From positions 1 through 37,723 of IMG/VR virus record IMGVR_UViG_3300044637_000937: DNA of 37,723 nucleotides; one strand, 5' to 3'. The stretch's first letter is position 1; each line of letters starts with the position of its first letter. Position numbers and translations under genes: made by a program. Of the stretch, positions 1-37,723 are shown piece after piece. This stretch comes from a virus. The notes below the pieces were generated by a model. The model had not been told where the DNA came from. It worked only from the letters and a program-made list of their open reading frames with translations, and made no database searches.

Positions 1-127
1 AAACTTGAACCCCGTAAGGGATTCACACCCAAACAGCGTGCCGCCGTGTTCTCAGAGCATGGCGGTATCTGCCATTTATGCAAGGCACCCATCCAAGCAG
101 GGCAGGCATGGGACGTTGACCACGTGA
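1..127. repeat. Terminal direct repeat, left copy (contig circularisation overlap)
   Basis: These 127 bases are identical to 37597-37723. The repeat runs through the HNH reading frame without disturbing it, and joining the ends restores a 116-codon gene. The length equals a common maximum assembly k-mer, so the repeat most likely shows that the contig is a closed circle. A biological direct terminal repeat is the alternative but is usually longer. Confidence 0.95.
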
Positions 128-333
128 CAGCTTTAGCCCTTGGTGGCACCAACGACGCCGCAAATCTGCGCCCTGCCCACGCTAAATGCCATAGAGGCGT
201 AGGTTCAAAGACTAGCGATGATTTGAAGGCAATTAGCCGCGCGGATCGGCTGGCAAAGAAACATTTTGGAATTACGCCCAAGAAAAAGGGCCGCATACCA
301 TCGCGACCCTTTCCAAAGCGTGTTAAAGATTAG
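1..333 (+). CDS. HNH endonuclease (3' part of a gene split by the contig ends)
   Basis: This is the continuation of the gene that starts with ATG at 37579; base 1 is the first base of codon 7. The joined product is 116 residues. It has a classic HNH/zinc-type nuclease core: CxxC at residues 30-33, Asp46-His47 as the metal/catalytic pair, Asn61, and Cys69-His70, followed by a Lys/Arg-rich tail. Small HNH proteins like this cut DNA, and in phages they often sit beside recombination or packaging genes. Here it is the last gene after gp157, bet and a DUF1367 gene and starts in an ATGA overlap with the latter, which suggests a recombination or replication-processing role. Its TAG stop (331-333) overlaps the stop of the convergent GcrA gene. 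Confidence 0.9.
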   Translation, partial: KLEPRKGFTPKQRAAVFSEHGGICHLCKAPIQAGQAWDVDHVTALALGGTNDAANLRPAHAKCHRGVGSKTSDDLKAISRADRLAKKHFGITPKKKGRIPSRPFPKRVKD

Positions 334-887
334 GCCGCCACCTTCATCTTAAGAGGCACCTTGACCGAGCAGATCGCGCGATGTGTCTTGCAATAGCTTG
401 ATCCCTCGTCTTGAGGCTCGCAGCAGAAGCGGAAGTCAGGCGAACCAACAACGCCAATTGGAAAGCGACATTCGCCACGCTTCAGACCTGCAACAGCATC
501 GCGCGTGTAGGTGGAGAGAAGCGCGATTGGTTGCTCTTTCTCTGTCTCTATCGCATTGCGGACAGCCGCTTTTAATCTCTCAATCTCGCGCTTGCGTTCC
601 TTGTTGGCTTTTTGTTGGGCCATCTTTTCAGCGCGCTTGAGGCGACGTGTTGCGTTATAAACCGCGTTCTTTGACGCTAGATCATGGGCGCGTTGAACGT
701 TGGTTTTGAAGTGGCTGTAGCTGATGTCACGGACCATCCCCATGCGATGCCGCTTGCCGATCACCGAATTGCGGCTAAGGCTTAGGGAGAATTGGCGATT
801 GATAAGCCGCGCACTTTCGCTGCAAGACAGGCCATCCTTGAAGTGGGCTTCCAGCATTTCGAGTTGATCTTGCGTCCAAACGTTCAT
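330..887 (-). CDS. gcrA: GcrA-family transcription regulator (phage-encoded)
   Basis: 185 residues, close to the 173 of Caulobacter GcrA. The N-terminal DNA-binding domain has the family signature: Trp4 start of helix 1, DGLSCSESARLI, and SRNSVIGKRHRMG at residues 38-50. A Lys/Arg-rich helical linker follows. The C-terminal domain keeps GECRFPIG followed by a Cys/His-containing FCC...SYCKTH stretch, the sigma70-contacting end of GcrA. In alphaproteobacteria GcrA binds promoters carrying CcrM-methylated GANTC sites and recruits sigma70 holoenzyme. The ATG at 887 is chosen because it forms an ATGA overlap with the upstream winged-helix gene; a GTG/ATG extension to 902 is possible. A phage copy could redirect host cell-cycle transcription or activate phage promoters; that is inference. 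Confidence 0.88.
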   Translation of the reverse strand: MNVWTQDQLEMLEAHFKDGLSCSESARLINRQFSLSLSRNSVIGKRHRMGMVRDISYSHFKTNVQRAHDLASKNAVYNATRRLKRAEKMAQQKANKERKREIERLKAAVRNAIETEKEQPIALLSTYTRDAVAGLKRGECRFPIGVVGSPDFRFCCEPQDEGSSYCKTHRAICSVKVPLKMKVAA

Positions 888-1249
888 GACTTGGCCACCC
901 ACTGATGGTCGCCAGCCTTCTCGATCAGATTGCGGGTTGTCAGATCGGCAATGGTGTTGCGGACTAGGTGATAACTTAGGCCAGTCCGGCGCTGAATCTC
1001 TGCCTTGGTGACGGGCTTATCACGCATCACGCCATAGACACGCTGCTCGGTGCTTCTAAGGCTGGCGAGCATGTATTCACGCTCGAACGTGGCTTCGGCC
1101 TCGATTTGGTTGTCGATCCACTTGCGGGACCGAAGCCAAATCCGCAATGTTTTGTCGGTATCTTTGACGCGCCGCAGATTATCGAACGCGGTTTTTGGCA
1201 TGATGTGTTGAACGCGATTTTCGCGCAGAATAACTGTATGCAGACTCAT
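884..1249 (-). CDS. Winged-helix (MarR/ArsR-like fold) DNA-binding protein
   Basis: 121 residues from the ATG at 1249, which has a GAGGT ribosome site seven bases upstream. The C-terminal half reads as a winged helix: STEQRVYGVMRDK, then TKAEIQRRTGLSYHLVRNTI as helix-turn-helix and DLTTRNLIEKAGDHQWVAK as the beta wing. The N-terminal half is basic and helical with no recognised domain. It is coupled by ATGA overlaps to a 29-codon gene upstream and to gcrA downstream, so it is very likely co-regulated with GcrA. No family name can be given with confidence. Confidence 0.75.
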   Translation of the reverse strand: MSLHTVILRENRVQHIMPKTAFDNLRRVKDTDKTLRIWLRSRKWIDNQIEAEATFEREYMLASLRSTEQRVYGVMRDKPVTKAEIQRRTGLSYHLVRNTIADLTTRNLIEKAGDHQWVAKS

Positions 1250-1335
1250 GACACAGACCTCACAATTAAATAGACAATCCACCAGCACGCGGCGGAAAAG
1301 GTGATGGCAAAAAGGGTGGTTAGGGCGCGGGTCAT
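1246..1335 (-). CDS. 29-residue single-span membrane peptide
   Basis: A very short frame, MTRALTTLF followed by a hydrophobic stretch with Cys-Trp-Trp and a VRSVS end, that forms one transmembrane helix. It is held in place by overlaps on both sides: its ATG lies in an ATGA with the preceding 36-codon frame, and its TGA overlaps the ATG of the winged-helix gene. That coupling is the main argument that it is translated. Function unknown. Confidence 0.5.
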   Translation of the reverse strand: MTRALTTLFAITFSAACWWIVYLIVRSVS

Positions 1336-1442
1336 TTGGGTTTGCCCTCAATCTTCAATGCGATCCCATAGAGTGCGGTCGCAATCATCGAGCGCGCGGC
1401 TCTGATTAGATTTTCTAAGATTCTCAAAAGCCGCTCTTGCAT
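1332..1442 (-). CDS. Small unknown protein, 36 residues
   Basis: The frame starts at ATG 1442, with GAGG seven bases upstream in the context GTGAGGCACGCC. It encodes MQERLLRILENLIRAARSMI..., an amphipathic helix with regularly spaced Leu/Ile, and ends KIEGKPK. The stop overlaps the start of the 29-codon membrane peptide (ATGA). It may act with that peptide as a pair; function unknown. Confidence 0.5.
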   Translation of the reverse strand: MQERLLRILENLIRAARSMIATALYGIALKIEGKPK

Positions 1443-1450
1443 GGCGTGCC

Positions 1451-1717
1451 TCACTTGAAATAAAAGGACTGGGGACGGGTGCTGATGCCGCCCCCAGTCA
1501 GTTGCGCGCCGGGGAGTGTGGCGCAGGGCAAACCATCGATGGAGGGTCGAGGGTTATCGGAATAAGGGGGCGCGCTTTCCTGTGCTTTGTCGGCCACGAT
1601 GAAAAACGGGTCCGGCACCAACTTGACCCCGCGAAGGGCAGCACAAGCATTTTTCCCCGTGACAGCGCGCGGGTCACGGGAGGTAAGAGCCAGCCCGTTA
1701 TCTTGGTGATCGTTCAT
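1451..1717 (-). CDS. Unknown protein, 88 residues
   Basis: The start at ATG 1717 is preferred because it overlaps the stop of the upstream gene as ATGA; the longer Cys/Arg-rich extension to 1816 would overlap that gene by about 100 bases. The product begins MNDHQDNGLALTSRDPRAV and is rich in Pro, Ala and Gly with little predicted structure. The central LVPDPFFIVADK is the only hydrophobic patch. No family is recognised. Its TGA lies just upstream of the GAGG site of the next small gene. Confidence 0.55.
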   Translation of the reverse strand: MNDHQDNGLALTSRDPRAVTGKNACAALRGVKLVPDPFFIVADKAQESAPPYSDNPRPSIDGLPCATLPGAQLTGGGISTRPQSFYFK

Positions 1718-1917
1718 TTCGGCCCCCATCTGAGAGCCGCCGCGTCCACTTTGCAGCGTGGGCAAAGGTCTGGCGAATGAGCGACACCGACACCGACGAC
1801 AGAGAGAGGCGCGCAACAGGCACGGAGGCGACCGATACGGAACGCCTTTGCGTCCAATACGGCTTGCTCGGCCCGTGCGTTGCGTTCGCGCTGTGCTATG
1901 GGGTCGGTGTTGGCCAT
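1714..1917 (-). CDS. Small Cys-rich protein with a CPRC knuckle, 67 residues
   Basis: The start codon overlaps the upstream stop as TAATG at 1915-1919. The N-terminal half is a charged helix (QRERNARAEQAVLDAKAFR). The C-terminal half holds paired cysteines (RACC, then HSPDLCPRCKVD), which look like a zinc ribbon or knuckle. Such small metal-binding phage proteins are often host-takeover factors, but no specific function can be assigned. It ends in an ATGA overlap with the next gene. Confidence 0.6.
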   Translation of the reverse strand: MANTDPIAQRERNARAEQAVLDAKAFRIGRLRACCAPLSVVGVGVAHSPDLCPRCKVDAAALRWGPK

Positions 1918-2144
1918 TAGACTAGTGCGTCCAATTCTTCGGGAAACTCGCGTTCAATTGCCTTTAGCATCCGTATAGATGCGGCAAGCTGGCCAGTGCG
2001 AACCCGGTAGACGACCGATTGTGACCATCCAATGCGCTCACCAATGGCGGCATCGGAAAATCCTGTCAGGTCTTTTATGTGCTGTAATTTTTCCATGCTA
2101 ATTGATTTGCACATGTTTTGATGTTCGTCAAATAGTTTATGCAT
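1917..2144 (-). CDS. Small helix-turn-helix repressor-like protein
   Basis: Up to 75 residues. The segment LTGFSDAAIGERIGWSQSVVYRVRTGQ is a Cro/CI-type helix-turn-helix (recognition helix about SQSVVYRVRTG), followed by a short dimerisation-like helix, SIRMLKAIEREF. There are three in-frame ATGs (2144, 2114, 2096) and none has a Shine-Dalgarno sequence. A -10-like CATAAT at 2155-2150 would place the transcript start almost on the ATG at 2144, which suggests leaderless translation as for lambda cI from PRM. It faces the divergent early operon across an operator-rich 70-bp region, so it is probably the switch repressor for both directions. Confidence 0.75.
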   Translation of the reverse strand: MHKLFDEHQNMCKSISMEKLQHIKDLTGFSDAAIGERIGWSQSVVYRVRTGQLAASIRMLKAIEREFPEELDALV

Positions 2145-2184
2145 ACTGCATTATGATGTTGACGGGTTTAAATGCATCATGCAT
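2139..2184. promoter_or_regulatory. Operator-like ATGCAT cluster in the left divergent region
   Basis: Palindromic ATGCAT occurs at 2139-2144, 2172-2177 and 2179-2184. The last two lie inside the promoter that drives the rightward operon, and the first covers the probable start of the leftward repressor gene. The same hexamer, within TGATGCATCA, occurs twice in the other divergent control region (35473-35524). Shared binding by one or both HTH proteins is inferred. Confidence 0.5.
2150..2155 (-). promoter_or_regulatory. Candidate -10 box for the leftward regulatory operon
   Basis: On the minus strand the box reads CATAAT (5 of 6 to consensus). No good -35 is visible at 16-18 bp, as expected for an activated promoter. 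Its predicted start point is at about 2143-2144, on the first ATG of the HTH gene. Confidence 0.35.
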
Positions 2185-2187
2185 AGT
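2159..2187 (+). promoter_or_regulatory. Predicted sigma70-type promoter of the rightward small-gene operon
   Basis: TTGACG at 2159-2164, a 17-bp spacer, and CATAGT at 2182-2187. The spacer contains two ATGCAT motifs, so a protein bound there would block polymerase. The first gene starts 25 bases past the -10 box, with a GGAG ribosome site. Confidence 0.55.
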
Positions 2188-2211
2188 CTCATCACCAAAA
2201 CGGAGACACCC

Positions 2212-2418
2212 ATGTATAGCTTCACCCACTACCAAGCCCACGGCGAGCGCGCAGACCTATACCGCGCCATCCTTCGCCGCCAATACGAGATTTACCCAAC
2301 CGCCGACGAGACGTTCATCCTGTCGCAAATGTGCAGCGAGTCTTTGCGCATTGCCGACATGTCGATTACCGATTGCGCCGCCGAGCTGGAGCGCATGAAC
2401 GGGAAGGTGGCAGCGTGA
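2212..2418 (+). CDS. Unknown small protein, first gene of the rightward operon (68 aa)
   Basis: ATG at 2212 is preferred over 2179 because GGAG lies seven bases upstream and 2179 falls inside the -10 box. The product MYSFTHYQAHGERADLYRAI... is helical and mixed-charge, with an aromatic N-terminus. It has no recognised domain. Being promoter-proximal, it should be made early and in quantity, as expected for a host-takeover factor (inference). It ends in a TGATG overlap with the next gene. Confidence 0.65.
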   Translation: MYSFTHYQAHGERADLYRAILRRQYEIYPTADETFILSQMCSESLRIADMSITDCAAELERMNGKVAA

Positions 2419-2789
2419 TGGCGGGGCTAGATATTCGCGTTGGTGACGTGGTGCGGTTGGTTGACTTCGAAATTACGGAAGTTAGCGGAGGCAGCTTTGT
2501 CGGTGACTTCCTAACAATAAATGGAAAAGCCTACACCTTCCCAGAGCGCTATGCCGCCAAAATCATTTCACGCGCCGAAACTGACGCCGAGAAGATTGCA
2601 CGGCTTGAGGCTGAATTGGCCAAAGCGCCACGACGCATTGAGTGGAATGGTGGATCGTGTCCAACGGATAAAGCCGTAGTTGTCTGGCAGCGAAACGGGA
2701 AAACGTTTCAGGCCATGGGCTACGCTTTCGACTGGCGACACTCGTCCGAAGATGATGACATCATCGCCTACATGGTGTTGCCGTCATGA
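2418..2789 (+). CDS. Phage accessory protein with coiled-coil linker (123 aa)
   Basis: It starts in a TGATG overlap. Three parts are visible: an N-terminal small beta unit (DIRVGDVVRLVDFEI, residues 4-18, to about 45); a short coiled coil (ETDAEKIARLEAELAK, about 52-67); and a C-terminal beta domain with IEWNGG and a WRHSSEDDDIIAYMV ending. The W...V.v..R.G...A...DWrH...DDIIAY pattern of the last part recurs in many phage early proteins of unknown function. No enzyme motif is visible. Confidence 0.7.
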   Translation: MAGLDIRVGDVVRLVDFEITEVSGGSFVGDFLTINGKAYTFPERYAAKIISRAETDAEKIARLEAELAKAPRRIEWNGGSCPTDKAVVVWQRNGKTFQAMGYAFDWRHSSEDDDIIAYMVLPS

Positions 2790-2971
2790 GCCGCCTAGAC
2801 GCAGAAAAGATCGCGCGTCTGTACGACGGCTTCTACGCCGATCAGGATCAGCCCCGCTTTCTCAATTCGCCGCCCGTCCAAGATGGCCCAGACCGCGTGT
2901 CACCACTTGAGGCGGTCGCTGGATTTGCTGTGGTGGCGATTGTCATTTTTATTTTTGGATGGGTGCTGTGA
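2786..2971 (+). CDS. Small C-tail-anchored membrane protein (61 aa)
   Basis: ATGA overlap with the upstream gene. Residues 1-40 are polar (MSRLDAEKIARLYDGFYADQ...). Residues 42-60 (AVAGFAVVAIVIFIFGW) form a single membrane span at the extreme C-terminus, giving a tail-anchored layout. Function unknown; it probably presents its N-terminal domain on the inner face of the membrane. Confidence 0.65.
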   Translation: MSRLDAEKIARLYDGFYADQDQPRFLNSPPVQDGPDRVSPLEAVAGFAVVAIVIFIFGWVL

Positions 2972-3288
2972 TGACGCCTTTAGAAACACTCAAAGCCGCC
3001 CGCCAGCTTATCAGTGATCCGGCGAAGTGGACGCAGGGCGAACTGGCCCGTGATGCTGATGGCAACGAAACCAATCCGAACTATGATAGCGCAACCTGTT
3101 TCTGCGCGCATGGTGCGATTCAATATTTCACTAAGGACGAAACCCTTAGCGAGGCGGATAGACTTCTTATTGCCGTGTGTAGTGACGAGCATGATTGTTA
3201 CGTCGAGGAATTCAACGACACCCACACGCACGCCGAAGTATTAGCCCTGTTTGATGCGGCTATTGCTGAGTTGGAGGGGGTGCGATGA
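2971..3288 (+). CDS. DUF6197-like protein (105 aa)
   Basis: It starts in a TGATG overlap at 2971; an upstream ATG at 2959 is less likely. The pattern LKAARQLISDPAKWTQG, then FCAHGAI, and a later EEFNDTHTHAEVLALFDAAI matches the DUF6197 family as I know it: Trp-x-Gln-Gly, then Cys-x-x-Gly-Ala, then a Asn-Asp-x-x-x-x-x-x-Glu-Val-x-x-x-Phe/Leu helix. The family is common in phages and actinobacteria and has no known activity. Confidence 0.7.
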   Translation: MTPLETLKAARQLISDPAKWTQGELARDADGNETNPNYDSATCFCAHGAIQYFTKDETLSEADRLLIAVCSDEHDCYVEEFNDTHTHAEVLALFDAAIAELEGVR

Positions 3289-3524
3289 ACAAGATAAACA
3301 CCAGAGCCGCCGACATTCTTGATGTCTATTCAAGAAGTCCAAAAGGCATAAACGGTTACGCCAAAGTATCGAAGGCCGTGTCTCGCTTTGTTCTTGAGGT
3401 TCACAATCGCCATGCTGGTGTTTTTGACATCATGGGTGACGATGATTGTCTTGAGATAAAACTGACCGATTACGGAAAGGCTTTTTACGATGGCATTCAA
3501 TGTTATCGGAGGGAAAAAGCATGA
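3285..3524 (+). CDS. Unknown small protein (79 aa)
   Basis: ATGA overlaps at both ends. The product is mixed alpha/beta (MNKINTRAADILDVY...), with a DDDCLEIKLTDYGKAFYDGI segment near the end that resembles a beta hairpin plus helix. No recognised family. Its position in an unbroken coupled series supports translation. Confidence 0.6.
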   Translation: MNKINTRAADILDVYSRSPKGINGYAKVSKAVSRFVLEVHNRHAGVFDIMGDDDCLEIKLTDYGKAFYDGIQCYRREKA

Positions 3525-3673
3525 CCCGCCTAACCACACCCACAAACGACGCCCGCTTGGCCGAAATGGCAAAGCGGCATGTAGACGCCCTTCTGCGCCA
3601 AGGTGCACGCGGCGATGTCCTGGCGCTTGCTTGGCAGGCTTTCCGTGAAACAGTGAAAGGTAGAACGCAATGA
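3521..3673 (+). CDS. Unknown small basic protein (50 aa)
   Basis: The frame begins at the ATG within ATGA at 3521 and ends in another ATGA at 3670. Residues 10-45 form one long amphipathic helix (ARLAEMAKRHVDALLRQG... then ALAWQAFRETVK). The C-terminus is basic. No family recognised. Confidence 0.6.
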   Translation: MTRLTTPTNDARLAEMAKRHVDALLRQGARGDVLALAWQAFRETVKGRTQ

Positions 3674-3846
3674 CCGATCTAATTTTTAACGACCCCGCAG
3701 AAGCCGCCGCATGGGATATGTATGTGTCCGCTTTTGGTGCGGTTTGTAATTCACCAAACTGGATTGAACTTTGCGTCGGACAAGCTGACCTAATGCTCCT
3801 CGAACGCCGCAAACGCATGGCACCTGAAAAGGTGGAGGCTGACTGA
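3670..3846 (+). CDS. Unknown small protein (58 aa)
   Basis: Starts in an ATGA overlap and ends in TGATG. The product begins MTDLIFNDPAEAAAWDMYVS; residues 10-50 look like two helices with a Cys-Asn-Ser-Pro-Asn-Trp turn between them. Two cysteines (residues 25 and 36) might pair. No family recognised. Confidence 0.6.
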   Translation: MTDLIFNDPAEAAAWDMYVSAFGAVCNSPNWIELCVGQADLMLLERRKRMAPEKVEAD

Positions 3847-4016
3847 TGGCTTCTCAAAAGACAAAAGAACGCCTCAAGCAAGTCATGGAAATGGTCGATG
3901 ACATGGACCTACCAGACGGCGCGCATTGGGCTCTTATCAACGAAATGATGAACTTCGACCACGGGGATGCTGAGTGCATGATTGCCGACGATCCCGACTT
4001 TTTTGGATTTACCTAA
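3846..4016 (+). CDS. Unknown small acidic protein (56 aa)
   Basis: It starts in a TGATG overlap. The second half is strongly acidic (DFDHGDAECMIADDPDFF) and Met-rich. Small acidic proteins of this sort can be DNA mimics or inhibitors of host DNA-binding enzymes, but nothing in the sequence proves that here. Confidence 0.6.
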   Translation: MASQKTKERLKQVMEMVDDMDLPDGAHWALINEMMNFDHGDAECMIADDPDFFGFT

Positions 4017-4017
4017 C

Positions 4018-4251
4018 ATGACCGACAACACCACCCTAGACGCGGCGATAATTACTGCACAGGAGCAGGTTTACAACAACCAGGAGCGCGTTGTTGACCC
4101 GCTAGACCGCACCTACGCCCGCGCCCTGATTGCGAAATTGCTTGAGGGGATGGACGTATTTACGCCCCACATGAACGGCTTTGAGACACGCGGATTTATA
4201 ATTGCCCTCACCGAAATACGGCGCAGGGCTGGGTTGGAGGTGGAGTCGTGA
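4018..4251 (+). CDS. Unknown small helical protein (77 aa)
   Basis: ATG 4018 lies one base past the previous stop. The product reads MTDNTTLDAAIITAQEQVY... with TYARALIAKLLEGMDVF and a final RGFIIALTEIRRRAG helix; it is mostly helical. A start at 3982 would extend it back into the previous gene and is unlikely. No family recognised. Confidence 0.6.
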   Translation: MTDNTTLDAAIITAQEQVYNNQERVVDPLDRTYARALIAKLLEGMDVFTPHMNGFETRGFIIALTEIRRRAGLEVES

Positions 4252-4586
4252 GCGAATATGATTGGATGACAGAGGATCAAAAATTCTGTGCCGATATGTT
4301 TGCTGGTGTCATGCGTGGCTACCATCATGTTAGCGGAACCTTCAAACCATGCGGTCGAGGCATAAAGGTTCACGTCTGTGATAACGGGTTAGCGACGGCG
4401 GATTTTGACAAATTGTCGCGCCTTGTGATCCGCGCGCATGACGCAATGGTCAGAGTTGCCCTGATCCCATCTGGACCTAGACGGCTTGGGTTTACGCTAC
4501 ACCGCAGATTTACGCGTGATGGCGGAATAGGTGAGCGGCACGACACAATTGAGGCCGCAATTGAAATGCATCGGATTAAATCATGA
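4248..4586 (+). CDS. Unknown protein, GTG start (112 aa)
   Basis: The GTG at 4248 overlaps the previous TGA as GTGA, matching the coupling style of the operon; the next ATG would drop the conserved-looking N-terminus. The product has a mixed alpha/beta pattern with KVHVCDNGLATADFDKLSRLVIRAHDAMVRVAL in the middle and a basic RRLGFTLHRRFTRD segment. No recognised domain. Confidence 0.6.
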   Translation: MSEYDWMTEDQKFCADMFAGVMRGYHHVSGTFKPCGRGIKVHVCDNGLATADFDKLSRLVIRAHDAMVRVALIPSGPRRLGFTLHRRFTRDGGIGERHDTIEAAIEMHRIKS

Positions 4587-4906
4587 CCCCCACCACCGAC
4601 CTACAAAAGCTACTGAACATGATAGATGAAACCAAGGATTCGCGCCGAGTGTGGCATCATTCTTTGGATGAAGCAGAGCAGGCTCTTGAAAACGCGGCGC
4701 GTGAGATAGCCGCCCGTGTCATTGAACTTCAGGCCGAGAATAAGAGGCTGCGGGAGGGGTTGGCGCCTGATCTTACTGACACCGAGGCAGAAGACGCCCT
4801 GACGTCCGAAGGTATTGGAACATGGGGTTCTGATGGCGAACGATTTGAGCGTATGTTTGCGGTTGTCATGAAAGCCCGCGCCGCTCTCAAAGGGGGAGAG
4901 ATATGA
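4583..4906 (+). CDS. Coiled-coil protein of unknown function (107 aa)
   Basis: ATGA overlaps on both sides. Residues 27-58 (LDEAEQALENAAREIAARV, then LQAENKRLREGL) form a clear heptad-type coiled coil, so the protein probably oligomerises. The C-terminal part (TDTEAEDALTSEGIGTWG...) is acidic then helical. Function unknown. Confidence 0.65.
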   Translation: MTPTTDLQKLLNMIDETKDSRRVWHHSLDEAEQALENAAREIAARVIELQAENKRLREGLAPDLTDTEAEDALTSEGIGTWGSDGERFERMFAVVMKARAALKGGEI

Positions 4907-5136
4907 GCGATTTAACATGGGAGATTGTAATTCTCAGCAAGCCGCCACTGAAATGGGGTGACAGGTTCTATTGCCCTGCAATGGCTTGCGAGTGTGCGGT
5001 CTATGAAGTTGTCAGCCCTACGACTTTCAAAGTCACCGAGGTAAAGCGCAGCCCAACTTTCTTTGAGAAGATCAAGAAGTTGTTTGCGTCTCGTCGTGTC
5101 AATCCAAACATCTATGGGAGCATGCTTCATGACTAA
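4903..5136 (+). CDS. Unknown small beta-rich protein (77 aa)
   Basis: It starts in an ATGA overlap with a purine-rich GGGGGAGA just upstream. The product has alternating beta strands (TWEIVILSKPP, FYCPAMACECAVYEVVSP, TFKVTEVKRS) with three cysteines. It ends with a short basic helix. No family recognised. Confidence 0.6.
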   Translation: MSDLTWEIVILSKPPLKWGDRFYCPAMACECAVYEVVSPTTFKVTEVKRSPTFFEKIKKLFASRRVNPNIYGSMLHD

Positions 5137-5287
5137 ACCAACCGTGACCGATGACGCTGTCCATGCCGCGATAGACGCATATGAAAAACAATATTGCCCG
5201 GGGGGAGAACAGAGAACTTCGCTTCTTCCTAACCGTTATTGTGAACAAGCGCTGGGATTTTTTCTATCCAATCGAAAAAGCGGTTGA
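5129..5287 (+). CDS. Unknown small protein (52 aa)
   Basis: ATG at 5129 overlaps the preceding stop by eight bases. The product begins MTKPTVTDDAVHAAIDAYEK; many phage early proteins open with this Thr-x-Asp-x-x-Val-x-x-Ala-Cys/Ile pattern. The end is irregular and may be degenerate compared with longer relatives. An alternative frame from 5181 covers the same bases but looks like a shadow. Confidence 0.5.
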   Translation: MTKPTVTDDAVHAAIDAYEKQYCPGGEQRTSLLPNRYCEQALGFFLSNRKSG

Positions 5288-5357
5288 AACTGCATCGTTT
5301 GATTTTTTTAAACACGTGAATTCAAAGTTTCAAGCACTCAACAAGGACACCAACACT

Positions 5358-5711
5358 ATGACCAATGACAAGCCCCCTGTCGCGCTCATCGAAGGCGACT
5401 ACACCATCATGCCGACCAAACTTGCCGAGGCGCTTACTGCTTTGGTTCCCCTAGCCGACGCCATATGCGATTATGCGGACCAGAATTGCCGCGCGTTTCC
5501 GATTGCGACGGCTCCGAAAGAAGGGGTGTTCTTAGCGTGGGACATTTTTGGCGGTGAATGGGAAATTCTGGCCGCAGGGAATGAGGATTTTTACCACTTA
5601 GAGCGGTTTACACATTGGGCACCCCTACCACCCCCACCCACTAACCCGCCATTGCCAGCGGTGTTTGTTGAGTTGGGGCAGGCATTGGAAAAGATTAAGG
5701 GGGGAAAGTGA
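5358..5711 (+). CDS. DUF551-domain protein (117 aa)
   Basis: The segment AFPIATAPKEGVFLAWDIFGGEWEIL followed by FTHWAPLPPPP is the DUF551 pattern, in which an opening Pro-Ile-x-x-Ala-Pro and a closing Thr-His-Trp-x-Pro-Leu-Pro box mark a small beta domain common in phages. I start it at ATG 5358, with AAGGA about 11 bases upstream; a start at 5181 would add 59 poorly structured residues overlapping the previous gene. Function unknown. Confidence 0.7.
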   Translation: MTNDKPPVALIEGDYTIMPTKLAEALTALVPLADAICDYADQNCRAFPIATAPKEGVFLAWDIFGGEWEILAAGNEDFYHLERFTHWAPLPPPPTNPPLPAVFVELGQALEKIKGGK

Positions 5712-6031
5712 TGGAGTATGAATTAAGCCGTGACCGACCATACATTGAGCGCATGCGCACTGACCCTCGCTTTTATAGTTTGGTCCGTGGCTGGTGTGCG
5801 CAATCCGTCATTGAGACACAGTTACGGTTTGACAACCGCCGTTGTGACGCTGAAGTCATGCATGAGGTTGCGGATGCAGCTTTAAAATTGGCGCTTGAGT
5901 TTATTCTTTACAATGATGGGGAATACAAAGCTATTTACGCAGAGCGTAACGCCGCCCTAGAGGCCAATCTCGACCTTATAAAGTTGATGCCGCGCCCGCT
6001 TTCTATGCCGATTACCAAGGTAACCCCATGA
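5711..6031 (+). CDS. Unknown helical protein (106 aa)
   Basis: ATG 5711 overlaps the previous stop as TGATG and is preceded by AAGGGGGGAAAG; a GTG three bases upstream is equally in frame. The product is helical, with an Arg/Asp-rich N-terminus (YELSRDRPYIERMRTD), paired aromatic residues and a central CDAEVMHEVADAALKLALEF helix. No recognised family. Confidence 0.6.
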   Translation: MEYELSRDRPYIERMRTDPRFYSLVRGWCAQSVIETQLRFDNRRCDAEVMHEVADAALKLALEFILYNDGEYKAIYAERNAALEANLDLIKLMPRPLSMPITKVTP

Positions 6032-6198
6032 CCAACAAACTTCACCACGAACTACTAGACCGCACATTCATGATCGACAGCATGTTTGACACGTTTGTTT
6101 ATGAACATCCCGCGCTTGAAGGCGATGCCAAAGCCCTTGCCGAGGAGATCGGCACGAAGCTAGGACAGTTGTATCAGATGTTGGGGGATAATGGGTGA
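6028..6198 (+). CDS. Unknown small protein (56 aa)
   Basis: It starts in an ATGA overlap. Two helices are predicted (HHELLDRTFMIDSMFDTFV and AKALAEEIGTKLGQLYQML). The last 14 codons lie in a 35-bp sequence repeated at 6566-6600. Its stop overlaps the next ATG (TGATG), with the GGGGGA of the repeat acting as that gene's ribosome site. Confidence 0.6.
   Translation: MTNKLHHELLDRTFMIDSMFDTFVYEHPALEGDAKALAEEIGTKLGQLYQMLGDNG
6154..6188 (+). repeat. 35-bp direct repeat, copy 1
   Basis: Identical to 6566-6600. It encodes the TKLGQLYQMLG tail of the 56-aa protein and carries the GGGGGA ribosome site for the next gene. Confidence 0.95.
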
Positions 6199-6554
6199 TG
6201 CACACAAATCATGCCAGCTTTGATCTCGACACTGAGGTCATCACCCAAGACAACGCTAGAAGCTATTGCCTGTATCTCCTACGCCACGTGACGGAATGTT
6301 TCCGGAGTGAAAAGCAAGCGTGCGTTACGGAGTACGCAAAAAAGCATACTCTCCGGCTTCAGTATCGCGTCACCTTTTCTAACGGTAAGGACGTGGGGTT
6401 TTCTACATGGACCACAGACCCCAATGTCTCCCCGGAGGTTAAAATGCGTGATGTCTTTAGAACCTTATGGGCGGGCTTTAGGTATTGGATTGTAGACCAG
6501 TGGAAAATGAGCCTTGAGCCGTTTGACGATGTTTTGGCTGAGATTGAAGCATAG
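6198..6554 (+). CDS. Unknown protein (118 aa)
   Basis: TGATG start. The product has a beta-rich middle (LRLQYRVTFSNGKDVGFSTWTTD) flanked by helices, and an aromatic C-terminal segment (LWAGFRYWIVDQWKM). It has three cysteines. No family recognised. It sits between the two copies of the 35-bp repeat, so it may have arrived or been duplicated as a unit. Confidence 0.6.
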   Translation: MHTNHASFDLDTEVITQDNARSYCLYLLRHVTECFRSEKQACVTEYAKKHTLRLQYRVTFSNGKDVGFSTWTTDPNVSPEVKMRDVFRTLWAGFRYWIVDQWKMSLEPFDDVLAEIEA

Positions 6555-6556
6555 CC

Positions 6557-6610
6557 ATGATCAGTACGAAGCTAGGACAGTTGTATCAGATGTTGGGGGA
6601 GAAGGTGTGA
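6557..6610 (+). pseudogene. 17-codon remnant repeating the end of the 56-aa gene
   Basis: ATG 6557 opens a frame, MISTKLGQLYQMLGEKV, whose centre is the C-terminal tail of the 6028-6198 gene. It ends as TGATG with the next gene. It may be a decayed duplicate or a minimal leader cistron that only delivers ribosomes to 6610. Confidence 0.5.
6566..6600 (+). repeat. 35-bp direct repeat, copy 2
   Basis: Identical to 6154-6188. It again ends in GGGGGA, a few bases before a TGATG start. Confidence 0.95.
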
Positions 6611-6783
6611 TGACACCATACCGCCTAGAACTGAAAGAAGGCCAGCAAGCCAGTCTGTACGTGGGCCAGAAAGTGCAGATTGACTTGCCATCTGGCAAGC
6701 ACGTTGCCACGGTTGTTGCCCAACAAAGCGCAAATTACTATCTCATTACGTTTGACGGAATATCCTTGAACCCATCGCCATGA
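6610..6783 (+). CDS. Unknown small beta-barrel-like protein (57 aa)
   Basis: TGATG start at 6610 with GGGGGAGAAGG upstream. The product alternates strands (YRLELKEGQQASLYVGQKVQIDL, KHVATVVAQQ, YYLITFDGI), resembling a small SH3/OB-like barrel. It is the last convincing gene of this operon. Function unknown. Confidence 0.6.
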   Translation: MTPYRLELKEGQQASLYVGQKVQIDLPSGKHVATVVAQQSANYYLITFDGISLNPSP

Positions 6784-6797
6784 TTTGATATGGACTT

Positions 6798-6860
6798 ATG
6801 CAGCGATACTTCTTTCTGGATTCCCGCGACCCGATTGAGAAGCTGACAGCCAATGTTTAA
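6798..6860 (+). CDS. Possible 20-codon microprotein or remnant
   Basis: The frame MQRYFFLDSRDPIEKLTANV has no clear ribosome site, and its stop lies within the first terminator hairpin. It may be a gene fragment or untranslated trailer. Confidence 0.2.
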   Translation: MQRYFFLDSRDPIEKLTANV

Positions 6861-6877
6861 GCTGGCACTTAAACATT
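6852..6877 (+). other. Perfect 10-bp hairpin before the terminator
   Basis: AATGTTTAAG and its exact complement CTTAAACATT are separated by CTGGCA. The hairpin lies four bases before the terminator stem. It may protect the 3' end of the transcript or assist termination. Confidence 0.7.
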
Positions 6878-6906
6878 AAAGCCCCGTCTATATGACGGGG
6901 TTTTTT
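6878..6906 (+). terminator. Rho-independent terminator between convergent operons
   Basis: Stem CCCCGTC/GACGGGG (6882-6888 and 6894-6900) with loop TATAT, followed by six Ts. Three As precede the stem, so it can also work, more weakly, for leftward transcripts. The leftward gene's stop codon (6905-6907) lies in the T run. Confidence 0.9.
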
Positions 6907-7207
6907 ATGCGCTAGGATCAGGATCAAAAGAACCGTTATCAGCATAATGCGCGCAATCATCATCAAGCAATGCCGACAGCATATTGTGTTTTGTCCGCTC
7001 TAAAAGGCCAAGCAAAGCCATCTTGTCATGCGTGTTATCAGCGCTAGAGCCGCAGAACATGCGCGTATTCCAGCGGCCATTGTCTGCAATGATACACACC
7101 GACGCGGCCCGCAGTTTCCCGGCCCGTGCGGAACCCAAAGCGGCAACCAGCGTTGCAATTAATTCAGGATCGCCCCTTGGCTTTTTGAGTTTGACAACGT
7201 TCACCAT
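6905..7207 (-). CDS. Unknown protein after the spanin genes (100 aa)
   Basis: ATG 7207 overlaps the Rz1 stop as ATGGTGA; a GTG start nine bases upstream is possible. The N-terminus is basic (VKLKKPRG). The middle has GRWNTRMFCGSS, followed by helices (KMALLGLLERTKHNMLSALL) and an acidic tail. No family recognised. It is the last gene of the 28-kb leftward unit and its stop lies in the terminator. Confidence 0.6.
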   Translation of the reverse strand: MVNVVKLKKPRGDPELIATLVAALGSARAGKLRAASVCIIADNGRWNTRMFCGSSADNTHDKMALLGLLERTKHNMLSALLDDDCAHYADNGSFDPDPSA

Positions 7208-7521
7208 TGCCACCACCGTTTCTTAGGCTCGTGCGCTTTGTTGACCGTTTCGATTATTTCGATTAGCGCCGCGTTTTTAGCGCGACATTTCTCTAAATCC
7301 GCCGCCTGCATGACTGAGAACGCCGCTAAATGCCCTACAGTTAAGCCCTGAAAGGCAGGACGTGGCGTTGCTGTGCAATCCCTTAAGCTACTTGGAACCG
7401 TCACCGTTAGGCTTGGCTGTGTCGTTGTGCAGCCCGTCAACACCCCCAGCCCAAGCGTCAACAACATCGCTAGGAACCAAGGCCTCGCCCGATGGTAAGG
7501 CGTCAATTTCACGAATGACAT
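7201..7521 (-). CDS. Rz1: Outer-membrane spanin lipoprotein (o-spanin)
   Basis: 106 residues. A basic N-region (to Arg13) and a hydrophobic core (WFLAMLLTLGLGVL) lead to the lipobox LTGC, with Cys31 as the lipidated residue, so a mature 76-aa lipoprotein is expected. A further Cys lies in SSLRDCTATPRPAF. The gene starts inside the i-spanin gene in another frame and runs on beyond it (134-bp overlap), the standard Rz/Rz1 overlap arrangement. Spanins fuse inner and outer membranes in the last step of lysis. Confidence 0.85.
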   Translation of the reverse strand: MSFVKLTPYHRARPWFLAMLLTLGLGVLTGCTTTQPSLTVTVPSSLRDCTATPRPAFQGLTVGHLAAFSVMQAADLEKCRAKNAALIEIIETVNKAHEPKKRWWQW

Positions 7522-7729
7522 TTACTGTTTCCTCTGTGATTGTGCGCTCACGAATTATGGTGCGATCTACAGCCGCTGCAACGCCATCGCTCACCACCGT
7601 TTGAGCCCGCGCGACATCGGCGGCTTTCTTGGCCTTGGTCATTTCCGTTTGCAGGTGCGCAATATACATCGACAGCGCAAACATGGCAGCAAGCAGACCG
7701 CCGAGAAGGTAGAAGCGCCAGTTAATCAC
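7388..7729 (-). CDS. Rz: Inner-membrane spanin (i-spanin)
   Basis: 113 residues. An N-terminal membrane anchor (FYLLGGLLAAMFALSMYIA, about 6-24) is followed by a long periplasmic helix with coiled-coil heptads (LQTEMTKAKKAADVARAQ, then AAVDRTIIRERTITEE) and a flexible polar tail, the Rz layout. It starts in an ATGA overlap with the endolysin and overlaps the Rz1 lipoprotein gene, with which it should form a complex across the periplasm. Confidence 0.82.
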   Translation of the reverse strand: MINWRFYLLGGLLAAMFALSMYIAHLQTEMTKAKKAADVARAQTVVSDGVAAAVDRTIIRERTITEETVNVIREIDALPSGEALVPSDVVDAWAGGVDGLHNDTAKPNGDGSK

Positions 7730-8106
7730 GCCACCACCTTCAACAGATTGACGGGGCTGTTAATCATCGGCACGCGGAATTGAGGCGCGATAATGATGCA
7801 GCCAGATGATGCGGTGCGATTGCCTTTGGCGTTGTCACCGTGGATCTGAAACGCAGAGCGGCCAAACGTGTTCGTTCCCGGCATTGGTTCAAGACGGGAG
7901 ATGTTCCTGCCCGTGCGACGGGACACGGCCTCAAGCGGACCAATGCGCCACATGCCTTGTGGGATAGGCCCCGTGGCTACAACGTGCTGCATGGCCGGAT
8001 TATTCAGGCCCTCGCCCTTGCCGCTGTAGCCGCCGCAATAACGCTTGCCGTCAGGGTCTAGCATTAAGCCTGCCGATTGATCCCACGTCCAAAACTTTTC
8101 AGCCAT
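7726..8106 (-). CDS. Endolysin of the L,D-transpeptidase-like (DUF2778/Tlde1) fold
   Basis: 126 residues from ATG 8106, the start that fits the eight-base overlap with the upstream gene; an extension to 8178 would be out of register with the cluster. It opens WTWDQSAGLMLDPDGKRYCGGYSG, followed by GPIPQGMWRIG. The catalytic segment has His89-Gly90, then S-S-G-Cys103-Ile, the His...(S/T)xGC pair of the YkuD/DUF2778 cysteine enzymes. Relatives include type VI effectors that cut the peptide stems of peptidoglycan. Position directly before Rz/Rz1 makes it the lysis hydrolase. There is no signal peptide, so a holin must release it. Confidence 0.75.
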   Translation of the reverse strand: MAEKFWTWDQSAGLMLDPDGKRYCGGYSGKGEGLNNPAMQHVVATGPIPQGMWRIGPLEAVSRRTGRNISRLEPMPGTNTFGRSAFQIHGDNAKGNRTASSGCIIIAPQFRVPMINSPVNLLKVVA

Positions 8107-8392
8107 CCGCCTTCTCCTGTCCATCATTGATACCAAATTCAACAGGCCCGCCTTTAATGCTAAAAGAGCGGATGCCATCCTTGCTCAAGAACAAAGCCAA
8201 GCCCAACAGGGCAATGTTAGCCACAAGAGCAATGCCAAGCCATTGAACGCGCGCCTCAGCAGTTTCGACAGGCCAGCCCCCGAGCCACAGCACAAACACC
8301 AAACCCGCCGCGCAGAACGTCAGCGGGATAGGCGCGAGAATGCGGATAAAGTTAGAGACCCACGGCCAGCCGGGGAACTTAATGCCCATCAT
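8099..8392 (-). CDS. Two-span membrane protein, holin candidate
   Basis: 97 residues. Two membrane helices (about 15-37, from FIRILAPIPLTFCAAGLVFVLWL, and 48-68, from WLGIALVANIALLGLALFLS) are joined by a short polar turn, with a polar C-terminal tail. It is immediately upstream of the endolysin (eight-base overlap) and starts in ATGA with the gene before it. This size, topology and position suit a class II holin, although the neighbouring membrane proteins are rivals for the role. Confidence 0.65.
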   Translation of the reverse strand: MMGIKFPGWPWVSNFIRILAPIPLTFCAAGLVFVLWLGGWPVETAEARVQWLGIALVANIALLGLALFLSKDGIRSFSIKGGPVEFGINDGQEKADG

Positions 8393-8652
8393 GGCGTTGA
8401 CCTAACATGTGCAAGCAATTGAGCCTCAAGAGCAAGAATGCGCGCTTCAAGATCAGCGTTGCGCGTGCGGCACGATTCCTCCGCCGATTCCAGTTTAGCA
8501 ATCTTTACAAGCAATTCAGAGACAGCCCCCGGAACAATCACGCCACGATTGAACAGCCAATAGGATGCCAGCCCGAACAGAACCGTAAAGGTCACAAAAC
8601 CCGGATTATTCGCCGCGTTTGTCAGGGCGTTTACCAATACGCTTTCCATCAT
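8389..8652 (-). CDS. Membrane-anchored coiled-coil lysis protein
   Basis: 87 residues. One membrane helix (about 17-34, VTFTVLFGLASYWLFN) is followed by a coiled coil (VSELLVKIAKLESAEES..., then ADLEARILALEAQLLAH). The start at 8652 overlaps the previous stop (ATGA), and a second ATG follows directly. Position in the lysis group suggests a holin accessory, antiholin or pinholin partner; this is inference. Confidence 0.65.
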   Translation of the reverse strand: MMESVLVNALTNAANNPGFVTFTVLFGLASYWLFNRGVIVPGAVSELLVKIAKLESAEESCRTRNADLEARILALEAQLLAHVRSTP

Positions 8653-8791
8653 GGTCGGCCCTTATATCGTGCAGCCACCCGACCAGCCCCACTAAGGCCG
8701 CTGCCGTTATGACTATGAACGCTGAAAGCCACGCCATATCTGCCCACCAATTGACCCAGAGCCGTGCAAAGCAGGCCCAAACACGCCGCAA
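8606..8791 (-). CDS. Possible overlapping single-span membrane protein (holin/antiholin candidate)
   Basis: 61 residues in a frame different from the two genes it overlaps. It has an aromatic, basic N-terminus, one strong membrane helix (WLSAFIVITAAALVGLVGWL) and a highly charged tail (HDGKRIGKRPDKRGE). An internal Met19 would give a 43-residue form. Hydrophobic helix plus basic tail is what small lysis proteins look like, and it overlaps only the polar tail of the 170-aa protein and the start of the coiled-coil protein. Translation is unproven. Confidence 0.4.
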   Translation of the reverse strand: MRRVWACFARLWVNWWADMAWLSAFIVITAAALVGLVGWLHDIRADHDGKRIGKRPDKRGE

Positions 8792-9161
8792 TCATAGCGA
8801 TGTTTGTGACAAGAAAATAGGCCAAAGTTGCGCCCTCTCCAATTCCTGCAATGTGATAAGCAACGTGGGACATGAGACTAACGCACATAGCAAATCCAGC
8901 CACATGCAAGCCGGTGCGTCGCTTAGCCTTCATCAGCACCCAACCGATAACGCCAAGCGTTACCATGTCGCAGAACGCCGTCAGAACCGTCAGGGAAGGC
9001 GCTACAAGGCCAAGGACAAGCTGCCCGTATAGGATGGTGGCAAACGACATGAAAAGCACGCTGCCAGCCACCCTAAGCCGACCACCAGCCGCGTAAGTAG
9101 CGAACACCACCACCGCCGCTAGTGTGAAGATGGCAACCACATGGGCTTGAGGCTCGGTCAT
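8649..9161 (-). CDS. Polytopic membrane protein of unknown function (170 aa)
   Basis: ATGA overlaps at both ends. About five membrane spans are visible (about 8-27, 30-53, 55-77, 84-106, 111-143), followed by a polar Gly/Ser/Arg tail. Such a polytopic protein in a lysis cluster is unusual. It could be a holin-type lesion former or a superinfection-exclusion membrane protein. No family recognised. Confidence 0.65.
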   Translation of the reverse strand: MTEPQAHVVAIFTLAAVVVFATYAAGGRLRVAGSVLFMSFATILYGQLVLGLVAPSLTVLTAFCDMVTLGVIGWVLMKAKRRTGLHVAGFAMCVSLMSHVAYHIAGIGEGATLAYFLVTNIAMIAACLGLLCTALGQLVGRYGVAFSVHSHNGSGLSGAGRVAARYKGRP

Positions 9162-9433
9162 TGGGTGTTTCCACCGCCTAACGTGGCAGGATCAACACCA
9201 GCCATATTAGACGCCTCGACCAATATCCCGTGGATTTGACCAACCGACAGATATGCGTTGTCCAAACCAGCCAAAGCATAGTTAGCCGCTTCGGAATATT
9301 CGGTCTGGTTCTCGGATTGATACGGCGCAATGTGATTGCGGACGCCCATCCGATTCATCGGGGTCGGATTGTTTTTAAATGTCTGAAATGACATTGAGAT
9401 GGCTTCAAAATCTGGCATGCCTGGCATGGTCAT
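9158..9433 (-). CDS. Unknown protein between tailspike and lysis genes (91 aa)
   Basis: ATGA overlap with the 39-codon gene upstream and with the membrane protein downstream. The product is polar, with an NPTPMNRMGVRNHIAPYQSENQTEYSEAANYALAGL core and a Gly/Asn end. No recognised motif. It is probably a minor virion or late accessory protein. Confidence 0.55.
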   Translation of the reverse strand: MTMPGMPDFEAISMSFQTFKNNPTPMNRMGVRNHIAPYQSENQTEYSEAANYALAGLDNAYLSVGQIHGILVEASNMAGVDPATLGGGNTQ

Positions 9434-9549
9434 TGCTCCTTGGTTGGATTGTGAAACTCACAAAGATCATCTTCATCTGACGGTGGCAAAACACAATCGT
9501 CAATGTCAATCATTGCATCTAAGCGAGCGCGGGCGTTATCTTCATCCAT
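9430..9549 (-). CDS. Small acidic protein (39 aa)
   Basis: A short frame downstream of the tailspike. ATG 9549 has AGGAG with an eight-base spacer, and the stop overlaps the next ATG as ATGA. The product MDEDNARARLDAMIDIDDCV... carries two Cys and many Asp/Glu. Ribosome site and coupling make expression likely; function unknown. Confidence 0.6.
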   Translation of the reverse strand: MDEDNARARLDAMIDIDDCVLPPSDEDDLCEFHNPTKEQ

Positions 9550-9560
9550 GGTCAAAACTC

Positions 9561-11423
9561 CTAGTAAAGCTCTTGAACAATCAAGGTGCCGCGTTCCAGC
9601 GATGCCGTGTTAGCATCACTTGAACGGATGCGGACTTTGACCGTATTGGTCCCAGCCTGCGCCGTGGCCTGTGCTTTCATAGCATAGTTTGCCAAACCGA
9701 CGCCACTATTAGTCCCTTGCCGCGTTTCACCCAATTCGACCCCATTGATGCTTAGAAGCGCCTCCATGAAACCGCCTGTCACTTTGTTGACTTGCCCCGC
9801 GCTTTCGACAACCAAGATGCTGTTAACGTCCTTGCATGTGACATTGATAGTCAAATCCGTGTCAACATAGCTTGTGCTAGTCGTGGTGGTTGCGGTCGTT
9901 GTAGCGTCTTGAACTGTTTGTCGAACATCGCGCGAACGCTGCGTCCCCTGCCAACGCCGACCATCGCTTAGCGTGATGCGGATATTGTCCATACTTGGGA
10001 TGGGCTGACCATCACCGAAGGCCCAATAGATGTCATTCCCATAGGTGCCGGACGTGCCTGCAATGTTCTGCAAAGCCTCCAGATATTGGAATATGTTCTC
10101 GTATGGGAATTGGGTGTCTGGCGTGCGCTGCGTGAACTTGACCGAAGCCGCCGTGCCAGAGTTGGAATTGTTTAGATACACATTCGTGAAGATGTTAGCC
10201 GACGCACCCTCTAACTCAATCCCGCATGAGGTGCCGCTTGTGCCGTCATAACTGAAGATACAGTCGATAAACGTGTTGCGGGTTGTGCTGCGCGGTCCAG
10301 TCAGGCTTGTGCCGTTTGGAATGCCAGAGCCTAAGAAGATGCCACTTGCCGCCCCGCCGCGAGGGTAGAAGGACGAACACTCTAGGAATTGATTGTTAGC
10401 CGTGGCATAAAGCACGCCGCCCGCATCTGCGCGGGTTGTCATGTAAAAGCCCCATGCCGTGTAGTTGTGGGTAAACACGCGACGGAATGAGCAATGAGCC
10501 GCATGGATAATTTCAAGCGGACGCCCTGCCTTGTTGTTGGCATCAAGCTGCAAATCCTCCAACACAATACGGGTAATCGGCCCCGCCAATCGAACCACCG
10601 CCGCAGTCGTGCTTGTGGTGCCATCGTAAACAATGCGAGTGCCTTTGCCTGTTTGGTCGATTGCACTGAACCCAACGGCTGAAGGTGTGTTGAAACCGCG
10701 CAACACGATGCCGTGGCCCGTGGTTGCTTCTGTGGCTTCAGCGCCGTTTCCGATGGTGATTGTTGCGGTTGTCCGGTAGGTTGGCTTGTCCAATTCAACC
10801 AACAGCCGACCTGTGGTGTAAGCCGCCGAAATAGCCGCATTGAGTGGCGCCGTGTCATCAGCCACGCCATCTCCGACAGCACCAAACCATGACGGGATAA
10901 TCCCGCTGTTGAATTGGCGAATCCATCGACCTGTTGCTGTTGCGGTTTCCTTGATGGTGATGCCGCCGTCATCGGTTGCGGTTGAGGCACTGTCCCAACG
11001 GAATGTCCCGCCGCCGTCGCCTGCGTTCCAACTGTTGACCAAAAACGCTTGATTAGGCCGATTGCCGCCCCATGTTGAAGCACGTAGGTCTGTGATGTTG
11101 GCAATGCTGACAAGGCTGCTTTCCGTGCTAATCGGGATGCCATCCCAAGTCCGATCTAGCCCCGTGGCTTGAATGCGGATGTCATAAGCCTGCCCAGACG
11201 ATGCCCACCATTCGCGTGCAATTGACCCTGCAAGCGTGGTTGGTTCGCCCGCCGCATTGGTGGTTAGCACCGAGCCTAAAGATGTGGTAAGGGTGCTATC
11301 GGAATAGACCGCTTTTGGCGTGGTTGTGCCGGGAACGAAGAAGCTAATGGTTGCCCCTGATACAGGATCGCCAGCAGCGTCAAATACAGGCCAAGCGCCG
11401 GGAACAATGAGAAGACCAGCCAT
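9561..11423 (-). CDS. Tailspike / receptor-binding protein with pectate-lyase-type beta-helix
   Basis: 620 residues, AGGAG ribosome site. Residues 1-110 form a virion-attachment domain of the common type (VFDAAGDPVSGATISFFVPGTTTPKAVYSD...LTTNAAGEP). Residues about 125-170 are a beta linker with WDSASTATDDGG. From about 175 the signature WFGAVGDGVADDTAPLNAAI opens a right-handed parallel beta-helix with strand-turn repeats to about 480. A beta-rich C-terminal domain (about 510-620) follows. P22 likewise places its tailspike after the ejection genes. Such spikes bind and usually cleave surface polysaccharide; the catalytic residues cannot be fixed by eye. Confidence 0.85.
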   Translation of the reverse strand: MAGLLIVPGAWPVFDAAGDPVSGATISFFVPGTTTPKAVYSDSTLTTSLGSVLTTNAAGEPTTLAGSIAREWWASSGQAYDIRIQATGLDRTWDGIPISTESSLVSIANITDLRASTWGGNRPNQAFLVNSWNAGDGGGTFRWDSASTATDDGGITIKETATATGRWIRQFNSGIIPSWFGAVGDGVADDTAPLNAAISAAYTTGRLLVELDKPTYRTTATITIGNGAEATEATTGHGIVLRGFNTPSAVGFSAIDQTGKGTRIVYDGTTSTTAAVVRLAGPITRIVLEDLQLDANNKAGRPLEIIHAAHCSFRRVFTHNYTAWGFYMTTRADAGGVLYATANNQFLECSSFYPRGGAASGIFLGSGIPNGTSLTGPRSTTRNTFIDCIFSYDGTSGTSCGIELEGASANIFTNVYLNNSNSGTAASVKFTQRTPDTQFPYENIFQYLEALQNIAGTSGTYGNDIYWAFGDGQPIPSMDNIRITLSDGRRWQGTQRSRDVRQTVQDATTTATTTTSTSYVDTDLTINVTCKDVNSILVVESAGQVNKVTGGFMEALLSINGVELGETRQGTNSGVGLANYAMKAQATAQAGTNTVKVRIRSSDANTASLERGTLIVQELY

Positions 11424-11449
11424 GTTAGGCTCCTGAGAAAGAGGGTAGA

Positions 11450-11608
11450 GTGAGAGAACCGATATTTAAGCCAGACCCAGAACCAATCATTAACCCCGAC
11501 AAGTTTTGGACCGTCATCGCATGGGTTGTGTTTTGGTTCATGATGATGGGAGCCCACTTAATCGTTAAGTGGTTCATTGTTGATATCCTTGGCTGGTTCC
11601 CGCGTTGA
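11450..11608 (+). CDS. Possible antisense-oriented small membrane protein (52 aa)
   Basis: A plus-strand frame in the 150-bp gap between two leftward genes, running 35 bases into the end of the ejection-protein gene. From GTG 11450 it reads a polar start (REPIFKPDPEPIINPDK) and a membrane segment (FWTVIAWVVFWFMMMG, then HLIVKWFIVDILGWF). AGAGGGT precedes the start at short spacing. Competing minus-strand frames of 38 and 93 codons exist, but the first has no ribosome site and the second overlaps the tailspike. It would need its own promoter, which I cannot see. Confidence 0.35.
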   Translation: MREPIFKPDPEPIINPDKFWTVIAWVVFWFMMMGAHLIVKWFIVDILGWFPR

Positions 11609-14321
11609 TTTGACCGCCGATGCCAATGCCTGCGCCGGTGCCGATCGATGCGGGATTTAGAAGCGCGTTAGTAGGCCGCTGGAATTGACGAGCTTGCGCG
11701 GTTTGAGCAATGCGCAACAATTCATCCGCAATCTCACCCGTCAATGGCTTAGTGCCGAGATCCACAACCGCCACGCGCTCAGCCGGTGTTAGTCCGCCAG
11801 CGTTTTCTGAAATCCAACTAATAGCACGTTGAACAAGGCCAATCTTGCTTGCAGGCAATGACATGAAGCCTTCAACGCTGTTCATAGCATCAGCATTAAG
11901 ATTGCTTGCCGTTTGAGATCCAAAGTTAGGGTTGATAGCGCGAGCCGCTTCCATGCGATTGACAAGCGCGTTAGAAGTGTCTGCCAAGCCCTGCATCCGA
12001 TTAACTGGGAATTGAGCCGCCACACGCTCTTGTGTAAGCCCTCGACCTCCAAGCGATTCCAACAACGACATATTGATGCGACCGTCATTAAATTTGGAAG
12101 CAAGAGACTGCGCAGCGCCTTGACGATACCCGCGCAATTCTCGACCAGACATTGCAGCCAACGCATTTGACACATCTTCAGCCGGAATAAGATTATTCCA
12201 AGCCATCCCAGCCTGATTGCCAGAACCCGTAGCCAAATTCATGGCGTCACGTTCACGATTAAACAATTCACCCACTCTTAGGGTTTGGTCATATCCTGGC
12301 AATTGACCCCGAACAGGATCAACTAACTCACGGCGCACCATACCAAGAGACGCGGCCAATTGGGCTTGATCTGGGTTTGCAAGCGCGGATCTTTCCGCCC
12401 CTGAAATCTGTTGACGCAAAGCCTCGACCGTGCCGACATTGAATTGACGTGGCACGCCTTCATCACCAAACGACGGCACACCCTCAAACAAGAAATCATC
12501 AGACGCTGGACCGCTTGCATTGTTATAGACATCTTCACCGACGCGAGCCCGCACCTCATTAGCCCGACCAAGCAAGCCTCCTTGATCCAATTGAGATTGG
12601 CGCTCAGCCCAAGTCGTAAAGTCATCCATAAACTTTTCATCAAGTCCATAACGATATAGGTCAGGATCTTTCTGATAATTGTCCAACAGATTTACAATAT
12701 CATCGACCGAGCCGCCTTGTGCGTTTTCAGTCATGGCTGTAGCGCCTTCACGGCGCAAACGAGCCTCCCCCAAATAACCAGCTTGACGCAAACGCTCAGC
12801 CATATCAGCCGGATCTAAGCCCGTGCGATTATTGACCAGACCCGGAATGGCATTGTAACGGCCAAGCACGCCCTCAACTTCACCACGAGCGCGAGGCCGC
12901 CAGTTTGACAGACCATCACGAACGTAAGTGTCTTTGATCCCACCCATGCGCTTAATTGCTTCAATTAGCGGCAGGCGGTTAGGCGTAGGAGGTCGTTGGC
13001 TTGCCAAATCTGCAAAGCCCATTTGATTTGCAAAATCTTGCGTTTGACGAGGATCAAAACTAGGCGCAACAGCGCCGCCGCTTGGTTGCTCACCCTCACG
13101 CAATGTGCGCAGCAAGTTAGCCTCAGTGCTTAGCGTTGGATTATTTGTGACTTGCGCGCGTGTCCGTAGATTATTTTCGACCGATTGCATTGGGCGAGAC
13201 AAGTTAGCCGTGCGAAGCGCACCCGCCGCAGCCGGTGTAATCTCTACCGTTTCGCCGCGAATACCTTCCATCATATTGTCTTGAATAGTGCGCTTTCGGC
13301 TAGTCATTTGCGCTTGACGTGTTGCAACCGTGCCACCACGACGCGATAAGTTTTTAGCCGCTTGTGAAGCCAGAATAGGCACATCGCCAACCATAGCGCC
13401 AGCCCGTTGACGAGCCAGAACGCGCGCACCATCCATGTCATTGCGTGCAACAGATCCAACACGGCGCGCAATGCCTGGCACCACTTCGGCCAATGTTGGA
13501 TTGCGGATGCCAGCAGCGCGCAGGCGGTTAAACTCAGCAACCACCCGATCTTCGCCAAACTCCTCAATTTGCGCCAGCAAGCGTTTTGCCGCTGTTTGGT
13601 CAGGAGGAATAATGCTTGGCCCGTAACGGTTAATCAGACGACGACCAACGGCACCAACACCCTCGACGCCCTTGACTAAGACTTTACCAACAGCGCCACC
13701 CGCAGCGCCATAAAGCGCGTTCTCAGCGGCCCGACCTTCGCCAGAGCCATACACACCACCAGCAACCGCGCCACCGCCTGTAGCCGCCGCTAAACGGCCC
13801 GTAGAGCGTGCAACCTTGGCACTCGTTGAACCCGCTTTCTTAGTCAGCATTTGGCGGGCTGCGTTCGTGGCACTAGGTGCAAATCGAGACGCCGCAGAGC
13901 CCAAGCCTTTAGCAATAGCACCACCCGATACGACAGATCCCGCGCCCTCAATTAACGCGCCGCCTAAGCCTGTTTGTCTGCGAGCCTCGTCGATGCGTGC
14001 AATCTCTGCCTGCCTGTTTTGGCGATAGGCTTCAGCAATAGGCCCTACGTCACCTTGCCGGATTGCGTCAGGCAAACCCATGACGGAGCCCATAGCGCCC
14101 ATAAGCCGCGGCGATTGGCCAAACGTCACGCCTTGCGTGAATAGGGTTTGCAGGTTGTCGCTTGTGCCCATCTTGCGCTTAGGAGGCGTGTAGTTTGGTT
14201 TCTTGGCCTGCCTTTGCCCGCTTCCGGCAAAACGATTAGCCTCAGCCAATGCCGCGTCAGGGCTGTTAGCCTCAACGTCAACTTGGCGTCCATCTGCAAG
14301 CTGGATCGTGTAAACAGGCAT
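11574..14321 (-). CDS. Large ejection (internal virion) protein, P22 gp16-position
   Basis: 915 residues, TAATG overlap with the previous gene. The N-terminus MPVYTIQLADGRQVDVEANS...AALAEANRFA is a short module shared by many phage injection proteins. Residues 120-240 are Gly/Ala-rich with glycine-zipper-like hydrophobic stretches (GGALIEGAGSVVSGGAIAKG; AATGGGAVAGGVYGSGEG; ALYGAAGGAVGKVLVKG), suited to membrane insertion. The rest is long, polar, helical and rich in Asn, Arg, Gln and Ala. It is the last ejection gene before the tailspike, as gp16 is in P22, and probably helps DNA cross the host envelope. Confidence 0.75.
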   Translation of the reverse strand: MPVYTIQLADGRQVDVEANSPDAALAEANRFAGSGQRQAKKPNYTPPKRKMGTSDNLQTLFTQGVTFGQSPRLMGAMGSVMGLPDAIRQGDVGPIAEAYRQNRQAEIARIDEARRQTGLGGALIEGAGSVVSGGAIAKGLGSAASRFAPSATNAARQMLTKKAGSTSAKVARSTGRLAAATGGGAVAGGVYGSGEGRAAENALYGAAGGAVGKVLVKGVEGVGAVGRRLINRYGPSIIPPDQTAAKRLLAQIEEFGEDRVVAEFNRLRAAGIRNPTLAEVVPGIARRVGSVARNDMDGARVLARQRAGAMVGDVPILASQAAKNLSRRGGTVATRQAQMTSRKRTIQDNMMEGIRGETVEITPAAAGALRTANLSRPMQSVENNLRTRAQVTNNPTLSTEANLLRTLREGEQPSGGAVAPSFDPRQTQDFANQMGFADLASQRPPTPNRLPLIEAIKRMGGIKDTYVRDGLSNWRPRARGEVEGVLGRYNAIPGLVNNRTGLDPADMAERLRQAGYLGEARLRREGATAMTENAQGGSVDDIVNLLDNYQKDPDLYRYGLDEKFMDDFTTWAERQSQLDQGGLLGRANEVRARVGEDVYNNASGPASDDFLFEGVPSFGDEGVPRQFNVGTVEALRQQISGAERSALANPDQAQLAASLGMVRRELVDPVRGQLPGYDQTLRVGELFNRERDAMNLATGSGNQAGMAWNNLIPAEDVSNALAAMSGRELRGYRQGAAQSLASKFNDGRINMSLLESLGGRGLTQERVAAQFPVNRMQGLADTSNALVNRMEAARAINPNFGSQTASNLNADAMNSVEGFMSLPASKIGLVQRAISWISENAGGLTPAERVAVVDLGTKPLTGEIADELLRIAQTAQARQFQRPTNALLNPASIGTGAGIGIGGQINAGTSQGYQQ

Positions 14322-15025
14322 TATTTTGGCCTCACAGCAATGATACGAGCTTGACCGCCACCGCTTTGTGCAGGTTGGCGTTGTGGTGCTTTATATTGAG
14401 GCCCACCCGGACGACGCAAAGGTGACACGCCAGCTAGCGGACCTGTTGCGCCCGCTGGACCACGATTTGCGCGTGAGTTTGGAAACGGCGAAGGACCACC
14501 CAAAGCAGCACCAGCGCCATTTAGCATTTGTTCACGACGCCGAGCCTTATCTCGCAAGGTCTCATTACTGTCGTTAAGCTGGGGCTGAACAGCCCTAATT
14601 AGACGCTTTGCTTCGCTATCGGTAACGGCAGCACCAGAAAGGATTGGGAGCATGGCGCTTTCAAAAGCCCGTGAGGCGCTTTCGTAATCTTGATAATCTT
14701 GGCCACCAATTGCCCTGGCAACAGAGCCGCTATCAAACGGAACGGCTTCAGCTAAGCGTGCACCCCATTCTTTATTGAACACGTTGCCCTTTTGGCCTTC
14801 AAGCCTCACCATTGCGCGATGCGCCTCTAAGGCGGGATCAAACGTAATGTTGATGCGTCCGCGCTGTTCTGCCGACGCCTGGACACCCTTTGTATCAGTC
14901 GGATCAATACCGCCTGAAACCGCGCCTGCTTTACTTGGGCCAGCAGACACCCATTGCCCACCACGAAAGACGATGGTTTGGCCTGTTTTAGGATTAGAGG
15001 CGGTTTGGCCTTCACGGTATGGCAT
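14321..15025 (-). CDS. Ejection-apparatus protein (234 aa)
   Basis: The N-terminal MPYREGQTASNPKTGQTIVFRGGQWV is the small Asn-Pro-x-Thr-Gly...(Y/F)RGGQWV module often found in phage DNA-injection proteins. The middle is helical (FESAMLPILSGAAVTDSEAKRLIRAVQPQL); the end is Pro/Gly/Arg-rich and disordered (RPGGPQYKAPQRQPAQSGGG). It lies between two other ejection proteins and overlaps the 915-aa gene by one base, so co-assembly is likely. Confidence 0.65.
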   Translation of the reverse strand: MPYREGQTASNPKTGQTIVFRGGQWVSAGPSKAGAVSGGIDPTDTKGVQASAEQRGRINITFDPALEAHRAMVRLEGQKGNVFNKEWGARLAEAVPFDSGSVARAIGGQDYQDYESASRAFESAMLPILSGAAVTDSEAKRLIRAVQPQLNDSNETLRDKARRREQMLNGAGAALGGPSPFPNSRANRGPAGATGPLAGVSPLRRPGGPQYKAPQRQPAQSGGGQARIIAVRPK

Positions 15026-15026
15026 G

Positions 15027-16037
15027 TCAGTTTCCGTTCAAGATAAAGCCAGCGGGGAGATTGGTGCGTTCAGTGCGTTCAGAGCGCGCGTCGGTCATGT
15101 TCTGCCCACGGCGCGTAGTTGCGGCGCTGATGTCTTGGCCGCGACGTTGAACGCCAGCGGTCACGTTTGTGTTAGGGCTGACACCGACGCGGAAACGATC
15201 AACAACATTGCCTTGACCACCATATAGCAATTGCTCATTGCCAAGGTTTAGCGCAGACACAGGCGCAAAGCGTTGCTCATCCATTTGCTTTTGACGATCA
15301 GCGTCAACGCCGATGTTAGCTTTTGCAGCCTCATCAGGCGCACCAAGCGCCATTTCCAATTGAAGCGCCCGACGCAATTCAGCAGGATTGCCCAGATAAT
15401 CGTCAATCTTGGTCGAAGCCGGATCAATGCCAAACTGCTGCATGGCTTGCGTGACAGCCGCCGCAAGTTGGTCATCTGGAAGCCGTGCAATCTGCCCAGC
15501 CACCACCGCGATTTGTTGGCGTCCCGCCTTTTCCTCTGCCGACATATTTTGACGGCGCAGGTTAAAGTATTGATTGAAGCCTTCTGTATCCCCGCGCGTG
15601 AAAGCATCACGCATCAGGAAGTCTAATTCTTCCTCTTGCGTAGGCGCAGGTCCGCGTTGCATGGCGGTTGCCGTGTAGCTTGCACCCTCTTGACCCGTTG
15701 CAGGATCAACAAAGGCTTGCCCTTGCACCTGCTCAATAGGCGCGCCACCCATCATAGGCGAGGCAGGAGCGGCTTGTTGTGGTTGTTGGCTTGGATACAT
15801 AGACCCGCCACGGAACTGCATCTGTGCGCGTTGGCGTGCCATCTGCGCCTGTCTGGCCTGCTCAGCCCGCTGCGCCTCTGCTTGCGTTTGCCCGAACTCG
15901 AACTCTTTCATCTGCATCTGGCGTTGCAACATGGCGTTACGCATGTCCTCTTGCTCGCGTTTGCGAGCATCGCCACGGGGATCACCTAGCGCGTTTTGCG
16001 TGTTGGTGTATGCGTCGTAGAAGGCATTTACACTCAT
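15027..16037 (-). CDS. Ejection-apparatus protein, Gln-rich helical (336 aa)
   Basis: GGGG lies upstream of ATG 16037. Residues 20-80 are a Gln/Met/Arg-rich coiled coil (QRQMQMKEFEFGQTQAEAQ, then QAQMARQRAQMQ). A Pro/Gly segment and a helical core (EEELDFLMRDAFTRGDTEGFNQYFNLRRQ) follow, then an Asp/Gln-rich domain and a polar end. In P22 the corresponding slot holds gp20, also a helical ejected protein. No enzymatic motif is seen. Confidence 0.65.
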   Translation of the reverse strand: MSVNAFYDAYTNTQNALGDPRGDARKREQEDMRNAMLQRQMQMKEFEFGQTQAEAQRAEQARQAQMARQRAQMQFRGGSMYPSQQPQQAAPASPMMGGAPIEQVQGQAFVDPATGQEGASYTATAMQRGPAPTQEEELDFLMRDAFTRGDTEGFNQYFNLRRQNMSAEEKAGRQQIAVVAGQIARLPDDQLAAAVTQAMQQFGIDPASTKIDDYLGNPAELRRALQLEMALGAPDEAAKANIGVDADRQKQMDEQRFAPVSALNLGNEQLLYGGQGNVVDRFRVGVSPNTNVTAGVQRRGQDISAATTRRGQNMTDARSERTERTNLPAGFILNGN

Positions 16038-16058
16038 ATTATTTCCCCTGCCGCGAGA

Positions 16059-16955
16059 TTATCTGCCAAACATGTTAGCTTGATTGCCGAACCAATTGCC
16101 CGCACCAATGATGGAGCCAGCCATACCCGCGTTTGCCTGCGCTCTTGTGTTGTAGCTAGAAGCCAAGGCGTTGGAGAGCGTGTTGCGGTTTTGGGCGTTG
16201 TTGTTCGCCATGCTCTGCCCAGCCGCAGCCAGAGCATTGTTAGCGCCCGTTGGAGAGCCCTCCAGACCAGAGCGCCAGTTATAGAAGGCGTTTTGCGTGT
16301 AGTTGGTTGTGCGGTCCTGCAAAGCCTTCAGAGCCGACCCATCAAGCCCAGAGCCTTTAGCCGAGAATTGCGCGTTCACGTTCTGCGAGATCGGCGCATA
16401 GTTGAGGATAGCCCTGTCAGCCGAAGCGTTGAAGTCTGACAGCGGGTCAAACGGTTGGCCACTTGCTTGCATCTGTGCCGCAGTTTGTGGTTGCTGCGCT
16501 TGAGCGCCGAACAGCGGAAGTTGACGACCCTCACCCCGACCATGCGTGTCATAGTGAATCTGGCCGTAATCTTCGATACCGCCGTAGCGCCCGCCAGAAG
16601 CGTTAAAGTCTGCCATCAGGTCAGCATTGTTGCGGACATAGCCGCCGTAATCCATCTGGCCCTCATTGCCCTGATACATCGGCACATCACCGACGCTTTG
16701 GCGACCCATCATGTCTTGCGACTGGATGCCATACGAGCGGTCTGCCATGCGACGGCGTGCAAGGTCCGATTGCTGAAACGGCAGTTGGTCTTGCCGCGTT
16801 TGGTCGTATTGGCGGCGCTGTTCAGCGATGTTTTGGTCAGAAGTCGATTGTGCGACCCGTGCCGAGCGTTTGGCGGCTTGGTTTTGTTGGTTTGCGGAAT
16901 AGATACCGCCTGCTGCGCTTGCAGCGGCCATCAAAGCTGCGGAACTTGCAATCAT
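16059..16955 (-). CDS. Ejection/DNA-transfer protein, P22 gp7/gp14-position (298 aa)
   Basis: ATGA overlap with the GNAT gene. An N-terminal hydrophobic, Ala/Gly-rich helix (SSAALMAAASAAGGIYS) could insert into a membrane. A Gln/Arg-rich coiled coil follows. Around residues 105-145 lies the motif YVRNNADLMADFNASGG...YGQIHYDTHGRGEGR, a recurring phage/bacterial repeat unit (Asn-x-Asp-Leu...His-Tyr/Trp...Gly-x-x-Glu-Gly-Arg). The rest is Asn/Ala/Gln-rich and ends with NAGMAGSIIGAGNWFG, another amphipathic segment. First of the ejection gene set. Confidence 0.65.
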   Translation of the reverse strand: MIASSAALMAAASAAGGIYSANQQNQAAKRSARVAQSTSDQNIAEQRRQYDQTRQDQLPFQQSDLARRRMADRSYGIQSQDMMGRQSVGDVPMYQGNEGQMDYGGYVRNNADLMADFNASGGRYGGIEDYGQIHYDTHGRGEGRQLPLFGAQAQQPQTAAQMQASGQPFDPLSDFNASADRAILNYAPISQNVNAQFSAKGSGLDGSALKALQDRTTNYTQNAFYNWRSGLEGSPTGANNALAAAGQSMANNNAQNRNTLSNALASSYNTRAQANAGMAGSIIGAGNWFGNQANMFGR

Positions 16956-17374
16956 TGCATTACCCTCTTGAAAAAGCCGCGCTCGCTGACTTGATAGCCC
17001 GCCGCGCGTAGTTTGGTTTCTGTCTTGTCGTCATGGTCTGCGCCCAAGGTGGACATCTGCACCCCGATTGCGCCTTCATCTTTTGCCCATTGCTCGAAGG
17101 CGGCGAGCAATTCCATGCCTTCACCCGCACCCCACCAAGCCAACTCAACCGCAATCTTGTTTTGTGGTGACGCCCAGACCGGACCCATAAAGCCGAAGAT
17201 CACACCGCGTTCACCGACAAAGCACGAGCCGTTTTCGATGGCATTTTCCAACGCCGAGCAGATCGCGATGTCGTCGCGCTCTACACCCATCTTAAACCAA
17301 GGCGTAAGCGCCCAGAACTCAGCCGCCACGGCCATCAGGCGCGGCAGGTCATCAGTTGTCGCTTGTCTTATCAT
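16952..17374 (-). CDS. GNAT-family N-acetyltransferase in the virion operon
   Basis: 140 residues, ATGA overlaps on both sides. The fold reads MIRQATTDDLPRLMAVAAEFW (beta1-alpha1), ENGSCFVGERGVIFGFMGPVW (beta2-beta3), AVELAWWGAGEGMELLAAFEQWAKDEGAIGVQMSTL (beta4-alpha3-beta5) and KLRAAGYQVSERGFFKRV (alpha4-beta6). In place of the canonical Q/RxxGxG/A acetyl-CoA loop is a WGAGEGMELL variant. Many phages carry such a gene next to gp26/ejection genes. Substrate unknown; virion or host-protein modification is possible. Confidence 0.75.
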   Translation of the reverse strand: MIRQATTDDLPRLMAVAAEFWALTPWFKMGVERDDIAICSALENAIENGSCFVGERGVIFGFMGPVWASPQNKIAVELAWWGAGEGMELLAAFEQWAKDEGAIGVQMSTLGADHDDKTETKLRAAGYQVSERGFFKRVMQ

Positions 17375-18003
17375 GTCGCTTGAGCCGCCCTGAAATCAGC
17401 GTAAGCCGATATAACTGTGTTAGTGCCAAACGCTTGCCGCGCAACTTGAAGCCGATAGGTCACGTTGCCAGTGATACCCACCGTTGGCCTTGCCGCATCC
17501 AATGCCGCTTGGTCATCGATACCAATCGACACGTCACCAAAACCCGCATTTAAGCCGGTCCAAGTGTCGGTGTATAAGTCGTTGATAGCCCCGCCGCTTG
17601 TAAGCTGCTCAGTGATCCAGAAGTCACCAAAGAACGTAGATAGACCCGACATGCTTGTGGTTGGATAGATCGAATAAAGCGACGTGGTATCAAACCGCAA
17701 TGTTCCTGCCGTCACGCCGATCAGAGGCACCGATGCAATAGTTACCCGCGTGGCCGACGTGCAATCAAACTCCTGATTGACCACCCCACCGGAGGGAAAG
17801 CCAGAGCCCGCACTTGTCCCTGTTGCCGCAGCCGTTGCCGCTTGGCTTGAAGCCGCCGCCGCCGCACTAGCCGCAACCGTCGCCTTCTCTTGCGCGGCGT
17901 CGGTCGCCACGACATTCAATTGCCACCAGCGCGCAAAGTCAGCCGACACCGTGCCATCTGCGTTCTGTATCCGCAGATTTTTAGGTAACGGGGGAACAGC
18001 CAC
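17371..18003 (-). CDS. Tail needle/fibre-position protein (P22 gp26 slot), 210 aa
   Basis: The start is GTG 18003, overlapping the gp10-like stop as TAGTG. The opening PPLPKNLRIQNADGTVSADFARWWQL is a widely used phage tail N-terminus. An Ala/Ser/Thr-rich helix (AQEKATVAASAAAAASSQAATAA, about 37-60), compatible with a trimeric coiled coil, follows, then a beta-rich C-terminal domain (about 70-210). In P22 the gene after gp10 is the needle gp26, a coiled-coil plug of the tail. A needle with a globular tip is the best reading, but direct homology is not visible. Confidence 0.55.
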   Translation of the reverse strand: MAVPPLPKNLRIQNADGTVSADFARWWQLNVVATDAAQEKATVAASAAAAASSQAATAAATGTSAGSGFPSGGVVNQEFDCTSATRVTIASVPLIGVTAGTLRFDTTSLYSIYPTTSMSGLSTFFGDFWITEQLTSGGAINDLYTDTWTGLNAGFGDVSIGIDDQAALDAARPTVGITGNVTYRLQVARQAFGTNTVISAYADFRAAQAT

Positions 18004-19382
18004 TAGAACGCCTCATTGATATAAATGCCAGATACCCGACGCGGCACAGGATCAGAGATACGCAATTCACCAATCATCCCCGGCCCCTTAAACTGCCCGC
18101 AGCGATGGAACACAACGCGCTTGCCATAATTCCCAGCAAGACCCAAACTAGCAGACCGCCAAGGCCCCCAGACCTTAGCGCCGTCACGAGAGAAACGCAC
18201 GTCAATAAGCGGATTAGAGCCCTGCCCCGTCTCAGTGGCGTAGCCTGTAGCCATCTCGACCCGCATCATGTTGACCGTCTCACGCCCGCCGCTGATAGGC
18301 TTGCCAAAGGTCAGGAGCGACACAACGGGTTGATCATCATCGGTAAACACATCTTGGCTTAACGTGTAGAGCGTGCCGGTAACTGTATCACCCACTAAGG
18401 GCTCATCATTGAAGCCCAAGCAACCAAGCCCCGGCAACCACCGATTTGACCCATAGCTAGACCATTGCGCCCATCGTTGCGTCGTGACGTCATAAACAAA
18501 CGTCCCTTGATCCCCGATGGTCAGGCAATAGAACACATGCCCCTGCCACGGAAAGCCCCAAGCATAAATATCAGACGTGTCAACATCGGCAATGCGTTCT
18601 GAGATATAGCTATCAGACAACGCCATCGGCACGTCACCGCCGCGATACACAATCCGATCTTCACCCACCCAGAAGGCGGTATTGTCCAAAGCGACAATTG
18701 TATCACGAGACAAACAGCCCCGTTCATATGCCCGCCCGACTTCCACCGCAAAGGGTGCATCCACATCGCCCGACGCATAGCGGAACTCAATCGATCGCTC
18801 GCCAAAATCCCAGATGCGATTCCCGATGACAGCCGAGCCTAGTAGCCGATCCGTTGCCGATGACGCACTATCAAAGTCAAGCCCACCCCAAGTCGTTGGC
18901 GTGGTGTCTGGCGTCCAATAGCGCTTCTGCGTGCCACCTGCCACACATAGCCAATAACCCGCCACATGACCCACCCAAATGGGATTAGTGAAGGGTAGCG
19001 TAACCGTCGTGAGAGCTCCGCCCGTAGAATATTGCAGCGTTACCCCGTCCGCAATCATGACGCCAGCAAGGTTGCCTGCAATGATAACGCGACCCGTTCC
19101 TGCAACAGCCCCGATGCCCGTAGCCACACCCGCCGAATTAATGCGATAAGCCTCATTGCCAATGACTGCTACGATGTCGCCGTCAAGACAGCCAGGGGCG
19201 CGATAAATGCCCCGCAATGGCGCGACACCTGTGCGAAACGACACAAGGCCCGGACGTGGAATCCAAATCTCGCCGCTCTCAGATGTAGCCGATTGCTCCC
19301 AGTAATAATTCTCGACACGGCTTTCTGGCATTTGCGCCGATGTGCGTTTGTAAGGAGAAGTGCCGATTGCAATTCTAGGCAT
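18003..19382 (-). CDS. P22 gp10-like tail hub / packaged-DNA stabilisation protein
   Basis: 459 residues versus 472 in P22 gp10. The N-terminus RVENYYWEQSATSESGEIWIPRPGLVSF matches the opening of this family, and the rest is a run of beta strands (RVIIAGNLAGVMIADGVTLQYS; NRIWDFGERSIEFRYASGD; GNYGKRVVFHRCGQFKGPGMIGELRISDP) as expected of its propeller-like hub. It seals the portal vertex after packaging, between the gp4-type adaptor and the needle. It overlaps the upstream repeat-protein gene by eight bases. Confidence 0.82.
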   Translation of the reverse strand: MPRIAIGTSPYKRTSAQMPESRVENYYWEQSATSESGEIWIPRPGLVSFRTGVAPLRGIYRAPGCLDGDIVAVIGNEAYRINSAGVATGIGAVAGTGRVIIAGNLAGVMIADGVTLQYSTGGALTTVTLPFTNPIWVGHVAGYWLCVAGGTQKRYWTPDTTPTTWGGLDFDSASSATDRLLGSAVIGNRIWDFGERSIEFRYASGDVDAPFAVEVGRAYERGCLSRDTIVALDNTAFWVGEDRIVYRGGDVPMALSDSYISERIADVDTSDIYAWGFPWQGHVFYCLTIGDQGTFVYDVTTQRWAQWSSYGSNRWLPGLGCLGFNDEPLVGDTVTGTLYTLSQDVFTDDDQPVVSLLTFGKPISGGRETVNMMRVEMATGYATETGQGSNPLIDVRFSRDGAKVWGPWRSASLGLAGNYGKRVVFHRCGQFKGPGMIGELRISDPVPRRVSGIYINEAF

Positions 19383-20148
19383 CTTCCAATTCCCCTAACC
19401 AGAACGATGGGCCGATTTCGGCTTGCGTCATTGTTTCGACCTGATAGCTTGTCGCCCCTCCCAATCCTTCTGGGATCAGGAAGTTAAACGCGCCGCCCGT
19501 GCCTTCGGGGATTTGGATACCCGTTGAAGGTGGGATAACCAAAGCCGTAAACGCGGACGAACCAGCAAACGTGGCACTTGCCGACACAAGCGAAGGCACC
19601 AAGGCGCTAAAGCTAGACGAACCAGCAAACGACGCCGACGCCGCAACTAAGGCCGCACTAGTGGCGGAGAAGCTAGACCCGCCAGCAAAGGACGCATTGA
19701 CCGACGAGCCGACAGTCCCAGAGAAGCTGCCCGAGCCAAGGAATGTTGCGCTTGCTGATGCAATGGCGGCAGAAGTGCCCGATAGCGTGCCGGCGCCCGT
19801 GAATGACGCCGTGCGAGCAATTAGAGAGCCCGAGGTGCCAGAGAGCGCGCTTGTGCCAGCAAACGACCCAGACTGACCCGACAACGCGCCAGAAGTCGCG
19901 CTAAACGTTGCAGCACCGTCAAACGATGCCGTCCGCGCCTGAATGTTCTCAGTCGTGGCAACAAAGACCGAAGTACCTGCAAACGATGCCGACCGCGCGA
20001 TAATCGACCCAGACGAGACAGCACCCAAGTCGCCAACGACAAGCACGCCAACAGGCGCACCACCGACAACGCCGGAGTAGGTGACAGAGCCTGAAGGCGC
20101 GCTTTGTTGGCCTAGAACACCGACAAGAAGTAGGCGAGTGGTGGACAT
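19375..20148 (-). CDS. Ser/Ala/Gly-rich repeat protein of the tail (257 aa)
   Basis: Residues 49 to about 208 consist of eight copies of a 20-residue unit (one shortened to 18) with the pattern (S/T)ASFxGxSxFSxTSxxLxAx. The spacing implies one beta-solenoid or hairpin turn per repeat, giving a long fibrous shaft. The N-terminus has Val/Gly-rich strands and the C-terminus two IPEGxGGAxxFL boxes and an acidic end. It lies just before the gp10-like gene in an adhesin block absent from P22. No catalytic motif is seen; a fibre or decoration role is inferred. Confidence 0.65.
   Translation of the reverse strand: MSTTRLLLVGVLGQQSAPSGSVTYSGVVGGAPVGVLVVGDLGAVSSGSIIARSASFAGTSVFVATTENIQARTASFDGAATFSATSGALSGQSGSFAGTSALSGTSGSLIARTASFTGAGTLSGTSAAIASASATFLGSGSFSGTVGSSVNASFAGGSSFSATSAALVAASASFAGSSSFSALVPSLVSASATFAGSSAFTALVIPPSTGIQIPEGTGGAFNFLIPEGLGGATSYQVETMTQAEIGPSFWLGELEDA
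19525..20004 (-). repeat. Eight-unit 60-bp coding repeat
   Basis: Units of about 60 bp encode the ASFAGTS-type repeats. Short exact words such as GAACCAGCAAACG recur 60 bp apart (near 19558 and 19618 on the plus strand). The copies differ by many substitutions, so the array is old or kept diverse. Confidence 0.85.
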
Positions 20149-20184
20149 TTAGCGCGCGCCTTTGGCCAATGATTCAGGAGAAGC

Positions 20185-20205
20185 GAGGGGCTTTAACGGC
20201 CCCTC
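20185..20205 (-). terminator. Intergenic hairpin, possible weak terminator
   Basis: Stem GAGGGGC/GCCCCTC with a seven-base loop lies between the 91-aa and repeat-protein genes. It lacks a clean T run on the leftward strand, so partial termination or mRNA processing is more likely. Confidence 0.45.
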
Positions 20206-20216
20206 ACTAGATAGAG

Positions 20217-20492
20217 TTATTCGGGTAAAGTGAAAGTCAGGGTTGAGGTGTTGGCCTCAACGTCATCAACGCGAGACACGCCGGATACGGCAGGCAATTC
20301 CACGGGCGGCGGAATGAGCGTGCGCAAAATGTCAGCGGGGGGAACAGTCGTGATGTATGGCAAATAACCATTGCCAATCACGACAGTCAGCCCATCATCT
20401 TCGGTTGTCCCTGTGCCGTTTTCCGCGCCGATAACATCTTGAGTGTCTGGGTCTCTGAAAAGAACTTGAATTGCAACATTTTTAGTCGTCAT
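20217..20492 (-). CDS. Small virion-operon protein (91 aa)
   Basis: The start at ATG 20492 is chosen over 20525 because AGGAG lies seven bases before it. The product MTTKNVAIQVLFRDPDTQDVIG... is beta-rich, with a Gly/Thr loop (AENGTGTTEDDG), a Pro-rich middle (IPPPVELP) and a TSTLTFTLPE end. It is probably a tail assembly or fibre-attachment protein. No family recognised. Confidence 0.6.
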   Translation of the reverse strand: MTTKNVAIQVLFRDPDTQDVIGAENGTGTTEDDGLTVVIGNGYLPYITTVPPADILRTLIPPPVELPAVSGVSRVDDVEANTSTLTFTLPE

Positions 20493-20515
20493 ATCTATAC
20501 TCCTTTTTTGCTGAT

Positions 20516-22030
20516 TTAGGCCCAATTTACATGCCCGGTGACATCGCCTAGGGCGACCCCGGTTGCGGTATTGTCAGTCAGCCCTCGACCAGACGTGACT
20601 GCAATTTGAATACCCGTTGAAAAACCAACGCCAGCCGAGTAGCTAATTGTCTTTGTTTGATTGGGTTCTAGGCAAACTTCAAATAGAGCTGCCGTGGTGC
20701 CCATAGTTACGGTCGTGGCATTGTAGAACTTGACATAACGACGCGACGCCGCCGCGTTGTGAAGATCATAGCCAGCTAATCGACCCGCCGCACCTTTGAT
20801 AGACTGGCCAGCCGGAACGAGTGGAGAGAGCACAGGAGACGCTGACGCCGCGCCTGTCGCATTGCCCCGATATTGGACTCCAACGTCACCAGCTAGAACT
20901 GCGCTGGCGACAAGGGTGGCATTAACCGATTGGGCAGATTGAAACACAATCGGTTGGGCAGATTGAAACACAATCGGCAATGGATTGTTTGTGCCTTGAG
21001 GCCGAACACCGCCGATAAAGACTTCTTGATTTGGATAGTCCTCGACGGACACGTGGCCAAGCGTCCAAGTTGTGCTTGAGGCGGGAGCCGTGGTGCCGTT
21101 GAATGACCACAAAAACACGAAAAGCGGAACGTTCGGGTCTGGAATGTTTTCGTCGCGGAACGCACGCAGGGACAGGCTTGGCGCAGTCGAAGTTGCCCGC
21201 AACTTATCGCCAAGCCATGCTTCGCGGCCTGTCAGTGCGCTCATGAGAACGACGCCCGGAGAAGCCGTGGTATTGATAGTCGCTACCGTATCGCCAGCCG
21301 TCCAGCCATTGCGCTGAACGTCCCAGCTGACGTTTGTGACAGTGGTGCCAGCGAACAGGTTGCGCAGATAGTTGCGACCAAAAAGGGTCAAGGAGCCCGA
21401 GCCAGATGCAGGCCAGCCTGCGACGGTAAAGGTAATATTGTTAGCATCAGGGATAGACGCAATGGCATAGCGCCCCGGAACACCAGCCGCGCCCGTGATG
21501 CCACCCATCAGAATAAACTGCCCGACCATCTGTGTGACATGGAACCCGTGCGCGGGAACATTGACCGTGACAGAGGTTGCGCTGTTGATCGTGTAGGCTA
21601 GCCCCTCACCAATCAAATCGGCCAAAAGCAAAGCAAAGTTGTTATTGACGATCCGATTTGAGAGAATATGCGACGAACGAAGCCGCATAGAGCCCGTGTA
21701 AGACCGCACCGAACGTGCCAAAAACTCAGCTCTGGCCGATGTGCCAGCCACAATATTGAGGGCCCCAGCGGCTTGGTTATAGGTCACGCCAGTGCCGACG
21801 ATGGGCGCATTGAAAAACACGTCCAAGACAGACGAACCAACAGCCGAGAAGCCAGCGGCGTCGATCAATTGCGTGGCGGCGGCAGGAAGCGGGTTTGTTG
21901 CTGCGATGTCTTCGCCAACCGCGTCAGTCAGCATTCCGGCACCGATAAAGCCTTGAGCAACATTGATGCCCGCGATATTGTCAGTCCCGACGCCTGTGTT
22001 GGCCTTGGCTTGCAAACTACTTGTTGGCAT
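20516..22030 (-). CDS. Large tail/adhesin protein of unknown family (504 aa)
   Basis: AAGGGG ribosome site. The protein is almost wholly beta, rich in Ala/Thr/Gly/Val. A recognisable inner block is LAYTINSATSVTVNVPAHGFHVTQMVGQFILMGG...ITFTVAG, a virion domain seen in other phage tail proteins. A tandem PIVFQSAQ-PIVFQSAQ lies around residues 352-367, from an exact 24-bp duplication. The C-terminal part (about 405-495) looks like a jelly-roll decoration domain. It is in the gp4-gp10 insertion and is probably surface-exposed. Confidence 0.6.
   Translation of the reverse strand: MPTSSLQAKANTGVGTDNIAGINVAQGFIGAGMLTDAVGEDIAATNPLPAAATQLIDAAGFSAVGSSVLDVFFNAPIVGTGVTYNQAAGALNIVAGTSARAEFLARSVRSYTGSMRLRSSHILSNRIVNNNFALLLADLIGEGLAYTINSATSVTVNVPAHGFHVTQMVGQFILMGGITGAAGVPGRYAIASIPDANNITFTVAGWPASGSGSLTLFGRNYLRNLFAGTTVTNVSWDVQRNGWTAGDTVATINTTASPGVVLMSALTGREAWLGDKLRATSTAPSLSLRAFRDENIPDPNVPLFVFLWSFNGTTAPASSTTWTLGHVSVEDYPNQEVFIGGVRPQGTNNPLPIVFQSAQPIVFQSAQSVNATLVASAVLAGDVGVQYRGNATGAASASPVLSPLVPAGQSIKGAAGRLAGYDLHNAAASRRYVKFYNATTVTMGTTAALFEVCLEPNQTKTISYSAGVGFSTGIQIAVTSGRGLTDNTATGVALGDVTGHVNWA
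20930..20977 (-). repeat. Exact 24-bp tandem duplication
   Basis: Two adjacent identical 24-bp units, 20930-20953 and 20954-20977, encode PIVFQSAQ twice. The perfect identity suggests a recent in-frame slippage event in the adhesin gene. Confidence 0.95.
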
Positions 22031-22358
22031 TGTTTACCCCTTCCAGTCTATAACCAACACCGTGGCAGTTGGTGATCTTGATGCCATGTTTGGCGAGTTT
22101 TTTCAGAACTTTGACCAAGATGACGGACAAATAAGACTTGCTGCCAAACTCGTCTAAAAGGTCCATCCGTGAGACGATGGATTGCGCTTTCAGCATCTTG
22201 AACAGGTCAGTTTGCCGACCGCTTAGCCCGTAGTTGAACGCCTCTTGATCGGCGTCGTCTGTGGCCTGATAGTCAGACCGCGCCAGCAAATCTTCGATCT
22301 TCGCCTCTAGCTTGGCGATGACCTCATGACAGCGTGGAAGGGTTTGAGGGTAGGTCAT
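22017..22358 (-). CDS. OmpR-type winged-helix-like protein inside the tail operon (113 aa)
   Basis: ATG 22358 overlaps the SGNH gene stop (ATGA). The N-terminus is a coiled coil (CHEVIAKLEAKIEDLLAR). The C-terminal GRQTDLFKMLKAQSIVSRMDLLDEF...VILVKVLKKLAKHGIKITNCHGVGYRLEG ends in the hallmark of OmpR-family winged helices (helix, then Ile-x-x-x-x-Gly-Val-Gly-Tyr-Arg-Leu). There is no receiver domain. A DNA-binding protein between two tail genes is unexpected; a late-gene regulator is one reading. Confidence 0.65.
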   Translation of the reverse strand: MTYPQTLPRCHEVIAKLEAKIEDLLARSDYQATDDADQEAFNYGLSGRQTDLFKMLKAQSIVSRMDLLDEFGSKSYLSVILVKVLKKLAKHGIKITNCHGVGYRLEGVNNANK

Positions 22359-24292
22359 CACGCCGTCCTCGTGTTCCAGAGATAGAACACCTCGCCATAC
22401 CAAATCTCAGTGATGTGGTCGGTCGCGGAACTTCCACTTGTCGTGTGGCGAATTTGAATGGTGTCGCCATTGTTTACCATGCGCGTTGCATTGCTGAAGG
22501 CCCCGCCGTTCACGCTGAATTGAGGCGTGTTCGTGCTGTTCAGGATCACGCGGAAGGCGCAATTTGTTGGAAGGCCAGAGACCGTGATGGTGTTCGAGGT
22601 AATTACACTGCTGGTTGCAACACCTGTTTGATTGACGAAGGCGGGAGCATCTGGCCGGACATCTTCGATGCCCCATCGCTCACGAATCCAGCGGTCAATC
22701 CGCTTTAAGTCAACGTGGTTTAGAGAGCCGCCAAAAATCACCAACTCACCGAACGGACCTTCGGACTGGTAGCCGTTATTAAATCCGCGCCCAAGTTGCA
22801 TGGCTGAAACAGCGGTTGCCGATAGCGTGCCTGTTTGGGAAAGGTTTTTAGCGCCGTTCACCATAGCCCAGCGAGTAGGCCACGAACCGACAAAACTCAT
22901 TGTTTTAGTTAACGGCGTTGGGAAGTTACCGCCGCCACCCGATTGCCCTTGAATTTGAAGACCGCTTCCTTGAGCAGTAATGCCGAGAAGATCAGTCGTC
23001 GTGCCGTTGCTTGACAGGTCAAAATAACTTTCATTGCCACCACCAACAGGTGTCGCTAGCGCCACGGTTACGGCTTGTGTCGGCATTCCGCTTAAGCCAG
23101 TCGCCGTTAAACGTTGGGCGCTTGCACCTGCGATATTGATGCCGCGCCGAGAGTTTGGACCGATAGTGATGGCCGTTGGTCTTTGGCCTGCTGTTGATTG
23201 CGTCACGTTGCGACTATTACCGCTTTTATCGTTCCACCGCCCAATAGGGTCGCCACCGCCAACCGCGACTGTGCCAGCGGTATCTTGGAACTGCGTCGTA
23301 TGGTCTTGGCCATCAAACCAAACGGCAACAGGCGCGCTTCTGCGTGATGCAATCAAACTAGGCGTCCAACGCTCGGGATAGATAATGTCGTAGACTTCTT
23401 CTGCGATTTGCTCATGACCCAAGATCGTAGGGTGAATAAAGTCTGGATACCAAGTGGTATTGGTCTGTTGACCTTGCCAACCAATATCAAAGTTCTCTTG
23501 AAGCGCGACAAACTTGCAGCCGCGAGAAGTACACAGTGCTTGCAGAAGTGAGTTGTAAGTCGCCCGATTGATTTCGTTGTAGGATTCACGCGGGAGCATA
23601 GCCAAGATGTAGATATTGGCAGGCGAAAACCCTGCGCGTATTCGCGCCGACACATAGGCGTCTGCATCATCCGCCTCTTGAGCAGGTGTGCGGCTGTTAA
23701 GTGTAAGACCATTAGTTCCCGCAAAGACTGCCAAGATTGCAGTCGGGCTCGCCATCGGGTCAATGTTTACCGCAGCGTCTTGGCCAAGCGTTAAAATGTT
23801 ACCGGACGATGGCCAAGCATAATTCCAAGAGTGGCCGCTAGTGCCGCGTTGCGTCAAATTAACCGTGCGCAACTGGCGCGCGGCAATAATCTGCTGAAGA
23901 ATGCTCGACCAGTTTTTAGTCGGGTCCGCCGTTGGATGCGCGCTTGAGGTGATGCTGTCGCCATGCGTGATGAGACGAATTGGGTCATTATTTGAGCCGG
24001 GAAAATCCCCAGCATTAGCCCCAATCCCGACAAATGCCGAGCCAGTCAGGTTCAGAAGAGATCCAGTCGATGACGCACGAAGTACGCGGGTCATCGTCGT
24101 GCCAGACGCGCCAATGACACCCGTGCCGACTTCGCGCTTGGTGCCGTCTTGGATGAGGTAGGACACGACAGAACCGTCAGCAATCCCAGCGCCTGCGACC
24201 GTGCGGAAGTCGGTCACGGCAGCGCCTAGAGTCACCGTGCCCGTGCCTGTGGTGGCTGTGGATTGCTGGACTAGATCGGCAAGAACCGTCAT
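22358..24292 (-). CDS. Tail protein with SGNH/GDSL esterase and lectin-like domains (644 aa)
   Basis: Residues 1-95 form a phage attachment domain ([17 protein letters not shown]...[10 protein letters not shown] type). Residues about 105-305 are an SGNH hydrolase: block [10 protein letters not shown] with nucleophile Ser113, block II around Gly150, block III AGTNG with Asn194, and block V DFIHP giving Asp284 and His287. Residues about 320-540 resemble a concanavalin/LamG-type domain ([16 protein letters not shown]...[10 protein letters not shown], ending [15 protein letters not shown]). A beta domain closes the chain. It probably deacetylates or de-esterifies surface polysaccharide during adsorption. 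Confidence 0.85.
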
Positions 24293-24295
24293 GAA

Positions 24296-24742
24296 TTAGT
24301 CCTCAGTGCCCGATAGCGTCGAGATTTGAGGCGTCACGCCCGAAGAAATGGCGATGGAGGCAGACAGAGCGCCGCGATAAAGCAACACACCAGCGCCAGA
24401 AGATGCTGTGCCAATGCCGAAGTGGGTCGCCGTTGAAGAACCAGCCGTGCAAGCGCCGAAGCTTGTCGGGTTGGTGCCGAATGAAACGGTATTGCCTGAA
24501 ACGGTAAAGCCACCCGCACCAGATGCGCGGTTGATACCTACGCGAGCGTAACCCGTATAGGAGACTTCAGATGTGTTTTGTGCGCCAGCTTCGCCGGGGT
24601 CTGCCGTGTGCAAAGACACAAAGAATTGACCCGCCGTTGTTGATCCGCGTAGGCCAGTCGCGTCGCCGATGTTGGCGGCGTTCGCGTTCTGGAAAAGAAG
24701 CTGTAGAAACAGCGTTTCAAAGGCGTCAGTTTTAGCGGTCAT
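24296..24742 (-). CDS. Conserved-type virion protein (148 aa)
   Basis: GGAG about ten bases upstream. The segment FLQLLFQNANAANIGDATGL...FFVSLHTADPGEAGAQNTSEVSYTGYARVGINR is a well-known phage pattern (Val-Ser-Leu-His-Thr-Ala-Asp-Pro-Gly, then TSEVSYTGYAR) found in tail-associated proteins of many alphaproteobacterial and other phages. Its exact role is not established. It opens the adhesin block directly after the gp4-like gene and precedes the SGNH tail protein by four bases. Confidence 0.7.
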   Translation of the reverse strand: MTAKTDAFETLFLQLLFQNANAANIGDATGLRGSTTAGQFFVSLHTADPGEAGAQNTSEVSYTGYARVGINRASGAGGFTVSGNTVSFGTNPTSFGACTAGSSTATHFGIGTASSGAGVLLYRGALSASIAISSGVTPQISTLSGTED

Positions 24743-24766
24743 TTGACTTCACTCCGTAAAGTTGGA

Positions 24767-25363
24767 TTAGGAAAGCGCGCTCTGCCAATTGTTCCAGTAG
24801 GACCAGAGCGCGGGGTCCATGTCGCCAGTCATGACAGGGGCAAAACGTGCGTTTATTGCACGCTCTGCAATGTCTTTGGCGTTTGCGATTTCTTGGGTAA
24901 TCGGTGCGCCGAACTTGCGCGCGACACGATAAGCCAGCATGTCGGCTAGTGGCTGATTGCACTCAGGCCCAAGCGGGCTTTCGGTGCTTGCCGTGATATT
25001 CTCAACCACCAGCCAGACGGCCTTGGAGTTGATATAAACGTAGAGGTAAGTGTTGCCGCCTGAAGTGACCGCGACCCTATCGCCATTGCGAGGCTGTAAA
25101 CCATCGCTTGTCAGTGCGGGAAGGTTGAGCGACAAAAAGCCAGAACCGGCCCATAAAATCCGCTCATTCATCTTCGGGGTATATGGCGAGACTGTCACCA
25201 CAACATCATCAAGCCCGCCACCAATGCCGAAGCCTGGAAGCGCCTTGATCATGCTTTTCAGTGACGTCAGACAGGTTGCTTGATCGGATGCAGACACGAC
25301 TTCACCAGCTGCTAGAACGCCGATTTGCTCTAACGCTTCCGCGATGATTTCAGTGACAGTCAT
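24767..25363 (-). CDS. P22 gp4-like head-completion / DNA stabilisation adaptor (198 aa)
   Basis: The N-terminus TVTEIIAEALEQIGVLAAGEVVSASDQATCLTSLKSMIKALPG is the helical opening of the gp4/head-closure adaptor family. A beta hairpin (RVAVTSGGNTYLYVYINSK) and C-terminal helices (LADMLAYRVARKFGAPI) follow. Gp4 binds below the portal ring and prepares the vertex for gp10. Length 198 against 166 in P22. Located directly after the coat gene, as in P22. GGGGG precedes the ATG. Confidence 0.78.
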   Translation of the reverse strand: MTVTEIIAEALEQIGVLAAGEVVSASDQATCLTSLKSMIKALPGFGIGGGLDDVVVTVSPYTPKMNERILWAGSGFLSLNLPALTSDGLQPRNGDRVAVTSGGNTYLYVYINSKAVWLVVENITASTESPLGPECNQPLADMLAYRVARKFGAPITQEIANAKDIAERAINARFAPVMTGDMDPALWSYWNNWQSALS

Positions 25364-25375
25364 GACGCCCCCAAC

Positions 25376-25407
25376 ACAAAAGAAGGGGCGAGGCCGAAGC
25401 CCCGCCC
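25376..25407 (-). terminator. UUCG-loop terminator after the coat gene
   Basis: On the leftward strand GGGCGGGGC-TTCG-GCCTCGCCC (25407-25386) forms a nine-pair stem with one G-U pair, followed by CTTCTTTTGTG. It sits in the 51-bp gap after the coat gene and probably stops part of the transcription, giving coat excess over tail proteins. Confidence 0.75.
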
Positions 25408-25414
25408 ATCCAAT

Positions 25415-26617
25415 TTACAAGCCAGCGATGCGGCAGGCAGTTTGAGGACGCAGCGCGCCCCAAGCAGCCAGAACGTCAATACGGCAAGGGAAGTTGTCCG
25501 TGTTGATGTCATACTGGCGAACCATCCGCATGGAGATGCCGTCAAAGACTTGGCGCGAGGCGAAGTCTACACCCTTTGGCAACACCAAGTCGGCAGTCGC
25601 AAAGGTGAAGGCGTCCTTGTGGTAGGCAAGCGACATGCCGTAGCCAGTCGAGATCGTGCCAGCCACCGCAATGGTGTTGGTCGATACCGGCAGAGCCGAG
25701 ACGTTTTGACGCGATGCGTTGACAGCAGTTGCAGCCAATGGCCCCCAAAGAGCAGGGGTAAAGGAAATGCTACCTGCACCACCAGCATAAGCAGTGGTGA
25801 CGGTGAACTGTTGCAAGACGCCAGTGCTGACCTTGGTTTCAGGATGCACCGAGAACACGCCCTGAATGGTGAACACGTCACCAGCAACAAGCGTTCCGGT
25901 GCCGGTGCCGACTGCAATCGAAGTTGCGCCGTTGGCTGGGTTAGCAGTCAAGACGTAGGCCGCAGTTGCAGCGCCGCGAGCGCGACGTGCCATCACGGTG
26001 CTTTCATAGAAGTCAAAGCCAGCCGTGCGGCCAGTCATGCCTTCTTTGTATTGCTTCGCAATAGTGGTGCTGTCTTGGAACAGACCCTTGGTTGCGTCGA
26101 TGATGTCAACGTTAGCTTGGGTGTTCAGCATGATCGAACGATCAGCCATTGGAGCCAAGTTGTCGTTCATCAACTTACGAGCCTGCAACACTTGGGCGAA
26201 GGTGTTAGCCGCGCCGTGGCCGTTGACTTGGTTGTAGGTCGACTGAACGGCAGTGTTCAGCACTTCCGCGTCAATGTTAGCTGCCAAGTTAGCCATCGCC
26301 GGACGGATCACACGGGCCGAGAAGTCATCAAGCGACAAGGTGAGGTCTTGAGCGGTGAACTCCAAACCAACTTGGAACTGTGGTTGAACCGACAAGGTGG
26401 TCGATTGTTCGAGGTAGTCTTGCTTTACCAAGGTCGCACCGCGTGAGGTCACGAACTGGGCAGGCAAACGAACGCGCAAGGAAGAACCAATCTTGGCACC
26501 TTCTTGGGCAAAAGAGTTGTCATATTGCTTGTTGATCGAACCAACAAACACGGCTTCTTGGTGAAGGACGCGCAGGGCTTCCTTGGTGATGACGTCAGAC
26601 GTCAAGGGAGTGGACAT
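25415..26617 (-). CDS. Major capsid protein, P22 gp5-like
   Basis: 400 residues (P22 gp5 has 430). The opening TSDVITKEALRVLHQEAVFVGSINKQYD, then KIGSSLRVRLPAQFVTSRGAT and VQPQFQVGLEFTAQDLTLSLDDFSARVIRPAMANLAANIDAEV, is the diagnostic N-arm and E-loop region of P22-type coat proteins with the HK97 fold. A beta insertion (about 225-290, ATSIAVGTGTGTLVAGDVFTI) corresponds to the I-domain position. It sits after the scaffold, as in P22, and before a terminator. Forms the procapsid and mature shell. Confidence 0.9.
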   Translation of the reverse strand: MSTPLTSDVITKEALRVLHQEAVFVGSINKQYDNSFAQEGAKIGSSLRVRLPAQFVTSRGATLVKQDYLEQSTTLSVQPQFQVGLEFTAQDLTLSLDDFSARVIRPAMANLAANIDAEVLNTAVQSTYNQVNGHGAANTFAQVLQARKLMNDNLAPMADRSIMLNTQANVDIIDATKGLFQDSTTIAKQYKEGMTGRTAGFDFYESTVMARRARGAATAAYVLTANPANGATSIAVGTGTGTLVAGDVFTIQGVFSVHPETKVSTGVLQQFTVTTAYAGGAGSISFTPALWGPLAATAVNASRQNVSALPVSTNTIAVAGTISTGYGMSLAYHKDAFTFATADLVLPKGVDFASRQVFDGISMRMVRQYDINTDNFPCRIDVLAAWGALRPQTACRIAGL

Positions 26618-26676
26618 AACAAAGATCCTTCTAAGGGATGGTCGCCGCCTTCAGGCGGGGAGTGGGGTTAAGCGGA

Positions 26677-27399
26677 CTAGGCCCGCTGATTTCGCCAAGC
26701 GACATATTCAGCCATCGACATGTTGTCAGGCGAGGGAGCAGCAGCCCCTTTGCCTGCCAGCCTTTGAACGGGCGCTGGCGCGCTTGTCATTCGTTTGGGT
26801 GCTGGAGTAGTCGATGCGGCTGTTATGAGCGCCAGTGCTTGTTTATGTGGCGGCAATTGGGCAATGCGAGCCGCCTCGCTTTGATTTCGTGCCAGCCATG
26901 TTGCGATTTGAGCGCCAGCTTCATGCTCAAGCATGATGTCGGCCATCTCTGTGGTAATCGGCGCATAAGGGCTGTTCAGGAACTCTTGCGTTTCAGGATC
27001 TGAAACGGATGCCTTAAACTTGGCAGCCTTTTCACCAATTGCCTGTTGTTGTTGCTCTTGCCGCAATAACTCTTTGGCCTGTTCTAACAGGCTTTGGGGG
27101 CTAAGCGGTTGAGCAATTTCAGGCTCTTGGTAATAGGCTTGATCGTCATAGACGGGTTCAGGGGCCGAGATTGTTCGCATGGCGACTTCCCGCCAGTGGT
27201 CACGTTCTCTTTCGGCATTGCGCCAGTTACCCGTTAATTCGTCTATGCGTTTTTGCACGCCGCGTGGCTTACGAGGTTCATCGGCCTCTTGCTCGTCGGC
27301 TTGCGCGTCCTGTTCTACCTGTTCTGTTTCAGTGCTTTCAACCACTTCCACAGGGGCTTCGGATTGGACGATCTCCGTCGGGGTAATGTCTTCAGACAT
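26677..27399 (-). CDS. Scaffolding protein, P22 gp8-like
   Basis: 240 residues (P22 gp8 has 303). The N-terminal 45 residues are highly acidic (IVQSEAPVEVVESTETEQVEQDAQADEQEADE). Long helices rich in Glu/Gln follow (RIDELTGNWRNAERERDHW; LLEQAKELLRQEQQQQAIG), then a basic C-terminal part (PAPKRMTSAPAPVQRLAGKG...MAEYVAWRNQRA), as in scaffolds that bind coat through a basic C-terminal helix-turn-helix. Position between portal and coat confirms the call. Expected to leave the shell before packaging. Confidence 0.8.
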   Translation of the reverse strand: MSEDITPTEIVQSEAPVEVVESTETEQVEQDAQADEQEADEPRKPRGVQKRIDELTGNWRNAERERDHWREVAMRTISAPEPVYDDQAYYQEPEIAQPLSPQSLLEQAKELLRQEQQQQAIGEKAAKFKASVSDPETQEFLNSPYAPITTEMADIMLEHEAGAQIATWLARNQSEAARIAQLPPHKQALALITAASTTPAPKRMTSAPAPVQRLAGKGAAAPSPDNMSMAEYVAWRNQRA

Positions 27400-27459
27400 T
27401 GATGCGACCTTGTCGATTAAACGCTACTGACGCGAGCGTGACGGCCTAGTGTGCGACGG

Positions 27460-29415
27460 TCAGAAGTCTGACTGCATCGGCATGGGTTGCCCTGGCATAG
27501 GTCCCATGTTCATGCCCATTTGCTGTTGAAGCAGTTGTGTCTCAACTTGCGTCTTGCCAGCTTGGGCTTGATAGTTTTGCGCTTGTGCCATGTCCTTTGG
27601 ATTAGGCGGAGGCGGCGCTTGTTTCTGTTCGCCAGAGATGCCGCGCAATTCGTCGGCAATCTCTTTGGCGTCTGGCAGGTCCATGTTCTCGACCATGCGC
27701 GGAATAAGGATGGGTGCAGTTGCCGGCGCAGACTGGACGAACGATTGGAACGCCTCAGCAGCCATTTGACGCTGCGAGGTAAAGCTAGGACCAGTGACAC
27801 AGTGAACGTCATACTTGCCGCGCGTCAGGTCATATTGTGACCCGTCATTAACGCGGATGATCTTGCTTTCCATCTTCTTGCCAAGGATGCGGATTTGGCG
27901 GGGAACGTCATAAACCTTCGGGATCATATCGACCAAGATACGGCCAGTTTCTTCAATCGCCTGCAACAGGTTGTCCAAAAACACGTAAGTAGACACGTCG
28001 CCTTCCATCTGGCGTGCCATGATAGCTTTGCCTGATGTTTCGTTAGACTGTGCGCCTAGTGCGGCGTCAAAAATCCCCGTGGTTGACTTCAGATCGTCTT
28101 GTGCAAGGGCTGCTTCCTGCAACATTGCACCCTGCACTGGAGCAGGTTGTTGACGTTCTGGCTTGCCGGTGACTGGATCAGGATTGAAGAACAACACAGC
28201 CGGATTGCCTTGACCCGCTGCGCGCCACATTGCTTCGTGACCCTCAACGTTTTTCGGTGTCACCAGCCAAGGCGCTTTAGGTGCCAAGGCCAAAGCCTCG
28301 ACCGAGGCAGAGCGCCAATAGTTAATCATGCGCTGACTGTCTTTAGCGAAGTGGATCAGCGAACGGCGCACCCTCCTGTCACCAATGCGATATTCTTCAC
28401 CCCAGATTGGCACGATCGGGATGCGTGACCCTGCCCACTCTTGGGGCTCAGATAGCCACTCACCAGATGACATAATGCGGGACTTGACCACCTTGCGCTT
28501 GACGTCGCGCATCCGTGGTTCACCATCACGCCCACGCATGGGCATAGGAGGCGGTTCAAGTGCTTCTGGTGGTTCAGGCATGCTAGGAGCCTCGCCCTGC
28601 TCAGGCTGCTCTTGCTGCGCTTCCATGACCGCAGCTTGATAAACCTCGTTTAGAAGCTGCATATGCTCATTATAGGCATCGACCATCTTGTCATAGTCTT
28701 TGAGGTCAATGGTCTCGCCGTTCTCAAGCTGGACGATCTTGACCGACTTTTCCTCGACATACCAATACTCGGCAACCTGAACCTTATCGCCATTGATCCA
28801 GAACAGGGATGTGTTGACGTTCGTGGTCTTGTCGCCATCGATGCCGTAGGACTTGCCGGGATACTTGGCCTTAAACGCATCAAGCGTCATGGTTTCAATG
28901 ATGAAGGCAAACTTCCAATCAGAGCCTAGTGGATCCTTTGCATCAGGATCAGTCAGCACGCCGAGAGGGTTATCAATGCTTTCAATGCACAAATCTTGAT
29001 CAAACGTCTCATCGTCCGCGTAATCGGTGCAAACGCGCCAGAAGCCCATTCCGCAGCGCGCACTATCTTCGATGCCGCGGGAGTAAATCCGCTTAGCCTT
29101 GCTCTTGGCTTCGATAGAGCGGATCAAGCCTTCAATGACTTCAGCCGTGTCGATGTCGCCATCTTCGCCAGGCAGCACGTTAATCGCGGGAGGCTTCATG
29201 CGGATCTCGTTGGAGACCTGCCGGATAAACGTAGGAAGGCGGTTGATCGTGAGACATGGCCTGTTTTGGCGTGCCTGTTTAATATCTTCGGGCCATTGCT
29301 CACCTGCGACGAATTGCGCGTCGGACAGCGCAATCTCGCGATTTGACTTGTCAGCAATCATCGCCAAGTCAAACTGCTTGAGCGCAGTGGCGTGCTTGTC
29401 CTCTTTAGTCGCCAT
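27460..29415 (-). CDS. Portal protein, P22 gp1-like
   Basis: 651 residues (P22 gp1 has 725). The N-terminus DKSNREIALSDAQFVAGEQWPEDIK...NRPCLTINRLPTFIRQVSNEIRMKPPAINVLP is the P22-type portal pattern (Gln-Trp-Pro, RPCLTINR, Gln-Val-x-Asn-Glu). A clip/stem region follows, then EETGRILVDMIPKVYDVPRQIRI and a Gln/Met-rich C-terminus (QLLQQQMGMNMGPMPGQPMPMQ), shorter than the P22 barrel. Starts directly after the terL stop. Forms the dodecameric DNA channel. Confidence 0.88.
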   Translation of the reverse strand: MATKEDKHATALKQFDLAMIADKSNREIALSDAQFVAGEQWPEDIKQARQNRPCLTINRLPTFIRQVSNEIRMKPPAINVLPGEDGDIDTAEVIEGLIRSIEAKSKAKRIYSRGIEDSARCGMGFWRVCTDYADDETFDQDLCIESIDNPLGVLTDPDAKDPLGSDWKFAFIIETMTLDAFKAKYPGKSYGIDGDKTTNVNTSLFWINGDKVQVAEYWYVEEKSVKIVQLENGETIDLKDYDKMVDAYNEHMQLLNEVYQAAVMEAQQEQPEQGEAPSMPEPPEALEPPPMPMRGRDGEPRMRDVKRKVVKSRIMSSGEWLSEPQEWAGSRIPIVPIWGEEYRIGDRRVRRSLIHFAKDSQRMINYWRSASVEALALAPKAPWLVTPKNVEGHEAMWRAAGQGNPAVLFFNPDPVTGKPERQQPAPVQGAMLQEAALAQDDLKSTTGIFDAALGAQSNETSGKAIMARQMEGDVSTYVFLDNLLQAIEETGRILVDMIPKVYDVPRQIRILGKKMESKIIRVNDGSQYDLTRGKYDVHCVTGPSFTSQRQMAAEAFQSFVQSAPATAPILIPRMVENMDLPDAKEIADELRGISGEQKQAPPPPNPKDMAQAQNYQAQAGKTQVETQLLQQQMGMNMGPMPGQPMPMQSDF

Positions 29416-30732
29416 CTATGCACCCATCCAAGATTCAGAACCAAAATTAACCCTAGACGCAAGGGATTCTTGCGGTGGCTTTGGTTTGTTTGTTTCGTAG
29501 TAAATGGCCATCAGGCCAAAAGCATCAGACCCGTGGCTTGACCAATCGTGATTTGGACCGAGGCCAATATCGCGTGCCTCATCCCGTTTTTCATGATAGG
29601 CAGCCAAAGCAGCAAGCCCATCCATCTCACATGAGACATCCATCCAGACTTGGCCAAAGATACGCCTAACCGCCTCAATGCGCGCCATTGCAGCGCCCTT
29701 GCCTTGGTTAGTCACAATCTCGACCGTAAAGCCAGCAGCGGTTAACGCGCTTTCATAGCTTACATCATAAACTCTGTCGTTTGTTGCGCCATCATGAGGC
29801 AGAACGCATGTCTTGACCGGATATGGCAAAGAGTTAAGCCATTCGATGTCAGACGACAAAGGTTGACCTTGCGTCTCACGATAGCCAACAACGCGAATCT
29901 CTCGACCAACAAACTGAACCAACCAGATTGACCTGGCATCAGCACGAGCGCCGGTGCCACCGATATCGAAATATGCCTTGACGCTTAGATTAGGATCAGG
30001 AGCAAGCCTGCAAAGCCTGCCCTCTTTTCGCATGGCAGATATTTGCTTGACGAAATATGCGCCCGTCATAGCCGTTCTGAACTCACCTTCCCAAACGTGA
30101 CCATAAGTGTCTGGGTTTTCCTGTTTGTGCTTGCGGCGTTTAATGTCCAACGTTTTGGGAAACCAAGGATTGTCCCGCCAATTCATTTCGACAATTTTTG
30201 TATGCTCATCAGGCTTAGCCCGAAACTTCTTATGCGTTGCGCTCTTGTTGCTTGCGGGATTGTAAGACACCCACAATTCAGCACCTTCCTCACGAATGGT
30301 AGGATCAAGCGTTTCCCACGCCACCTCACTAACATCTTCGGCTTCATCGACCCAACACAGCAAAATGCGAGCCTTTGACTTGATGCTTGATAGGCTTTTA
30401 CGAAGCCCAGCAAACACATACTCCACCTTGCCGCATATGGTCTTGATAAATGTTTCACCACAAACAAACAGTTTTGAAAGCCATTCAGTTTCAAGAATGG
30501 CGGCCTTGACCTCAGCAAATGACGAATCCGCCAAGCTGTTCATGAACTCACGGCCACAAAGAATAACACCGGTGACATCAGCCGATGCCCAGATATGCGC
30601 CTTAACAGCGCTCATCTTAGCTAACGATCTGGTCTTGCCAGAACCACGGCCACCATATGCAACACGATAAAGCGCTGTGCCATCAAATAGCTCAACCAGC
30701 TTGGCCGGTAATTCAATCCTCTGAATGGTCAT
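29416..30732 (-). CDS. terL: Terminase large subunit (packaging ATPase-nuclease)
   Basis: 438 residues. Walker A GGRGSGKT at 27-34, Walker B ILLCWVDEAE at 123-132 (Asp129-Glu130 catalytic), coupling motif LWVSYNP at about 153-159. The C-terminal RNase H-like nuclease shows three acidic clusters (AYFDIGGTGARAD; LPHDGATND; SSHGSDAFG). It resembles the PBSX/Terminase_3-type group, usually tied to headful packaging, in line with the circular assembly. Overlaps the terS end by 20 bases. Confidence 0.92.
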   Translation of the reverse strand: MTIQRIELPAKLVELFDGTALYRVAYGGRGSGKTRSLAKMSAVKAHIWASADVTGVILCGREFMNSLADSSFAEVKAAILETEWLSKLFVCGETFIKTICGKVEYVFAGLRKSLSSIKSKARILLCWVDEAEDVSEVAWETLDPTIREEGAELWVSYNPASNKSATHKKFRAKPDEHTKIVEMNWRDNPWFPKTLDIKRRKHKQENPDTYGHVWEGEFRTAMTGAYFVKQISAMRKEGRLCRLAPDPNLSVKAYFDIGGTGARADARSIWLVQFVGREIRVVGYRETQGQPLSSDIEWLNSLPYPVKTCVLPHDGATNDRVYDVSYESALTAAGFTVEIVTNQGKGAAMARIEAVRRIFGQVWMDVSCEMDGLAALAAYHEKRDEARDIGLGPNHDWSSHGSDAFGLMAIYYETNKPKPPQESLASRVNFGSESWMGA

Positions 30733-31117
30733 CAGGCTTTACAGCGATTAACTCAATTCGTGTTACGTTTTTGATTGGCGGCATTTCATCGGAACCACCA
30801 ACTGCAACCTTGTCGCCAAAACGCTTAGGCATCAGCTTAGACATAATCCACTTGCGCGTATCAATCTGGACGCGAGCCCTTGCTGCATCTGGTTCAGTGT
30901 CCGCAATGCCAAGCAAATCGTTGACGTGACTGTCAATCAATGCGCCTCGCGCGCGCGCATATTCCGCAGAAGTGTCTTCATCCTTATCAGCCCACAATCT
31001 AATCGTGCTTTCAGGGACGTTCTCAGCAGCGCAAGCCTGCATCAGTGATTGGCCTGACTTCATGCGGGTGAATACAGCTATCAATAGCCTTTCACGTTCT
31101 TCCGCACTGTAAGCCAT
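30713..31117 (-). CDS. terS: Terminase small subunit (DNA recognition)
   Basis: 134 residues. An N-terminal helix-turn-helix (MKSGQSLMQACAAENVPESTIRLWADKD) is followed by DTSAEYARARGALIDSHVNDLLGIAD and the family hallmark ARARVQIDTRKWIMSKLMPKRFGDK (about 79-103). Such proteins form rings that bind the pac site and load TerL. It begins 13-14 bases after a strong terminator with no space for a promoter, so its expression needs read-through. Confidence 0.88.
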   Translation of the reverse strand: MAYSAEERERLLIAVFTRMKSGQSLMQACAAENVPESTIRLWADKDEDTSAEYARARGALIDSHVNDLLGIADTEPDAARARVQIDTRKWIMSKLMPKRFGDKVAVGGSDEMPPIKNVTRIELIAVKPDDHSED

Positions 31118-31129
31118 TATTGGACATCA

Positions 31130-31158
31130 CCAAAAGAAAAGGCCCGCCGAAGCGAGCC
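31130..31158 (-). terminator. UUCG-loop rho-independent terminator just before terS
   Basis: On the leftward strand GGCTCGC-TTCG-GCGGGCC (31158-31141) forms a seven-pair stem with one U-G pair, followed by TTTTCTTTT (31140-31132). The terS ATG is at 31117. Same architecture as the post-coat terminator. Confidence 0.85.
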
Positions 31159-31228
31159 GAGGGACTGGGAGGAAACATCAGACAGAAAATCAGATGATGG
31201 GCTCTTATGCCTTTGATTTGTTCCCGCG

Positions 31229-31417
31229 TCAATTGGTGTCAGGATAATTATCCATCTTCTCAATTAAAGCTGCAAGCGCTTTTTTTGGTGATCCGTAATA
31301 TCGCACCCATTCTTTCCATGATTTTCCCTCAGGCTCATCAGCCCTGAACGTTACGGCAATGGTCACGGCACCGTCAGCGCGCTGCTTGGCTTGGTGTTTG
31401 GCTTGGCGAGATGTCAT
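31229..31417 (-). CDS. Small basic protein (62 aa)
   Basis: ATGA overlap with the 53-aa gene upstream. The N-terminus is basic (SRQAKHQAKQRADG), followed by a strand and a helix (VTIAVTFRADEPEGKSWKEW; PKKALAALIEKMDNY). The shape recalls a small ribbon-helix-helix-like protein, but this is not certain. Last gene before the pre-terS terminator. Confidence 0.6.
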   Translation of the reverse strand: MTSRQAKHQAKQRADGAVTIAVTFRADEPEGKSWKEWVRYYGSPKKALAALIEKMDNYPDTN

Positions 31418-31575
31418 AGCATATCATCCATTGGATTTTCGTGCCAATCAAAAGACCGATCTGATACTTCGGTATCGTCTGGCCCAATGTCCTTAACTGG
31501 CTTGCGGTTATAGAGATAGTCGGGGCTGCGCGCGTCTAAGTGTGGATACATGGCGCAATATTCTAAGTCCGTCAT
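31414..31575 (-). CDS. Unknown small acidic protein (53 aa)
   Basis: ATG 31575 has AAGGA upstream. The product is MTDLEYCAMYPHLDARSPDYLY... with KPVKDIGPDDTEVSD and an aromatic/acidic end (FDWHENPMDDML). It ends ATGA with the next gene. No family recognised. Confidence 0.6.
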   Translation of the reverse strand: MTDLEYCAMYPHLDARSPDYLYNRKPVKDIGPDDTEVSDRSFDWHENPMDDML

Positions 31576-31577
31576 AA

Positions 31578-31712
31578 TTAAATCCTTTCAGCCATACGTG
31601 ATGCAAAACCGATGCGGCGCATAATGCGCTCGCGCTCATCGTTAGAGCGTGCACTGGCCAAATCGGCCAAGTGCTGCTCAATGCGGGAAATCCAGTATGC
31701 GCGGTTTTTTAT
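31578..31712 (-). CDS. Small basic helical protein with a non-standard start, probably ATA (44 aa)
   Basis: AGGAG at 31726-31722 is followed by ATATTATCATAAAA. In the open frame the codons near the right spacing are ATT, ATC and ATA; ATA at 31712-31710 is eight bases from the AGGAG. No ATG, GTG or TTG lies near. The frame encodes KNRAYWISRIEQHLADLASARS..., two helices, and ends two bases before the next gene's ATG. ATT/ATA starts are rare but known (infC uses ATT). Confidence 0.45.
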   Translation of the reverse strand: MKNRAYWISRIEQHLADLASARSNDERERIMRRIGFASRMAERI

Positions 31713-31727
31713 GATAATATCTCCTAA

Positions 31728-31937
31728 TTAAGCGGCCAAACGGCGAGTTTCGATGTCGAGGTAAGCGGCTTGAATTGCAAGCGCACCAACCTTTGCGGGT
31801 TTGCTGTCTGGGGTGCAGCCAGCCATAAAAGCGTATGCAAGATTTTTGCGCTGAAATGGCTGATTGCGAAAAGCGTTAGCCAAAGCTGGGTTATATTGAG
31901 CCAAGAGGTCAGCAATTTGGTTGATGGTGTCTTGCAT
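31728..31937 (-). CDS. Unknown small helical protein (69 aa)
   Basis: ATG 31937 with AGGAG eight bases before it. Product MQDTINQIADLLAQYNPALANAF...YAFMAGCTPDSKPAKVGALAIQAAYLDIETRRLAA, mainly helical. First gene behind the TTGACA promoter at 31976-32004, so it is probably made strongly. No family recognised. Confidence 0.65.
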   Translation of the reverse strand: MQDTINQIADLLAQYNPALANAFRNQPFQRKNLAYAFMAGCTPDSKPAKVGALAIQAAYLDIETRRLAA

Positions 31938-31954
31938 TTCTAATCTCCTAATCG

Positions 31955-31969
31955 TCAGCGCCGTGCTGA
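31955..31969 (-). other. Hairpin at the predicted transcript start
   Basis: TCAGC-ACGGC-GCTGA (leftward) lies at or just after the predicted start point (about 31969) of the promoter at 31976-32004. A 5'-terminal stem-loop commonly protects mRNA from decay. Confidence 0.45.
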
Positions 31970-31975
31970 TGAGCC

Positions 31976-32004
31976 TTTATTGCATAGGGCTGATTAGGTG
32001 TCAA
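31976..32004 (-). promoter_or_regulatory. Strong sigma70-type promoter driving the 31937-to-terminase region
   Basis: Leftward TTGACA (32004-31999, perfect), a 17-bp spacer, then AATAAA (31981-31976, 4 of 6). It lies in the only sizeable gap (about 85 bp) in this part of the unit. Confidence 0.7.
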
Positions 32005-32022
32005 CAAGTTTACTGCACAAAG

Positions 32023-32511
32023 TTAGAAACCAGCCTTAACAATCCGGCCCAACAAATCAACCAGCCGATCCTGACATTCCCGATGAGCCCTCCCACCGCC
32101 TGCAAACTGCCTTACGCTTTGACCAAGGCCAACAACTCCACGAAGCACACCTAATTCAGCGCGGGTGGTTGCCACGGCTTCGATAAGGTCCACCAGCTTG
32201 CCAGCGTCAACGACCATTTGAAGCGCTTTGTCTCTATCTCCAGGTGGTGTTAGGTCTAAAGCATTTCGACCCCGAACGCCTTGAATGGAAGTCCACGCCG
32301 CTTGATATTTCAGGCCCACCCTAAACATGTCATCGGTTATCTCACCAGCCTTGTGAAGTAAGCCTAACCCATCCAGAGCACGAACCTGACGAAACTCACC
32401 CCGCCGTTCAGAAGCCTTCTCGTCAGCCTCACGAATCGCAGCCTTGCGACTGGCTGCCATCTCTTTAGCGCGTTCTGCTTGTGCTGTGGTGGTGATATGG
32501 ACGTAGGACAT
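32023..32511 (-). CDS. Putative late regulator with C-terminal HTH-like region (162 aa)
   Basis: AAGGAGC six bases before ATG. The N-terminus is a charged helix (AQAERAKEMAASRKAAIREADEKASERRGEF). The middle, ALDGLGLLHKAGEITDDMFRVGLKYQAAW, and the end, LGVLRGVVGLGQSVRQFAGGG...CQDRLVDLLGRIV, recall the DUF6456-type alphaproteobacterial phage regulators, whose last part is HTH-like; this is recollection, not proof. It is the last gene before the 31976-32004 promoter and upstream of the terminase terminator, the slot of an antiterminator or late activator. Confidence 0.5.
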   Translation of the reverse strand: MSYVHITTTAQAERAKEMAASRKAAIREADEKASERRGEFRQVRALDGLGLLHKAGEITDDMFRVGLKYQAAWTSIQGVRGRNALDLTPPGDRDKALQMVVDAGKLVDLIEAVATTRAELGVLRGVVGLGQSVRQFAGGGRAHRECQDRLVDLLGRIVKAGF

Positions 32512-32552
32512 GAACGCTCCTTAAAAAACAATACGCAGCCGGTTAGTTTGGG

Positions 32553-32990
32553 TCAAGGTAGTTTCTTGCAAACAAAAAGCTGGCCTTGGGGTCCAATTTT
32601 GCGCGCGTATCCGTAAAGGTTTGTTTCTGGTGAAATGTCGCTGATATTAATCCACGGACCATAACCTTCAAGCTGTTCTGGATACCAAGGGGTCTCATTA
32701 TCGACCAGTTTTCCAGATGGCTTAAAAATGTTAGAGACATCAACCGAATGGGGCAACATGCTTGAATTAGGCAACATGATGTTACCCTCCAACTCCTTCA
32801 CACGAGCCTCTAACCGTGCAATTTTTTGATCTTTAGTTTCAGGTGGTTGCTCTAAAACAGAATGAACGTCTTTTCGAAAAAAAGTGTAATATGGCATAAG
32901 CCCATCTACTGATTGAACCAAAACAGAGTCTTTTTTGACACCAAAAACACGAGCCTTTATCAAAACAACAGCATCTTTTTGAATATCCAT
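32553..32990 (-). CDS. Unknown protein with coiled coil (145 aa)
   Basis: AAGGAG upstream of ATG. The N-terminal beta unit (VVLIKARVFGVKKDSVLVQSVDGLMPYYTFF) resembles a small KOW/SH3-like barrel. A coiled coil follows (KDQKIARLEARVKELEG, about 53-69), then a polar C-terminal domain (WYPEQLEGYGPWINISDI). No enzyme motif or family is recognised. Its position among replication genes suggests an early role. Confidence 0.6.
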   Translation of the reverse strand: MDIQKDAVVLIKARVFGVKKDSVLVQSVDGLMPYYTFFRKDVHSVLEQPPETKDQKIARLEARVKELEGNIMLPNSSMLPHSVDVSNIFKPSGKLVDNETPWYPEQLEGYGPWINISDISPETNLYGYARKIGPQGQLFVCKKLP

Positions 32991-33017
32991 CTTCTCTCTC
33001 CTTGTGTTGAAGTTAGC

Positions 33018-33734
33018 TTATTCACTCAAACCGCGCAACGTAGCTGCCATATCCACCGCAGATCGAACGGGTGGAGCAGGATCAACCGACAGCACCGGAG
33101 CCGTGTCAAAGTCCACAGGCCGCTCTGGGGCTGGCTTTGGAAGCAAGGCGGCTATCGGTTGCTTTGCCGACCATTCAAGGCTGACAAGCATGTCACGGCG
33201 CTTTTGTGTAGCCTTATCCAGCTTCACCTTCAACTCATGCCATGAAGGCGCAAAGATGTTTTCATTGCCCCAGTCTGACAACACCGACAAAACCACGTCA
33301 GCCGGATACTTGCGCAATTCAGCCACAAACACCCGCAAGCCTAAATCACCCGCCCCGTCGCTTTCCTTGCCGCGTTTGCACTTGGCTTCAAGCACGCCAA
33401 TCGCTGCGATGATAACATCATCCGGCGCGGAAACCATAGCTAACCTAACCGCATCGTAAGCAGCTTGGAAGTCAGGATCGTCTCGAACAGGAACCATGGC
33501 ATAATCAGGCTCACCCGACATAACCGACGCCCTTAGCCGCTTGGAGAGCCCGTAACGCTGCATCAACGCGGCTTCCAGACTTTTGTTGGTCTCGATTGGT
33601 GTTTGAGTAGCTAGGCGCGCGGCTGCGGTCTTTTGCCGTTCGGCACCAATTTCGCCACGTTGCAGACCAATTGAGTTTGACGGCATCTTTTCCGGCTTTG
33701 GCAATCCAATAGTCTCGAAACTTATTTGCTTCAT
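33018..33734 (-). CDS. Replication-associated protein, possible helicase loader (238 aa)
   Basis: It starts at ATG 33734 with GGAG ten bases upstream, inside the DUF1376 gene in another frame (224-bp overlap). The core, VFVAELRKYPADVVLSVLSDWGNENIFAPSWHELKVKLDKATQKRRDMLVSL (about 130-180), has the Tyr-Pro...Trp...(F/W)xPxWxEL...RRxML pattern that I associate with phage replication accessory proteins. The N-terminus is basic, the C-terminus Pro-rich. No Walker motif, so it is not an ATPase loader. A later ATG (33686 or 33563) is possible. Confidence 0.5.
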   Translation of the reverse strand: MKQISFETIGLPKPEKMPSNSIGLQRGEIGAERQKTAAARLATQTPIETNKSLEAALMQRYGLSKRLRASVMSGEPDYAMVPVRDDPDFQAAYDAVRLAMVSAPDDVIIAAIGVLEAKCKRGKESDGAGDLGLRVFVAELRKYPADVVLSVLSDWGNENIFAPSWHELKVKLDKATQKRRDMLVSLEWSAKQPIAALLPKPAPERPVDFDTAPVLSVDPAPPVRSAVDMAATLRGLSE

Positions 33735-34326
33735 TGTCCACTTGCTCCACGGTTAGGCCCATATGGAGGGCTTGGTTGTAATCGTCTTGAGAGGGTTGCC
33801 AGTCATCGGAAATGCGTGTTCCCCGTTTTTCTTTGGAAGAAGATTTATCTTCTTCTTTCTTATAGTTCTGGCTCTGGCTCTGGTTAGCATTGCGTTCGCT
33901 ATGCGTTCGCATACTGTCGCCTGTTGATTTTGTTGGTTTTTCTTGCCACCTAGACGCAGCACTTGCAGAGGCACAGAGGCGCTTATGGGTTAGCTTTTTT
34001 AATTCAATTTCAGCCCGTTGGTTGCTGATAAAACCGTCAATCAGATCCAGTTTTTCCGCGTCAATCAGGGAATCCAAAACAGCCCGAAACGTCACAAGAG
34101 GGCAGCACATCCGGCGCGCAAGTTTACCTTCATCCAGCTTGATTGGACCGCCTGCATCGTAGATCATGGCAAGGATGTTGATATAGATACCAACCTCGGC
34201 AGGCTTCATTCCAGCCACGCCACCTAACCAGTCTGACGGATAAAATGGAAAATGTGTGGCGCGCGTCATTGACGGCAATCCAGCAAAACGGTAAAATTCA
34301 CACCAAGCATTTGTTGAGCCTTTCAC
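33511..34326 (-). CDS. DUF1376 replication-initiation protein
   Basis: 271 residues from GTG 34326, which has GGAG at a seven-base spacing; ATG 34269 (MTRATHFPFYPSDWLGGVAGM) matches the usual family start and gives 252. The DUF1376 winged-helix domain runs FPFYPSDWLGGVAGMKPAEVGIYINILAMIYDAGGPIKLDEGKLARRM...VLDSLIDAEKLDLIDGFISN. A Lys/Ser-rich linker and a C-terminal DnaT-like segment (DDWQPSQDDYNQALHMG...FRDYWIAKAGKDAVKLNWSATWRNWCR) follow. Such proteins open the phage origin and recruit host helicase. Confidence 0.8.
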   Translation of the reverse strand: MKGSTNAWCEFYRFAGLPSMTRATHFPFYPSDWLGGVAGMKPAEVGIYINILAMIYDAGGPIKLDEGKLARRMCCPLVTFRAVLDSLIDAEKLDLIDGFISNQRAEIELKKLTHKRLCASASAASRWQEKPTKSTGDSMRTHSERNANQSQSQNYKKEEDKSSSKEKRGTRISDDWQPSQDDYNQALHMGLTVEQVDNEANKFRDYWIAKAGKDAVKLNWSATWRNWCRTAKDRSRAPSYSNTNRDQQKSGSRVDAALRALQAAKGVGYVG

Positions 34327-34345
34327 GGTTTAGCTCCGAATGTTA

Positions 34346-34380
34346 GGGCGGGTTAAGGTGTGCAACGACCTTTCCCGCCC
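34346..34380. other. Stable stem-loop upstream of the replication gene
   Basis: GGGCGGG/CCCGCCC outer stem (34346-34352 with 34374-34380), a small internal loop, AAGGT/ACCTT inner stem and an eight-base loop. There is no T run on either side. It lies in the 90-bp gap before the DUF1376 gene and may be an attenuator, a 5' regulatory structure or part of an origin. Confidence 0.65.
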
Positions 34381-34416
34381 GCCCTCCTTAAACCACTATT
34401 TCCCGATTCCTGCAAG

Positions 34417-34791
34417 TCACAGTTTCGCCCTCACCGGCACATGATAACGCTTTAACAACGCCATCACTTCATCCAAAGAACGCGCCTCAGACACAAACCA
34501 AGCGCAAGACCTCATGCGGTCCATCATCTCAATTTGTGCCGGAGTGGCTTTGCCTGTGCCTGCCTTTAATTCAATGGCAAGGACTAAAGGACCATCAGGA
34601 CCAGCCCAGCTTATGATTAGATCGGGAACGCCAGGCTTAACGCCCATAGCCTTAAAAATGCCAGCCTCAGCCCTCGAGCGACTACCACCGTTGGGCGAGT
34701 GAAACCAGACCACTTCTGGCTTTAGGATTGTTTCCAAAGCGCTTGCAATTTGCTTTTGCAACTCCTGCTCAGGTCGATTGCGTATAGCCAT
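34417..34791 (-). CDS. VRR-NUC domain endonuclease
   Basis: 124 residues from ATG 34791 (GGGAG ten bases before it); a start at 34830 adds 13 residues. The fold and active-site residues are visible: FHSPNGGSRSRAEAGIFKAMGVKPGVPDLII with Asp57, then LAIELKAG with Glu74-x-Lys76, and Gln86 in ATPAQIEMM, the PD-(D/E)xK layout of the VRR-NUC family. Phage members are stand-alone nucleases near replication genes and are thought to resolve junctions or trim flaps. Confidence 0.88.
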   Translation of the reverse strand: MAIRNRPEQELQKQIASALETILKPEVVWFHSPNGGSRSRAEAGIFKAMGVKPGVPDLIISWAGPDGPLVLAIELKAGTGKATPAQIEMMDRMRSCAWFVSEARSLDEVMALLKRYHVPVRAKL

Positions 34792-34933
34792 GAGGCCACA
34801 ACTCCCATTTGATAAGCATTGATTTGACATAATCGCGGGGAAACTCAGTCAGCGCAGCTATATCGTCAATGCCGTAGCCTTCCTTGACCCATACGCGAAC
34901 GTTAAGCGGAGTGAAATAGCTAACTTTACCCAT
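34769..34933 (-). CDS. Small DNA-binding-like protein (54 aa)
   Basis: ATG 34933 overlaps the stop of the DnaA-like gene. The product MGKVSYFTPLNVRVWVKEGYGIDDIAALTEFPRDYVKSMLIKWELW has a compact helix-turn-helix-like middle (GIDDIAALTEFPRDYVKSMLI). It overlaps the VRR-NUC start by 23 bases. It may be a small HTH accessory of the replication set; no family name. Confidence 0.6.
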   Translation of the reverse strand: MGKVSYFTPLNVRVWVKEGYGIDDIAALTEFPRDYVKSMLIKWELWPHGYTQST

Positions 34934-35273
34934 TGAATATCCCCATATCGCTTTCGATTGAGACCACATCCAAGTGCCATGACTTGTCAGCGCTTGCGAT
35001 TTTATCCGCTACAGTTTGCCAAGCGTGCATGACGGTAGTGTGATGGCGCTCCCCAAACCGCTCACCGATAGCTGGAAATGAAAGCTGCGTGTGCTTGCGG
35101 GTCAAAAACATTGCGATTTGACGAGGGCGAGCGATGACGCGGAAACAGCGGGGGCCAAGCAATTCCTCATGGCTGATCTTGAAGTATTGGCAAACCGCCT
35201 TTTGGATTTGCCGATAGTTGACGCGCTTGGTTGGGAGGCCGTATTGGTCAATGTGAAGGGCTGCTGTTGTCAT
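34926..35273 (-). CDS. Free-standing DnaA domain IV (origin-binding) protein
   Basis: 115 residues. From about 20 to 95 the sequence is the DnaA C-terminal DNA-binding domain: IQKAVCQYFKISHEELLGPR, then RVIARPRQIAMFLTRKHTQLSFPAIGERFGERHHTTVMHAWQ. The DnaA signature helix-turn-helix (IGxxFGxRxHTTVxHA) is intact, including the residues that contact DnaA boxes. The AAA+ ATPase and domain I are absent, so it can bind DnaA boxes but not form an ATP-driven filament. It might mark the phage origin or compete with host DnaA. ATGA overlap with the HTH gene. Confidence 0.88.
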   Translation of the reverse strand: MTTAALHIDQYGLPTKRVNYRQIQKAVCQYFKISHEELLGPRCFRVIARPRQIAMFLTRKHTQLSFPAIGERFGERHHTTVMHAWQTVADKIASADKSWHLDVVSIESDMGIFNG

Positions 35274-35458
35274 GGCTTGACCCCCAAATAATCGGCCAAC
35301 GTTTTTAGCGTGCGAGTTTGCGGACCCTTGGCATGGTTGCCACCTTGCCTGATGCGGTGCAGCGTTGTTTTTGACACGCCGGTAGCGCGCGACACCTTCA
35401 ATAAGATGCGGTCATGCAACGCCGCTTGGACGCGCTCGCATAATGTTTGTTCTGACAT
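35270..35458 (-). CDS. Cro/C1-type repressor
   Basis: 62 residues. The helix-turn-helix is LLKVSRATGVSKTTLHRIRQGG, with a further helix RTLKTLADYLGV, the complete five-helix Cro-like core. AGGAGG-like GGAGGC lies just before ATG 35458. It is the first gene of the 28.5-kb leftward unit and faces the recombination operon, so it probably regulates both by binding the palindromes in the intergenic region. Confidence 0.8.
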   Translation of the reverse strand: MSEQTLCERVQAALHDRILLKVSRATGVSKTTLHRIRQGGNHAKGPQTRTLKTLADYLGVKP

Positions 35459-35472
35459 ATTGCCTCCTAATT

Positions 35473-35539
35473 TGATGCATCATCGTATCAATTGATACTT
35501 GACAGGCCAATGTGTGATGCATTAGGTTTGGCTTGTCAA
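35473..35539. promoter_or_regulatory. Right divergent control region with palindromic operators
   Basis: Holds the palindrome TGATGCATCA (35473-35482), a near-copy TGATGCATTA (35515-35524) exactly 42 bp away (four helical turns), and the perfect 14-bp palindrome GTATCAATTGATAC (35485-35498). TTGACA -35 boxes occur facing each other (35499-35504 rightward, 35539-35534 leftward), though each lacks a good -10 at 17 bp. Confidence 0.6.
35482..35510 (-). promoter_or_regulatory. Candidate promoter for the leftward replication unit
   Basis: Leftward TTGGCC (35510-35505), a 17-bp spacer, TACGAT (35487-35482). The 14-bp palindrome fills most of the spacer, so a repressor there would block it. The HTH gene starts 24 bases downstream. 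Confidence 0.45.
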
Positions 35540-35558
35540 GTAGGGAGTATGTCCGTTA

Positions 35559-35720
35559 ATGACACAACGACTAAGTAAACTCACCAAGCTAAACCAAGCC
35601 GCTGACGCCGCTTGCTGGCGTGCGTTTATTGCCCACCGTGGTGTAAAGCAAACTCGTCAGCGTGCAGCGGTTGAAGCACGAACCAAGGCTCTAAAAGCCG
35701 AATTAAGGGGAAAGAAATGA
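35559..35720 (+). CDS. Small basic protein (53 aa)
   Basis: ATG 35559 with GGGAG about 11 bases upstream; it ends ATGA with the Gp157 gene. The product MTQRLSKLTKLNQAADAACWRAF...RGVKQTRQRAAVEARTKALKAELRGKK is a Lys/Arg-rich double helix, probably nucleic-acid binding. Opens the rightward recombination operon. Confidence 0.6.
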   Translation: MTQRLSKLTKLNQAADAACWRAFIAHRGVKQTRQRAAVEARTKALKAELRGKK

Positions 35721-36211
35721 GTATTAGAGATGAGGTTGAGGCGGTCAACGCCTTGAAAGACACACTAGCAACACTTGGTCATGATGACCCCGATTTGCTG
35801 GCAGATAGCATCGAAGGCGAGACCAGCCTGTTTGAGATTTTCGACCGCATGCTGATGGGCAATGTCTTTGACGCCTCACACATCGAGGCGTGCGAAATTG
35901 CTATCGGTGTAATCAAGGCACGTCAAAAACGGTTTGAAACGCGCATTGAAAGCCGCCGCGCTATGATTGAGCAAGCCATGATGATGTGTGACCTGCCTAA
36001 GGCAGAGCGCCCGCTTGCAACGCTATCAATTCAAACCAGAGCGCCGCAGGTCATCATCACAGATGAGGCCGAGATACCCTCAAAATTCTGGAAAGCGTCA
36101 GATCCAAAGCTAGACAAAAAAGCGATAGGCGACGCGCTGAAAGCTGGCGAAGGCGTGGCCGGAGCCTGCCTGTCAAACAAAGCCCCATCCCTAACCATTA
36201 GGAGCAAATAA
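35717..36211 (+). CDS. Gp157-family recombination accessory protein
   Basis: 164 residues. The N-terminal coiled region with MLMGNVFDASHIEACEIAIGVIKARQKRFETRIESRRAMIEQAM is the helical heart of the siphovirus Gp157 family. The C-terminus carries the family tail (IPSKFWKASDPKLDKKAIGDALKAGEGVAGACLSNKAPSLTIR). Gp157 members occur next to RecT/Bet annealases in phages, as here, and are thought to act with them or to inhibit host nucleases. Confidence 0.85.
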   Translation: MSIRDEVEAVNALKDTLATLGHDDPDLLADSIEGETSLFEIFDRMLMGNVFDASHIEACEIAIGVIKARQKRFETRIESRRAMIEQAMMMCDLPKAERPLATLSIQTRAPQVIITDEAEIPSKFWKASDPKLDKKAIGDALKAGEGVAGACLSNKAPSLTIRSK

Positions 36212-36212
36212 C

Positions 36213-37127
36213 ATGAGCAATCTTGCAGTCCTTCCAAGTGCCGCAGGTTTCACGCCTGCCCAACTTAAGCTAATCCGTCAGACCGTCGCAGGCGACACCA
36301 ACGAAATGGAGTTTGACCTGTTTATTGCCGCTGCGCGCAATTCAGGCCTTGACCCGTTCCGTAAGCAAATCAGCGCGATTGTGTTCAACAAGAACAATCC
36401 AGACAAGCGCAAAATGTCGATCATCACGACGATTGACGGCTTTCGTGTCATCGCAGAGCGCACGCGCCTGTATCGCCCAGATGATGAGCCGCCACGTTAC
36501 GAGATCGATCCGGCCCTGAAGTCGGCAGCCAATCCAATTGGTATCGTGTCTTGCACCGTCAAGGTTTACAAGCGCGATCAAGACGGGGTTTGGTTTGCTT
36601 GCGCAGGTCAGGCTTATTGGGATGAGTTTGCTTCTGTCAAAGAGGAATGGGCAGAGGACGAGACAGGCAAGCGCCGTCGGACTGGCAAGAGTGCCGCAGA
36701 CGGCAATTGGGGCCGCATGGCGCGGGTTATGATCGCCAAGTGCGCAGAGGCCCAAGCATTGCGCCGCGCCTTTCCTGATGCGTTCTCAGGCATTTATGAG
36801 GCGTCCGAGCTTGACCGCGCCGTGATGGAAGATGCAACGCCATCAGAAGCCCTTGTGAACTACGAGACGCAAGAGCGCATTGCCAAGCTAGGCGGACCTT
36901 CAATTCTGTTTCAACTAGAGCCATCGGCACCGCTGGAAGCCATCCCGCTTGGTCGGGTTGCGGATCGTGTGCAGGAGCAGCTTTCTTTGATGGTTGACCG
37001 CCGACAGGTTGACAGCTTTTCGCGCACTAACAAGGACGCCTTGAAACAGTTTTGGGGCCACTCAAAAGGCGACGCACTTGAACTCAAAAAGGCAATTGAC
37101 CAACGTTTGGATGAGTTGCCAGAGTGA
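36213..37127 (+). CDS. bet: Single-strand annealing recombinase, Bet/RecT type
   Basis: 304 residues, AGGAG ribosome site eight bases before ATG. The core matches phage Bet: LIRQTVAGDTNEMEFDLFIAAARNSGLDPFRKQISAIVF, then SIITTIDGFRVIAERTRLY, VSCTVKVYKRDQDG and MIAKCAEAQALRRAFPDAFSGIYEASELD. Bet-like proteins anneal complementary single strands, normally after a 5'-3' exonuclease; none is next to it here. The C-terminal 100 residues are variable and helical. Forms circular concatemers or repairs ends during replication. Confidence 0.92.
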   Translation: MSNLAVLPSAAGFTPAQLKLIRQTVAGDTNEMEFDLFIAAARNSGLDPFRKQISAIVFNKNNPDKRKMSIITTIDGFRVIAERTRLYRPDDEPPRYEIDPALKSAANPIGIVSCTVKVYKRDQDGVWFACAGQAYWDEFASVKEEWAEDETGKRRRTGKSAADGNWGRMARVMIAKCAEAQALRRAFPDAFSGIYEASELDRAVMEDATPSEALVNYETQERIAKLGGPSILFQLEPSAPLEAIPLGRVADRVQEQLSLMVDRRQVDSFSRTNKDALKQFWGHSKGDALELKKAIDQRLDELPE

Positions 37128-37582
37128 CCGAAACCCACCTATTCCAACGCACCTTGCATGGGCTTCAACCAGATGCCGTCAATGCGGGTGTGTTGGATGA
37201 CGTGCCAATAGGCTCAATCGTATCTGTCACGATTAAACGCCCTCGAAACGTGTTGCACCACCGCAAGCTATTTGCGCTTATTTCGGTGGTGTTTCCACAT
37301 CAAAGCGTATGGCTAACTCGTGAGGATTTGCGGGAAAGCCTTTTAATAGCGGCTGGACATAGCGAAGCCGTGCAAGCCATGATTACAGACCCCACGACCA
37401 AGAAGCGGGTTCTGGGTGAGGTATGGCGGGCTAAATCAATCAGCTTTAAGGCTCTTGACCAAAAGGGTTTCGAAGCAGTTTATGACAGGGTGGTGCACAT
37501 CATCCTAGATAAAATCTTGAAAGGCGTTGACCGCGCCGATCTGGACCGTGAAGTTGAAGAAATTTTGATAGGCCGTCGATGA
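37124..37582 (+). CDS. DUF1367-type phage protein (152 aa)
   Basis: ATGA overlap with bet. The pattern GSIVSVTIKRPRNVLHHRKLFALISVVF, then KKRVLGEVWRAKSISFKALDQKGFEAVYDRVVHIIL, is that of the DUF1367 family (RPRNxxxHRKxFALL and a KSISFxxxDQxxFxxxY box). Family members sit in replication/recombination regions of phages. Activity unknown. The end overlaps the HNH start (ATGA). Confidence 0.82.
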   Translation: MTETHLFQRTLHGLQPDAVNAGVLDDVPIGSIVSVTIKRPRNVLHHRKLFALISVVFPHQSVWLTREDLRESLLIAAGHSEAVQAMITDPTTKKRVLGEVWRAKSISFKALDQKGFEAVYDRVVHIILDKILKGVDRADLDREVEEILIGRR

Positions 37583-37723
37583 TTTTTTCCCCAATCAAAC
37601 TTGAACCCCGTAAGGGATTCACACCCAAACAGCGTGCCGCCGTGTTCTCAGAGCATGGCGGTATCTGCCATTTATGCAAGGCACCCATCCAAGCAGGGCA
37701 GGCATGGGACGTTGACCACGTGA
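37579..37723 (+). CDS. HNH endonuclease (5' part; continues at base 1)
   Basis: ATG 37579 overlaps the DUF1367 stop as ATGA. It encodes MIFSPIKLEPRKGFTPKQRAA and the first CxxC of the HNH protein; after 37596 the sequence repeats bases 1-127. See the 3' part for motifs. Confidence 0.9.
   Translation, partial: MIFSPIKLEPRKGFTPKQRAAVFSEHGGICHLCKAPIQAGQAWDVDHV
37597..37723. repeat. Terminal direct repeat, right copy
   Basis: Exact copy of 1-127; remove one copy when closing the circle. Confidence 0.95.

Follow-up and report, generated by a model that had tools for sequence, protein, structure and literature searches.

A divergent two-domain GcrA-family protein of a P22-like podovirus as a candidate host-directed sigma70 cofactor

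Introduction

Methylated GANTC sites are the sites normally read by GcrA. A gene for a GcrA-family protein closes a leftward operon of the viral contig IMGVR_UViG_3300044637_000937, which was analysed here over its whole length of 37,723 nucleotides (the window), and the question raised by this locus is on which promoters such a protein would act. The initial annotation, made from the sequence alone, had offered two answers: the phage could hijack cell-cycle transcription of the host, or it could time its own promoters by their methylation state.

Phage GcrA proteins have been named, and a hijack of the host cell cycle has been proposed, in earlier literature (PMC3556154; PMC6630229), the idea having been published in 2012 for phiCbK (PMC3556154), and a survey of coral phages includes another viral gcrA gene (PMC11309003). 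Such proteins have been annotated since 2012, but in the literature examined none was reported to have been tested experimentally.

Results

The contig is a complete circular phage genome with 37,596 unique bases and a 127-bp direct terminal repeat, identical at both ends. The portal, large terminase, major head and head-closure proteins gave phage family matches, and the portal was P22-like, so that by its protein matches the phage is a P22-like podovirus of 37.6 kb. No integrase was seen among the phage proteins scanned against families. The top-scoring cellular match of the portal was found in a Phenylobacterium MAG (40% identity), and further portal matches were found in unrelated, non-alphaproteobacterial bacteria. 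The presence of gcrA and the depletion of GANTC described below indicate that the host is probably an alphaproteobacterium with CcrM. An HNH endonuclease gene on the plus strand (37579-37723 joined to 1-333) is convergent with gcrA; it is divided by the contig ends and made whole in the circular genome. A sister contig (L002) shared 81-98% identity with the phage in most structural proteins and only 51% in the large terminase, which suggests mosaic exchange.

The gcrA gene ends a series of seven genes, all leftward, whose consecutive stop and start codons overlap (TAATG, ATGA, GTGA), as read directly from the open reading frames (Table 1). Its ATG at position 887 overlaps the stop codon of the winged-helix gene upstream. 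The coupled operon described in the initial annotation, with an HTH gene at its head, a winged-helix member and gcrA at its end, was therefore seen in the reading frames, with the HTH and winged-helix assignments depending on sub-threshold matches. The first gene matched HTH_3 with an E value of 2.9e-4 and phrog families of transcription regulators, and the sixth gene matched MarR_2 (E 3e-4) and phrog_1123 (E 1.9e-4). No conserved pairing of a winged-helix gene with gcrA was found when the genes upstream of gcrA were compared for 77 other viral copies.

Table 1. Coordinates of the genes and sites discussed, by position in the window
Position	Strand	Feature	Basis or remark
330..887	-	GcrA-family protein, 185 aa	Pfam PF07750 E 7e-23; model vs 5yiu, 5yix
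884..1249	-	Winged-helix (MarR-like) protein, 121 aa; stop overlaps gcrA start	Weak MarR_2, phrog_1123
1246..1335	-	29-aa hydrophobic peptide	Direct reading
1332..1454	-	40-aa ORF	Direct reading
1451..1717	-	88-aa ORF	Direct reading
1714..1917	-	67-aa ORF, without family match	ORF list, family scan
1917..2144	-	Cro/CI-like HTH protein, 75 aa; alternative starts 2114 or 2097	HTH_3; phrog transcription regulators
2138..2185	.	Inverted repeat (87%) TATGCATACTGCATT / AATGCATCATGCATA, putative operator pair of the divergent early promoter region	No GANTC
34405..34409	.	GATTC, sole promoter-proximal candidate GANTC	81 bases upstream of DUF1376/DnaT-like replication gene
34926..35273	-	Stand-alone DnaA domain-IV (DNA-binding) protein, 115 aa, without ATPase	PF08299 E 7.8e-27
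35270..35458	-	Second Cro/CI-type HTH regulator, 62 aa	PF13443 HTH_26 E 2.5e-6; phrog repressors
35473..35542	.	Second divergent promoter region: two TGATGCAT copies and 93% inverted repeat TACTTGACAGGCCAA / TTGGCTTGTCAAGTA	No GANTC

The naming of the last operon product as a phage-encoded GcrA was borne out by the profile search, in which residues 4-171 matched the Pfam GcrA family PF07750 at 82.2 bits (cut-off 26.9; E 7e-23). The protein consists of a DNA-binding domain (residues ~1-52), a predicted helical linker (~57-116) and a sigma-interacting domain (~135-175). In the sequence comparison with solved structures the sole credible matches were to Caulobacter crescentus GcrA, with an E value of 1.6e-6 for 7ye1. 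In the 7ye1 comparison, the DNA-binding motif SRNSVIGKRHRMG aligned with C. crescentus TRNAVIGKVHRLG, and the C-terminal CRFPIGVVGSPDFRFC...YCKTH aligned with CKWPIGDPSSEGFTFC...YCVEH. The motifs common to both proteins are RN-VIGK-HR-G and C..P.G...F.FC...YC..H. Some of the invariance of the recognition helix and the cysteines in alignments of viral GcrA proteins follows from the search pattern and filter with which these proteins were collected, and the identification of the protein therefore rests on the comparison with solved structures, which is independent of both.

An AlphaFold2 model, calculated from 50 aligned viral GcrA proteins, had a mean pLDDT of 89. Foldseek comparison of the model with the PDB gave C. 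crescentus GcrA for all of the top four chains (probability 1.00). The predicted DNA-binding domain was superimposed on 5yiu with a TM-score of 0.76 by target length and an rmsd of 1.9 A, and the predicted sigma-interacting domain on 5yix with a TM-score of 0.81 by target length and an rmsd of 1.5 A. The recognition motif RNxVIGKxHRxG lies in the N-terminal DNA-binding fold, according to both the alignment to 7ye1/5yiu and the model, and the sigma-interacting domain, modelled against 5yix_B, carries the motif CRFPIG..SPDFRFC...YCKTH. Both GcrA domains are thus intact in the phage protein as modelled. The loop before the recognition helix is longer in the phage protein (QFSLSLSRNSVIGKRHRMG). 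The interdomain linker was predicted as a single 60-residue helix, in contrast to that of C. crescentus GcrA, for which an unstructured linker has been described (PMC7403470).

The protein scored 54.8 bits against the NCBIfam GcrA equivalog NF050816, below its cut-off of 280, and its best cellular matches had ~30% identity (about 27-38%) among 385 genomes from the class of the Phenylobacterium MAG (G057), hence Alphaproteobacteria. A host-type GcrA ortholog was ruled out by this score and this level of identity to host GcrA, and the protein is, judged by its sequence, a divergent but genuine GcrA-family member with two domains. Single-protein scans of viral contigs and genome contigs found no close relatives, and an alignment-based scan recovered one phiCbK-like contig and nothing else. 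In a poorly resolved tree of the window, viral and host proteins, the window protein was placed on a long branch. The Pfam GcrA profile also scored above its cut-off in a control genome, that of the archaeon Sulfolobus acidocaldarius.

Viral copies of GcrA are already known and common, and the phage protein is another divergent member of this class. A tblastn search of 50,697 phage records gave 18 hits, 16 of them phiCbK-like. The DNA pattern of the recognition helix, N[S/A]VIGKxHR[L/M]G, was found in at least 119 IMG/VR stretches, nearly all of which encode a recognisable GcrA; some of these stretches may be host or prophage flank, and one (L091) looks host-type. Viral gcrA genes often overlap or closely trail the upstream gene. 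Their recognised neighbours are mostly genes of DNA metabolism (RusA, VRR-NUC, DUF1064, C5-methylase) and occasionally GapR or DnaA domain IV. Immediately upstream, GapR-like DNA-binding proteins were encoded in two cases and a Trans_reg_C protein of the response-regulator type in one. A family of 69-aa viral proteins (e.g. MRKNEWTEERIEKL...; L021, L028, L030, L039, L062, L079, L119, L124 and L130), which recurs in several IMG/VR contigs, has the GcrA DNA-binding domain without the sigma-interacting domain.

The palindrome ATGCAT occurs 7 times in the genome, compared with 18 copies expected, and 5 of the 7 lie inside the two divergent promoter regions, a concentration in about 0.5% of the genome that was noticed post hoc and is hard to get by chance. 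The 8-mer ATGCATCA/TGATGCAT is confined, genome-wide, to the same two regions. The ATGCAT palindromes are probably the operator of the HTH protein or proteins of the phage itself. On this operator reading the operon would be autonomous through a classical repressor and not through methylation. Of the autonomous regulation that had been suggested for the operon, the part concerning a repressor of its own is therefore likely, and the part concerning control by methylation was not supported, given the operator-like repeats and the lack of GANTC in the early promoter regions.

The window contains 31 GANTC sites, compared with 127 +/- 9 expected from dinucleotide shuffles, which is an approximately fourfold depletion. 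By a second-order Markov expectation the values were 30 and 103, respectively (observed/expected ratio 0.29). The intervals between 1419 and 2338 and between 34405 and 37616 contained no GANTC, and the two divergent regions of the early promoters that lie in them (2097-2212 and 35459-35560) are empty. Twenty-seven of the 30 unique sites are intragenic. Outside genes there are three: at 6819, where convergent operons meet and next to a terminator-like hairpin; at 20171, 25 bases upstream of a structural-region gene; and at 34405. No N6/N4 methylase of the CcrM type was found in the phage, which had no PF01555 match, and CcrM, if used, would have to come from the host. The proposal that phage promoters are timed by GANTC methylation was thus not supported for the early promoters, given the depletion, the empty early promoter regions and the lack of a phage methylase; near the phage promoters, the site at 34405 was the single, ambiguous candidate.

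Avoidance of GANTC was not restricted to this phage. In 102 GcrA-carrying viral loci the observed/expected ratio was 0.40, making GANTC the most depleted of 16 comparable motifs. No special intergenic enrichment of GANTC was detected in GcrA-carrying viral loci (1.77 vs 1.42 per kb), as the ratio was shown by other motifs too. The portal relatives of the phage (n = 14) had a median ratio of 0.77, with 0.18 in the 88%-identical sister contig and 0.03 in L004, a distant portal relative with 1 GANTC in 13 kb compared with 35 expected. The GANTC depletion may reflect avoidance of restriction enzymes or a general avoidance in CcrM hosts. CCNGG is equally depleted in the window (38 sites vs 103-140 expected, none intergenic), with a ratio of 0.84 in the other GcrA-carrying loci, which suggests a host restriction system.

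The phage also encodes a stand-alone DNA-binding domain of DnaA (Table 1). Of 47 GcrA-carrying viral contigs, 13 also encoded DnaA domain IV; this count, which covers gcrA carriers only, is a hint that DNA-binding modules of the host cell cycle have been captured more widely. The exact DnaA box TTATNCACA and full CtrA sites were absent from the phage genome, and DnaA boxes with one mismatch occurred at chance level.

Discussion

The best explanation of the locus, given about an even chance of being right, is that the two-domain GcrA of this P22-like podovirus is a host-directed sigma70 cofactor that steers host promoters. We infer sigma70 binding, the reading of methylated GANTC, the identity of the host, its targets and the early timing. 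The gcrA gene would be expressed early, as part of the leftward operon headed by the HTH gene, and control would lie with the ATGCAT operator of the phage and not with GANTC methylation. The C-terminal domain of the protein would bind sigma70 domain 2, and its N-terminal helix-turn-helix would bring that RNA polymerase to methylated GANTC promoters. Host promoters, such as those of S-phase and replication genes, would be the likeliest targets because GANTC has been purged from the phage genome and its early promoters. The host cell could be pushed by the phage toward a replication-competent state, and hijacking of the host cell cycle is plausible as the likeliest role of the protein. A wider scheme, in which captured modules (GcrA and DnaA domain IV here, GapR-like proteins in other phages) jointly override the transcription and replication-initiation arms of the alphaproteobacterial cell cycle and, as the phage itself is poor in GANTC and lacks an exact DnaA box, would act mainly on the host, was considered unlikely.

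Phage promoters would be the targets if the protein had kept its sigma70-binding half and its DNA-binding half read a phage-specific sequence, so that middle or late genes were turned on. The divergence of the DNA-binding domain, with its longer loop and the overall identity of ~30% to host proteins, is consistent with such an activator, as is the purging of GANTC from the phage. GcrA can act at non-GANTC sites (PMC7987155) and binds some of them in vivo (PMC3667746; PMC7987155), so phage promoters could be targets even where GANTC is missing. However, the recognition-helix residues common to C. crescentus GcrA have been retained, and the activator is without a defined candidate site. This explanation was rated as rather doubtful.

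A methylation clock, in which the phage GcrA would read the methylation state of GANTC to time phage promoters, could use the GATTC that precedes the replication initiation gene by 81 bases (34405) and the site at 20171 upstream of a structural-region gene. It is improbable in view of the fourfold depletion, the divergent early promoter regions without GANTC, the lack of an N6/N4 methylase in the phage and the absence of special intergenic enrichment in GcrA-carrying viral loci. Published scans of phage genomes likewise found no positional asymmetry of GcrA sites (PMC9437464). The protein could also be a decoy that occupies sigma70 domain 2, blocks host GcrA and shuts down the host GcrA regulon. 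The sigma-interacting domain is well conserved in the predicted model while the overall sequence has diverged, and the 60-residue predicted helical linker differs from the unstructured linker of C. crescentus GcrA (PMC7403470), both of which would fit a decoy. The DNA-binding domain is conserved too, however, and would not be needed for simple sequestration, so that little probability was assigned to this role.

If the preferred reading, action on host promoters, is true, the phage would use this protein to read methylation on host DNA and so direct the sigma70 of the host, and phages could in this way decide which stage of the cell cycle their host is in. The wide occurrence of viral GcrA (at least 119 contigs) together with the coincident avoidance of GANTC argues against clocks on phage promoters and for host-directed action as a class.

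The phage protein resembles C. crescentus GcrA (PF07750; 5yiu/5yiv, 5yix, 7ye1) in its two-domain layout, recognition-helix motif, Cys/His-rich C-terminal motif and predicted folds. It differs in its score below the NF050816 cut-off, in the linker predicted as one long helix and in its location in a phage operon. Like gp222 of phiCbK and the GcrA homologs of phiCbK-like phages (Gill et al. 2012, PMC3556154), it is a phage-encoded protein of the Pfam GcrA family for which the same hijack hypothesis can be put forward, but identity to these homologs is 24-25%, and phiCbK is a 205-kb siphophage, whereas the window is a 37.6-kb P22-like podovirus with a different operon. The gp5 protein of Agrobacterium phage Atu_ph08 (PMC6630229) is also a phage-encoded GcrA by annotation; it was reported to share ~90% identity with an Agrobacterium genomospecies 3 protein, whereas the window protein is without such a relative among the genomes scanned. 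The putative GcrA proteins of the Synechococcus phages Ssp-JY42 and Yong-M4-211 likewise contain both domains and share 44% identity with the phage protein in the DNA-binding domain, but the neighbours of their gcrA genes (HNH, RusA and helicase) differ from those in the window.
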